This document shows positions 1 through 50,216 of a DNA stretch of 50,216 bases, piece after piece. The stretch is from the NCBI GenBank assembly GCA_019309115.1, contig JAFDGW010000028.1:1-50216 (forward strand). The letters are read 5' to 3'. This DNA comes from Deltaproteobacteria bacterium (lineage in GTDB: Bacteria > Desulfobacterota > Syntrophobacteria > Syntrophobacterales > Thermodesulforhabdaceae). How positions within the stretch are numbered: position 1 is the first letter of the stretch; each line of letters opens with the position of its first letter. The translations under genes and the position numbers were made by a program. Under the pieces are notes generated by a model. The model was not told the DNA's origin and did not search any database. It saw nothing but the letters and a program-made list of their open reading frames with translations.

Positions 1-173
1 CGGATAGTGGTTTATCAACTACTACTCTACTTGCATGGCTGTGTGTGGTAAGAATCTCAATACTTACTCATTTAATCAGGAATAAGGAAGCAGGTGCAGG
101 AAAAAGGTGACGGTTGTGGTAGGTTAGTTTTTTGAGATTTCGGGATCGAGATGGTGCAGTTTACGCTTCTGAC
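1..173. other. Left-edge stretch without a recognisable gene
   Basis: I find no convincing reading frame, RNA gene or repeat here. It lies downstream of the glycosyltransferase gene on the minus strand and may hold its transcription end, but no clear hairpin with a T-run was seen. Confidence 0.4.
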
Positions 174-235
174 TTACAGGTCATTACATACTATGTTGAG
201 AATTTGGCTTATTCGATGTGTATAGGTATGATATG

Positions 236-1219
236 TTAAAACCTTCCTGTAAGCCCGTTCGGCATATTCTTTCCGTTCGTCATCGTTGGCGCGTCATCGT
301 TGGCGAGGAATTTGTCTATAAGTTTTCTTAAGTCTTCTATTGTCGCAAAAGTTACCATTTCTGAGTTTGTGAAAATTTCATTAATTAATGTTCGCCTGTC
401 AACCAGCTGAAATGCTTTGCAGGCGGCAATTTCAAAGGTCCTAGGATTGATAAAATCTCCTCCAATGCCCTGGGGATTCAGAGACGAATGGAGATTGATA
501 TTTATCTTTGAGCAATTAAAAACTTTAACATATTCTTCAACAGATATGCGGCGGCTATTATCCTGTACAAAAGGACGAAGAGAAGTTGCACCCTGCGATA
601 ACCATCCATTTCCCCAGATTTTCAAATTATAATTCGTTAGAAACTTGAAAGCATGCAACCTGTTAGGGTAACCTGCCCCAACGAAGGAAACGTCAGAACC
701 ATAATAGGCCTTTTCGTCTGGATCGACCTTAACGGGCCTGTGAACTTCAGGGTCTGCCGCAAGGGGAAGATAGGCAGCACGAGGGCAAAGTTTTCGAACT
801 TCCGATAAGATGGGTTCTTTTTGTATGATAAAGAAGTAATCCGATTGAAGTGCCAGCTGCCTCCAGGCGAGAAATCTTCGGCAATCCTCGGGGAACCAAA
901 AAACCGTGATTATTCGGCGTTTCCGACATAAAGACAGATTCCACGGGAATAAGGGAGATTGAGAAACTCCTAAAACAACTTCCGGGGCAGCTTCTTCAAT
1001 GCATATTTGCACAGTATTAGCCAAAAATTGGACAAATAATCTGCTCAGTGGGTGATCTGAATTTCCAGATGTAAGTTTTCTGATATAATTAAATACAGGC
1101 AGGAACATTGATCCTTTGAAGGTAAAAACATCGTGTCCTAGCTGGTGAAAGGCTTTGGTACAATAGTGGGCAATAGGGATTGAACCGCCCTCTATGGGTT
1201 CGACAATAAAAATCTTCAT
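236..1219 (-). CDS. CgeB-like glycosyltransferase, C-terminus frameshifted
   Basis: The 327-residue protein resembles the CgeB family (an N-terminal DUF3880-like half followed by a glycosyl-transferase group 1 half), whose members are cytosolic enzymes modifying cell-surface or spore glycans. The C-terminal half carries the family-like segment NPRTFEIAACKAFQLVDRR followed by a region around LIDKFLAND. The substrate cannot be read from the sequence. The last 18 residues (from APTMTNG on) do not look like the family. An exact 14-bp tandem duplication at 278-305 shifts the frame. Removing one copy restores an ending of the CgeB type (ERKEYAERAYRK, then VLTYHTYTHRISQIL) that would stop at 174. 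The ATG at 1219 is the natural start but has only a weak ribosome-binding site. The gene is last in a minus-strand run, 89 bp after the LeuA-like gene. Confidence 0.75.
   Translation of the reverse strand: MKIFIVEPIEGGSIPIAHYCTKAFHQLGHDVFTFKGSMFLPVFNYIRKLTSGNSDHPLSRLFVQFLANTVQICIEEAAPEVVLGVSQSPLFPWNLSLCRKRRIITVFWFPEDCRRFLAWRQLALQSDYFFIIQKEPILSEVRKLCPRAAYLPLAADPEVHRPVKVDPDEKAYYGSDVSFVGAGYPNRLHAFKFLTNYNLKIWGNGWLSQGATSLRPFVQDNSRRISVEEYVKVFNCSKININLHSSLNPQGIGGDFINPRTFEIAACKAFQLVDRRTLINEIFTNSEMVTFATIEDLRKLIDKFLANDDAPTMTNGKNMPNGLTGRF
278..305. repeat. 14-bp exact tandem duplication causing a frameshift
   Basis: The unit CGTCATCGTTGGCG occurs twice back to back, at 278-291 and 292-305, inside the glycosyltransferase gene. 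Because 14 is not a multiple of three it moves the downstream part of the gene to another frame. With one unit the reading frame would run on to a TAA at 174-176 and encode a family-like C-terminus. Confidence 0.95.
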
Positions 1220-1308
1220 TACCCGGAGATATACTCAACTTTCTGATATGGTTTTGTAGCGTGCACGTAGAGCATTGCGCTCATTCGTGCACGCCTTTCT
1301 TCTAATCA

Positions 1309-2865
1309 TCAAAGAATTATCGTCCAGCCTTCCTCATCGGTGTATTCGGAGACTTCCTGTTTTTGTCCGTAGTGTTCGAGTTTGTTTAAAGCATCTACCA
1401 GAGCATGAGCACTGGCGAGGACAATATCAATGTTTGCACCTCGCCCATCAACTACGACATCACCTTCTTGCAGTCTCAAAAGCACTTCGCCTTGGGCATC
1501 GGTTCCGGAAGTTGCGGCGTTCACTTCATAGTGAATCAATTTGGGGAAACGTTTTGCCATTCGGAAGATCGTTTTAAACGTCGCATCTACGGGACCGTGG
1601 CCAAAACCCGCGTCCTGCACAATCTGGCCGTCAATTTCCATCTGAACTGTCGCGTGAGGAACGGGAATTGAACCCGCCGTTACGTTTAAGTACAGTAATT
1701 TGTATTTCTGTGGAACCTGATACAAGGTTTGGTGCACAATCAATTCAAGATCAGAACGGAAAATCTGTTCCTTTTTATCTGCTAGTTCCTTAAAACGCTT
1801 GTAACATTTTTCATACTGATCTTCCGTTAGCAAATAACCAAGAGCTGCTACGCGGTCTTTAAAGGTTTCATAGGTAGTGTCCTGATCGAGATCGTTGCCT
1901 ACAACACTTACGCCAAGGTCTTGCGGGGTAAGGATGTAAAATGGTGGAGTGTCCGTTGCATCTCCAAGCTGTGGAATCGTTGCATCGCAGGTAAAGGCAT
2001 TCGAGCCGGTTAAAGGCTTCAGAGGGCTCATGGCAATTCCTGTGTGACGTTCTACTATGCGACACACCTGATAGATCCTCTCGAGTTTGATTGACGTACT
2101 TAAATTCAATTCGGCGGCGTGACTCTTCAAAAAAGCCGCTATCTCTTCAAGGGATGCATTTCCTGCCCGTTCGCCAATGCCGTTCACCGTACAATGGACC
2201 TGTGCTGCACCCGCTTTAAGGGCCATAATCGAGTTTGCCACGGCTACTCCAAGGTCGTTATGACAGTGTATGCTGAAACGCGCTTCATTTCCGAATCGGT
2301 CAACCAACCTTGAAAACAAATCTTCTACACCCCAAGGTGTTGCGTAGCCAACCGTATCAGCAAGGTTAACCACTGTGGCACCAGCTTCCAGAGCTACTTC
2401 CACCATTCGGATGACATCATCTTCATCAGCCCTGAAGGCATCCACAAGCGAAAATTCTACCTCTGAGGCAATATCGAATCCTCTCTTTATAGCTTCTTCA
2501 GCAAGTTCAAGCGTGTCTTCAAGCGATTTTTTCAAGAAATGATCTCTGTATGATTTTGACACCGGAACAAAGGTATGGACCCTAGGCTTTGCCACACGCT
2601 TGAGCACCTCTCCAGCAGATTTAAAATCTTCCGGATTGGTGGCCCTCGCAAGTACGCAGAAAATAGTGTCCTTAATTACATCAGCCATTTGAAGCAGGGT
2701 TTTATACTGGCTTTCCGATGCAGCGGGAAATCCTCCTTCAATAACGTCCACACCAAGGTCCTGAATCTGTTTTGCAATCTGAATGCGTTCCTCCGGTAGC
2801 AAAAAAACTCCAGGAATCTTCAGCCCATCTCGGAGTGTGGTGTCGAAGATGTGAACACTTCTCAT
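1309..2865 (-). CDS. LeuA-family (2-isopropylmalate/citramalate synthase-like) enzyme, divergent
   Basis: This 518-residue cytosolic protein has the full LeuA layout: an N-terminal TIM barrel with R12-D13, the metal-binding H200-C201-H202 and the [11 protein letters not shown] motif, then a linker, then a C-terminal regulatory-type domain. Family members condense acetyl-CoA with a 2-oxoacid. Two features are unusual. The barrel motif reads RDGLKIPG where LeuA has RDGEQxPG. The linker reads [14 protein letters not shown] (about residues 288-301) where LeuA has an AHxSGIHQDG segment carrying a catalytic histidine. It may therefore be a paralogue with another substrate (citramalate-, homocitrate- or Re-citrate-type) rather than leucine-pathway LeuA. 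The ATG is preceded by GGAGAAAGG. It lies 36 bp after the radical SAM gene, probably in one transcript. Confidence 0.75.
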
Positions 2866-2901
2866 TCCTTTCTCCTCTCTCGATTTTTTGTTGTTTTAAT
2901 A

Positions 2902-4389
2902 TCAACGTTCCTCAAAGAATAGTTTCCTGAAGTGATAGCCATAAACCTCCCAAGTAACGACCTCGACAAAACATTTAGGATAATGGGTTATCGCAGTCCA
3001 CAAAGCCTTCCAGAAAAATCTCCGTCCCCTTTCACAATCTCGAATACCCATATACCAGAGAGATCGCAGAAAAGTTATGAGATCTTCGAGTAAAATTTTC
3101 CCCCGCTTTCTGGGCTTATTGTAAAGCTTCAGAAATCTCAAAATTCTTCGGTAATAAACTGAGGGCTCGTAAACCTTCTTCATCAATTTTTGATATTCGC
3201 TGATGATCCAATCTCTATCCATTTTGGGAATAAAATTAAGACTTCCTTCTTTGTCAGTATTATCGCCAGAAGGATCAAACAGTATGCGCCCCTCCTTCTC
3301 CAGCCGTTTGTACAACCTCGTTGTGGGAATCGCCGTAAGCAAACCTATCATGGCTGTTACAATGCCATTGTCTTGGATAAAGTTGAACTGTTTTTTGAAA
3401 ATATCCGGTTTGTCATGGTCGAACCCGATTATGAACCCACCCATTATAGCCAGTCCATGTTTTTGTATTTTTCTTACTGACCAGGATAAATTATGTTTAA
3501 GATTCTGGTATTTACCGCATTCCTGCAGACTTTCTTCTTCGGGTGTTTCAAGCCCGAGAAAAACTTTATCGAAGCCAGCCTGCACCATCAGTTCCAACAG
3601 TTTGTCGTCGTCGGCCAGATCAACCGAGGCTTCGGTAAAAAAGGTAAACGGATAACCCTTTTCTTCCTGCCATTTTATGACTTCCACAAGCAATTTTTTG
3701 ACTTTTCCCTTGTTTCCTATGAAATTATCGTCAACGATAAAAACTGCCCCGCGCCACCCACGCTTGTAAAGGGCTTCCAATTCTTTGATCATTTGTTCGT
3801 TCGTTTTGGTTCTGGGCTTTCTACCATTCATCACGATTATGTCGCAAAATTCGCAGTCATAAGGACAGCCCCTGGAATATTGAATGCTCATTGTTGAATA
3901 GTTGTGTATGTCAATAAGGTCCCACCTGGGCACAGGGGTTTTGTCAAGCGGCGGATGAGCATCTGAACGATAAATTTTCTTGGGGGTTCCTGATATGATA
4001 TCCGAAATGAATTCTGGTAATAGTGCTTCGCCTTCTCCTAAAATCAAGTGATCAACGTCGGGAAAATCCTGGTGATAACAAAGAAAGAGTGGCCCTCCTC
4101 CCGCCATCTTTATGCCCAATCGTTTGCATCGCTGTATGACCTCTTCTGTGGATTTTCTTTGAGCAACCATGGCACTGATAAAAACGTAATCGGCCCATTT
4201 CAGGTCGTCGTCTTTCAGCGGTGTTGTGTTGAGGTCCAGGACCCTCTTATTCCATTCTTTCGGGAGCATTGCCGCTACAGTCAGAGCTCCCAAGGGTGGG
4301 AATGCGGCTTTTTTCCTGACTATTTTAAGGGCATGAGAAAAACTCCAAAAAGTTTTCGACACTTTAGGGTAAATCAGCAAAATGTTCAT
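2902..4389 (-). CDS. B12-binding-domain radical SAM protein
   Basis: The 495-residue protein begins with a cobalamin-binding-type Rossmann domain (MNILLIYPKV at the N-terminus, later a GGGPLF segment) and continues with a radical SAM barrel carrying the cluster motif CPYDCEFC (CxxxCxxC) near residues 175-182. The C-terminal third (KLMKKVYEPSVYYRRI) matches the DUF4070-type tail found in this subfamily, which also includes the hopanoid C2-methylase HpnP. Such enzymes use a 4Fe-4S cluster, S-adenosylmethionine and often cobalamin, commonly for methylation of unactivated carbon. The substrate here is unknown. An AAAGGAA ribosome-binding site precedes the ATG. It lies 27 bp downstream of the CDF transporter and 36 bp upstream of the LeuA-like gene. 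Confidence 0.85.
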   Translation of the reverse strand: MNILLIYPKVSKTFWSFSHALKIVRKKAAFPPLGALTVAAMLPKEWNKRVLDLNTTPLKDDDLKWADYVFISAMVAQRKSTEEVIQRCKRLGIKMAGGGPLFLCYHQDFPDVDHLILGEGEALLPEFISDIISGTPKKIYRSDAHPPLDKTPVPRWDLIDIHNYSTMSIQYSRGCPYDCEFCDIIVMNGRKPRTKTNEQMIKELEALYKRGWRGAVFIVDDNFIGNKGKVKKLLVEVIKWQEEKGYPFTFFTEASVDLADDDKLLELMVQAGFDKVFLGLETPEEESLQECGKYQNLKHNLSWSVRKIQKHGLAIMGGFIIGFDHDKPDIFKKQFNFIQDNGIVTAMIGLLTAIPTTRLYKRLEKEGRILFDPSGDNTDKEGSLNFIPKMDRDWIISEYQKLMKKVYEPSVYYRRILRFLKLYNKPRKRGKILLEDLITFLRSLWYMGIRDCERGRRFFWKALWTAITHYPKCFVEVVTWEVYGYHFRKLFFEER

Positions 4390-4416
4390 GTTTCATTCCT
4401 TTCTTTGTTGTTGTTA

Positions 4417-5871
4417 TTATTTCTTCCTGTTACGAGCGTAGTAAACCATGAAAAGCATTATACCGACAATCAGCAGCATTATGTCTCTCAGAACGTCGAG
4501 CCACATAGACAACCGGGATGCCTGAGACAGTTCTGCTTCAAAGCAGCCGCACGTTATGTCCATCCCTCGAGCAATATTGGCCAAGATCGCTCCCGTAAAT
4601 ATAACAAGTAGCGCGTTTACTACAAGCAGAGCTCCTCGATGTAAGATACCTAAAGCAATCGCAAGCCCGCATAAACATTCAATCCAAGGAAGCACAATGG
4701 CAACAAGATTTACCAATTTATCCGGAAGAAGTCCGTAATTGTAAACAACTAACGCAAATTCTTTTGGGTGCAAAATTTTTGATATAGATGCGTAAATAAA
4801 TATGCTTCCAAAAAGTAGTCTAACAGTCACAAGAGCATACCGTTTCAGCCACTTTTGTGTAGGGGTTTGAGGTTCCATTGAACTGTTTCCAAGGTCAATT
4901 TCCTTAATATGTTTACCATTTTCACAAACATCGCTGCAAATCAAGCTACATTTCCCACATCCGGTTGTCTCGAACTGAATCACCGGGTGATCAACTTGGA
5001 ACCTGTCAAATAGGATCTCTTGTATTTTATCTTTTAGCTTTTCAAGTTCGCTGAGGGGACGGTCGGGGACAACAATGTGGCAGGAAAACCCTGTGCTCGA
5101 TGAGCTTATTGACCATGCGTGAAGGTCATGAACATCCTCAACACCTGGCAATTTTTCAAGTATTCTCTTTACCTTTGTGAGGTCTATATGTTTTGGAGCG
5201 GCGTTCATAAGTATGTGAATCGCATCAGAGACAATCCCCCAGCAATTCTTCAATATAAAACCAACAATAGCAAAAGATAAAACAACATCCAACCAGTACC
5301 ACGGGCGAAAGAGTAGCACAATTCCTTCCAAGCAAACGGCAATTGAGGTCAGGAAGTCAGCAAGCATATGAAGAAACGCACTCCGAATGTTAAGGCTTGA
5401 TTGGGATCTACGGTGAAGTAGCCAGGCACACAAGCCGTTTCCTACAATGCCTACCACAGCGAGTGCTATAACAGTTGGAGCTACAACCGCACCACCCGAC
5501 AGAAAGTGTCTGATGGCTTCTTTTACGATGACAGTGCAAACGCCTAGGAGCAAAAATACATTGGCAAAGGCGGCTATAACTTCAGCACGCCTGAAACCAA
5601 AGGTATAAGTCGGCGTTGCCTTCTTTGATGCAAGAGTGAGGGCTATATAAGCTATGATAAGTGATGTGAAATCGCTGAAGTTGTGTACTGCGTCGGATAT
5701 TATCGCCATACTGTTAGCAAACAAGCCTCCAATGACCTGGACTACCGGGATGATCAAATTGATTATCATAACAGCAAAAATCGTTCGCTTATCGTCCGAT
5801 AGTGTAGTTGCTTCAAGCTGGGTATGGTGATGAAGGTAATGGTTGTGAGTTTCCTTCGGTTTCACAGTCAT
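4417..5871 (-). CDS. Cation diffusion facilitator fused to a MauE/DoxX-like membrane domain
   Basis: Residues 1 to about 320 form a CDF (CzcD/ZnT-type) divalent-cation exporter with six membrane segments and the metal-site motifs D60/HNFSD (H63, D67) and HMLAD (H168, D172), followed by the cytoplasmic ferredoxin-like domain. A linker with four cysteines (305, 308, 312, 316; CGKCSLICSDVC) leads into about 140 residues with four more membrane segments, resembling MauE/DoxX-family proteins (ISKILHPKEFA). The whole is one uninterrupted frame. The fusion could couple metal export with a redox or thiol-related membrane function, but this is inference. I chose the ATG at 5871, which has AAAGGA about 10 nt upstream, over a TTG at 5892. 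It is the first gene of a minus-strand run and is divergent from nadE. Confidence 0.85.
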   Translation of the reverse strand: MTVKPKETHNHYLHHHTQLEATTLSDDKRTIFAVMIINLIIPVVQVIGGLFANSMAIISDAVHNFSDFTSLIIAYIALTLASKKATPTYTFGFRRAEVIAAFANVFLLLGVCTVIVKEAIRHFLSGGAVVAPTVIALAVVGIVGNGLCAWLLHRRSQSSLNIRSAFLHMLADFLTSIAVCLEGIVLLFRPWYWLDVVLSFAIVGFILKNCWGIVSDAIHILMNAAPKHIDLTKVKRILEKLPGVEDVHDLHAWSISSSSTGFSCHIVVPDRPLSELEKLKDKIQEILFDRFQVDHPVIQFETTGCGKCSLICSDVCENGKHIKEIDLGNSSMEPQTPTQKWLKRYALVTVRLLFGSIFIYASISKILHPKEFALVVYNYGLLPDKLVNLVAIVLPWIECLCGLAIALGILHRGALLVVNALLVIFTGAILANIARGMDITCGCFEAELSQASRLSMWLDVLRDIMLLIVGIMLFMVYYARNRKK

Positions 5872-6033
5872 TTTGCTTAAATCCTTTAGCAATTCATGGG
5901 GCGCATCACCGTAGTCGTTTTAGTTGACAAACAAATGAACTTTTAACAAGCACCCTTGTGCTTCCACCAAATTTGAATCATAAAGTAATGGTTTCGAGCA
6001 TATCAACAAAAATCGCCAAAAGGATGGTTGCAA

Positions 6034-7680
6034 ATGAAAATAGCACTTGTCCAGATGAATCCCACAATCGGAGATTTTCATGGCAACATTGAGAGGATGC
6101 AATCCTTTTTGGAAGAGGCCAGTAAGCAGAAGTGCGATATTGTAATTTTTCCTGAACTCTCTTTCATAGGTTATCCACCTAGGGATTTTCTGGATAGACC
6201 AGCCTTTGTGGAGGATAGTATCCGCTGTTGGCCTTTACTGGAACGAATGAGTTCCGAAATAGACATCATCTGTGGTGCAATTTCGAAAAATAACGATCTA
6301 TACGGCAAGCCTTATTTTAATTCGGTGCTTTATTTTTCGTCGGGTAAGCTTCAAGCTCAGGCACACAAACAGCTTTTGCCCTTTTATGATGTTTTCGATG
6401 AAGAACGGTATTTCGAACCAGGTAGGAAAACGGTCGTGGTTTCGGTGAAAGGATTGCGCTTGGGATTAACAATCTGTGAAGATATCTGGAATCATGAGGG
6501 TATTTTACCTCGAAAGTTTTATCCAAAAGACCCTGTGGAGGATCTCAAAGGTTTGGGCGTTGACATGGTGATAAATATTGCCGCTTCCCCATACTTTGTA
6601 GGGAAAATGGAAAAGATAATGAACCCTTTGTTAAGCAGGGTTGCATCTGAAATCGGTGCCCCTGTAGTTTACGTAAACCAGGTTGGCGGCAATGATGAAT
6701 TGATTTTTCAGGGATGCAGCATGGTTTACCTAGCTGACGGTAGTGTGGCGGCAAAGGCTGCGTCCTTCAAGGAAGACCTGATTGTTTTTGACTTGGATAA
6801 GAAGACCGGAGAGTTTCGCGATAGGTCGGCTATGGAAGTTGAAGAAGTCGTAGAAGCTTTGTGCATGGGACTTCGTGATTACATGAGAAAGTGCGGTTTT
6901 GATAAGGTTGTGCTTGGACTAAGTGGAGGCATTGACTCGTCTGTTGCTGCTTGCATTGCGAGGTTAAGTCTGGGAAAGGACAGGGTTCTTGGTGTGGGAC
7001 TTCCCGGGCCGTACAGTTCGCCAGAAAGCCTAGAAGATGCCCACGAGCTTGCCAAAAGGCTTGAAATTGGCTGGGATGTTGTTTCCATTCGCCCGCTTTT
7101 CAATGTTGCTTGTGAGGCTCTGGCATCGCTTTTTGAAGGGCTGGATCCGGACATTACCGAAGAAAACATTCAGGCACGCCTAAGAGGCCTTGTACTCATG
7201 GCAATCTCAAATAAATTTGGTCGGTTGCTTTTAAGCACCGGCAACAAATCGGAACTTGCCGTTGGATATTGCACACTCTATGGTGACATGAACGGCGGGT
7301 TGGCTATTCTCGGAGATGTTCCAAAAACCATGGTTTACCGAATTGGTCATTACTTCAGAGACAAATACAGGTGGATCCCGGAAAGAGTGCTTACAAAGGC
7401 ACCTTCTGCTGAGTTGAAGCCTAACCAGACCGATCAAGATACACTTCCACCTTACGACGTTCTGGATCGCATACTTGAACTTTACATCGAGGAAAACATG
7501 GGAGAGCAGGAAATTGCCGCACAGGGCTTTGATGCTGATACTGTCAGAGAAGTAATTTTCATGGTCGAAAAGAACGAGTACAAGAGGCGACAAGCTCCAC
7601 CGGTTCTCAAGGTAACATCAAAGGCTTTCGGTAGCGGTAGGCGTATGCCTATAGCACACGGTTACAGGCCGTGGAAGTAG
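6034..7680 (+). CDS. nadE: Glutamine-dependent NAD+ synthetase
   Basis: This 548-residue cytosolic enzyme amidates nicotinic acid adenine dinucleotide to NAD+ using glutamine and ATP. The N-terminal half is a nitrilase-type glutaminase (MKIALVQMNPTIGDF; a catalytic-Glu region FPELSFIGYPP; the Cys in LTICEDIW). The C-terminal half is the synthetase with the PP-loop LSGGIDSSVAA and the STGNKSELAVGYCTLYGD segment. Length and layout are normal for the two-domain form. I chose the ATG at 6034, with AGGA 9 nt upstream, rather than a TTG at 6028. It heads a plus-strand operon with glnB (10 bp downstream) and glnD. Confidence 0.97.
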   Translation: MKIALVQMNPTIGDFHGNIERMQSFLEEASKQKCDIVIFPELSFIGYPPRDFLDRPAFVEDSIRCWPLLERMSSEIDIICGAISKNNDLYGKPYFNSVLYFSSGKLQAQAHKQLLPFYDVFDEERYFEPGRKTVVVSVKGLRLGLTICEDIWNHEGILPRKFYPKDPVEDLKGLGVDMVINIAASPYFVGKMEKIMNPLLSRVASEIGAPVVYVNQVGGNDELIFQGCSMVYLADGSVAAKAASFKEDLIVFDLDKKTGEFRDRSAMEVEEVVEALCMGLRDYMRKCGFDKVVLGLSGGIDSSVAACIARLSLGKDRVLGVGLPGPYSSPESLEDAHELAKRLEIGWDVVSIRPLFNVACEALASLFEGLDPDITEENIQARLRGLVLMAISNKFGRLLLSTGNKSELAVGYCTLYGDMNGGLAILGDVPKTMVYRIGHYFRDKYRWIPERVLTKAPSAELKPNQTDQDTLPPYDVLDRILELYIEENMGEQEIAAQGFDADTVREVIFMVEKNEYKRRQAPPVLKVTSKAFGSGRRMPIAHGYRPWK

Positions 7681-10642
<2,962 letters not shown>

Positions 10643-10745
10643 CGTAACCTGAATTTATCGAATTGAAGAAAGCAACACACATAAACCCCGACAGTGAAAA
10701 TGATGTCCCAAAGTCGTACAATTTATTCGTCACTGAAAGTTTTGC

Positions 10746-10773
10746 TTGACAGGATGACATGTCATTCTATAAT
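10746..10773 (+). promoter_or_regulatory. Consensus sigma-70 promoter with embedded operator palindrome
   Basis: TTGACA (10746-10751) and TATAAT (10768-10773) are both perfect consensus hexamers, 16 bp apart. The spacer contains the perfect 12-bp palindrome ATGACATGTCAT (10754-10765). A palindrome between -35 and -10 is a classic repressor-site position, so autorepression by the TetR protein just downstream is the natural inference. Confidence 0.85.
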
Positions 10774-10839
10774 GCGACGTCACGTTCATGGCTTGAAGAT
10801 GAGGTTCTATGGAATTTTTCTGTAGTAGGGGAACACAAG

Positions 10840-11475
10840 GTGTCGGTGAAGAAATTGTCAAGGCGAGAAAGGGAAAGGTTCAGGCAGCGGCAAGAATTAC
10901 TGAGCGCGGCGCTGGAGCTTTTTTCGGAAAAGGGCTATCACAACGTCTCGATGCATGAAATTGCCCAAAAAGCCGAGTTTGCCGTTGGAACGCTTTACAA
11001 GTTCTTTCGCAATAAAGAAGATTTATACAAGGCTCTTATAAGGGAAAAAGCCGATAGGTTTCATCAAACCCTCACGAATGCCCTGGATCAGGGAGACAAT
11101 GTGATTGAAAAACTCAGGAACTACGTAAAGGCAAAGAGGGCTGTGTTTATAGAAAGCGCACCTGTTGTTCGGCTTTACTTTGCCGAAACCCAGGGGGCAA
11201 GTTTCAATGTAAAAGCAGGGCTTGATAGTGAACTCCGCGAAAGATATGAGCGGTTTCTTTATAGACTTGCTTCAGTTTTCAAAAGAGGAATAGAAGAGAA
11301 AGTTTTTCGAAAAATCGCGGAACCATACCAGCTGGCTGTTGCCCTGGATAGCATTTGTAACGCATTTCTTTGCCTGTGGCTTGATGATCCGGAGCGCCAT
11401 CCATTCCCTGAAAACCCAGATGTAATCCTGAACATAATTTTTAGCGGGTTGGTAAATGAGCATGGGCAGTCGTGA
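10840..11475 (+). CDS. TetR/AcrR-family transcriptional repressor
   Basis: This 211-residue DNA-binding protein has an N-terminal helix-turn-helix (ALELFSEKGYHNVSMHEIAQ, then AVGTLYKFFRNKEDLY) and a helical ligand-binding C-terminal part, as in AcrR-type regulators of drug efflux. An upstream ATG at 10759 is in frame but lies inside the promoter, between its -35 and -10 boxes, so it cannot be in the transcript. The GTG at 10840, with AGGGGA 7 nt before it, is the likely start. The stop overlaps the region just before the efflux genes, and co-transcription with the pump it probably controls is likely. An inducer cannot be inferred. Confidence 0.92.
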   Translation: MSVKKLSRRERERFRQRQELLSAALELFSEKGYHNVSMHEIAQKAEFAVGTLYKFFRNKEDLYKALIREKADRFHQTLTNALDQGDNVIEKLRNYVKAKRAVFIESAPVVRLYFAETQGASFNVKAGLDSELRERYERFLYRLASVFKRGIEEKVFRKIAEPYQLAVALDSICNAFLCLWLDDPERHPFPENPDVILNIIFSGLVNEHGQS

Positions 11476-11495
11476 ACTTTTCTAGGAGCGGAGCG

Positions 11496-12704
11496 ATGGC
11501 AATTCTGAGCAGGAAAGTAATTTTGTGCATGTTGTTAATGAGTTTTTTAATGATGGGCTGTGAGCGAGGAGGTTCAAAGGCGCCGTCGCATCAAGCGAGA
11601 ATTCCGGAAGTATCGGTTGTTACAGTAAAGCCTCAGGACGTGGAGTTAACGACTATCCTCCCAGGTCGCACATCGGCGTTTCGTATAGCAGAGATTCGTC
11701 CTCAGGTTAGCGGCCTTTTAATGAAACGCTATTTCAAGGAAGGCTCGGACGTAAAGGCCGGCGATCTGCTGTACTTGATTGATCCTGCTCCCTTTGAAGC
11801 GGCACTGGAAAATGCAAAGGCGGCCCTTGCTAAAGCCGAAGCAAATCTCCCGGCAATACAATTGAGGGTCAAGCGATATAGGGAGTTGCTTAAAACTAAA
11901 GCGGTGAGTGAACAGAACTATGATGATGCCGTGGCTGCCCTGGGGCAGGCTAGAGCTGAAATAAAGTACTGGAAAGCTCAGGTAAGGACAGCAAAAATCA
12001 ACCTTGGATATACCCGGATAACCGCGCCTATATCTGGCCGCATCGGGCCATCCTACGTTACGGAAGGAGCCATAGTTACAGCTTATCAGCCAACTCCGCT
12101 TGCAACCATTCATCAGCTCGATCCCATCTACGTGGATGTACCCCAGTCCACTGCTCAACTTCTGCGTCTTAAAAAACGTCTCCAAAAGGGAGTGCTCAGT
12201 CAGGGAAAAGATTATGCCAGAGTCAAGTTGATACTCGAAGATGGAACAGTATATCCCCACGAAGGCACGTTTCAGTTTCAGGACGTGTCTGTAGATCCAA
12301 CCACCGGGTCCGTAACCCTCAGAATTATTTTCCCGAATCCAGAAAGGACGCTTTTACCGAAGATGTTTGTTCGTGCAGTAATAAAGGAAGGAATCAGGAA
12401 AGATGCTATTCTCATTCCTCAGGAAAGCGTCCTTAGAACGCCTAAAGGTGAACCATATGTTCTGATTGTGGGTGCAAATGGCAGAGTGGAACTCAGAATG
12501 ATTCAGATTGATCGGGATGTAGGAGACAAGTGGCTTGTGGATTCAGGGCTTTCCCCCGGTGACAGAATTATAGTGCGAGGTATTCAGTTTGTACGGCCCG
12601 GTATGCAGGTGAAGGTCGTGCCCCTTGGGAAAAACTTCAAGGCTTCGAAAGCCCGGGGTAAGCAAGGATCCGTAAAGGACACCGATGGAGGCGGAGGTGA
12701 ATAA
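11496..12704 (+). CDS. RND efflux pump periplasmic adaptor (membrane fusion protein)
   Basis: This 402-residue AcrA/MexA-type lipoprotein links the inner-membrane pump to the outer-membrane channel. It has a hydrophobic signal ending in a lipobox-like FLMMGC, a biotinyl-lipoyl half-motif (GLLMKRYFKEGSDVKAGDLL), a coiled-coil hairpin (roughly residues 95-160, rich in Ala, Lys and Glu), and a beta-barrel ending in PGDRIIVRGIQFVRPGMQV. I chose the ATG at 11496 with AGGAG 7 nt upstream; a GTG at 11472 overlapping tetR is possible but lacks a better site. The stop overlaps the start of the pump gene (TAATG), giving translational coupling. Confidence 0.95.
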   Translation: MAILSRKVILCMLLMSFLMMGCERGGSKAPSHQARIPEVSVVTVKPQDVELTTILPGRTSAFRIAEIRPQVSGLLMKRYFKEGSDVKAGDLLYLIDPAPFEAALENAKAALAKAEANLPAIQLRVKRYRELLKTKAVSEQNYDDAVAALGQARAEIKYWKAQVRTAKINLGYTRITAPISGRIGPSYVTEGAIVTAYQPTPLATIHQLDPIYVDVPQSTAQLLRLKKRLQKGVLSQGKDYARVKLILEDGTVYPHEGTFQFQDVSVDPTTGSVTLRIIFPNPERTLLPKMFVRAVIKEGIRKDAILIPQESVLRTPKGEPYVLIVGANGRVELRMIQIDRDVGDKWLVDSGLSPGDRIIVRGIQFVRPGMQVKVVPLGKNFKASKARGKQGSVKDTDGGGGE

Positions 12705-15700
12705 TGCTGTCGAAATTCTTTCTGGATCGTCCTGTTTTCGCTTGGGTCATCGCAATTTCCCTGATGAGTGCGGGTTTGCTGGCTATCCATTTTCTGCCGG
12801 TGTCCCAGTACCCAAACCTGGCGCCCCCCGTAATTGCAGTTGATGCCTTTTACCCAGGGGCATCAGCCGAAACCGTAGAAAACACCGTAACCCAGATAAT
12901 CGAGCAGAAAATGACAGGTCTGGATAAACTGTGGTACATTTCTTCATCCAGCGGTTCTTCCGGCGCTAGTCGCATTCAACTAACCTTTGCTCCGGGAACG
13001 GATCCGGATCTGGCGTGGTCAAAAGTCCAAAATAAGCTCCAGCTTGCCATGGCAAGCTTGCCCGAAGTGGTGCAGCGCCAAGGTGTAAAGGTAAGCAAAT
13101 CGACCAGAAATTACATGCTCATTGTAGGGATAATATCCGAAGACGGCAGCATGGACGGAAATGATCTCAGGGATTATGCCAAGTCTAACCTGGAAAAGGT
13201 GCTTGCCAGAATTCCCGGTGTAGGTGAGGTGGAGGTCTTTGGAACCGAATACGCTATGCGTATTTGGATCGATCCTGACAAGTTGACTAATTACTCGCTA
13301 ACTATCGATGACGTGATAAAGGCGATCCGTGCCTACAACGTAGAGGTTTCAGCCGGACAGTTCGGGGGTGCTCCCGCCGTAAAGGGTCAGCGCCTGAATA
13401 CCGCCGTAATAGTTCAGCATTATCTTAAAACTCCTGAAGAATTTGGTGCTATCCCTGTTCGTATCAATCCCGATGGATCAATTGTCAGGATTAGGGATAT
13501 TGGCCGGGTAGAGCTTGGAACCGAGCGCTATGACATCGTAGCTCACTACAACGGTAAACCATCTGCCTTTCTTGCTATTCGTAAAGAGCCCGGAGCAAAT
13601 TCTCTCAAGACGGCGGAAAACATCAAAAAGAAACTTGAGGAAATGAGCCATTTCTTTCCACGAGGTATGAAGGTAGTCTATCCGTACGACACAACCCCCT
13701 TTACCCGTGTGGCCATTCATGAAGTGGTTAAAACCCTGTTTGAAGCGGTTATACTTGTTTTTCTCGTAATGTGGGTTTTTCTCGGAAATATTCGCGCCAC
13801 ATTGGTTCCCACAATTGCAGTACCTGTGGTGGTTCTTGGGACCTTTGCTGTTATCTGGGTTCTCGGTTTTTCCATAAACATGTTAACCATGTTTGCCATG
13901 GTGTTGGCGATTGGTCTTCTAGTCGACGACGCAATAGTCGTGGTTGAAAACGTTGACCGCATCATGACGGAAGAAGGGCTGTCACCCAGGGAAGCGGCGG
14001 CCAAGTCCATGGATCAGATTACAAGTGCTCTTGTGGGCATCGGGTTGGTTCTTTCGGCTGTTTTCGGTCCCATGGCATTCTTTCCAGGATCCACCGGGAT
14101 TATCTACCGTCAGTTTTCGGTTACCATAGCCTCTGCCATGCTCCTGTCTGTTTTGGTTGCACTTATTCTCAGCCCGGTTCTCTGTGCCTCGTTTCTCAAA
14201 CCCCTTCCGCCAGGGCACAGGCCGTCAGACAACGCTATATTTTTTCTGAGACCCTTCTTCCGATGGTTTGACCGAACACTTGACCGATCCAGAAGCGCTT
14301 ACGTTCGATTGGTCAGACACGTACTTGGCAAAAGGTTCAGGTACGTATGCATTTATTTTGTATTGGTCGGTTTGATGGGGTATTTGTTTTTGCATTTGCC
14401 GACGTCCTACCTTCCGGATGAAGACCAGGGAATCCTGTTGGTTCAGGCGGTTTTGCCATCGGGTGCCACGCTGGAGCAGACTGAAAGGGTCATGAAACAG
14501 GTGGAACAATATTTTCTGACCGAAGAAAAAGATGCTGTGGAGTCCTTTGCTTATGCAGCAGGAATTTCTTTTGCGGGTCAGGCGCAGAACGTGGCGATAG
14601 GGTTTGTTAATCTCAGAGATTGGGAACTGCGCAACCGGCCTGATCTGAAAGTGTGGGCAGTGGCCGGGAGAGCCATGAGGGTATTTTCGCAGATCAAAGA
14701 GGCTATGCTGTTTGCGTTTCCACCACCGGCTATCATTGAGCTTGGCAATGCCACCGGATTTGACTTTGAACTTCTTGACTTCGGTGGGGTGGGCCATGAA
14801 AAGCTTATGCAGTGTCGAAATCAGCTTCTCATGATGGCTGCACAGGATCCCAGGGTTACCAGGGTCAGGCCTAACGGTATGGATGATGTTTCACAATATT
14901 TCGTTGACGTTGATTGGGAGAAAGCGGGCTCCATGGGCGTGCCTATTACGTCCATTCACAATGCAATTTCTGCCCTTTTCGGTGGTGCATACGTGAACAA
15001 CTTCGTTCGAGGCGGCAGAGTTAAGAAGGTATACGTGCAGGCCGACGCTCCGTACCGCATGCTTCCAAGGGACCTGGAACGCATCTACGTTCGCAACAGC
15101 TCTGGCAAGATGGTTCCCTTCCTCTCCTTTGCATCGGGACACTGGGGATATGGTGCGGCAAAGCTTGAGAGATATAATGGATTTCCATCAATAAACATAT
15201 GGGGTGAACCGGCTCCGGGGCATAGTTCCGGCGAGGCCATGAAGGCTATGGAAGAGCTGGCTTCAAAGCTTCCGAAAGGAATTGCCTATGACTGGACCGG
15301 CCTTTCTTACCAGGAACGAATGGCGACAGCTCAGGCACCTCTTCTGTATGCGTTTTCCGTCTTTGTTATCTTTCTGTGCCTGGCAGCTCTTTATGAAAGC
15401 TGGTCTGTACCGCTGGCAAATTTGCTAATGCTTCCTCTCGGTGTATTCGGAGCCACGGTGGCTACCTGGTCTCGAGGGCTCTACAACGACGTCTACTACC
15501 AGATCGGGTTTTTAACCACCATGGGCCTTTCTACGAAAAACGCAATTCTAATTATTCAGTTCATAAAGGAACGGCTGGCTCATGGAGAAAACCTGATAGA
15601 TGCAACGCTTGGGGCGGCACGTATCAGGCTCAGGCCGGTTTTGATGACCTCTTTTGCTTTCTTCTTCGGCGTTCTCCCGCTGGCCATTTCTACAGGAGCA

Positions 15701-15826
15701 GGCTCCGGGGCAATGAACGGAATCGGCACTGCTGTTTGTGGAGGTATGATTTCGGCAACTTTTATTGACCTTTACTACATACCGTTGTTCTTCGTTCTTG
15801 TGTACAGCCTGACAAAGGGTAGATGA
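12704..15826 (+). CDS. RND multidrug efflux transporter (HAE-1/AcrB type)
   Basis: This 1040-residue inner-membrane trimeric pump exports hydrophobic compounds using the proton gradient. It has the canonical N-terminus (MLSKFFLDRPVFAWVIAI), twelve predicted membrane segments in two halves, and the proton-relay pair of aspartates in the motif GLLVDDAIVVVEN near residue 407. The second half carries the TTMGLSTKNAILIIQF segment with the conserved lysine. The length is normal for AcrB/MexB. It is translationally coupled to the adaptor gene and 31 bp upstream of the outer-membrane factor. The substrate range cannot be read from sequence. Confidence 0.97.
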   Translation: MLSKFFLDRPVFAWVIAISLMSAGLLAIHFLPVSQYPNLAPPVIAVDAFYPGASAETVENTVTQIIEQKMTGLDKLWYISSSSGSSGASRIQLTFAPGTDPDLAWSKVQNKLQLAMASLPEVVQRQGVKVSKSTRNYMLIVGIISEDGSMDGNDLRDYAKSNLEKVLARIPGVGEVEVFGTEYAMRIWIDPDKLTNYSLTIDDVIKAIRAYNVEVSAGQFGGAPAVKGQRLNTAVIVQHYLKTPEEFGAIPVRINPDGSIVRIRDIGRVELGTERYDIVAHYNGKPSAFLAIRKEPGANSLKTAENIKKKLEEMSHFFPRGMKVVYPYDTTPFTRVAIHEVVKTLFEAVILVFLVMWVFLGNIRATLVPTIAVPVVVLGTFAVIWVLGFSINMLTMFAMVLAIGLLVDDAIVVVENVDRIMTEEGLSPREAAAKSMDQITSALVGIGLVLSAVFGPMAFFPGSTGIIYRQFSVTIASAMLLSVLVALILSPVLCASFLKPLPPGHRPSDNAIFFLRPFFRWFDRTLDRSRSAYVRLVRHVLGKRFRYVCIYFVLVGLMGYLFLHLPTSYLPDEDQGILLVQAVLPSGATLEQTERVMKQVEQYFLTEEKDAVESFAYAAGISFAGQAQNVAIGFVNLRDWELRNRPDLKVWAVAGRAMRVFSQIKEAMLFAFPPPAIIELGNATGFDFELLDFGGVGHEKLMQCRNQLLMMAAQDPRVTRVRPNGMDDVSQYFVDVDWEKAGSMGVPITSIHNAISALFGGAYVNNFVRGGRVKKVYVQADAPYRMLPRDLERIYVRNSSGKMVPFLSFASGHWGYGAAKLERYNGFPSINIWGEPAPGHSSGEAMKAMEELASKLPKGIAYDWTGLSYQERMATAQAPLLYAFSVFVIFLCLAALYESWSVPLANLLMLPLGVFGATVATWSRGLYNDVYYQIGFLTTMGLSTKNAILIIQFIKERLAHGENLIDATLGAARIRLRPVLMTSFAFFFGVLPLAISTGAGSGAMNGIGTAVCGGMISATFIDLYYIPLFFVLVYSLTKGR

Positions 15827-15857
15827 TCCCGGCGAGGAGCGACAGGAGGTGTGTTAA

Positions 15858-17258
15858 ATGGTGGCAAGAGCTGCGCTGGTCTTTTTCGTTCTTCTTTGCC
15901 TTGCCGGTTGCACGATGATACCGGAATATCACAGACCGGACATGCCGGTTCCGAATAAGTGGCCTGGAGGAGAGGCGTACCAGGGTGTGAAGGTTGGAGA
16001 AAAGGTCAACGGCCAATTGAAATGGAGGAGATTTTTTACCGATGAGAGGTTGCAAAAAATTATTGAGATTGCGTTGATCAATAACCGGGATCTACGGCTT
16101 GCCGCTCTGAATGTGGAAAGGGCTCGAGCCATGTATGGTGTTCAACGGGCTGAGCTCTTCCCGGCGGTGGATGCCACTGGTGGTGTTAACATCGAGCGCG
16201 TGCCAGGGGATCTTTCGTCAAGTGGGGAAAGTGTAACGCAAGAGCAGTACAGCCTTGGTGTAGGCATCACCTCCTGGGAAATCGATTTTTTTGGTCGCAT
16301 TCGCAGCTTGGAGAAAAAGGCCCTGGAGGAATATTTGGCGACAGACGAAGCCCGCCGTAGTGCCCAGATTTCGCTTATCTCCGAGGTTGCGAGGGCTTAC
16401 TTCACACTGGCTGCGGACAGGGAGAATCTTAGACTCGCTCAAAATACCCTGAAAACACAGCGGGAAATTTATGAACTTATACGCCAGCAGTATAAAGTTG
16501 GTCTTGCCACCGAATTGGATTTACGCAGGGTTCAGACCCAGGTGGACCGGGCTCGTGTTGACGTTGCTCGCTACACACAACTTGTAGCACAGGATAAAAA
16601 TGCCCTAAACCTTCTTGCGGGCACCACGGTGCCGGAAGACCTGTTGCCACCCGATCTCACGAGTGTGATTCCACCGAAAGAGGTTTCGCCTGGTTTGCCT
16701 TCGGACGTGCTGCTAAGTCGGCCTGACATTATGGCTGCAGAACACAGGCTCAGAGCAGCCTATGCTTACATCGGTGCTGCTAGAGCTGCCTTTTTCCCGA
16801 GAATTTCTCTTACGACTACTGTAGGAACGGCAAGCGATGAACTTCTCGGGCTCTTCGGGTCTGGTTCTGGCACCTGGAACTTTCTACCCCAATTTGTTAT
16901 GCCGATCTTCGATGCCCGTGTGTGGGCAGCCCATCGAGTCAGCAAGGTAGAACGAAAGATTGCCCTTGCGCAGTATGAAAAAGCTATTCAAATGGCTTTC
17001 AGGGAAGTAGCCGATGCTCTTGCTGTAAAAGGCACTGTGGATAAGCAAATCTCAGCTCAGGAATCTTTGGTCACAGCTACAAAGAAAACCTATGATCTTT
17101 CACTGGAACGCTACAAAAGGGGGATTGACGACTATTTGGGAGTCCTAGACGCTCAACGTTCCCTTTACGCATCGCAGCGGGGATTGATTTCGCTCCGTCT
17201 GGCAAAAATTGCCAATCAGGTCAGACTTTACGCCGTGCTGGGCGGAGGGGTTTATTAA
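15858..17258 (+). CDS. Outer-membrane efflux lipoprotein (OprM/NodT family)
   Basis: This 466-residue TolC-like channel completes the tripartite pump. The signal peptide ends in the lipobox LAGC, followed by TMIPEYHRPDMPVP, the usual beginning of NodT-type lipoproteins. Two long alpha-helical repeat halves follow, with the typical QYKVGLATELDLRRVQTQ and RPDIMAAEHRLRAAYAYIGAARAAFFP segments. The ATG is preceded by AGGAGG 8 nt upstream. It is last of the tetR-adaptor-pump-channel operon, and no strong terminator is evident right after it. Confidence 0.96.
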   Translation: MVARAALVFFVLLCLAGCTMIPEYHRPDMPVPNKWPGGEAYQGVKVGEKVNGQLKWRRFFTDERLQKIIEIALINNRDLRLAALNVERARAMYGVQRAELFPAVDATGGVNIERVPGDLSSSGESVTQEQYSLGVGITSWEIDFFGRIRSLEKKALEEYLATDEARRSAQISLISEVARAYFTLAADRENLRLAQNTLKTQREIYELIRQQYKVGLATELDLRRVQTQVDRARVDVARYTQLVAQDKNALNLLAGTTVPEDLLPPDLTSVIPPKEVSPGLPSDVLLSRPDIMAAEHRLRAAYAYIGAARAAFFPRISLTTTVGTASDELLGLFGSGSGTWNFLPQFVMPIFDARVWAAHRVSKVERKIALAQYEKAIQMAFREVADALAVKGTVDKQISAQESLVTATKKTYDLSLERYKRGIDDYLGVLDAQRSLYASQRGLISLRLAKIANQVRLYAVLGGGVY

Positions 17259-17332
17259 CAGTTACTTGATTTTTTGATTTTATTTGCTTATTTGTATGCA
17301 TGCACACAAACGGGTTATAGTGTTATAGGTTT

Positions 17333-17412
17333 ATGAGCTGTGGGCAACTAAAGGGGCTTGTCTCCGATGGTGTCAGGCAACATAAGCCGTTACGTCTGAC
17401 TCCACAGCTCAT
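17333..17412. other. Possible structured RNA or attenuator element in the intergenic region
   Basis: The 290 bp between the efflux channel gene and tRNA-Val contain no convincing reading frame but hold an 11-bp perfect inverted repeat, ATGAGCTGTGG (17333-17343) and CCACAGCTCAT (17402-17412), enclosing 58 nt. Inside it, short complementary pieces (GTCAG with CTGAC; GGCTT with AAGCC) allow alternative inner helices. It resembles no RNA family I can name. Confidence 0.35.
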
Positions 17413-17475
17413 TGAAGTGGATGTTCATCTGAGCAGAAATAGGTTGCGGTTTTTTCGAACGGCTCTCAAAATTAC

Positions 17476-17503
17476 TTGACACCCAGAGACTTTTTGGATA
17501 AGT
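17476..17503 (+). promoter_or_regulatory. Probable tRNA-Val/Asp promoter
   Basis: TTGACA at 17476-17481 is followed 16 bp later by ATAAGT (17498-17503), a weak -10 match. The distance to the tRNA-Val start at 17549 suits a short leader. The -35 is perfect and the -10 is poor, so confidence is moderate. Confidence 0.4.
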
Positions 17504-17548
17504 GATTTGTGCCTTTTGGAAATCCTGCTTATCAGTCAGGGATTCCAA

Positions 17549-17624
17549 GGGCGGATAGCTCAGATGGGAGAGCATCGGCCTTACAAGCCGGGGGTCACAG
17601 GTTCGAGTCCTGTTCCGCCCACCA
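17549..17624 (+). tRNA. tRNA-Val (anticodon TAC)
   Basis: The 7-bp acceptor stem GGGCGGA/TCCGCCC, the anticodon stem TCGGC/GCCGG with loop CTTACAA (anticodon TAC), the T-arm with GGTTCGAGTCC and an encoded CCA end (17622-17624) form a complete 76-nt cloverleaf. It is 9 bp upstream of tRNA-Asp and probably co-transcribed. Confidence 0.97.
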
Positions 17625-17633
17625 GGGTTATGG

Positions 17634-17711
<78 letters not shown>

Positions 17712-17724
17712 TTTTGGCTCTAGG

Positions 17725-19206
17725 TCAGTCTGTTTTTATTATTTGTTCATAAAGTTCCATATATTTCAGAGCAGAGCGAGACCAGGAGAAATCCTGTTCC
17801 ATACCGCGTATTTGAATTTTCTGCCATTTTTCCGGTTGTGCATAGACGTCGAAGGCATTTCTTATAGCTTCCCAGAAATTATCTACGTCATATTTATAAA
17901 ACTTAAAACCCGTTCCTTTGTCCGGATATTCAACGGCGTCCACTACCGTATCGTCCAAACCTCCAGTGGCATAGACAACCGGGACAGTACCGTAGCGCAA
18001 GCTGTACATCTGGTTCAATCCGCAGGGCTCAAACCTGGACGGCATCAAAAAAATATCCGCACCGGCTTCTATCCTGTGCGCTAGACTTTCGTCGAACTCA
18101 AAAACGGCGGCGCAACGATCCGGATACTTTTGCTGTAGAGAGCGAAATAGCTTCATGATTTCGGGAATGCCGGTGCCAAGAACGACAAGACCAGCGCCAT
18201 GATCGAAAATGGTGGGTGCAATAGCATGTACTAGGTCATAGCCCTTCTGATAGGTCATGCGGCCTATGATTGCGCACAGCGGATGATCCAGCAGGTCCGG
18301 TGTCAGGTTGAGTTCTTTCAGGAGATGCTTTTTGCATAGTTTTTTTCCTGACAGATTTATCGAATCGAAGGGAGCCACAGTAAATGGATCGTTGGCGGGA
18401 TCCCATGTGTCGTAATCTATACCGTTTAGGATGCCAAGAAGCCTGTCCGAACGATTGCGCAACACACCGTCCAGACCATGGCCGTATTCTGGGGTTTGAA
18501 TTTGCTTGGCATAAGAGGGACTTACTGTGGTTATAAATTCACTGCATACTATCCCTGCCTTTAGAAAGTTACATTGTCCCCAGTATTCCATGCCTTCCAT
18601 GTTGAAAAAATGGTCGGGCAGGTGAGTAATCCCGTAGTAGCTTCCCGGGAATATGCCCTGAAAGGCAAGATTGTGAATGGTCAGCAAGCACCTGGCCGTG
18701 GAGAATTCGTCAGTATTTCGCCAGTGGTATTGAAGATATGGAGCTACCAGTGACGCTTGCCAGTCATGAATGTGGAATATGTTCGGCGTCCAATCTATGT
18801 GAAGGCATAGAGAAAAAACAGCTCTGCAAAAAAAAATGAAGCGTTCGGCATTATCTTCGTAATCTCCACGTTCGGGATCGGGGTTTCCGTAAAGAAAGCT
18901 TCGATCAAAGAATTCATCCTTTTCGATCAAGTAAACTTCAACACCGTCTCCTGTGGTTGTTTTCCACAAGTAACCAGTATAATGATGTATTCCGACAGGT
19001 ACGAAAATCTTATGCGGAAGAGCTTCAAGCTTCAGTTGCAAACTCTTGGTTTGCCTGTACATGGGTAGAACGACCCTGACATCACAACCTAGTTTTCTAA
19101 GGTGTTTGGAAAGAGCTCCGACTACATCGGCTAGGCCGCCTGTTTTTGCAAAAGGAGCTACTTCTGACGCACACATCAAAACCTTTAAGTTACCCGACAT
19201 CGCCAT
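17725..19206 (-). CDS. glgA: Glycogen synthase (ADP-glucose type)
   Basis: This 494-residue GT5 enzyme transfers glucose from ADP-glucose to growing alpha-1,4-glucan. The N-terminal VLMCASEVAPFAKTGGLADV carries the KTGGL nucleotide-sugar motif; the C-terminal half has the GRMTYQKGYDL and LMPSRFEPCGLNQMYSLRYGT segments, including the conserved catalytic Glu region. An upstream in-frame ATG at 19338 would add 44 unrelated residues without a ribosome-binding site. The ATG at 19206 follows AGGAGAG and fits the family. It is transcribed divergently from the PPDK-like gene and suggests glycogen storage. Confidence 0.96.
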   Translation of the reverse strand: MAMSGNLKVLMCASEVAPFAKTGGLADVVGALSKHLRKLGCDVRVVLPMYRQTKSLQLKLEALPHKIFVPVGIHHYTGYLWKTTTGDGVEVYLIEKDEFFDRSFLYGNPDPERGDYEDNAERFIFFCRAVFSLCLHIDWTPNIFHIHDWQASLVAPYLQYHWRNTDEFSTARCLLTIHNLAFQGIFPGSYYGITHLPDHFFNMEGMEYWGQCNFLKAGIVCSEFITTVSPSYAKQIQTPEYGHGLDGVLRNRSDRLLGILNGIDYDTWDPANDPFTVAPFDSINLSGKKLCKKHLLKELNLTPDLLDHPLCAIIGRMTYQKGYDLVHAIAPTIFDHGAGLVVLGTGIPEIMKLFRSLQQKYPDRCAAVFEFDESLAHRIEAGADIFLMPSRFEPCGLNQMYSLRYGTVPVVYATGGLDDTVVDAVEYPDKGTGFKFYKYDVDNFWEAIRNAFDVYAQPEKWQKIQIRGMEQDFSWSRSALKYMELYEQIIKTD

Positions 19207-19423
19207 GCAATCTCTCCTGAAAGTGTTGTTCTTCAAGCGTTGATGAATTATCAAATAAAGCCCATGCCAATTTGCACAATACCAAAGTGTTGCTGTTCGG
19301 AAAATAGGCGTATCATTATTACCACACTGCAGGACCACTTAGATAATAAACTGGTTTTGTTCAAGCATCGCTTTGGACAGGTTGCCTTTGTTATTTTACG
19401 TAGATAAAGTAATTTTAAGTTTA

Positions 19424-19439
19424 GCAAATAATTATTTGC
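19424..19439. promoter_or_regulatory. Perfect 16-bp palindrome upstream of the PPDK-like gene
   Basis: GCAAATAATTATTTGC is a perfect palindrome ending 15 nt before the AGGAGG ribosome-binding site of the gene at 19468 and lies in the 261-bp intergenic region shared with the divergent glgA. It could be an operator for a dimeric regulator. Apart from it the intergenic region is AT-rich and I see no clear promoter pair. Confidence 0.5.
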
Positions 19440-19467
19440 GCCAGGAATCTGCGCAGGAGGACACGGC

Positions 19468-22350
19468 GTGGAAGAAATGGTTCTTTCCTTTGAGAAGGCT
19501 GATGCCAAGCGAGTTGATAAGTTGGGTGCCAAAGGAGCCAAACTTATTGAGGATTTTCAAATGATTCAGAAAAATTTCCCCCAGTCCCATGGAGCGGTTC
19601 AGGTGCCCGACGGGTTTGTGATAACAACTGACGTGTGCCGCGAATATTTCGCAAAAGGTCGTGTTTTAAGTGATGAGCATTGGCGAATCATACTCAAGGC
19701 GCTGGTGGAATTGGAAAATCGTCTTTCCCGGAGATTTGGAATGGCTACCGAAGGTTTCCCTCTTCTGGTGGCTGTCAGAGGTGGTGCTCCTGTATCCTTA
19801 CCAGGAGCCGTCAGTACCGTTTTAAATGTGGGTCTCAACGATGAAATTGTAAAGTCCCTCATATCACAGGGGGACGATCCTGTATTTATTCTAAGCACTT
19901 ACCTCAACGGTATCCGGATGTATGGTGAGGTTGTTCTGGGCATACCTTATGATGAGTTTTACAGGGTACTCGAACAATGGAACGTTCGTGACGAAGCAGA
20001 CGTGGATAAAGAAGAAGTGTTGTGCAAGTTGGTCGGAGAATATCGCAAAATTCTAAACAGCGTAGAACACCCAAAATACGGGACCGGATTCCCGCAGGAA
20101 CCTTCGATTCAGCTTCGAAACGCGGTGGAAGCGGTATTCGATTCGTGGATGGGACTTACTGCCATTGAAGCCCGCAAAAGTCGCAAACCGCCTGTCTCCG
20201 ACGACATGGGAACTGCGGTAGTTATCCAGTCGATGGTTTTCGGAAATCGAAGCAAAAAATCCCTGAGTGGGGTGCTTTTTACAAGGGATCAAAGGACTGG
20301 TGAGAACAAACCCGTTATAGAATGGGCTCCCAGAATACAGTGTGACAAAATTGTTTCGGGCCGTCTAAGGAAGCGGTTGCAGAAAACGGAGGACCTCAAA
20401 GCCGCAGTTCCCGAAATTTACGAATTGTTACTGATGGTCAGGGACAGGCTCGAAACACGATCAAAGCGCCCTTTGGACGTAGAGTTCACCGTTGAAGACA
20501 ATGTTCTCTATATATTGCAGAGGCGCCCACTGCGCATGACCTTTAATGCCACCGTCAGGGCGCTATGGGATATGGTGGACGAAGGAAAAACGACAATACA
20601 GCTTGCGTCTCTCATCATTAATAACGCCCTGGAACAACCAGAAAAGGTAGTGCGCGAAAATTTCGAAGACTACGAACTCATTGGTAAAGGCGAACCAATA
20701 ACGGACAGTGCCGACACCGGGATTTTGGTTTTTGGAACCGAGCAAGCCCTCGAACTTGCCCGAAAAGGAGTAAAGGTTATTTTGTTGAGAAAGCGACCAT
20801 ATGGTGAAACTGATATTGCCGTTAATCACCCCAACGTGAGAGGCATAATTCGCTACGATGGAAATGCTACCGGTCACGAGGCGGTATCTGCAGTGGCATA
20901 TAGCAAACCGTATCTTATAAACGTTGTGGATGCAAAAGGTGAGAAACCGGTGGTAGTGCGTGGGAATCGAATAGAACTAAATTCTCATAGTCTTTTTGCA
21001 CGTTATATAGGCAAACGAGTGTTTGTAGACGGCGAACGTGGAATTGTAGGGTTTACGGAAAAAAAAGAGTTTCTTGAAGATAGAAGGTCCAGAAAAAAAT
21101 TATATGTCGATTGGGAATATGTGAGGAAAAGGTTTGAAAAAGAGAAATATGAGACACTTAGCTACGAGCAGTTGCTTGACATTCATTACCAATGGGAATT
21201 GGAACTGGAGCGGTATCAGCAGCTCGAGAAACGAATAAAACAAAAAGATGCCACGCTGAAAAATGAGGAACTTCTCCAGGCTTTTGAACATTACCTAAAC
21301 TTTGTTTCTCCGAAGGACGTCAAGAGAGTACTTGCTCTGAAAGAGGTAAATATCAATGATTTTGAGTTTTCTCCGGTGCTTGTATATCGAGGCAACGATC
21401 TAGCTGCCGAAGTTTCAAAAATCATCAAAACCCTTATGCTTTGCATAACTTGGAGAACTCACTGGGTACATCAGATACTTGTCGAGAAAGCTAAGGCGCG
21501 CGGTGAAACAGAAAATGATGTAATACGCGACATATTTCTTAAGAATAGGACCATGAGTCTCGTCCATGGCTTTGAAAAAGAAGGTTTCCATGTTATGAAG
21601 GTCCCAGGCTATCATTACCTTATTTTTGCCAGCAATTTTGAGTATGATCAGGATCTCAACCGCGTACAGATCGGTCCGGCAACTCTCGACTATAGAGAAA
21701 AGGAAATCCTGGCACGTCACTTTCTGGCTTACCTTAAGCAGACCAATCCGGAACTTGGCAAAAGAGTTCGGCTTGTACAGGGGGAACCCCCGTTAGGGCA
21801 AGGACACGCTCGTATAATCAGCGTTGGATTATCCGTTGCGAATGACCTCTTTCCCATACTGTGCCGATACCTGAGAGCCTTTCTGGATCAATGCCGTGAT
21901 GGTTGCTCCCTCTGTCGTGATGAACTCATCCCGTCGACAGAATTCATAGAACTGTACCGCCTTGATCCTTTCTTTGCCCTTTATCCAGACATGAAAATCA
22001 AAAAGAACGAAGGTGGCACATGTTTCATTACCTTCGGCAATTGTTCTTACGGCGAGTTTGACGGAACCGTTTTCGGAGAAAAAGAGTATATGGAACTGGT
22101 TCAACTGGTGAAGACCTTTGAATGGCACTTAAAGGTTACGGGTAGGTATCTGCCCATAAGACCTTGGTCCTTCGAGGTGGATCCGTTCAGACGCCACAGC
22201 GTTATAACGGCAGTAGGAATAAGTTGTCCTGTTGATAGATTGAATCCATTGCTAGAGGCTTTGAAAGAGTTTTTGGGCCAGAGAGAAAGGGAAACCCTTG
22301 CCGAGCCTTGCTTTAGAAGCTCCTTTGAACGCATGGGCGATGATAGCTGA
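19468..22350 (+). CDS. PPDK/PEP-synthase-like protein lacking the PEP-binding barrel
   Basis: This 960-residue protein starts with a PPDK_N-type ATP-grasp domain (about residues 1-350; AVRGGAPVSLPGAVSTVLNV and VEFTVEDNVLYILQRRPLR are typical) followed by a phosphohistidine swivelling domain with H470 in NATGHEAVSAVAYSKP, aligned with the phosphorylated histidine of PPDK. The expected C-terminal PEP/pyruvate TIM barrel is missing. In its place are about 450 residues I do not recognise, with a charged coiled-coil-like part near 560-620 and a cysteine cluster (CRDGCSLCRDE). It may transfer phosphate to another acceptor, or be regulatory. The GTG start at 19468 has AGGAGG 7 nt upstream. It converges with the DUF1614 gene 11 bp further on. 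Confidence 0.8.
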   Translation: MEEMVLSFEKADAKRVDKLGAKGAKLIEDFQMIQKNFPQSHGAVQVPDGFVITTDVCREYFAKGRVLSDEHWRIILKALVELENRLSRRFGMATEGFPLLVAVRGGAPVSLPGAVSTVLNVGLNDEIVKSLISQGDDPVFILSTYLNGIRMYGEVVLGIPYDEFYRVLEQWNVRDEADVDKEEVLCKLVGEYRKILNSVEHPKYGTGFPQEPSIQLRNAVEAVFDSWMGLTAIEARKSRKPPVSDDMGTAVVIQSMVFGNRSKKSLSGVLFTRDQRTGENKPVIEWAPRIQCDKIVSGRLRKRLQKTEDLKAAVPEIYELLLMVRDRLETRSKRPLDVEFTVEDNVLYILQRRPLRMTFNATVRALWDMVDEGKTTIQLASLIINNALEQPEKVVRENFEDYELIGKGEPITDSADTGILVFGTEQALELARKGVKVILLRKRPYGETDIAVNHPNVRGIIRYDGNATGHEAVSAVAYSKPYLINVVDAKGEKPVVVRGNRIELNSHSLFARYIGKRVFVDGERGIVGFTEKKEFLEDRRSRKKLYVDWEYVRKRFEKEKYETLSYEQLLDIHYQWELELERYQQLEKRIKQKDATLKNEELLQAFEHYLNFVSPKDVKRVLALKEVNINDFEFSPVLVYRGNDLAAEVSKIIKTLMLCITWRTHWVHQILVEKAKARGETENDVIRDIFLKNRTMSLVHGFEKEGFHVMKVPGYHYLIFASNFEYDQDLNRVQIGPATLDYREKEILARHFLAYLKQTNPELGKRVRLVQGEPPLGQGHARIISVGLSVANDLFPILCRYLRAFLDQCRDGCSLCRDELIPSTEFIELYRLDPFFALYPDMKIKKNEGGTCFITFGNCSYGEFDGTVFGEKEYMELVQLVKTFEWHLKVTGRYLPIRPWSFEVDPFRRHSVITAVGISCPVDRLNPLLEALKEFLGQRERETLAEPCFRSSFERMGDDS

Positions 22351-22361
22351 TATGAGCCTGC

Positions 22362-23036
22362 TTACGCCAGGAGTACTGCGATTATTCCTGTCAGGAATAT
22401 CCCGTCAAATGTTCCCGCACCACCTATGGATACCACGGGAGCCCTGAGATCCCCGAGTTTTTTCAGGTTCATAAGATCTGCCCCGATCAACGTGCCCATG
22501 GTGCCACTGATGTATGCCGCTGGAGGAGCCCAGCCAGGGGTTATCAATAGTGCGGTCAGGGCTGCCACAAGGGGAGGGACCAGCATAGGAGTCGCAATAC
22601 CCACGCCAGGTATCGGGCGAGCCAGCTTATTGACCACCATGGTGACTATTGCCACTGCAATCAACACTCTGATGGGCATAGGAGATTGCAGAAAGAAGTA
22701 AATTGACAACAGGGTTGGAATAACTGCACCTCCAACATTTACGGCAACGACCGTTTCACGTTCGTGTACCATACGTGGGGGTCGATAGCGAATACCAAAG
22801 AAAGAAATTATTCCTACTGCGGGAATCTCCTCGGTCACCTTTATTCGACGTACCGGTATATTAATCATACTTCCAAGCATGGACATTAGAAGAAGGAGAA
22901 AAAGCAAGCCAGGGGGTATCCCCAGCTTTGCAAAAGCTATGGTAATGATACCCCACTTGATGAATATAAAGAGCAGAAAAAGAAGGAACAAAAAAAGAAA
23001 GAAAAAAAGCAGCAAAAAAGGAGGGAAGAAAAGCAT
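22362..23036 (-). CDS. DUF1614 family membrane protein
   Basis: This 224-residue inner-membrane protein has a very hydrophobic Phe/Leu N-terminus, then several membrane helices and a Gly-rich end with GTMGTLIGADLMNL and VVSIGGAGTFDGIFLTGI, the hallmark of DUF1614 proteins, whose function is unknown. The N-terminal codons lie in a nearly pure polypurine/polypyrimidine tract (about 22975-23034). The ribosome-binding site is weak (AAAGAG). It lies 25 bp downstream of pckA on the same strand and may be co-transcribed. Confidence 0.9.
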   Translation of the reverse strand: MLFFPPFLLLFFFLFLFLLFLLFIFIKWGIITIAFAKLGIPPGLLFLLLLMSMLGSMINIPVRRIKVTEEIPAVGIISFFGIRYRPPRMVHERETVVAVNVGGAVIPTLLSIYFFLQSPMPIRVLIAVAIVTMVVNKLARPIPGVGIATPMLVPPLVAALTALLITPGWAPPAAYISGTMGTLIGADLMNLKKLGDLRAPVVSIGGAGTFDGIFLTGIIAVLLA

Positions 23037-23061
23037 TTTGTTCTCTTTTTGGTTGTAGGTT

Positions 23062-24651
23062 TTACATTAATGAGCTATATATTGCGTCCACTTGACCTTC
23101 AAATTGCTTGAAGTTTTCACGAAACAGCTGCCTGAGTTTTAAAACCTGCTGCTCATACGCACTTTGATCCTTCCATGTTCTGTGGGGCGTAAGTAGTTCG
23201 GGAGGAACCTCTGGGCAATACTCAGGAACAAGCAGCCCGAAGTAGGGCTCCTTCCGGAAGGGCTGATTGTCTAATTTGCCGTTCAGCGCTGCTTTTACCA
23301 TACTTCTTGTATACCCTATGGGGATTCGCTCTCCCACGCCGTAATGCCCCCGTATCCAGCCAGTGTTGATCAGCCAGCAGTTGGGCTTGTACTTTTCAAT
23401 TCGTTCTTTAAGTTGATTAGCGTATCTGATCGGCGAGAGAATCATGAAAGGGGCTCCGAAGCAAGTGCTGAAAGTAGCAACCGGTTCCACTATGCCAGCT
23501 TCAGTGCCTGCGACCTTAGCGGTGTAGCCAGACAGAAAGTGGTACACTGCCTGTTCGATAGAGAGTTTTGCGATTGGCGGGAGCACACCGAAGGCGTCGC
23601 AGGTTAGCATAACAATATCCGTAGGATGCGGTGCCATTCCGTCCAAAAGGACATTATCAATGTAGTGAATTGGGTAAGCGGCACGGGTGTTTTCGGTGAT
23701 TGATGCGTCATCTAGGTCGAGCATGCGCGTTTCGGGGTCATAAACCACGTTTTCCAGCACCGTCCCGAACATTCTCGTGCATCGGTAAATCTGAGGCTCT
23801 GCTTCCGACGACAGCTTTATGACTTTCGCATAACAACCCCCTTCAAAATTGAAAATACCCTTTTCGCTCCAGCCGTGTTCGTCATCGCCGACCAAAGACC
23901 GCTCTGGATCTGCGGATAAACTCGTCTTACCCGTTCCAGACAATCCGAAAAATATTGCAGCGCGGCCGTTCTGGCCCACATTAGCTGAGCAGTGCATTGG
24001 GAACACGTTAACCTGGGGCATCATGTAATTCATGACCGTGAATATGGATTTTTTTATCTCACCTCCGTAGCCCGTTCCACCAATTATCACTATACGCTTG
24101 GCCAGGTTGATAAGTATAAATGCTTCGGACAATGTGTTATCTATTTCTGGATCGGCCTGGAAACTCGGTGCTGCTACAACTAGAAAGTCTGGTTCAAACT
24201 CAGTGTGTTGCTCTGTAACGTCGGCTCTTATGAACATGTTGTAGGTAAAAAGACTCTGCCAAGCATGCTCAGTTATTACCCTTACCTTAAGTCGGTACTT
24301 CGGATCTGCCCCCACATAACAATCTTGCACAAAAACCGTCCGCCTTTCAAAATAGGCAAGAAGCCTGTAATACAGATGTTCAAAAGTGTCCGGATCTACC
24401 GGTTTGTTGATTTCACCCCACCAGATTTGGTCTTGAGACGAAGATTCACGAACGATGAAACGATCTCTAGGCGTCCTCCCGGTGTATTTCCCAGTTCTAA
24501 CAACAAGGGGTCCCATGTGGGCTATCACACCTTCGGACCTCATAATTGCTAGCTCATACAGTCGCGGTGGATAAAGATTGTGATAGATTTTCGCAATGTT
24601 GCGAAAACCGTGTTTGTACAGAAAATTGTCCAATGGAGTTTTTTCCTTCAT
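23062..24651 (-). CDS. pckA: Phosphoenolpyruvate carboxykinase (ATP)
   Basis: This 529-residue cytosolic enzyme interconverts oxaloacetate + ATP and PEP + CO2 + ADP, a gluconeogenic step. Visible motifs are the kinase-1a loop FGLSGTGKTSLSADP, the metal-binding DDEHGW, the substrate-site RFIVRESSS and the GYTAKVAGTEAGI segment. The ATG at 24651 lies 4 nt after the gmhB stop and has AAGGAA at suitable spacing inside the gmhB end. An ATG ten codons upstream lacks a site and is less likely. It is probably co-transcribed with gmhB upstream and the DUF1614 gene downstream. Confidence 0.96.
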   Translation of the reverse strand: MKEKTPLDNFLYKHGFRNIAKIYHNLYPPRLYELAIMRSEGVIAHMGPLVVRTGKYTGRTPRDRFIVRESSSQDQIWWGEINKPVDPDTFEHLYYRLLAYFERRTVFVQDCYVGADPKYRLKVRVITEHAWQSLFTYNMFIRADVTEQHTEFEPDFLVVAAPSFQADPEIDNTLSEAFILINLAKRIVIIGGTGYGGEIKKSIFTVMNYMMPQVNVFPMHCSANVGQNGRAAIFFGLSGTGKTSLSADPERSLVGDDEHGWSEKGIFNFEGGCYAKVIKLSSEAEPQIYRCTRMFGTVLENVVYDPETRMLDLDDASITENTRAAYPIHYIDNVLLDGMAPHPTDIVMLTCDAFGVLPPIAKLSIEQAVYHFLSGYTAKVAGTEAGIVEPVATFSTCFGAPFMILSPIRYANQLKERIEKYKPNCWLINTGWIRGHYGVGERIPIGYTRSMVKAALNGKLDNQPFRKEPYFGLLVPEYCPEVPPELLTPHRTWKDQSAYEQQVLKLRQLFRENFKQFEGQVDAIYSSLM

Positions 24652-24655
24652 AGCC

Positions 24656-25228
24656 CTAGGTTTCCTTTCTGATACATTCATTTGCTACTGCATCCATTAA
24701 ACTCTCGTAAATGGGATATTCATAAGTGCTATCAAAATACGCTACTTTTTCTCTGAGCACAAGCACCGGTCTACATTCCGCCTTCTGGGCTGCCTCTACA
24801 TCTGTTTTTCTGTCTCCGATAAAAATTGAGCCCGGGAGACTAAAAGAAAAAATGTCGGCGGCCCGAACGAGCATGCCCGGTTCTGGTTTTCTGCATCGGC
24901 AGTTTTGCTCTGGTCTGTGAGGGCAATACAGGGCACCGGTTAAGAAAATTCCATTTTTTTGAAGCAACTGGACGAGAAAAAAATGAATCCGCCAAAAGTT
25001 GCCAATGTTAATAATTCCACGTCCTATGCCGGATTGATTACTAACAACAATAAGGCTGTATCCCTGTTTTTTGGCGAGCCTGAGAGCCGGAATTACATCG
25101 GGAAAAAGGCAAAACTCCTCCACCTTTTTTACATAGTCAGCTCTATCTCGGTTGATGACTCCATCCCTATCGAGAAATAAGACCTTCTCAGCTCTTAAGG
25201 GTTTTGGAGAACCAATCCATATCAACAT
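24656..25228 (-). CDS. gmhB: D-glycero-D-manno-heptose-1,7-bisphosphate 7-phosphatase
   Basis: This 190-residue HAD-superfamily phosphatase makes the heptose-1-phosphate precursor of LPS inner core. The catalytic motif FLDRDGVIN, motif II VVSNQSGIGRG, the zinc-binding loop CPHRPEQNCRCRKPEPGM and motif IV IFIGDRKTDVEAA are all present, as is typical for GmhB. The related histidinol-phosphatase (HisB-N) is the main alternative. No clear ribosome-binding site precedes the ATG at 25228. Its 5' side abuts the attC-type site of an inserted cassette only about 33 bp away, so the original promoter or upstream context has probably been displaced. Confidence 0.88.
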   Translation of the reverse strand: MLIWIGSPKPLRAEKVLFLDRDGVINRDRADYVKKVEEFCLFPDVIPALRLAKKQGYSLIVVSNQSGIGRGIINIGNFWRIHFFLVQLLQKNGIFLTGALYCPHRPEQNCRCRKPEPGMLVRAADIFSFSLPGSIFIGDRKTDVEAAQKAECRPVLVLREKVAYFDSTYEYPIYESLMDAVANECIRKET

Positions 25229-25261
25229 TTCAATTCAGTGTCGCAAATATCTTAGGGTATT

Positions 25262-25321
25262 TTATAACGTCCAAGCTCAGCGGCGGGCGATTAGCCCGTC
25301 CGCTGGAGTGGATTGTTAGAT
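25262..25321 (-). repeat. Integron attC-type recombination site
   Basis: Read on the minus strand, the site starts with ATCTAAC (R'', matching RYYYAAC) and ends with GTTATAA (R'-like). Between them is an imperfect hairpin: on the plus strand CCA, CTC, AGCGG, CGGGC, a 5-nt loop GATTA, then GCCCG, CCGCT, GAG, TGG. On the plus strand the downstream arm carries two extrahelical bases, T25299 and G25305, the same bases described for the bottom strand of known attC sites. The toxin stop codon lies inside R'', as is usual for gene cassettes. Confidence 0.85.
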
Positions 25322-25633
25322 ATTTAGTATTTTTCTTAATTCCTCTTTTACCTGAACAACATAAAATTCTTCTAATTCATCTAATCTTTTTCTCAATCTT
25401 TTACTATCTATCGCTCTCAATTGAAAAATTAATAATATAGATGGAAAAGACAACCCATTTTTTAATGAAGGTTCTATTTTCAAAGTATAAGGAAATCGAA
25501 GAGCTAATATATTTGAAGTAAAAGGGACTATTAAAGAAATTTCCGAAATAGGCTGTGATACTAATAATACGGGACGAAAACCAAACTGTTCATGACCATT
25601 AGTCTTTGGTATCTCCGCAAGATATATTTCCAT
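25316..25633 (-). CDS. MazF/PemK-type toxin (probable endoribonuclease)
   Basis: This protein of about 105 residues shows the MazF/PemK beginning (IYLAEIPKTNGHEQFGFRPVLLVS, with the GHEQ-G-RP motif) and the VPFTSN segment. Members cleave mRNA when the antitoxin is lost. I chose the ATG at 25633 with GAAGAGAG upstream; a TTG at 25651 is in frame but improbable. The start overlaps the antitoxin end by 35 bp, indicating translational coupling. The coding sequence is markedly more AT-rich than its neighbours and its stop codon lies inside the attC-type site, so it is an integron-cassette passenger. Confidence 0.85.
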   Translation of the reverse strand: MEIYLAEIPKTNGHEQFGFRPVLLVSQPISEISLIVPFTSNILALRFPYTLKIEPSLKNGLSFPSILLIFQLRAIDSKRLRKRLDELEEFYVVQVKEELRKILNI

Positions 25634-25820
25634 TTTTAATTCTCTCTTCAAAATTTAGGAAATCAATATCAGAAATTTCATCCCACATTTCAAACTCTTT
25701 TTGAAGTTTTAAAAACTCTTTATAAATTCTTAAAGATTCTTTTAAAACTTCTTCTTGGCTTTTGTTTACTTGCAAAGCAATTTCATTAAGCTCTTTTTGA
25801 ATTTCTCCAGATAGCATCAT
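25599..25820 (-). CDS. Antitoxin partner of the MazF-type toxin
   Basis: This 73-residue acidic protein (LSGEIQKELNEIALQVNKSQ at the N-terminus, WDEISDIDFLNFEERIKNG near the end) looks like a small dimeric DNA-binding antitoxin: a helical N-terminal half and an acidic tail that would wrap the toxin. I infer its role from position, immediately upstream of and overlapping the toxin gene. The ATG follows GAGGGAA by 8 nt. The family cannot be named securely. It is as AT-rich as the toxin gene. Confidence 0.75.
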   Translation of the reverse strand: MMLSGEIQKELNEIALQVNKSQEEVLKESLRIYKEFLKLQKEFEMWDEISDIDFLNFEERIKNGNISCGDTKD

Positions 25821-25867
25821 TGTTTTATTCCCTCTATGTTTATTTATAATGCACTTTTAACCTAAAT

Positions 25868-26036
25868 CCTGAATCCGTGAGGAAAATGCAGTAAATGCGC
25901 CTCAACTTCTTGTTTTTTAAGACAATATTGCACGAACGGAAATTCACCCAGTGGGTGAATTTTCTGACCATACAAATTTTACTGGAAAAACAAGAGGTTA
26001 ACCAATATTTCACCATGCTTTCTTCACGGATTCAGG
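25868..26036. mobile_element. MITE-like element (169 bp) with 6-bp target duplication
   Basis: The ends are inverted repeats: CCTGAATCCGTGAGGAAA at the left (25868-25885) and its near-exact complement at the right (26019-26036, one mismatch). The element is flanked immediately by the direct repeat CTAAAT at 25862-25867 and 26037-26042. Inside is a near-perfect palindrome, AAATTCACCCA-G-TGGGTGAATTT (about 25940-25962). It encodes no transposase, so it would be a non-autonomous element moved in trans. The remaining sequence between birA and the antitoxin gene holds no gene. Confidence 0.85.
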
Positions 26037-26096
26037 CTAAATTTCTATTTTTTTCAATCTAGCATACGACTGTGAAACTTGACCGTGCCTCAGCCT

Positions 26097-27110
26097 CTAG
26101 CGCACCATTACTACATCACCAGCTTGAATGGTGTAGACCTTTCCCGTGCCAGCCCTTACGACAAGACTCCCATCGTCCGCAAGGTCCTCCGCCAAGCCGC
26201 TAATTTTTTCAACTCCGGTATCGACGGTAACATGTTTCCCTAACAGGATGGACACCTCCCGTAAAGCTTCACGCCAAGGAAATAAACCTCTTTCCAGAAA
26301 AGACCTGTAATTTCTCTCAAAGGCCTCGGTAAACTCAACAAGAACATCCTGCCTTTTTATTGGTTTGTCGCATGAAGATTCCATAACTAAAGATGTAGGT
26401 TGGTACCTAAAGTTTCCCTCAAAATCTTTCGAATCATGGTGAACATTTACGCCCATGCCCAGAACAACGAAGCGAACCACCTGTGGTTCTACATGCGTTT
26501 CTGCCAGAATACCAGCTATCTTCTTGCCTTCCACAACCACGTCATTAGGCCACTTCAGTTTTGCCCTGATTCCGTAGCTATCCCTCAGCAAAAATATGAG
26601 GGTGATTGCTGCAACTAGAGTTATCTGAGGGGTATTTCGCGGTGGGATATATGGTCTTAAAAGGTACGATACATAAAGTCCCTTACTTTTTAGAGACATC
26701 CAATGTCTTCCAAGGCGACCCCTTCCGGAAGTTTGTGCATCTGCTGCCACTACGGTCCCTTCAGGGGCACCGGATAAAGCCAGCTTCAGCGCATAGTCAT
26801 TTGTTGAGGTAATTTCGGGAAAATATATGTAATGCTTTTTAAGCCAGTCACTTTCGGCAATTGATAAGATTTCCACCGGTTCAATGGTATCTGGAACACC
26901 GATCAGCCGATACCCGGTTCCTTTTCGCTTTTCCAGCACATAACCAAGCTCTTCAAGGGAACACATTTCCTTAGAAATCATAACTCTCGAAACACCAAGC
27001 ATATTTGCCAGCTTCGAGCCGGATACAAAATCTCCCCTCCGTGTCCTCAGTTCTCTGAGAATCAAAGCAAGCCTTTTAACTCTTTCTGCTGACATATCAC
27101 CATATTCCAT
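26097..27110 (-). CDS. birA: Bifunctional biotin-[acetyl-CoA-carboxylase] ligase/biotin operon repressor
   Basis: This protein of up to 337 residues has an N-terminal winged helix (VSGSKLANMLGVSRVMISKEMCSLEELGY), the catalytic biotinyl-5'-AMP loop GRGRLGRHWMS, the KLKWPNDVVVEGKKIAGIL motif and a small C-terminal SH3-like domain. It activates biotin, attaches it to carboxylases, and with the HTH can repress biotin genes. The ATG at 27110 overlaps cobS by 14 bp; an ATG at 27095 is the alternative. It is the last gene of the minus-strand par-cob run, directly before the cassette/MITE insert. Confidence 0.95.
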   Translation of the reverse strand: MEYGDMSAERVKRLALILRELRTRRGDFVSGSKLANMLGVSRVMISKEMCSLEELGYVLEKRKGTGYRLIGVPDTIEPVEILSIAESDWLKKHYIYFPEITSTNDYALKLALSGAPEGTVVAADAQTSGRGRLGRHWMSLKSKGLYVSYLLRPYIPPRNTPQITLVAAITLIFLLRDSYGIRAKLKWPNDVVVEGKKIAGILAETHVEPQVVRFVVLGMGVNVHHDSKDFEGNFRYQPTSLVMESSCDKPIKRQDVLVEFTEAFERNYRSFLERGLFPWREALREVSILLGKHVTVDTGVEKISGLAEDLADDGSLVVRAGTGKVYTIQAGDVVMVR

Positions 27111-27849
27111 GACGTATTAAACCCACGCAAAGGATTAGCACAGCCGTTTCGGTAATTTCGGAAGCTGCTCCAAAAAGGTCACCCGTTATTCCGCCAAATT
27201 TTTTGACAAAATTCCACCTAAAAACCACCACAAGGGCAAGAGTTAAAATTAGAGATACCGCAAACCCAACAGGAGCAATCACAAAAAGCGGAAGCGTGGA
27301 CGCAAAAGCAAATACGGCTGTTTTCCTGTGGAAGCCCTTCAAGAAAGTTGCACCAAGGCCTTCCTCCAAACGAGCAGATCTCATATTTACAGCACACAAA
27401 ACCATGGCAAGTCTTCCCATGACCGTCGAAACAACTACAGCAGAATAGCCACCACCGGCAAAGTTACAAAGTGCTAGGGTTTTCAAACCTAAAACCACAA
27501 TGAGGGCCATAACCCCAAAAGCCCCTACCCGACTATCCTTCAATATTTCCAAGCGCTTTTCTTTGGTATAACCTCCGCCCAGAGCATCCACCCAGTCGGC
27601 AAGACCGTCCAGATGAAGACCCCGTGTGAACCAAACCTGAAAGGCTACAGCAATTCCAGCTCCGAGAAATGGAGAAAAAAACAGCGATGCCGTCCAGAAT
27701 GTTGCAAAGGTTACGCATCCGATCAAAAACCCCACAGCAGGGAAAGCCGCAAAGCAATCCGCAAAACTTTTTTCCCAAAAAGGAGTGGGTATTCTTGTAA
27801 GGAAACTCAGAGCTGTACAAAATAGTCGAAAGGCATTTACGACAAACAT
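27097..27849 (-). CDS. cobS: Adenosylcobinamide-GDP ribazoletransferase (cobalamin synthase)
   Basis: This 250-residue inner-membrane enzyme joins adenosylcobinamide-GDP with alpha-ribazole in the last steps of B12 assembly. The beginning (FCTALSFLTRIPTPFW) and the catalytic-site region (RGLHLDGLADWVDALGGGYTKEKRLEILKDSRVGAFG) are typical, with several membrane helices after it. It follows cobU by 7 bp and overlaps birA. No cobalamin riboswitch is seen upstream; the gene is apparently expressed from the par operon. Confidence 0.96.
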   Translation of the reverse strand: MFVVNAFRLFCTALSFLTRIPTPFWEKSFADCFAAFPAVGFLIGCVTFATFWTASLFFSPFLGAGIAVAFQVWFTRGLHLDGLADWVDALGGGYTKEKRLEILKDSRVGAFGVMALIVVLGLKTLALCNFAGGGYSAVVVSTVMGRLAMVLCAVNMRSARLEEGLGATFLKGFHRKTAVFAFASTLPLFVIAPVGFAVSLILTLALVVVFRWNFVKKFGGITGDLFGAASEITETAVLILCVGLIRHGIW

Positions 27850-27856
27850 GACAAAA

Positions 27857-28390
27857 TCAGGATTTGATCCGAACGGGAATACCGGCCACTATCCATGTAA
27901 CGGTTTTTGCCACATCGGCCAGCATCTGGTTGCATATTCCTGCAACATCGCGAAACTGACGGGCAAGGGTATTTTCCGGAACAATTCCGAGTCCCACCTC
28001 ATTGGTTACGCAAACAACAGGTGGTAAATCCATCTTCCGGAAAAAATTACATAAATTTTCAACTTCTTTCATGACTTCCTGTTCATTGGACAGCAAGACA
28101 TTGGTAAGCCACATGGTTATGCAATCCACAAGAATGGGTTTTAATTCCCGACAAAGTTCTCTTAATGTGCCCGGCAAATCAAAGGGTGCTTCAATGGTTG
28201 TCCAATCACTTCCCCTTCGTTCTTTGTGCAACTTAACCCGGTTGGCCATCTCATCGTCCAGGATTCTGGCAGTGGCTACGTAGTATCGAGGAGGAGGAAA
28301 AACTTCGAGCAGCTTCTCAGCGTAGCGACTTTTCCCGCTTCTAGCACCGCCTATTACAAGGTGTAATCCGGAAGACAGTCGACTCATCAT
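27857..28390 (-). CDS. cobU: Adenosylcobinamide kinase/adenosylcobinamide-phosphate guanylyltransferase
   Basis: This 177-residue bifunctional enzyme phosphorylates adenosylcobinamide and then guanylylates it. The P-loop GGARSGKSRYAE, the YVATARILDDEMANRVKLHKERR segment carrying the guanylylated-histidine region, and VCVTNEVGLGIVPEN near the end are diagnostic. The start overlaps the stop of the upstream DUF3842 gene (ATGA), so translation is coupled. It works with CobS downstream. Confidence 0.96.
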   Translation of the reverse strand: MMSRLSSGLHLVIGGARSGKSRYAEKLLEVFPPPRYYVATARILDDEMANRVKLHKERRGSDWTTIEAPFDLPGTLRELCRELKPILVDCITMWLTNVLLSNEQEVMKEVENLCNFFRKMDLPPVVCVTNEVGLGIVPENTLARQFRDVAGICNQMLADVAKTVTWIVAGIPVRIKS

Positions 28391-28809
28391 GCCCGTTTAT
28401 CAATTAGTTCGCTCAAGTATTCAGAAACCAGACTTTCAACAAGATGAGGAAGAGGCTCCTTCACCGTGCCGACCACATGGACGGGCTCCTGGGTTAGAGG
28501 AATAAGAAACTTAACAGCAGGAGACTCTCCAATGGCGGCAGCCATTTCTGGAGTAACTTCTCCCATCATCGCATATGCAATCACAATGGAAATGGGGCCA
28601 ATTATGACATCGACCTTCTTTACGGAATAACAGAGGGCAGATGGCCCTGTCGCCCCTCGATTTGCTCCAGCTTTAAGCATCTGCGCCGTCGCAATGGCGT
28701 TAGTTCCAAGTGCCCAGACTTCGCAACTTTCGCCATATCGTTCCCTGATTTTCTTTATGACGACAGATCCAATCCCTCCACCCTGACCATCAACCACTGC
28801 TATCCGCAT
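28387..28809 (-). CDS. DUF3842 family protein
   Basis: This 140-residue protein begins MRIAVVDGQGGGIGS, a glycine-rich nucleotide-binding-like turn, and contains WALGTNAIATAQMLKAGAN and VDVIIGPISIVIA, typical of DUF3842 proteins, whose function is not established. I chose the ATG at 28809, preceded by GGGAG; a longer frame from 28857 lies inside parB and is unlikely. It overlaps the end of parB by 20 bp and cobU by 4 bp, so it is translated as part of the par-cob operon. Confidence 0.88.
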   Translation of the reverse strand: MRIAVVDGQGGGIGSVVIKKIRERYGESCEVWALGTNAIATAQMLKAGANRGATGPSALCYSVKKVDVIIGPISIVIAYAMMGEVTPEMAAAIGESPAVKFLIPLTQEPVHVVGTVKEPLPHLVESLVSEYLSELIDKRA

Positions 28810-29689
28810 TGCCTGCTCCCGATAAAATCGACAAGATCTTTTCAAGTTGTTCGGCACTGTGAAAATCTATCACTATCTGTCCCTTTTTCCTGAATTTTCT
28901 TATCTTTACTTCCGTCTTGAAAAGGCTTCTTAGAAACCGCTCCTGTTCTTCAAAAGCGGCCACAGGCTCATGTGAAGATTTCGGCCCGTTTTCCTGTTCT
29001 TGCCCTGTTTTTTCGTCTTTTTTTTCAAACCGTTTTACCAGCCTTTCCGTCTCTCTCACCGAAAGCTGTTCATCCAAAATTCTGTCTCGCACTTTCCTTT
29101 GTTCGTCAGGCGATTTCAAGGAGAGCAATGCTCGTGCATGTCCCATTGTCAAACGGCCAGCCTGCACATCTTCCTGAATATCCTCGGGCAAGTCAAGCAA
29201 ACGCATGATGTTTGCTACAGCCGAACGGCTTTTACCGACCCGAAGGGCAATTTCCTCCTGGGTCAGTCCAAACTCGTTGCGAAGACGATCGTAAGCGCGG
29301 GCTTCTTCAATGCAACTTAGATCCCTTCTTTGAATGTTTTCTACCAGGGCCAACTCCACCATATCGGATGAAGACGCATCCTTTATGATGACCGGAACCT
29401 CTCGGATGCCTGCAAGCTTTGCCGCTTTCCAACGCCTTTCGCCAACGATAATAACGAAGTCGTCACCATCTCGGGTAACCACCAAAGGCTGAAGTACCCC
29501 TTTTTCTTTTATAGACTGAGCAAGTTCCTGAATTTCGGAATTTTCCATGCTCAATCTGGGCTGGTATGGGTTGGGCCGCAGTTTTTCGACAGGGCACATG
29601 AAGAACTTCACCTGTTCTTGAAATATCCAGCCCATTTCTTCCGAAAGGATATCCTTAATGGAGCGACCCAGACCCTTTTTTTTCTCCAT
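28790..29689 (-). CDS. parB: Chromosome-partitioning protein ParB (Spo0J)
   Basis: This 299-residue DNA-binding CTPase clamps onto parS sites and loads onto the chromosome. The N-terminal KKGLGRSIKDIL, the CTP-binding GERRWKAAKLAGIREVPVII and LVENIQRRDLSCIEEARAY motifs and the HTH (GLTQEEIALRVGKSRSAVAN) are typical, followed by a linker and a dimerisation end. A good GAGGAG site precedes the ATG inside the parA end (35-bp overlap). No parS-like TGTTTCACGTGAAACA was noticed in the window. Confidence 0.96.
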   Translation of the reverse strand: MEKKKGLGRSIKDILSEEMGWIFQEQVKFFMCPVEKLRPNPYQPRLSMENSEIQELAQSIKEKGVLQPLVVTRDGDDFVIIVGERRWKAAKLAGIREVPVIIKDASSSDMVELALVENIQRRDLSCIEEARAYDRLRNEFGLTQEEIALRVGKSRSAVANIMRLLDLPEDIQEDVQAGRLTMGHARALLSLKSPDEQRKVRDRILDEQLSVRETERLVKRFEKKDEKTGQEQENGPKSSHEPVAAFEEQERFLRSLFKTEVKIRKFRKKGQIVIDFHSAEQLEKILSILSGAGNADSSG

Positions 29690-30467
29690 TATTTCTCCTC
29701 AGCGACCTGCCTAAAAATTCTTTTGCCAATTCCATGTAAGCCTTGGCTCCAGAAGACCTCGGGTCATAAAAAAGCACGGGTAAGCCATGACTGGGCGCTT
29801 CACTGAGCCGAACATTTCTTGGGATCATCGTCTGATAGGTATAAAATGGGGCGTGTTGCCTTATTTCAGATACCACCTGATGCGAAAGATTGTTGCGCCG
29901 ATCGAACATCGTGAACACGACACCATCTATGCCAAGATCCGGGTTCCAGCGCAGTCTTATCTTGCGAACAGTATCAAGCAATAGGGAAAGGCCTTCGAGG
30001 GCGTAATATTCACACTGAATTGGAATCAACACCGCATCTGCCGACACCAGGGCGTTCACCGTTAAAAAACCCAGAGAAGGTGGGCAGTCGATTATGACGA
30101 ACTTCGACCTTTTGCGTAGCAACCTGATACGTTTCGAAAGAAGATTTTCTCGATCGTTCAATTCAGGCAGGCTCCATTCCAGAGAAGCCAGATCCGGATG
30201 AGAAGGGAGTAGCCACATGGGCAAATTCTTCAGTGGTTGAAACAAGGGCGGCAAAGTGGATTGCTCAATCAAAAAGGACATAAAAGACCTATCTCCCGAA
30301 GGAAGCCTCACACCCAGACCGCTTGATGCGTTTGCCTGAGGATCACAATCCACCAGCAAAACCTTGTGACCAAGATATGCAATGGAAGTGGCCAGATTAA
30401 TGGCGGTCGTTGTTTTACCGACCCCTCCCTTCTGGTTTGCCACCGCAACCACGTAGCTGTTGCCCAT
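29655..30467 (-). CDS. parA: Chromosome-partitioning ATPase ParA (Soj)
   Basis: This 270-residue ATPase has the deviant Walker A motif KGGVGKTTTAINLA (residues about 13-26), the Walker A' LLVDCDPQANASSGLG, and the VIIDCPPSLGFLTVNAL Walker B region. It binds DNA in the ATP form and is cleared by ParB during origin segregation. It is the first gene of the minus-strand parA-parB-DUF3842-cobU-cobS-birA run and is divergent from the EF-G gene. The ribosome-binding site is weak. Confidence 0.96.
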   Translation of the reverse strand: MGNSYVVAVANQKGGVGKTTTAINLATSIAYLGHKVLLVDCDPQANASSGLGVRLPSGDRSFMSFLIEQSTLPPLFQPLKNLPMWLLPSHPDLASLEWSLPELNDRENLLSKRIRLLRKRSKFVIIDCPPSLGFLTVNALVSADAVLIPIQCEYYALEGLSLLLDTVRKIRLRWNPDLGIDGVVFTMFDRRNNLSHQVVSEIRQHAPFYTYQTMIPRNVRLSEAPSHGLPVLFYDPRSSGAKAYMELAKEFLGRSLRRNNGEKKGSGSLH

Positions 30468-30677
30468 AGCTCATAGACCAATGTAATTGGTTATTCGAAG
30501 AAGCCTGAACTTCAGACTCAGATCCTTAGCGCTCGGTACTCTAAAACAATAAGTTCCCAAGTGTCCAGGTGAAATTTTTTTACCTTTTCTATTCGGGGCT
30601 TATTCCACCGTATGCAATCAAGCAGCAGGTCGGTCGTAAACCATATTCAGGTTTTTCGACTGCTTTTTCCACCGTTC

Positions 30678-30706
30678 TTGACAGTGTGGTTCCTAGGCCA
30701 TAGAGT
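30678..30706 (+). promoter_or_regulatory. Probable EF-G gene promoter
   Basis: TTGACA (30678-30683) and TAGAGT (30701-30706) are separated by 17 bp. The predicted start near 30713 gives a leader of about 105 nt before the EF-G ATG. The 350-bp divergent region between parA and the EF-G gene (30468-30817) otherwise holds only the leader hairpin described next and two copies of TTTCGAG. Confidence 0.6.
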
Positions 30707-30756
30707 ACTTTCGAGCAAATAGGTTATGGAAAAATTTCGAGTAAAAATAGCCCGGA

Positions 30757-30796
30757 AACGATTTGAGCCTCGTTGGGCTTGAATCGTTGATTTTTT
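30757..30796 (+). terminator. Terminator-like hairpin in the EF-G leader (possible attenuator)
   Basis: Bases 30757-30769 pair with 30776-30788 in a continuous 13-bp helix (AACGATT and AGCC arms joined by two G-U pairs) with a 6-nt loop, followed by TTTTTT at 30791-30796. It lies between the predicted promoter and the ribosome-binding site. An AGCCC at 30749-30753 could pair with GGGCT of the 3' arm as an alternative. Confidence 0.6.
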
Positions 30797-30817
30797 GTGA
30801 ATGCGGGAAGGTCGAAG

Positions 30818-32869
30818 ATGAAGCGGATAAGAAAGATTCGTAATATCGGAATCATAGCACATATAGACGCAGGCAAGACAACGGTAAGCGAAAGGATACT
30901 TTATTACACGGGGAAGTCTCACCGTATCGGTGAAGTCCATGATGGTACTGCCGTTATGGACTGGATGGATCAGGAACAGGAGAGAGGCATCACCATTACG
31001 TCGGCGGTTACCACCTGCTTCTGGCGTGGGCACGAAATACATCTGGTAGATACCCCGGGACATGTGGATTTCACGATCGAGGTTGAAAGGTCCTTGAGGG
31101 TGCTAGACGGAGTGGTAGCCGTTTTTTGCGCTGTAGGTGGAGTAGAACCTCAATCGGAGACGGTATGGCATCAGGCGGACAAGTATCGCATTCCCAAGAT
31201 AGCCTTCGTAAACAAGATGGATCGGATCGGAGCCGATTTCCAGCAGGTAATCCGGCAAATGGAGGAGAAGCTCAGGGCGAATCCTTTGCCGATACAGATT
31301 CCCGTTGGTGCAGAGTCAGACTTCAGGGGAGTTATTGACCTTATTAAAATGAGACAGATTATCTGGCTAGAAGAGACCCTGGGCGCAAGGTACGAATACG
31401 TTGATATTGAGCCGGATTTGCTGGACGAGGCAACGGAAGCCAGGGAGGCACTGGTTGCAAGTGTAGCTGAATATGACGATGCATTGATGGAAAAGTACCT
31501 GGAAGAGCAGGTCATTGAACCTGACGAATTGATACGAGCCATAAGGAAAGCCACCCTAGAACTTAAGCTTGTGCCCGTCCTCTGCGGTGCGGCGCTGAGG
31601 AACAAGGGCATCCAGCCTCTGCTTGATGCAGTGGTGGATTTCCTACCGTCCCCTCTTGATGTGCCACCCGTTGTGGGAACAAATCCCGAAAGTGGAGCAA
31701 AGGAGGAGCGTCATCCGAGCCCTCGAGAACCTCTGTCAGCTTTGGCATTCAAAATATTCATGGACGAAGGCAGGAAGCTGACCTACGTGAGAATATACTC
31801 TGGTAGCATGAACGTGGGCAATCAGATTTACAATGCTTCCAAGAAGACCAGGGAAAAGCTGTCCCGGATTTTTTCCATGCATGCCAATAAGAGGGAAAGA
31901 AAGGAAAGGGCAGAGGCCGGTGACATAGTGGCTCTAATGGGAATGAAAAGCGCAACAACAGGTGATACCTTTTGTGACCCCCAGTATCCGATACTGCTTG
32001 AGCCAATCGAAATGTACGAACCGGTTATTTCTATGGCCGTTGAGGCAAAAACAAGAGGGGATCAGGATAAGCTGATGGAGAGTTTAGTGAAAATATCCGA
32101 AGAAGATCCAACCTTTCGGTTTCACGAAGACCCGGATACCGGGCAGATTATCATACGTGGTATGGGAGAATTACACCTGGAAGTGCTTCTTACCAGGTTG
32201 GAGCGTGACTATCATGTTTCCGTGCGCGCGGGTAAGCCTCAGGTGGTTTACCGCGAAACGGTTCAGATAGAAGCTTCCGGGGAAGGTATATTTGATAGAG
32301 AAATTTCAGGCATGAGGCACTATGCGAAGGTGGCCGTTCGAGTGCTTCCCAGATCGAGGGGTGCCGGCAATATTGTGTCAATTGATGTTGATGAGGAAAG
32401 AGTTTCTCTGGATCTCGTTGAGGCCCTTCGGCAGGGAATTGAAGATGCCCTGAATAGCGGAGTTCTGCTGGGATATCCAGTTACAGACGTGGAGGTAATG
32501 GTAACAAACGTGGAAATTGACGAACAAAACCCGAGTGACATCGCCTGTCGCGTTGCAGCCAGCATGGCTTTGAAGGATGCCTGCGAGAAAGCCCAACCGG
32601 AACTTCTGGAACCTTACATGACCGTAGAAATTCTTACGCCAGAAGAGTTCCTGGGCGAAGTCATCGGAGACTTGAATTTGCGGAAGGGTAGGGTGGAAAG
32701 CATAACTGCAAAAAAGGCCGTTCAGGTCGTGAACGCATTAGTGCCGTTATCGAAGATGTTTGGTTATTCCACCGATTTGAGGTCAGCCACTCAGGGCAGG
32801 GCTACATTTTCCATGCAATTTTCTCATTATGACAGCGTTGTGGACCCGCAAGCCGCTGGCCTTACCTGA
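30818..32869 (+). CDS. Elongation factor G (stand-alone paralogue)
   Basis: This 683-residue translational GTPase catalyses translocation, and with RRF can catalyse ribosome recycling. The P-loop AHIDAGKTT, switch [14 protein letters not shown] and NKMD motifs are intact, followed by domains II-V including the domain [16 protein letters not shown]-like segment. The ATG at 30818 follows GGAAGG by 7 nt; a GTG at 30797 is in frame but precedes the ribosome-binding site. It is not next to rpsL/rpsG/tuf, so it is probably a second EF-G. Deltaproteobacteria often carry two specialised EF-Gs (spdEFG1/2); which one this is cannot be told here. It is followed by a small S21-like gene. Confidence 0.93.
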
Positions 32870-32993
32870 AAAAGTTCTTGTCATCGTTAGACCTGTTGTG
32901 TTATCGGTGACCCTGTTCTAATGAGATCCGTTGCTGAAAATCCCGCCGAAGAAGAAGCGGGCAACAAATATACGAAAGGTAGGTGAAAACTGG

Positions 32994-33194
32994 ATGGCCG
33001 AACCTGAAGTCCAAGAATCTTTCGAAAAAAAGATCAGAAAGCTAAGAAAGGACTTTCAAAAGAATGTGCAACCGGTGCTAAGGCGGCATAATTATTACCT
33101 CTCCAAAGGAGAACGACGCAGAATTAAGAGGAAAAAAGCTATCAAGAGGCTTCAGAGAAGAGAACGCCGCATGATGCTTCGTTCTGCCTCTTAG
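32994..33194 (+). CDS. rpsU: Ribosomal protein S21-like small basic protein
   Basis: This 66-residue, strongly basic protein (ESFEKKIRKLRKDFQKNVQP, then RHNYYLSKGERRR and KAIKRLQRRER) matches the length and pattern of S21, the small-subunit protein that helps mRNA binding. I chose the ATG at 32994, which has AAAGGTAGG upstream; extending to 32931 would add 21 residues. It lies 125 bp after the EF-G gene and just before a strong terminator. S21 is divergent here, so a paralogue or S21-like protein is possible. Confidence 0.8.
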   Translation: MAEPEVQESFEKKIRKLRKDFQKNVQPVLRRHNYYLSKGERRRIKRKKAIKRLQRRERRMMLRSAS

Positions 33195-33219
33195 TGCCGA
33201 AATTGGTTTAATTAAATGA

Positions 33220-33254
33220 AAAACCCCGAGGGTTAAACAAACCCTCGGGGTTTT
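33220..33254. terminator. Bidirectional Rho-independent terminator
   Basis: A perfect 15-bp inverted repeat (33220-33234 and 33240-33254; arms AAAACCCCGAGGGTT and its complement) with a 5-nt loop AAACA. The A and T runs on both sides make it work for the S21-like gene on the plus strand and for the crotonase gene on the minus strand. Confidence 0.95.
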
Positions 33255-33272
33255 GTTTTTCAAGCCTGAGCA

Positions 33273-34067
33273 CTAGGCCGAGAAACCACCCTTGAAAGAT
33301 GGTTTTCTCTTTTCCAGAAATGCTGCCACACCTTCCCGAGCATCCTCGCTAGTGAAAGTCATGGCAAAAGCATTGGCTTCAAGTTCGCAACCGCTTCTGA
33401 GGTCCATGCCAACCCCTTCGTCGATAACCCTCTTTATAGCTCTGATGGCTATCTGGCTCTTCTTTGCAAGATCCGAGGCAATCTTCAGGGTTTCTTCGAG
33501 AAGTTTATCGGCCGGGAAAACTTTGGCCACAAGTCCGATAGCTTTTGCTTCTTCAGCGGAAATCATTTCACCGGTCATGCACAATTCCTTGGCCTTCGCC
33601 CGTCCCACCAGTCTGGAGAGCCTCTGAGTACCGCCAAATCCTGGAATAATTCCCAGGTTAATTTCAGGCTGGCCGAATTTGGCCTTATCTGAAGCGTAAA
33701 TGAAGTCACAACTCATGGCCAGCTCACAACCACCACCTAAAGCAAAGCCATTAACGCACGCAATGACGGGAATGGGTAATTTTTCAAGCCTGAAGAAAAG
33801 CCTTTGACCTTTTTCTGCAAAAATGTATGCCTGAAGGGCGTTCATTTTAGGAAATTCTGTTATGTCCGCCCCAGCAATAAAAGCCTTCTCGCCAGCTCCT
33901 GTTATAACTAGCACCTTAACGTTCTGCTCCTTTTCGATGCGGTCAATAACGTCACTGATTTCATCGAGTGTCTCCGGATTCAAAGCGTTCAGAGATTTTG
34001 GACGGTTAACAGTAAGAAGCCCCACACCATCATCTTTCACTTCAAACAAGATATTTTTGTAATCCAT
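33273..34067 (-). CDS. Enoyl-CoA hydratase/crotonase-family protein
   Basis: This 264-residue cytosolic enzyme hydrates trans-2-enoyl-CoA. Both catalytic-glutamate regions are present: NGFALGGGCELAMSCD and GQPEINLGIIPGFGGTQRL, as is the oxyanion-hole segment GEKAFIAGADITEF. It resembles short-chain (crotonyl-CoA) hydratases. I chose the ATG at 34067, preceded by TAGGAGG; an upstream in-frame start at 34136 would add 23 unlikely residues overlapping the thiolase end. It follows the thiolase gene by 23 bp in one transcript and ends at the bidirectional terminator. Confidence 0.94.
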   Translation of the reverse strand: MDYKNILFEVKDDGVGLLTVNRPKSLNALNPETLDEISDVIDRIEKEQNVKVLVITGAGEKAFIAGADITEFPKMNALQAYIFAEKGQRLFFRLEKLPIPVIACVNGFALGGGCELAMSCDFIYASDKAKFGQPEINLGIIPGFGGTQRLSRLVGRAKAKELCMTGEMISAEEAKAIGLVAKVFPADKLLEETLKIASDLAKKSQIAIRAIKRVIDEGVGMDLRSGCELEANAFAMTFTSEDAREGVAAFLEKRKPSFKGGFSA

Positions 34068-34090
34068 AGCATGCCTCCTAGGGGTTCTTT

Positions 34091-35269
34091 CTAGCATTCC
34101 ACCGTCATAGCACAGCCCTGCCCCCCTCCGATACACAGGGTCGCAAGGCCCTTTTGGACGTTGCGCTTTTGCATTTCGTAAAGCAAGGTAGTAAGAATTC
34201 TCGCTCCGGAAGCCCCTATCGGATGTCCCAATGCGATGGCGCCTCCATTTACGTTGACCTTGTCCGTGTCCCAGCCCATTTCACGGTTGACAGCAATAGA
34301 CTGGGCTGCAAAGGCTTCATTAAGTTCTATCAAATCCAGATCGTCAACAGTCCAACCAGCTTTCTCAAGGGCCTTTTTACTGGCAGGAATCGGGCCTAGT
34401 CCCATGTAGGCGGGATCAACGCCGGCAGAGGCAAAAGATACAATCCGGGCCATAGGTTCAATACCAAGGGAAGCTGCTTTCTTCTCTGACATTACTATAA
34501 CAATGGCCGCTCCGTCGTTAATACCCGAAGCATTACCGGCCGTAACTGTTCCGTCTTTCTTGAAAGCAGGTGGAAGTTTCGAAAGGGCTTCCATGGTGGT
34601 ACCAAAACGAGGATGCTCATCCGTGTCGAAGATTATAGGGTTACCCTTTCTTTGAGGCACTTCTACTGGTACAATTTCATCTTTAAATCGACCCGATTTT
34701 ATTGCTGCTTCGGTCTTTTGTTGGCTTTTGAATGCAAATTCGTCCTGTTCCTCACGTGATATACTGTATTTTTCAGCTATGTTCTCTGCCGTTATGCCCA
34801 TGTGATAACCGTTGAAAATTTCCCACAGCCCGTCGAGAATCATAAGATCAACCAATTGACCGTCACCCATCCGATGGCCCCATCTGGCTTTGGGCACAGC
34901 ATAAGGCGCCATGCTCATGTTTTCTATGCCTCCAGCAACAATTATTTCAGCATCATCGAGCATGATCATCTGAGCAGCAAGCATTACGCTTTTCAGACCT
35001 GAGGCGCACACTTTGTTGACCGTGTAAGCAGGAACCTCCACGGGAACCCCCGATTTAACTGCAACCTGTCGGGCCGGATTCTGACCTTGTCCAGCCTGAA
35101 GTACGTTGCCCAAGATAACTTCATCCACCTGGGCTGGATCGAGATTGATCCTTTTGAAAGCCTCCTTGAGTGCTACAACTCCCAGTTCAACGGCCGGAAT
35201 CGAAGCGAGAGTTTGCCCGAACCTACCAACAGCTGTCCTTACTGCAGTGGCAATTACTGCCTGTGTCAT
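34091..35269 (-). CDS. Acetyl-CoA acetyltransferase (thiolase)
   Basis: This 392-residue enzyme condenses two acetyl-CoA to acetoacetyl-CoA or runs the reverse cleavage. The acyl-accepting cysteine lies in [12 protein letters not shown], the catalytic histidine in [11 protein letters not shown] and the second cysteine in GGGQGCAM. It looks like the AtoB/PhaA type. I chose the ATG at 35269 because AGGAGGT precedes it; nine upstream in-frame residues from 35296 lack a site. It sits between the acetoacetyl-CoA synthetase and the crotonase, fitting acetoacetate/butyryl-CoA-type carbon flow. Confidence 0.95.
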
Positions 35270-35400
35270 TCCATACCTCCTGTTGATTTTAACCACAGAT
35301 TTCTCTGACCGGTAAGTGAATTCACCGCTGACAACCCCCTCCTAGCATTACTATCATCCGGTAGTTTTTGACAGAAGTTCTAAAAAAATTCAATACTATG

Positions 35401-35423
35401 AGGGAGGACCCATGGCCCTCCCT
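35401..35423 (-). terminator. Probable terminator downstream of acetoacetyl-CoA synthetase
   Basis: AGGGAGG (35401-35407) pairs with CCTCCCT (35417-35423), a 7-bp GC-rich stem. On the minus strand a run of seven T (35382-35388) follows about 12 nt later. The spacing is longer than ideal for an intrinsic terminator, so this call is tentative. Confidence 0.45.
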
Positions 35424-35444
35424 GCAACATTCCACTGTGATTTA

Positions 35445-37406
35445 CTATGACTTAAGCTCCGGATGATCTTTGAAATACTCTAAACACTCCGGATTGACCA
35501 ACGCTTCGAGATTCGTCACTGGCCTTCCGTGAATAATATTGGTAACTGCACTCTCTACCTTCTTCATATTTCTCGTGTATGGTATATCAGGCGCTTCGAT
35601 AATTTTTGCCGGCACATGACGAGGAGAAGCATTTTCCCGCAGGATCTTTCGAATCTTGGCCTTAACCTCGTCAGTAAGCTTGTAGCCTTCTTTCATTTTC
35701 ACGAAAAGAATAACCCTTTGATCTCCTTCCCATTGCTGCCCTATGGCAAGGCTGTCGGCAACTTCAGGAATATTCTCTACCTGATTGTAAATTTCCGCCG
35801 TACCGATCCTTACGCCTGAGGGTTTCAATACCGAATCCGATCTACCGAGGAAGGTTATTCCGCCGGTGTCAGAGTGGAAAATCACATAATCTCCATGTCG
35901 CCATACATTTTTCCCCGGAAAGTATTCAAAATAAGCTTCACGATACTTTTTACCGTCAGGATCATTCCAAAAGTACAGAGGCATGGACGGAGCGGCGGCT
36001 TCACAAACCAGCTCACCTTCCCGATCCCACACAGGATTTCCGTTTTCATCGTAAGACTTCACTTTCATTCCAAGAGCGGGTCCTTGAAGCTCCCCGGCAT
36101 ATACGGGCTGAATAGGACTACCTATAGCAAAGCAACCGTTTATGTCGGTACCGCCGGATATTGAGTTAAAGTGGAGGTCGGACTTGATGTCGGAATACAC
36201 ATACCTGAATCCATCAGCCGACAAAGCTGAACCAGTCTGCGAAATTTGCCTCAAAGTTTTGAGGTCGCAATTCTTCATGGGCGAAACATTTTCCTTTCTC
36301 AGAGCATTGATGTAGCTTGCGCTCAATCCGAAAATCGTAATCCCTTCTCGGTCAACCATGTTCCACATGGCGTAGGGATCTGGGTACAGCGGGTTACCAT
36401 CGTAGAGGATGATAGTGGCGCCAACTCCAAGCGAGCTAACCAGCCAGTTCCACATCATCCAACTACAAGTCGTAATATAGAAAATGCGGTCATCACGCTT
36501 GAGGTCAGAATGGATCTTCAACTCTTTCAAATGATTTATGAGAACACCGCCTGCACTCTGGACCATGCACTTGGGCTTTCCTGTGGTACCTGAAGAAAAC
36601 ATGATGTAAACAGGGTGATCAAAGGGGAGTTGTTCAAATTCGGGTTCTACATCGTGCTTAGCAATGAAATCTTCAAAGCGAACAGCGTTAGGAATCTGAG
36701 ATAGATCGATGTCGGCTCCTGAGTATGAAGCAACTACCACTTTCTTCAGGGATGGTATTCTGCTCGCCAGTTTGGCCGCGTTAGCGAAGGTATTGAAAGG
36801 CTTGCCTTTATAAAAATAACCATCTGCCGTAATCATAACCTTAGGCTCAACCTGACCAAACCGGTCGTAAACCGCTTCGGGTCCCATATCGGCAGCGCAC
36901 GAAGACCACACGGCCCCTATGCTCGTGGCTCCTAGCATAAAAGCAACCGTCTCAATCATATTGGGCATGTAACCTACAACTCTGTCTCCCGACTCAACAC
37001 CGAGTTCCCTCAGGGAGCTGGCTATTTTCCCGACCAGTTTGTAAAGTTCGCCGTAAGTAATTGTGCGCCGCTGTTCCTGCTCTCCCACGAAGATGATAGC
37101 CGTCCTATCATCGCGATAACGAAGGAGATTCTCTGCGAAATTCAGCTTAGCCCCCTTAAACCACTTGGCTCCCGGAAGTTTGTAGGGGTCGTCCACAACT
37201 TCTTCATAGGGGCTACTGGCTATAATGCCGCAAAAATCCCACACAGTTGCCCAAAAGTCGGCAATTTTATCAACGGACCACTCATACAATTCCCGATACG
37301 AAGAAAAATTTTTTCCGTATTTCTCGTTTACGGACTTCATAAAAGCTGTCATGTTAGCTCTATCAATTACGTCCTGACTCGGTACCCACAATGGCTCCTT
37401 GCTCAT
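35445..37406 (-). CDS. Acetoacetyl-CoA synthetase (acetoacetate-CoA ligase)
   Basis: This 653-residue member of the AMP-forming acyl-CoA synthetase family activates acetoacetate with ATP and CoA. The N-terminal ACAS-type domain, the AMP-binding motif YIMFSSGTTGKPKC and the GGTDINGCF and later SDSVLKPSGVRIGTAEIYNQVE segments are intact, and the length fits AacS rather than acetyl-CoA synthetase. The C-terminal lysine region (IPYTRNMKKVES) is present. GGGAGG precedes the ATG. It is upstream of thiolase and crotonase on the same strand, with a possible terminator in between. Confidence 0.92.
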   Translation of the reverse strand: MSKEPLWVPSQDVIDRANMTAFMKSVNEKYGKNFSSYRELYEWSVDKIADFWATVWDFCGIIASSPYEEVVDDPYKLPGAKWFKGAKLNFAENLLRYRDDRTAIIFVGEQEQRRTITYGELYKLVGKIASSLRELGVESGDRVVGYMPNMIETVAFMLGATSIGAVWSSCAADMGPEAVYDRFGQVEPKVMITADGYFYKGKPFNTFANAAKLASRIPSLKKVVVASYSGADIDLSQIPNAVRFEDFIAKHDVEPEFEQLPFDHPVYIMFSSGTTGKPKCMVQSAGGVLINHLKELKIHSDLKRDDRIFYITTCSWMMWNWLVSSLGVGATIILYDGNPLYPDPYAMWNMVDREGITIFGLSASYINALRKENVSPMKNCDLKTLRQISQTGSALSADGFRYVYSDIKSDLHFNSISGGTDINGCFAIGSPIQPVYAGELQGPALGMKVKSYDENGNPVWDREGELVCEAAAPSMPLYFWNDPDGKKYREAYFEYFPGKNVWRHGDYVIFHSDTGGITFLGRSDSVLKPSGVRIGTAEIYNQVENIPEVADSLAIGQQWEGDQRVILFVKMKEGYKLTDEVKAKIRKILRENASPRHVPAKIIEAPDIPYTRNMKKVESAVTNIIHGRPVTNLEALVNPECLEYFKDHPELKS

Positions 37407-37546
37407 AAGTTCCTCCCTTAGCTCACGCTATTTATTACCTCTGACCGGTAGAACCAAACTATGTTAGACAATATCAAAATATAAAAAATTCGCAAGCTTC
37501 TTTAGTTCAACAATCTGAATGTGGGGATCAGCATCCCGGAATACGC

Positions 37547-37999
37547 TTAAGCCCTGAAATTCACATTTACATCGACTTCTTTCAATTTTTCTGTAAACTC
37601 TTCGGGAAAATCAGCTCGGCTTTGTTTCTGGTAGTTGTACGCCACTATCAGCCCGGTTCCCGTTGCAACGATGCGGTTTTGCTTCGTGCTGTGAATTGCA
37701 TATTCCTGTTCCATCTCTGATTTGCTGATCCACAGGGTTCTGGCTCCCACGAGAATTGTATCAGGGAACTTGAGAGGACGAATGTATTTGCAAGATGTAG
37801 CAGCCAGAATTGGCCCGATACTGGTTTTTTGCATAATTTCCATCAGTCTTGTGCACGTGAAATATTCAACTCTGGCAGATTCAAAATACCTGAAATAAAT
37901 TACGTTGTTCACATGTTGGAATGCGTCCATGTGTCCCCATAACACGGGAAGTGTTATGATAACGGGAAATTGATTTATAGTAACATTCTTTTTCGACAT
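37547..37999 (-). CDS. Hotdog-fold acyl-CoA thioesterase (4HBT/YbgC-like)
   Basis: This 150-residue protein has the hotdog thioesterase pattern: VLWGHMDAFQHVNNVIYFRYFESARVEYF, with the catalytic aspartate in the HMDxxxHVNN motif. Members hydrolyse short acyl-CoA or 4-hydroxybenzoyl-CoA-type thioesters. The natural substrate is unknown, but the nearby acyl-CoA genes suggest short-chain or aromatic acyl-CoA. AAGGAGG precedes the ATG. It is divergent from the cysteine synthase fusion gene. Confidence 0.9.
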   Translation of the reverse strand: MSKKNVTINQFPVIITLPVLWGHMDAFQHVNNVIYFRYFESARVEYFTCTRLMEIMQKTSIGPILAATSCKYIRPLKFPDTILVGARTLWISKSEMEQEYAIHSTKQNRIVATGTGLIVAYNYQKQSRADFPEEFTEKLKEVDVNVNFRA

Positions 38000-38106
38000 G
38001 AGGTTTCCTCCTTATTTCAAATGGAGTGCTGGATTCGGTGATCGAAATAGTATATTGAAGCTTCTTTCTGAGTAAATTGCATTTCCTTACTGCAATGGGG
38101 GTGTAA

Positions 38107-40431
38107 ATGGTGGGGAAGAATGTTTTCAACAGTGTTTTGGAATGCATTGGACACACTCCGCTGGTGAAAATAAACCGCCTGAACCCAAATTCCAAAGTAA
38201 CCGTTTATGCAAAGCTGGAATCGAAAAATCCTGGCGGTTCCATAAAGGATCGAGTCGCTCTTACAATGATTGAAGAAGCCGAGCGCAAAGGAGTTCTTAC
38301 AAAAGACAAAATCATAATTGAGGCCACCAGTGGCAATACAGGCATTGGTCTTGCTATGGTAGCAGCAGTAAAAGGCTACAGGGTTATCCTGGCCATGCCG
38401 GAAACGGCTAGTACGGAAAGACAGAAAATACTCAGGGCCTTTGGTGCCCAGATTCTGCTAACGCCTGGAACACTAGGAACTGACGGTGCGATAGAGGAAG
38501 TTTATCGCCTTGTGCGCGAAAATCCTGACCTTTACTTCATGCCGGACCAGTTTAACAACCCAGCCAATCCCTTGGCTCACTATTTAGGAACGGGCCCCGA
38601 AATTTATGAGCAGACTGACGGCAAGGTCAATGTCGTCGTCGTAACACTTGGCACGTCGGGTACGGCAATGGGAATTCTTAAGGCGATGAAAGAGAGAAAT
38701 CCCGACATAGAAGTTGTTGCCGTCGAACCCTATCCAGGCCATAAAATACAAGGCTTGAAGAATATGAAAGAATCCTACATTCCGGGAATCTTCGATCGCT
38801 ACGCCTTGGACCGCATAATCCACGTAAGGGATGAAGAAGCTTTTGAAATGGCGAGAAAGCTCGCTCGAGAAGAAGGCATCTTTGCAGGGATGAGTTCGGG
38901 AGCTGCTATGGCGGTGGCCATTAGAATGGCTCAGGAAAGAGAGGATGGTATCATTGTAGCAGTTCTTCCCGACGGCGGAGACCGTTATCTTAGCACCAAC
39001 CTCTTTACGGTCATGCTGGAGCCGGATTTCCGATTTTTTGATCAGCTGACAATGAAATTAAAACAACTAAAACCCGTAGAAGAAGGGAAAATTCGCCTGT
39101 TTATAACGGGTCCCCCCTTAGATGGATCTCTTACGATAAATGAGTCAAGAAGGTTTTTCGTTGCGGACCTCCTTGTTCGTTTTCTGGAAGCAAAAGGATT
39201 TTCCACCCTGGCCGTTATGACCGTGCCCGACCTTGATAGCAGAACCATACAGATGCTGGATCGTGCAGGAAAAGATTTCGAATCATTCGTCAAGGAAAAA
39301 CTTCAAGATCTCTTTGACCTTTTCGATAGATTTAACATAAAAAGACCCTACCGTTGCGCTAGGGTTTCGGAATACACGGATGTAATTGTCGATAAGGTTC
39401 AAGAACTTATTGACAAGGGCTTCGCTTATGAAAAGCTGAGATCCGTTTATTTCAATATATGTCGCTTTTCTGACTATGGAAAACTTGCCCACATTGACCC
39501 ACGGGAAACCGTTCCCGGCAAAAGAATTGATCCATCTCTTTTCGAAAAACAAAATCCTCGGGATTTTGCTTTGCTTAAACGAGCTAGTCTAAACGAGTTA
39601 AAACGAGGCCTTTACATGAAGGCCCGGTGGGGAAATGTAATCCCCACGTGGCACATTGCGGCTTCGACTATTTTGCTAAGCCAATGGGGGACACCTGTTG
39701 ACATCTATCTTAGCGGAGCGGACTTCCTCTTTCCCCATCTTGAAAACGTTCGGGTGGTTGGAGAAGCCCTTGCCGGTAAACCCGTAGCCCAGGTGTGGCT
39801 CGTATGTGAGCGGCTATGGGTACGCAAGAAGGCTTCGAGCGACGAATTTGATGAAACTACCACCCTTTATGACTTGCTGAATGAAGGATTCCGACCGGAA
39901 GAGGTCAGATTTTGGTTGCTGAGTGCTCACTACCGGAAGCCTCTCCACGCATCAAGAAGCGGACTTGCAAACGCAGTGAAATCTTTCAGGCGTCTCAGAC
40001 GCTTTGTTGCTGCACTTCATTTGCCGCCCGTGAAAAGTGGTGAATCTAATAGCAGGTTTTCCGACCTCCTCTATAAACTAGAACGGGAATTCTTTGATGC
40101 TTTATCAGAAGACATCAACACCCCGAAGGCATTGTCGGCGCTTTTTGCCTTTGTCCGCGAGGCTAATGCTATTATGCGGGAATCTGGCATAAGCGAGGAA
40201 GACAGGCAAAATACGCTGAATCTATTGAAAAAGCTTGATGCCGTGCTTGGGATCCTTGGTAAAGACCTGGTGCCTCCGGAACCTATAATAACTGAGCTTT
40301 TAAAGCGTAGGGAAGTGGCCAGATTGAATGGTAATTGGGACGAAGCGGATCGGTTGAGGCAAGAGTTGGAGGACAAAGGCATTCGTATTTACGACACGCC
40401 TGCTGGCACCAGGTGGGAACGCGTTGATTAA
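38107..40431 (+). CDS. Cysteine synthase fused to a degenerate cysteinyl-tRNA-synthetase-like domain
   Basis: Residues 1 to about 310 form a fold-type-II PLP enzyme of the CysK/CysM type, with K47 (GGSIKDR) as the PLP lysine, ATSGNTGIG substrate loop and the GTSGTAMG phosphate-binding loop. Residues 330-774 align with class I CysS along its length, including the C-terminal DINTPKALSALFAFVREAN and GNWDEADRLRQELEDKGI parts. However, the CysS signature residues are lost: zinc cysteine to T334, HIGH to TINE (343-346), second zinc cysteine to A519, zinc Glu to V548, and KMSKS to KKASS (574-578). Only H544 of the four zinc ligands remains. It is one continuous frame from the ATG at 38107. The first half is probably a working cysteine synthase. 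The second half probably does not charge tRNA and may be regulatory or structural. Confidence 0.92.
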   Translation: MVGKNVFNSVLECIGHTPLVKINRLNPNSKVTVYAKLESKNPGGSIKDRVALTMIEEAERKGVLTKDKIIIEATSGNTGIGLAMVAAVKGYRVILAMPETASTERQKILRAFGAQILLTPGTLGTDGAIEEVYRLVRENPDLYFMPDQFNNPANPLAHYLGTGPEIYEQTDGKVNVVVVTLGTSGTAMGILKAMKERNPDIEVVAVEPYPGHKIQGLKNMKESYIPGIFDRYALDRIIHVRDEEAFEMARKLAREEGIFAGMSSGAAMAVAIRMAQEREDGIIVAVLPDGGDRYLSTNLFTVMLEPDFRFFDQLTMKLKQLKPVEEGKIRLFITGPPLDGSLTINESRRFFVADLLVRFLEAKGFSTLAVMTVPDLDSRTIQMLDRAGKDFESFVKEKLQDLFDLFDRFNIKRPYRCARVSEYTDVIVDKVQELIDKGFAYEKLRSVYFNICRFSDYGKLAHIDPRETVPGKRIDPSLFEKQNPRDFALLKRASLNELKRGLYMKARWGNVIPTWHIAASTILLSQWGTPVDIYLSGADFLFPHLENVRVVGEALAGKPVAQVWLVCERLWVRKKASSDEFDETTTLYDLLNEGFRPEEVRFWLLSAHYRKPLHASRSGLANAVKSFRRLRRFVAALHLPPVKSGESNSRFSDLLYKLEREFFDALSEDINTPKALSALFAFVREANAIMRESGISEEDRQNTLNLLKKLDAVLGILGKDLVPPEPIITELLKRREVARLNGNWDEADRLRQELEDKGIRIYDTPAGTRWERVD

Positions 40432-40476
40432 TCACGGCTGGCAGTAACAATTACATCGGTACAACAAATAGAGTGA

Positions 40477-41208
40477 TTAAAACACAGGATAAACGTTTCC
40501 CGTTTCTATAATCTGCCAACCCCTAGGCGTCTTGCCAAGAAGCAAGTTAACACACCAGCCCGTTTGACAATAGGCAAGTATCTCTTCAGGAAGCCTTAGC
40601 TCTACCATTTCTATTTCCGACGATAAGCTGGAAAGTATTATCCTACCCGGCAATACTTCCTCTATGACGAACAGGTCATCTATTTCAGCACTCCAAAAGC
40701 GAGGTGCATGACTGTGGGCATGTTCATAAAGCAGGCGCGCTAGCCGTTCTGCTGCCGGAAGAACCTTGGCTGCTTCTCCGGCATAACGTATGGCTTTGTT
40801 TGCTTTTGCCTTTCCGACATACCCGCACTCAGCCAGCCACTTACACAGCTTCTTGGTAACCGTGCCGGACGATCTCAACAGAGACTCGGATGCAGCAACC
40901 TTGCGGATCATGAACTCTCCGAGAAAAGTCGGAATCGCCGTAATGATTTTATCAGCACCGAAAATAGAGCAAAACTCCAGTCCTTTATAGCTATACATTC
41001 TTTCGTAAAGTTGATACTCGGCGTCGGACAGGAAATTGGGGCCGTACCCATCAAGACAGTGTTGCAGTAATTCTATGACCACACGATACTGCTTAAGGGT
41101 AGCTTCCTTAAGCCTGGTTGCTTGATCTTTTAAAAACAGGTCCAGGAGTTCCTCGATATTCGGATTAGCTACTTGAGGAAACGGAATTATCTGTGCCTTT
41201 CGCTTCAT
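40477..41208 (-). CDS. Protein of unknown function with an integrase-core-like N-terminus
   Basis: I do not recognise this 243-residue protein. Residues about 15-60 (LFLKDQATRLKEATLKQYRV and following) resemble the helical core-binding part of tyrosine recombinases, but no catalytic domain follows. The C-terminal part (LPGRIILSSLSSEIEMVELRLPEEILAYC) is a beta-rich segment. The protein is mostly soluble, without signal or membrane helices. An ATG at 41208 and a GTG at 41214 are both possible starts; GGACGG is the only ribosome-binding-site candidate. It is isolated between the convergent cysteine synthase fusion gene and the zinc-ribbon gene, 33 bp upstream on the same strand. Confidence 0.7.
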   Translation of the reverse strand: MKRKAQIIPFPQVANPNIEELLDLFLKDQATRLKEATLKQYRVVIELLQHCLDGYGPNFLSDAEYQLYERMYSYKGLEFCSIFGADKIITAIPTFLGEFMIRKVAASESLLRSSGTVTKKLCKWLAECGYVGKAKANKAIRYAGEAAKVLPAAERLARLLYEHAHSHAPRFWSAEIDDLFVIEEVLPGRIILSSLSSEIEMVELRLPEEILAYCQTGWCVNLLLGKTPRGWQIIETGNVYPVF

Positions 41209-41246
41209 TTTCACCGTCCATTGAATTAAATATTATCGCCATCTGC

Positions 41247-41564
41247 TTATACTTTCGTTCCACATCTGGGGCAATAGTTAAATGAAGGTTCTAGGATCAT
41301 ACCACACTTGGGACATTCTAGGCGAGTTCCAACGGAGAAGTTTGCTATTTCCTCGGCTCGATCAGGGGGTGCTGTAAAGCCACACCGCTCACACATCAGC
41401 AGAGGTTCCCCTTTTTTGACCCTGAACAACGGGATGAAGAACAGGGTTAGGTAATGGTCTATCCTCTTTATCTTCGCCTGCGCCAGGCCGCAGGCCGGGC
41501 ACAAACGAGGGTTTTCATCCAGAGTAACGGTTTTCGGCTGAACTCCACCAACGAAAAAGAACAT
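41247..41564 (-). CDS. Zinc-ribbon protein
   Basis: This 105-residue protein has four CxxC pairs: CPAC (residues 22-25), CERC, CPKC and CPRC, which would form two zinc ribbons. The N-terminal MFFFVGGVQPK is like that of small zinc-ribbon proteins, and a hydrophobic stretch (HYLTLFFIPLFRV) follows the first pair. Function is unknown. GGAGGGT precedes the ATG. It lies 17 bp downstream of the TauE-like exporter gene and may be co-transcribed with it. Confidence 0.85.
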   Translation of the reverse strand: MFFFVGGVQPKTVTLDENPRLCPACGLAQAKIKRIDHYLTLFFIPLFRVKKGEPLLMCERCGFTAPPDRAEEIANFSVGTRLECPKCGMILEPSFNYCPRCGTKV

Positions 41565-41581
41565 GAATGTTACCCTCCTGC

Positions 41582-42499
41582 TCAGCGTGCTATTGCTCTG
41601 AATGCCGGCCAGAGATATTTTATAGAGACTGCCATAATAGTGAGCCCGAGAATCACTTTAATTATGGTTGCAGGCATCCTTCGTTGCAATCGTGCTCCTA
41701 CATAGATTCCAATCAATCCACCAAATCCAAAGAGTGACCCAAGAAACCAGTCGGGAGATGCTTGCGATGTGGCACTGCTCAAGGGTCCAAAAGCGTAAAA
41801 CAAAGCAGCCACGATAGAGGATACCCAGGTTGAGCAGAGAGAAGCTCCGGAAACGATATACACTGGCAGATTCATAACGGAAATCAGAAAAGGTGCCATC
41901 AGTGCTCCACCTCCAATACCGTATGCTCCACCGATGACGCCCACAATCAAGGAAACAAGGACTATAGGGATCAGCGAGAAGGTGTAAGGCTTTTCATTAA
42001 AATAAACCGTGCTCTTTATTCCAAAAGCTTCCTGGGTGATTCGGCCTGAAGCCAGCGGGGTTTTTGTTCCACCCGTTCTTTCCCCAATAGCACTCCACAG
42101 TATCCTCAAGCCTAGATATGTTAGCACGAGTCCCACAAATATTTTGAACCTGGCTGGGTCCGGAAGATACCTGATACGAATGTAATAACCCACAAAAACA
42201 CCTGGCAGAGTTCCCCCCACAAGGGCACCAAATATGATTCTTGAAAACTTGCCATCCCTTATGTACCGATAAACACCCCCTGGAATGGCCACAATGTTAT
42301 AAACAAAGTTTGTTGCACTAACGCCCGGAGAGGTGTAATGAAGAACGCTCATTTGAAAGGGAAGGAGTATGAAAGCCCCGGAAACTCCCCCCATGGAAGT
42401 GAAAGACGAGATTAAACACATGACTAAGGGAGGCAAAAATAGGTAAGTATTCACCCCGGATGTTTCAAAGTGCCATTTGAAGATTTCGAAGATGTCCAT
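41582..42499 (-). CDS. TauE/SafE-family membrane permease
   Basis: This 305-residue inner-membrane protein has eight or so membrane helices in two halves with the family motifs MGGVSGAFILLPFQM near the start and VIGGAYGIGGGALMAPFLI in the middle. TauE/SafE members are implicated in export of sulfite or organosulfur anions; the substrate here is not known. I chose the ATG at 42499, with AAGGAGAG before it, over an upstream one at 42523. It is divergent from the nucleotidyltransferase gene with only 39 bp between starts. Confidence 0.9.
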   Translation of the reverse strand: MDIFEIFKWHFETSGVNTYLFLPPLVMCLISSFTSMGGVSGAFILLPFQMSVLHYTSPGVSATNFVYNIVAIPGGVYRYIRDGKFSRIIFGALVGGTLPGVFVGYYIRIRYLPDPARFKIFVGLVLTYLGLRILWSAIGERTGGTKTPLASGRITQEAFGIKSTVYFNEKPYTFSLIPIVLVSLIVGVIGGAYGIGGGALMAPFLISVMNLPVYIVSGASLCSTWVSSIVAALFYAFGPLSSATSQASPDWFLGSLFGFGGLIGIYVGARLQRRMPATIIKVILGLTIMAVSIKYLWPAFRAIAR

Positions 42500-42538
42500 A
42501 AGAGCTCTCCTTAGGAATTTCAACTGCGAGTTTGTAAT

Positions 42539-43918
42539 ATGAGCGAAAAAACCCCAAAAAACAACTCACTCAGTGATACGGTAACACTCCAGTCGCAAAT
42601 TGGAACCATATGCATCCCACGTGAGGTTTATTCCTTTGTTAAGTGGCTTACAAATTCTGGGTATGCGGTCTGGTTCGTCGGCGGGATTATACGTGACGGG
42701 CTTCTCGGTAAAAACCCGAAGGATTGGGACATTGCCACCACAGCGCCATCTGAAGTCGTTATTAAATCACCCTTTAAGGCAATACCAGTTGGAATTCGGT
42801 TCGGGGTTATTCATGTGGTGGTGGGAAACGATGTGGTGGAAGTCGTTAGTATTCCCGAATCAACAAAAGTCGGAACCATTGATGCCGATCTGGAACGACG
42901 GGATTTCACCATAAATGCAATGGCTTTGAGTTTTCCCGAAGGAAAGCTGATTGACAGGTACGGTGGACGAAGGGATCTCAAAGCCGGGCGTATAAAAGCC
43001 GTACGTGATCCGGACGCTAGGTTTCGGGAGGATCCGGTACGGATACTCAGAGCGGCTCGTTTCGTGTCCACCTATGGCTTCAAAATCGCTGCCGAAACCA
43101 GGAAGGCAATGAAACGCAATGCAGAAGCGCTTAAGACCTCACCAATCGAAAGAATCCGTGACGAAATGTTCCGACTACTTCCGGGTGATAACGTGGTTGC
43201 TGCTGTGGATATACTCAGAAGCGCCGGAGCACTTTCTCAGTTCTTTCCAGAAATCCTAGAAGGATGGCGGAAAAAGCAAAATGAATTCCATAAATTCGAC
43301 ATCTACCGTCACATCCTGCTTTCTGTTTCCTTTGCCCCACCCAGGTTGCGGGTAAGACTCGCGGCTCTTTTTCATGACATCGCAAAACCGAGGGTCCGAG
43401 TTAAAAGGGGTAATCGTTATAGATTTTTTGGTCATGATAAGGAAAGTGAAAAACTGGCCAGGGAAATCCTGGAGAGGTGGAGGGTAAATCACGACCTGAT
43501 AGAGCAAGTATGCCGCCTTGTGAAAAATCACATGGTGTATGATATCCAAAAGTGGTCCGATGCTGCCATACGCCGGCTAATAGCTCGGGTTGGCGAGGAT
43601 TTGATAGAAGACTTTATTGAGCTCGTACGGGCAGACAGACTGGCTCACGGGTTTGGCACGGACAGCCTTGTAGAAGTGGAAAACCTAAGAAAAAGAGTTC
43701 ACGAACAGTTAAATCAGCGTCCTCCACTCAAAACCACGGATCTTGCAGTCAACGGCCACGATGTTATGAGGATCCTTGCCATTCCACAAGGCCCGGAAGT
43801 AGGCCGAATATTAAGGTTTCTTCATGCACATGTGGTGGACCATCCACAAGATAACAATAGAGAGAAGCTCATCGAACTTATGCTTAAACTCCGTCCAGCG
43901 CCTGCTGCAAATCGGTAG
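42539..43918 (+). CDS. CCA-adding enzyme/poly(A) polymerase family protein with HD domain
   Basis: This 459-residue cytosolic protein has the class II nucleotidyltransferase head (VWFVGGIIRDGLLGKNPKDWDIATTA, with the DxD metal pair), the RRDFTINAMA motif and the RNA-binding region DPVRILRAARF, followed by an HD domain (ALFHDIAKP, then FFGHDKESE and VKNHM). This layout is typical of bacterial tRNA nucleotidyltransferases that add or repair CCA. Poly(A) polymerase I is an alternative. The nearby tRNAs already encode CCA, so repair is the likelier role. The ribosome-binding site is weak. Confidence 0.9.
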   Translation: MSEKTPKNNSLSDTVTLQSQIGTICIPREVYSFVKWLTNSGYAVWFVGGIIRDGLLGKNPKDWDIATTAPSEVVIKSPFKAIPVGIRFGVIHVVVGNDVVEVVSIPESTKVGTIDADLERRDFTINAMALSFPEGKLIDRYGGRRDLKAGRIKAVRDPDARFREDPVRILRAARFVSTYGFKIAAETRKAMKRNAEALKTSPIERIRDEMFRLLPGDNVVAAVDILRSAGALSQFFPEILEGWRKKQNEFHKFDIYRHILLSVSFAPPRLRVRLAALFHDIAKPRVRVKRGNRYRFFGHDKESEKLAREILERWRVNHDLIEQVCRLVKNHMVYDIQKWSDAAIRRLIARVGEDLIEDFIELVRADRLAHGFGTDSLVEVENLRKRVHEQLNQRPPLKTTDLAVNGHDVMRILAIPQGPEVGRILRFLHAHVVDHPQDNNREKLIELMLKLRPAPAANR

Positions 43919-43945
43919 ACAACACTTTTATACCATGATTTCGTC

Positions 43946-43974
43946 TTGACTTTTTGAAGGCATGAAGCTAAGAG
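43946..43974 (+). promoter_or_regulatory. Possible tRNA-Gln/Glu promoter
   Basis: TTGACT (43946-43951) and TAAGAG (43969-43974) are 17 bp apart, 16 nt before the tRNA-Gln start. The -10 is a poor match, so this is tentative. Confidence 0.4.
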
Positions 43975-43989
43975 AACTGCAGCTGTGGT

Positions 43990-44063
43990 TGGGGGATCGT
44001 CTAATGGCAGGACGGCGGACTCTGGATCCGCTAGTCTAGGTTCGAATCCTAGTCCCCCAGCCA
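43990..44063 (+). tRNA. tRNA-Gln (anticodon CTG)
   Basis: Acceptor stem TGGGGGA/TCCCCCA, anticodon stem GCGGA/TCCGC with loop CTCTGGA (anticodon CTG), T-arm with GGTTCGAATCC and encoded CCA make a complete 74-nt cloverleaf. It is 9 bp before tRNA-Glu. Confidence 0.96.
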
Positions 44064-44072
44064 TTTTCATGT

Positions 44073-44148
44073 GGTCCCATCGTCTAGCGGCCTAGGATAT
44101 CGGCCTCTCACGCCGAAGACACGGGTTCGAGTCCCGTTGGGACCACCA
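44073..44148 (+). tRNA. tRNA-Glu (anticodon CTC)
   Basis: Acceptor stem GGTCCCA/TGGGACC, anticodon loop CTCTCAC (anticodon CTC), T-arm GGGTTCGAGTCCC and encoded CCA form a complete 76-nt tRNA. Its 3' end is next to the integrase gene and is the likely integration site of the element to its right. Confidence 0.96.
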
Positions 44149-44263
44149 TATACAAGGTTCGCTTTGTTTCTTAAAATCTCACAAACCTAGATAAATCAAG
44201 GCTTCACATCAAATCTCTATATCATAGTGTTTCATAAAATACCTTGACATCCCGTTAAAATAT

Positions 44264-44311
44264 GCGGTAGCTTTTAAAGTAATGGCATTTCAGAGCAAAA
44301 GGGGCTACCGC
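44264..44311 (+). promoter_or_regulatory. Integrase leader hairpin covering the ribosome-binding site
   Basis: GCGGTAGC (44264-44271) pairs with GCTACCGC (44304-44311), and TTTT (44272-44275) can pair with AAAA (44297-44300). The second arm ends two bases before the integrase ATG, and the AAAGGGG ribosome-binding site (44298-44304) lies within the paired region, so the hairpin could repress translation. A TTGACA at 44244 is the best -35 candidate but no clear -10 is seen. Otherwise the 165 bp after tRNA-Glu hold nothing I recognise. Confidence 0.6.
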
Positions 44312-44313
44312 TT

Positions 44314-45516
44314 ATGCCTTTGACAGATACTAAAATCCGCACAGCAAAACCAAAAGACAAAGAATACAAGCTATATGACACAAAAGGCCTGTGCATAATC
44401 ATAACACCTAGTGGAGGCAAATGGTGGAGGTTTAACTATTCTTATGGAGGTAAACGTAAAACTATCAGCTTAGGAACCTATCCGGAAGTTAGTCTGAAAG
44501 AAGCCAGAGAGCGTAGAGACGAAGCAAGGCGTTTACTTGCTCAAGGCATAAATCCAAGTGAACATCGTAAAAAGGAAAAGCAAAAGCTTTTAGAACGCCA
44601 GGCTAATACCTTTGAAAAAATAGCGCTTGAATGGTTCAATAGCCGTAAGAATAGCTGGTCAGAAAGCCATGCAAGCCGTGTATATGGACGTCTTGAAAGG
44701 TTTATACTTCCTTTCCTGAAAGGTAAGCCAATAACTGAAATTACTCCACAAGAGATCCTGGAAGTAATCAGACCCATAGAGGCCAGGAATACCATTGAAA
44801 CTGCTCGTAGAGTACTTCAGATAATCGGACAGATATTTAGATATGCTGTATCCATTGGCAAAGCGGATTATGATCCAACATACTCACTCAAAGGCATAAT
44901 TCCTCCATCAGAAGTAAAACACATGCCTGCTCCAACAGATCCACAGGTAATAGGCGGAATATTAAGGGCTTTGGATGCTTTTGGCGGTACTTTTGTTGTG
45001 AGGTGCATAATCAGATTACTTCCTCTTGTGTTTGTACGTCCTGGAGAGCTTAGAACAATGAAATGGCAGGACGTGGATCTTGAAGCCGCTGAATGGCGCT
45101 TTATCCTTTCCAAAACAAAAACTGAACACATTGTGCCTTTATCCCGTCAAGCACTTGAAATCTTACATGAAATACATCCTGTTACTTCTCACTATCCTTC
45201 TGGCTGGGTATTTCCTTCAATCCAGAGTCCAGATAGACCTCTAAGCGATATGACCATAAATGCTGCATATAAAAGGCTAGGAATAGACACAAAAAGAGAG
45301 CTTACAGCACATGGTTGGCGAGCCATTGCAAGGACATTGCTGCATGAAAAGCTGGGCTATCCACCTGAAGTAATAGAGCATCAGCTTGGCCATAAGGTCC
45401 CTGATATGCTGGGTAATGCGTATAACAGAACCAGGTTCCTGGAGCAAAGAAGGGAGATGATGCAGAAGTGGGCAGATTACCTGGACCAATTGAAGGCAGG
45501 AAGACCATTTTTGTGA
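44314..45516 (+). CDS. Tyrosine-type site-specific integrase (P4-like)
   Basis: This 400-residue recombinase has an N-terminal DUF4102-type arm-binding domain (PLTDTKIRTAKPKDKEYKLY), a helical core-binding domain (NTFEKIALEWFNSRKNSWSE) and a catalytic domain with R242 (VRPGELR), H333-xx-R336 (HGWR), H360 (LGHK) and nucleophile Y370. All catalytic residues are intact, so it should be active. It catalyses integration and excision at a tRNA 3' end, here presumably tRNA-Glu. The ATG at 44314 follows AAAGGGG. The stop overlaps the next gene by 4 bp. Confidence 0.96.
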   Translation: MPLTDTKIRTAKPKDKEYKLYDTKGLCIIITPSGGKWWRFNYSYGGKRKTISLGTYPEVSLKEARERRDEARRLLAQGINPSEHRKKEKQKLLERQANTFEKIALEWFNSRKNSWSESHASRVYGRLERFILPFLKGKPITEITPQEILEVIRPIEARNTIETARRVLQIIGQIFRYAVSIGKADYDPTYSLKGIIPPSEVKHMPAPTDPQVIGGILRALDAFGGTFVVRCIIRLLPLVFVRPGELRTMKWQDVDLEAAEWRFILSKTKTEHIVPLSRQALEILHEIHPVTSHYPSGWVFPSIQSPDRPLSDMTINAAYKRLGIDTKRELTAHGWRAIARTLLHEKLGYPPEVIEHQLGHKVPDMLGNAYNRTRFLEQRREMMQKWADYLDQLKAGRPFL

Positions 45517-46211
45517 CAATCTTTTGGGAAAGTTTACCGGGTGAACTGAATAATATCCCACCTGGAGCCTATCAGGCTGGAGTATTAAGCAAGCTACCTG
45601 ATGGCAGAGCTGTAATTGACGGTTCATTTTTAACCAGGGAAAGCATCAATCTTGGACGTACCAGGCTAACACTTAACTGCCCTTACGAGGAATTTATCAG
45701 CACATTTGCAAGAAGGTCCCCACCACGCAAACCAGGAAGAAAGAAGGAGCCATCAAGGCCGATAACTATACTGGCCCATTATCATATGGTATCAAGCCTT
45801 TATAAGATACTGGGTAAAAGAGAAAGCAAGAAGAATTGCCGTCTTGTTGTTGCAAGACAATTTCACATTGGAGGCGACAACCCAGATAACATAAATCGCC
45901 AGGTACGTCGTGCAATAAGCGAAGGTGAAAGATACCTACACAAGCTGGCTAAATTCCTGGGCCCAAAGAACAAGCCACACATAGTCGTATTTGGGAGCTC
46001 TGAGACACTCAAAAACTGGACACTTGCTTGGATTTCTTACTTTGCCCCGGAGGGATGGAACCCCGAGAAAAAACCAGATCACGCAGTAAAAGGCGGCCTG
46101 TGGTGCTTCTGGGGTGATCAGGTAAAGAACGAAAAGATAAGCTTTCGTGTTGAGCTCAGCGATCCTGACGATGAAGGGCCATACTTCTTTATCGACTGCT
46201 TCAGTATATGA
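45513..46211 (+). CDS. Unknown protein translationally coupled to the integrase
   Basis: I do not recognise this 232-residue protein. The GTG at 45513 overlaps the integrase stop (GTGA) and has AGGAAG 8 nt upstream. It is basic in the middle (RRSPPRKPGRKKEPSRP, about residues 74-90) with a C-terminal half containing KNKPHIVVFGSSETLKNW and a conserved-looking RVELSDPDDEGPYFFIDCF end. No signal or membrane segment is obvious. Coupling suggests it is made in step with the integrase and could be a recombination accessory or cargo product. Confidence 0.7.
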   Translation: MTIFWESLPGELNNIPPGAYQAGVLSKLPDGRAVIDGSFLTRESINLGRTRLTLNCPYEEFISTFARRSPPRKPGRKKEPSRPITILAHYHMVSSLYKILGKRESKKNCRLVVARQFHIGGDNPDNINRQVRRAISEGERYLHKLAKFLGPKNKPHIVVFGSSETLKNWTLAWISYFAPEGWNPEKKPDHAVKGGLWCFWGDQVKNEKISFRVELSDPDDEGPYFFIDCFSI

Positions 46212-46221
46212 GGCAAAAAAG

Positions 46222-46253
46222 GGGACAAAAATTAACGAACCTATTTTTGTCCC
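46222..46253. terminator. Hairpin downstream of the integrase-coupled gene
   Basis: GGGACAAAAAT (46222-46232) pairs with ATTTTTGTCCC (46243-46253), an 11-bp stem with a 10-nt loop. On the plus strand no T-run follows, but on the minus strand a TTTTTT run follows. It may be a transcription end for plus-strand RNA by other means, or a regulator site, since GGGACAAA recurs at 46381. Confidence 0.45.
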
Positions 46254-46402
46254 TTCTCACTATCAGCAAAAAGGTCAGAATAAGACCTGATGAAGTCAAT
46301 ACTACATTGCTAGTACATAAAAACACATTGTCACGATTTATACTACCAACACGGCTTGACAAAACCGACATGATACGAACAGGGACAAATCAGGGGGTAG
46401 AT

Positions 46403-46627
46403 ATGAAGCTGCCAGAGACAGGATTCCTGAGGTTGAAAGACATTATCGGCGACCCGGAGAAAGGTGTTAAAGGCCTTATTCCCGTCTCGAGAACAACGTG
46501 GTGGAGAGGCGTGAAAGAGGGGATTTATCCAAAGCCCGTCAAAATCAGCTCTCGAACTACTGCTTGGCGGGTGGAGGATGTCAGAGAGCTCATAAAAAAA
46601 CTGGGAAACGGCGACACCGACACATAA
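46403..46627 (+). CDS. AlpA-like transcriptional regulator/excisionase
   Basis: This 74-residue winged-helix-type protein reads MKLPETGFLRLKDIIG at its start, then VSRTTWWRGVKEGIYPKPVK and AWRVEDVRELIKKLG, the AlpA/MerR-like pattern of prophage regulators that activate integrase or direct excision. The ATG at 46403 has GGGGGT upstream. A longer frame from 46208 covers the hairpin region and is not supported. Its position between integrase and replication genes fits control of excision. Confidence 0.9.
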   Translation: MKLPETGFLRLKDIIGDPEKGVKGLIPVSRTTWWRGVKEGIYPKPVKISSRTTAWRVEDVRELIKKLGNGDTDT

Positions 46628-46819
46628 AGAAATGGCCCCTGCATCTCTCGGCCCGGTCGATGCAGGAGCCTACGTGCTACGCATTGCGCTGCAGTGCTGT
46701 TGCTACGTTGTGGAAAGACTGGTGCGCAGCAGACAGCCCTTGTTAGTTTTGTAGCGAAATGAACCATTTAAGTCAACAAGGGGCAGAGAGAAACGGTTTT
46801 GAAAAGAGGAGATAGTATT
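46628..46819 (+). other. Intergenic region with two inverted repeats
   Basis: No gene is seen in these 192 bp. GGCCCCTGCATC (46634-46645) pairs with GATGCAGGAGCC (46659-46670) with one mismatch, directly after the AlpA-like gene, perhaps a terminator without T-run. CCCTTGTT (46737-46744) and AACAAGGG (46775-46782) form a second inverted repeat before the next gene. Confidence 0.45.
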
Positions 46820-47257
46820 ATGAAAAACGATAAAGGAACGATAGAAAAGTTTTTGGATGTTGTCATGGACGGCATTACAGAAGTAAGAATAATAAAGGTC
46901 CCCAGGGTGGGGACCGCTTCGGGGTACTACACTGATGTGACAAAGCTTATTTCAGACATTCAACGATATAACCATAACATTTATATCACGCTTAACCCAC
47001 CTATAAAAGCGCTTTTTGCCCGGTCGGCAAATAGGCTCACCCCTAGGCCTGAGAAAACCACTGGCGACGATGAAATTGCCTCCCGCCGGTGGCTTTTCAT
47101 TGACATTGACTCGCAACGTCCTTCGGGAATATCAGCCACTGACGATGAGAAATTCCATGCCTGGGAATTAGCAAAAACCATCGCAAGCTTTCTTAGAAAT
47201 AAAAAGTGGCCGGAACCGGTGTTTTGTGATTCTGGCAATGGCTACTATCTACTTTAA
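46820..47257 (+). CDS. Truncated prim-pol-like (DNA primase/polymerase N-terminal) protein
   Basis: This 145-residue protein looks like the start of a prim-pol/RepB-type replication protein: YITLNPPIKALFARSANRL, then RRWLFIDIDSQRP with the D95-x-D97 metal pair, and FCDSGNGYYLL at the very end. In full-length relatives the SGNGxH motif is followed by much more catalytic domain; here the expected His is Tyr and the protein stops right after it. The ATG has GAGGAGA upstream and the stop is followed by the ribosome-binding site of the next gene. It is probably a decayed or subfunctional remnant. Confidence 0.75.
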   Translation: MKNDKGTIEKFLDVVMDGITEVRIIKVPRVGTASGYYTDVTKLISDIQRYNHNIYITLNPPIKALFARSANRLTPRPEKTTGDDEIASRRWLFIDIDSQRPSGISATDDEKFHAWELAKTIASFLRNKKWPEPVFCDSGNGYYLL

Positions 47258-47270
47258 AGGAGGATAGCCG

Positions 47271-48686
47271 GTGAACATCATTGAAATGCAAAAGAAAACC
47301 CCCCTTGCGAAGGGGGATAAGCTAGCAAAAAAAGAACCTCATTTAGAAAATACCGAAAACCGGGTGGTTAGTCCAGAAAAAATTAGTCAGCACATTGCGA
47401 AAATCGCCAAAGAAGGCGAGTTGAAGTATTCAAAACTGGAAGACGATTTTGAAATTGAGGATTTCCCTGAACCTGATCCGGAAGTTTTCCACGGGTTGGC
47501 GGGTGAATTTGTCAAGATCTTCGAGCCGTACACTGAAGCCCACCCTATGGCCTTATTGAGCCACTTTTTGGTTTTTGTTGGTAATAACATTGGCAAAGGC
47601 GTTTACGTTTATGCAGACGGGGCTCGCCATTATGCAAACCTGTTTGTGGTCAACGTGGGGCCTACCGCACGAGCCCGCAAAGGGACAGCGCTCGCAAGGG
47701 TAAGAAACTTTTACAAGATCGTTGATCAGAAATGGCTTTATTCCTGCGTTTGTTCTGGCCTTTCCTCAGGCGAAGGGATAATTGAGGCCGTGCGAGATCC
47801 AATGGACGATGAGGAAGAACCGGTCGACAAGAGACTTTTGGTGATCGAGTCAGAGTTTGGAAGCGTTTTGCGCATTCTCAGGCGAGAGGGCAACACACTT
47901 TCACCTGTTCTGAGAGATGCCTGGGATGGCAAAGAAGTTTTACAAACGCTGACCCGAAAAGATAATCGTATCAGGGCTACCAATGCGCATATTTCGATTG
48001 TGGGCCATATCACACAGGCTGAGTTACTAAACTACCTTGATAGGGTGGAAATTTTCAATGGGCTAGGAAACCGGTTCCTATGGGTTTGTGTAAGGCGGTC
48101 AAAACTGCTTCCACATGGCGGTGACCCACCAACTAATGAAGTAAACAGATTGGCCCAAAAGGTACGCCGGACCATAGATATGGCAAAAACCCCGAGGCGG
48201 GTTGAGTTTTCGGAAGATGCGCTGGAGGCGTGGGGGGACATTTATTATTCACTTGCACAGAGTAATTATCCGGGGCTGTTAGGAGCGTTGCTGGACAGAG
48301 CGGAAGCCCAAATACTGCGTTTAGCTCTGCTTTACGCGGTCTTGGACCAAAGTTCTGTGATAAATGCTGAACACTTGTTTTCTGCCCGGGCTTTTTGGAA
48401 GTACTCAGAGGCTTCGGCGAGATTCGTCTTTGGCGAAACCTACACGGACGAAATAACTGAACGCCTTTTGTCGGCGTTAAAAAAGGCTGCCCAGGACGGT
48501 TTGACGTTTACCGAGGTGTATAAAAACATCTTCCAGTGCAACGTCAACCAGAAGCGTATCAAACATGCAGTCAAAGAGCTCATGCAGGCAGGTATTGTAA
48601 AACGGGTCGTTGAGAAACGACCGGTCGGACGTCCTGTTCAACGTCTGTTTCTTTCTTCTTATTACGTAAAAAACGTAAAAACGTAA
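47271..48686 (+). CDS. DUF3987-type protein of the replication module
   Basis: This 471-residue protein matches DUF3987 proteins of plasmids and integrated elements: the central YANLFVVNVGPTARARKGTA holds a modified P-loop, with LLVIESEFGSVLRIL and TNAHISIVGHITQAELL further on. Such proteins are helicase-like ATPases of primase operons; this P-loop reads GPTARARKGT instead of GxxxxGKS. The last 80 residues (TERLLSALKKAAQDGLTFTE, GIVKRVVEKRPVGRPVQRLF) form a winged-helix-like end. The GTG at 47271 has AAAGGAGG 7 nt upstream. Its final codons already contain three of the TACGTA/ACGTA iteron motifs. Confidence 0.82.
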   Translation: MNIIEMQKKTPLAKGDKLAKKEPHLENTENRVVSPEKISQHIAKIAKEGELKYSKLEDDFEIEDFPEPDPEVFHGLAGEFVKIFEPYTEAHPMALLSHFLVFVGNNIGKGVYVYADGARHYANLFVVNVGPTARARKGTALARVRNFYKIVDQKWLYSCVCSGLSSGEGIIEAVRDPMDDEEEPVDKRLLVIESEFGSVLRILRREGNTLSPVLRDAWDGKEVLQTLTRKDNRIRATNAHISIVGHITQAELLNYLDRVEIFNGLGNRFLWVCVRRSKLLPHGGDPPTNEVNRLAQKVRRTIDMAKTPRRVEFSEDALEAWGDIYYSLAQSNYPGLLGALLDRAEAQILRLALLYAVLDQSSVINAEHLFSARAFWKYSEASARFVFGETYTDEITERLLSALKKAAQDGLTFTEVYKNIFQCNVNQKRIKHAVKELMQAGIVKRVVEKRPVGRPVQRLFLSSYYVKNVKT

Positions 48687-48890
48687 AAAGTGGGAAAAAA
48701 GCAGGAATTACGGCAAGTTATGGTGTTTAACCCTTTACGCAAAAACTACGCAAAAAGTTACGTAAAAAATACCCCTGGGACTTAATACGTAGTTTTTTAC
48801 GCAGAAAATACGTAAGTTGTTTTGTTGGGTTTTTGTAAGCATTTCAGTAGGTTATCTTATTTAATACGTTAATACGTTTTTTACGTATAG
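48662..48890. repeat. Iteron-like cluster of ACGTA/ACGCA motifs
   Basis: About thirteen copies of short motifs of the form (T/A)ACGTA, TACGCA or TACGTT, mostly embedded in A- or T-runs, lie in roughly 230 bp spanning the end of the DUF3987-type gene and the gap before the primase. Examples are at 48662, 48672, 48680, 48734, 48747, 48757, 48784, 48796, 48807, 48863, 48871 and 48881. Both orientations occur. The AT-rich context and the position directly before a primase gene fit a replication origin bound by an initiator. Confidence 0.65.
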
Positions 48891-48911
48891 ATAGAGAAAA
48901 AAGGTAGGTCG

Positions 48912-50216
48912 ATGAATATTCTCGATCTGGTCACCGGGGTAAAAAGGGTAGCCTCTACCAAAGGGGGAGAATACGCTGGTCCTTGTCCTTTTTGTGGTGG
49001 TGAAGACCGCTTTCGTGTATGGCCCAAACAGGGCGAAACCGGCAGATATTGGTGCCGACAATGCGGGGCCCATGGTGATGCCATACAATTTCTGCGAGAT
49101 TATGAAGGGTTATCCTTCAGAGAAGCTTGCGAAACCTTAGGCATTGCAAAACCTACGCTTGTGCCTGTTAGGCCTGCTAAGCCTGTTAAGAAAGAGCCAG
49201 AGTTTACTTCCTGGCAGGAAAGGGCCCACAAGTTTATAAAGACCTGCGCTTCCAGTTTAACGTCAGATGTTATCAAATACCTGCACGACCGGTGTCTTTC
49301 GGATGAGACAATCCGGAGGTTTCAAATCGGGTATAACCCGAAGCCCAAGAAAGAACCCGGAAAGCTCTGGGGAGTTGAAGGGGAGGTCTTCCTGCCTGCT
49401 GGGGTGGTCATTCCATGCCTGCACGGTAGAGAAATAATCCGGATTAAAATTCGAGCATTCCCAGATGGAAAACCCAAATACATGTGTATTAAGGGGTCCA
49501 GACAGGAGCTGCCCTGGATTATTCAGGAAGGCAGAGACAAGCGGGAGGTCCTTATCGTTGAAGGAGAGTTTGACGGCATTCTGCTTGCCCAGGAACTAGG
49601 AAAGGAAGTCGGCGTTGTTGCCCTGGGCGGTACAGGAAAGCCAACAGAGGCATTTATGGCGTGGGCGAGGCAATACAAGAGAGCACTTCTTGCCCTTGAC
49701 CATGATGAGGCAGGAGAGGAAGCAATATGGCGGCGCTGGCTTCCTGAGCTGGAGAATGGCTTTATGGCCCCCCCTGTCTTTGCGAAAGATATTACCGAGA
49801 TGGTTCAAAAAGGGGTGGATGTAAAAACCTGGCTGGAGGGGGTCAGGCTTTACATAAACCGGCTTTTAGAAGGTCCGGGCAAAAGGGAAAACAACCGGTC
49901 GGCGCAGAACCCAACTATAAGCCACACAACAACAGACAGAAGGCAGGAAACGCTGAGTGCCCCCGAACAACCAGCAGAGTTGCCCCTTCGAGCTGATACC
50001 ACCTGTCTGGCCTGCAAACATTACCAGCCTGACTGGCAAAACCCCGTTCGTCGCCAGAACCGGTTTCCCCTCACGAAAGGCAAATGCGAGCTTACTGGCC
50101 TTGAGGTTTTAGAAACACGCACATGCGACAGGTTTGAACCGCTTTTTCGCTTCAGGGAACCACAACCAGGGGCCGACAATTCCTACGTGCGGATTCACAA
50201 AATCCTGTCTCTATCA
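48912..50216 (+). CDS. Zinc-finger/TOPRIM DNA primase of the element (partial)
   Basis: The frame is open for 435 codons from the ATG at 48912 to the right edge, without a stop. It starts with a DnaG/P4-alpha-type zinc finger (C25, C28, C48, C51: CPFCGGEDRFRV, then YWCRQCGAHGDAIQF) and has a TOPRIM fold with the catalytic Glu in LIVEGEFDG (about residues 215-223) and the DxD-like LALDHDEAGEEA (about 260-271). A cysteine-rich module follows around residues 375-410 (CLACKHYQPDW, GKCELTG, TCDRFEPLF). An AAGGTAGG site is 5-10 nt upstream. It would prime DNA replication of the element from the iteron-like region just upstream. The C-terminus is not visible. Confidence 0.9.
   Translation, partial: MNILDLVTGVKRVASTKGGEYAGPCPFCGGEDRFRVWPKQGETGRYWCRQCGAHGDAIQFLRDYEGLSFREACETLGIAKPTLVPVRPAKPVKKEPEFTSWQERAHKFIKTCASSLTSDVIKYLHDRCLSDETIRRFQIGYNPKPKKEPGKLWGVEGEVFLPAGVVIPCLHGREIIRIKIRAFPDGKPKYMCIKGSRQELPWIIQEGRDKREVLIVEGEFDGILLAQELGKEVGVVALGGTGKPTEAFMAWARQYKRALLALDHDEAGEEAIWRRWLPELENGFMAPPVFAKDITEMVQKGVDVKTWLEGVRLYINRLLEGPGKRENNRSAQNPTISHTTTDRRQETLSAPEQPAELPLRADTTCLACKHYQPDWQNPVRRQNRFPLTKGKCELTGLEVLETRTCDRFEPLFRFREPQPGADNSYVRIHKILSLS

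Follow-up and report, generated by a model that had tools for sequence, protein, structure and literature searches.

The described system closest in logic to the protein analyzed here is HisZ, a class II histidyl-tRNA synthetase (HisRS) paralog that forms a separate subunit of the ATP phosphoribosyltransferase HisG and serves as a histidine sensor. In each of the two, the enzyme that produces an amino acid is joined by a catalytically dead paralog of the synthetase for that amino acid (PMC9437257). Two proteins derived from cysteinyl-tRNA synthetase (CysRS), namely MshC of mycothiol synthesis and CysRS* of Desulfobacterales, also operate outside normal tRNA charging. The anticodon domain is absent from CysRS* (PMC9437257) and from MshC, the latter with its CysRS chemistry intact.

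Here we describe a gene (positions 38107-40431, forward strand) in which a cysteine synthase is fused to a CysRS-like domain. It lies in the window, the whole 50,216-nucleotide stretch of contig JAFDGW010000028.1 of a Deltaproteobacteria bacterium (Thermodesulforhabdaceae), and all features of the gene given below are on the same strand. No published description of a cysteine synthase-CysRS fusion was found in the open-licence literature. The fusion may work like HisZ, yet it is not a HisZ: it has the class I CysRS fold, the connection is covalent, and the tRNA-reading domain is kept while the amino-acid site has decayed. Compared to MshC it is a mirror image, having kept the anticodon domain and lost the catalytic chemistry. 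The fusion shares its fold, PLP lysine and loops with CysM (E. coli 2bhs, M. tuberculosis 3dki) but differs from the M. tuberculosis enzyme by LKNM in place of LRNM and by the fused C-terminal pseudo-CysRS. With canonical CysRS (E. coli 1li5/1u0b, and the copy on contig C58 of the same genome) it shares the domain order, the fold and the anticodon readers; unlike them it lacks HIGH, KMSKS and three zinc ligands, and is joined to CysK. We read it as a working cysteine synthase with a tRNA-Cys-binding pseudo-CysRS that regulates or localises it, and give this reading a probability of about 0.5.

Architecture and distribution of the fused gene

The open reading frame starts with ATG and runs through 774 codons with no internal stops (774 aa). 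The cysteine synthase half (residues 1-300, positions 38107-39006) is of the CysM/CysK type of fold-type II PLP enzymes and matches the PALP domain (PF00291) over residues 12-289 with an E-value of 1e-74. A complete CysRS fold with catalytic, DALR and anticodon-binding domains occupies residues 307-773. It consists of a class I catalytic domain whose chemistry is lost (PF01406, 3.6e-48; residues 321-624, positions 39067-39978), a DALR_2 helical domain identified by a domain match (residues 662-717, positions 40090-40257), and the anticodon-binding domain CysS_C (residues 729-770, positions 40291-40416). In the alignment, R735, R739, W744, D748, R751 and D763 of the latter correspond to R423, R427, W432, D436, R439 and D451 of E. 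coli CysRS.

Profile scores place the two halves differently. The CysK half exceeds the subfamily cut-off of TIGR01136 (cysKM; 381.7 bits against 344) and misses that of the CysM equivalog TIGR01138 (367.7 against 394), so we regard it as a CysK/CysM-like enzyme with a subtype of its own. The CysS half aligns to positions 2-465 of the 466 in TIGR00435, in agreement with the initial annotation, which had called it complete in length, but scores below the cut-off (245 bits against 340); the MshC profile gives 88.7 bits against a cut-off of 485. An AlphaFold model built with 59 family members as input has a mean pLDDT of 88.9. Its CysK half matches cysteine synthase B (2bhs) with Z 43.2, and its CysS half matches CysRS structures with Z 45-48 (Z 45.1 over 438 residues for 1u0b, the complex of E. 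coli CysRS with tRNA-Cys) and MshC with Z 41.9.

The fusion was identified in 156 of the 395 sampled genomes of the phylum at E <= 1e-120, with matches extending across both halves in nearly all cases. Of 98 genomes of sampled relatives (source genome counted), 69 carry it. Named relatives belong to Syntrophobacterales, Desulfobacterales and similar groups. Since no fewer than 150 further genomes of the phylum have the same fusion, chance, misassembly and a fusion unique to this genome are ruled out. We found no conserved neighbor gene across the family, and hence nothing pointing to an operon or regulator partner; no Rfam element was detected close to the gene, and no tRNA-Cys inside the window. 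In one class-level lineage (L018, L124, L125, L126), a threonine synthase-like gene and a gamma-carbonic-anhydrase-like hexapeptide gene are located upstream of the fusion gene.

Active site and partners of the cysteine synthase half

The CysK active site is unchanged in all 159 distinct fusions in the alignment. It comprises the PLP lysine K47 (positions 38245-38247), which had already been noticed as retained, SGNTG, GTxGT (GTSGT in the window protein), S263, and K218-N219 of the HKIQGLKNM loop (positions 38758-38763). The CysK half is thus predicted to be an active cysteine synthase. Stand-alone CysK relatives with 53-62% identity do without a CysS half.

In the source genome (2.5 Mb, 96% complete) we found no second cysK, which makes the fusion the sole cysteine synthase there, and a search for cysE gave nothing above E = 1e-20. 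CysE, the partner of cysteine synthase, is therefore absent from this genome; it is not obligatory for the TIGR01136 family. We counted by hand the second cysK and cysE genes in 46 fusion-bearing genomes with at least 90% completeness and at most 5% contamination. Neither gene is present in 19 of them, including the source genome, while 25 have both, and two (G015 and G041) are discordant or unclear. The co-occurrence of the two genes is strong (Fisher p about 1e-10), and cysE adjoins the second cysK where looked at (G012). The 19 genomes suggest that in many organisms the fusion by itself suffices as cysteine synthase, independent of CysE, and we infer that it works without CysE-made O-acetylserine.

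The acceptor is perhaps O-phosphoserine. This is suggested by the absence of cysE together with the position of K218, which aligns with the arginine of LRNM in M. tuberculosis CysM, an O-phosphoserine sulfhydrylase. That arginine (R220) contacts the phosphate of the substrate. The same LKNM loop is present in CysK proteins of Nitrospirota whose genomes have serine acetyltransferase, so the loop alone cannot settle the substrate. The genomes without cysE, along with the intact CysK site and the kept tRNA-Cys readers described below, would also suit tRNA-dependent synthesis, where the CysK half acts on aminoacyl-tRNA-Cys held by the pseudo-CysRS in the manner of methanogen SepCysS. However, no well-assembled genome lacks a normal CysRS, and the fold of SepCysS is unrelated to that of CysK; we consider this scenario barely credible.

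Origin of the fusion and erosion of the synthetase active site

The initial annotation had listed the synthetase motifs missing from the window protein, and its list stands. The E. coli zinc ligands C28, C209, H234 and E238 correspond to T334 (positions 39106-39108), A519 (39661-39663), H544 and V548 (both within 39736-39750), respectively, with only the histidine surviving. HIGH is replaced by TINE at residues 343-346 (positions 39133-39144), and KMSKS by KKASSD (positions 39826-39843) within the segment VRKKASSDEF, where the alignment may be off by one residue; with or without that shift, the motif is lost. The zinc ligands of CysRS bind the cysteine thiolate. Judged by these residues, the CysS half in the clade of the window protein has lost the ability to activate cysteine and to charge tRNA. 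The organism does not depend on it for charging: a separate cysS with all motifs intact is located elsewhere in the genome (G000:C58:19851-21317), as the initial annotation had proposed to check, and this rules out the fusion as the only CysRS. The idea that the CysS half delivers cysteine to another acceptor by its own chemistry is left unsupported.

To describe the family, we aligned 159 distinct fused CysS domains with 22 stand-alone ones. Among the fusions, H234 is kept in all 159, whereas C28 is kept in 96, C209 in 110 and E238 in 79. The first histidine of HIGH remains in 64 copies, and the first and second lysines of KMSKS in 90 and three, respectively (arginine replaces the second in 48), with the caveat that the MAFFT register near KMSKS is uncertain in degenerate copies. 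In contrast, all 22 stand-alone proteins have HIGH (or HIGN) and KMSKS (KMAKS in one), and only two paralogs of about 427 aa depart from the zinc ligands. Parsimony on the tree of the CysK halves requires 5-20 changes per eroded residue, so the chemistry was lost many times. The losses are shared across the whole order of the window protein but not by the whole family: 51 copies are fully dead, with zinc C28, HIGH and KMSKS all missing, while in 19 of 159 the active site is almost complete, with HxG, K..R/K and every zinc ligand in place. From their motifs, these 19 may still activate cysteine, and a single function common to the entire family is therefore not required.

The short paralogs just mentioned (L128, G027:C44:133724-134959; L138, G012:C1:2100534-2101781) represent a type common in Syntrophobacteraceae genomes. 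Their zinc site is altered (WNIQDPA, YRHHDYN), their KMSKS is intact, the anticodon domain is missing, and ARAGORN detected no tRNA beside them. They are possibly related to CysRS*/SelC* of Desulfobacterales. A different CysS paralog (L127, G075:C1:594025-595398; 742-aa ORF) has about 250 extra residues C-terminal to the synthetase.

The tree supports a single origin, with all fused CysS domains on one side of a branch with SH-aLRT 100. Nearest to them is the CysS of a Nanoarchaeota MAG. In this MAG (L062:4965-7297), an unfused cysK (62% identical) is followed two bases later by cysS, and this CysS has insert features in common with the fusion family. A second archaeal MAG (L056) is similar. 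We propose that one fusion event joined a cysK and a cysS-like gene of the type still unfused in two archaeal MAGs (L062 and L056). The fused CysS half would then have been free to shed its chemistry, because each genome has a separate CysRS. A second route is seen in three Nitrospirota genomes, where CysE is fused to the N-terminus of an intact CysRS in ORFs of 711-731 aa (L251:1100-3232 in G438, reverse strand; L255 in G439; L256 in G436). Physical coupling of cysteine synthesis to CysRS thus arose more than once.

These couplings are relevant to the question of whether the fusion is a bifunctional enzyme, a backup or channelled synthetase that has gone on charging tRNA-Cys in the deep branches at least. 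Each archaeal pair contains an intact CysS, and its genome encodes no other; likewise, the Nitrospirota CysRS fused to serine acetyltransferase is intact and has no second copy beside it in the genome. Within the family, two deep-branch copies (L107 and L116) and about 17 others retain the zinc ligands, HLGx and mostly KMSRS, and the former two score 461 and 442 bits against the TIGR00435 cut-off of 340. Annotation pipelines may consequently call such intact-motif copies active synthetases, as they lie above the NCBIfam cut-off for cysteine--tRNA ligase. On the other hand, the three fusions with the second KMSKS lysine have not kept the remainder of the active site, and in the window protein, without HIGH, KMSKS or a zinc site and with an intact cysS elsewhere in its genome, charging is impossible by known chemistry. 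We regard continued charging as highly improbable.

Constraint on the tRNA-facing regions and proposed function

The CysS half evolves under purifying selection. For pairs with usable dS, its dN/dS is 0.06-0.14, which exceeds the value of the CysK half by a factor of at most about three and is far below neutral. These values accord with the view in the initial annotation that the conserved but chemically dead fold, joined to an intact cysteine synthase, is a sensor or allosteric module, and they indicate that selection maintains it. As measured by dN/dS of close pairs, the anticodon domain overall does not evolve more slowly than the catalytic part. A different pattern was obtained by comparing pairwise identities in the 51 dead copies with those in true CysRS. 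The three catalytic parts are less conserved in the dead copies (0.43 vs 0.60, 0.53 vs 0.77, and 0.31 vs 0.65), while the CP, DALR and anticodon regions are on a par (0.60 vs 0.61, 0.36 vs 0.32, and 0.50 vs 0.51, respectively). By this measure, the catalytic core of the dead copies is relaxed, and the tRNA-facing regions are constrained as in real CysRS.

The residues that read the anticodon are a case in point. PMC12684709 names R423, R427, W432 and D436 as contacts of E. coli CysRS to the anticodon base G34, citing Hauenstein et al. 2004 for G34 contacts, with R423 coming from its own analysis. All 51 dead copies have the equivalents of R423, R427 and D436 and an aromatic residue at W432; the same set (R, R, W/F/Y, D) is present in practically all of the 159 fusions, that is, in nearly all complete copies. 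The window protein has R739, W744 and D748 at the positions of R427, W432 and D436. Of random draws of four positions from the anticodon domain, 0.2% reach this level of conservation. The catalytic positions, in turn, exceed 99.9% of random sets in variability among the fusions. The C-terminal GTxW is lost in some fusion lineages, and the anticodon residues could be retained for folding rather than for tRNA binding.

A rival reading is that of a structural relic, a domain kept only because folding, stability or oligomerisation of CysK needs it. The repeated and independent loss of different motifs, and purifying selection acting without a common catalytic site, are what would be expected of a relic. 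It is harder to see why the full CysRS architecture of 470 residues and the anticodon readers would then persist in practically every complete copy, or why the stand-alone CysK relatives work without a CysS domain. We therefore rate the relic as a rather unlikely explanation.

The fusions have basic residues of their own near the former active site, R349 and R492 in all 159 copies and K499 in 157. Together with G501, these fusion-specific residues lie in the sequence beside or before the old motifs, and they may make a new contact to the CysK half or to the acceptor end of the tRNA. The three basic residues would also suit a HisZ-like allosteric sensor that takes free cysteine or another small ligand in the old active site, with no involvement of tRNA. 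A precedent is HisZ, an adenylation-dead HisRS paralog that regulates the enzyme at the start of the histidine pathway (PMC9437257), and the 19 near-complete copies could still accommodate such a ligand. However, the clade of the window protein lacks three of the four zinc ligands, its catalytic core is relaxed, and a small-ligand sensor leaves the retention of the anticodon readers unexplained; we find it unlikely. Of the ligands named in the initial annotation, cysteine and cysteinyl-AMP are disfavoured, since one zinc ligand out of four and neither of the ATP-site motifs survive; their binding by the CysS half in this clade is unlikely. The third, tRNA-Cys, is favoured by the kept anticodon readers and tRNA-facing domains.

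The main ground for proposing tRNA-Cys binding is that non-charging CysRS paralogs, such as MshC and the proteins of about 427 aa, have dropped the anticodon domain while the fusion keeps it. The C-terminal pseudo-cysteinyl-tRNA synthetase most likely still binds tRNA-Cys through this domain. Binding would then alter the activity of the synthase according to the supply or charging of tRNA-Cys; alternatively, it would place cysteine production at the pool of tRNA-Cys and CysRS. In its most specific form, in which the pseudo-CysRS reads the tRNA-Cys anticodon and the synthase is gated or placed by tRNA-Cys supply or charging throughout the phylum, the proposal is tentative.

Regulation of amino-acid synthesis by a dead synthetase paralog is already known from HisZ; in the present protein, however, the tRNA-reading part has been kept and the amino-acid part lost. 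The family also provides a graded natural series of synthetase repurposing, from nearly intact to fully dead copies. Across one phylum of sulfate reducers, cysteine synthase is joined to a copy of the synthetase that charges tRNA-Cys. If this copy does bind tRNA-Cys, the translational demand for cysteine would be tied directly to its synthesis in organisms that live with abundant sulfide.
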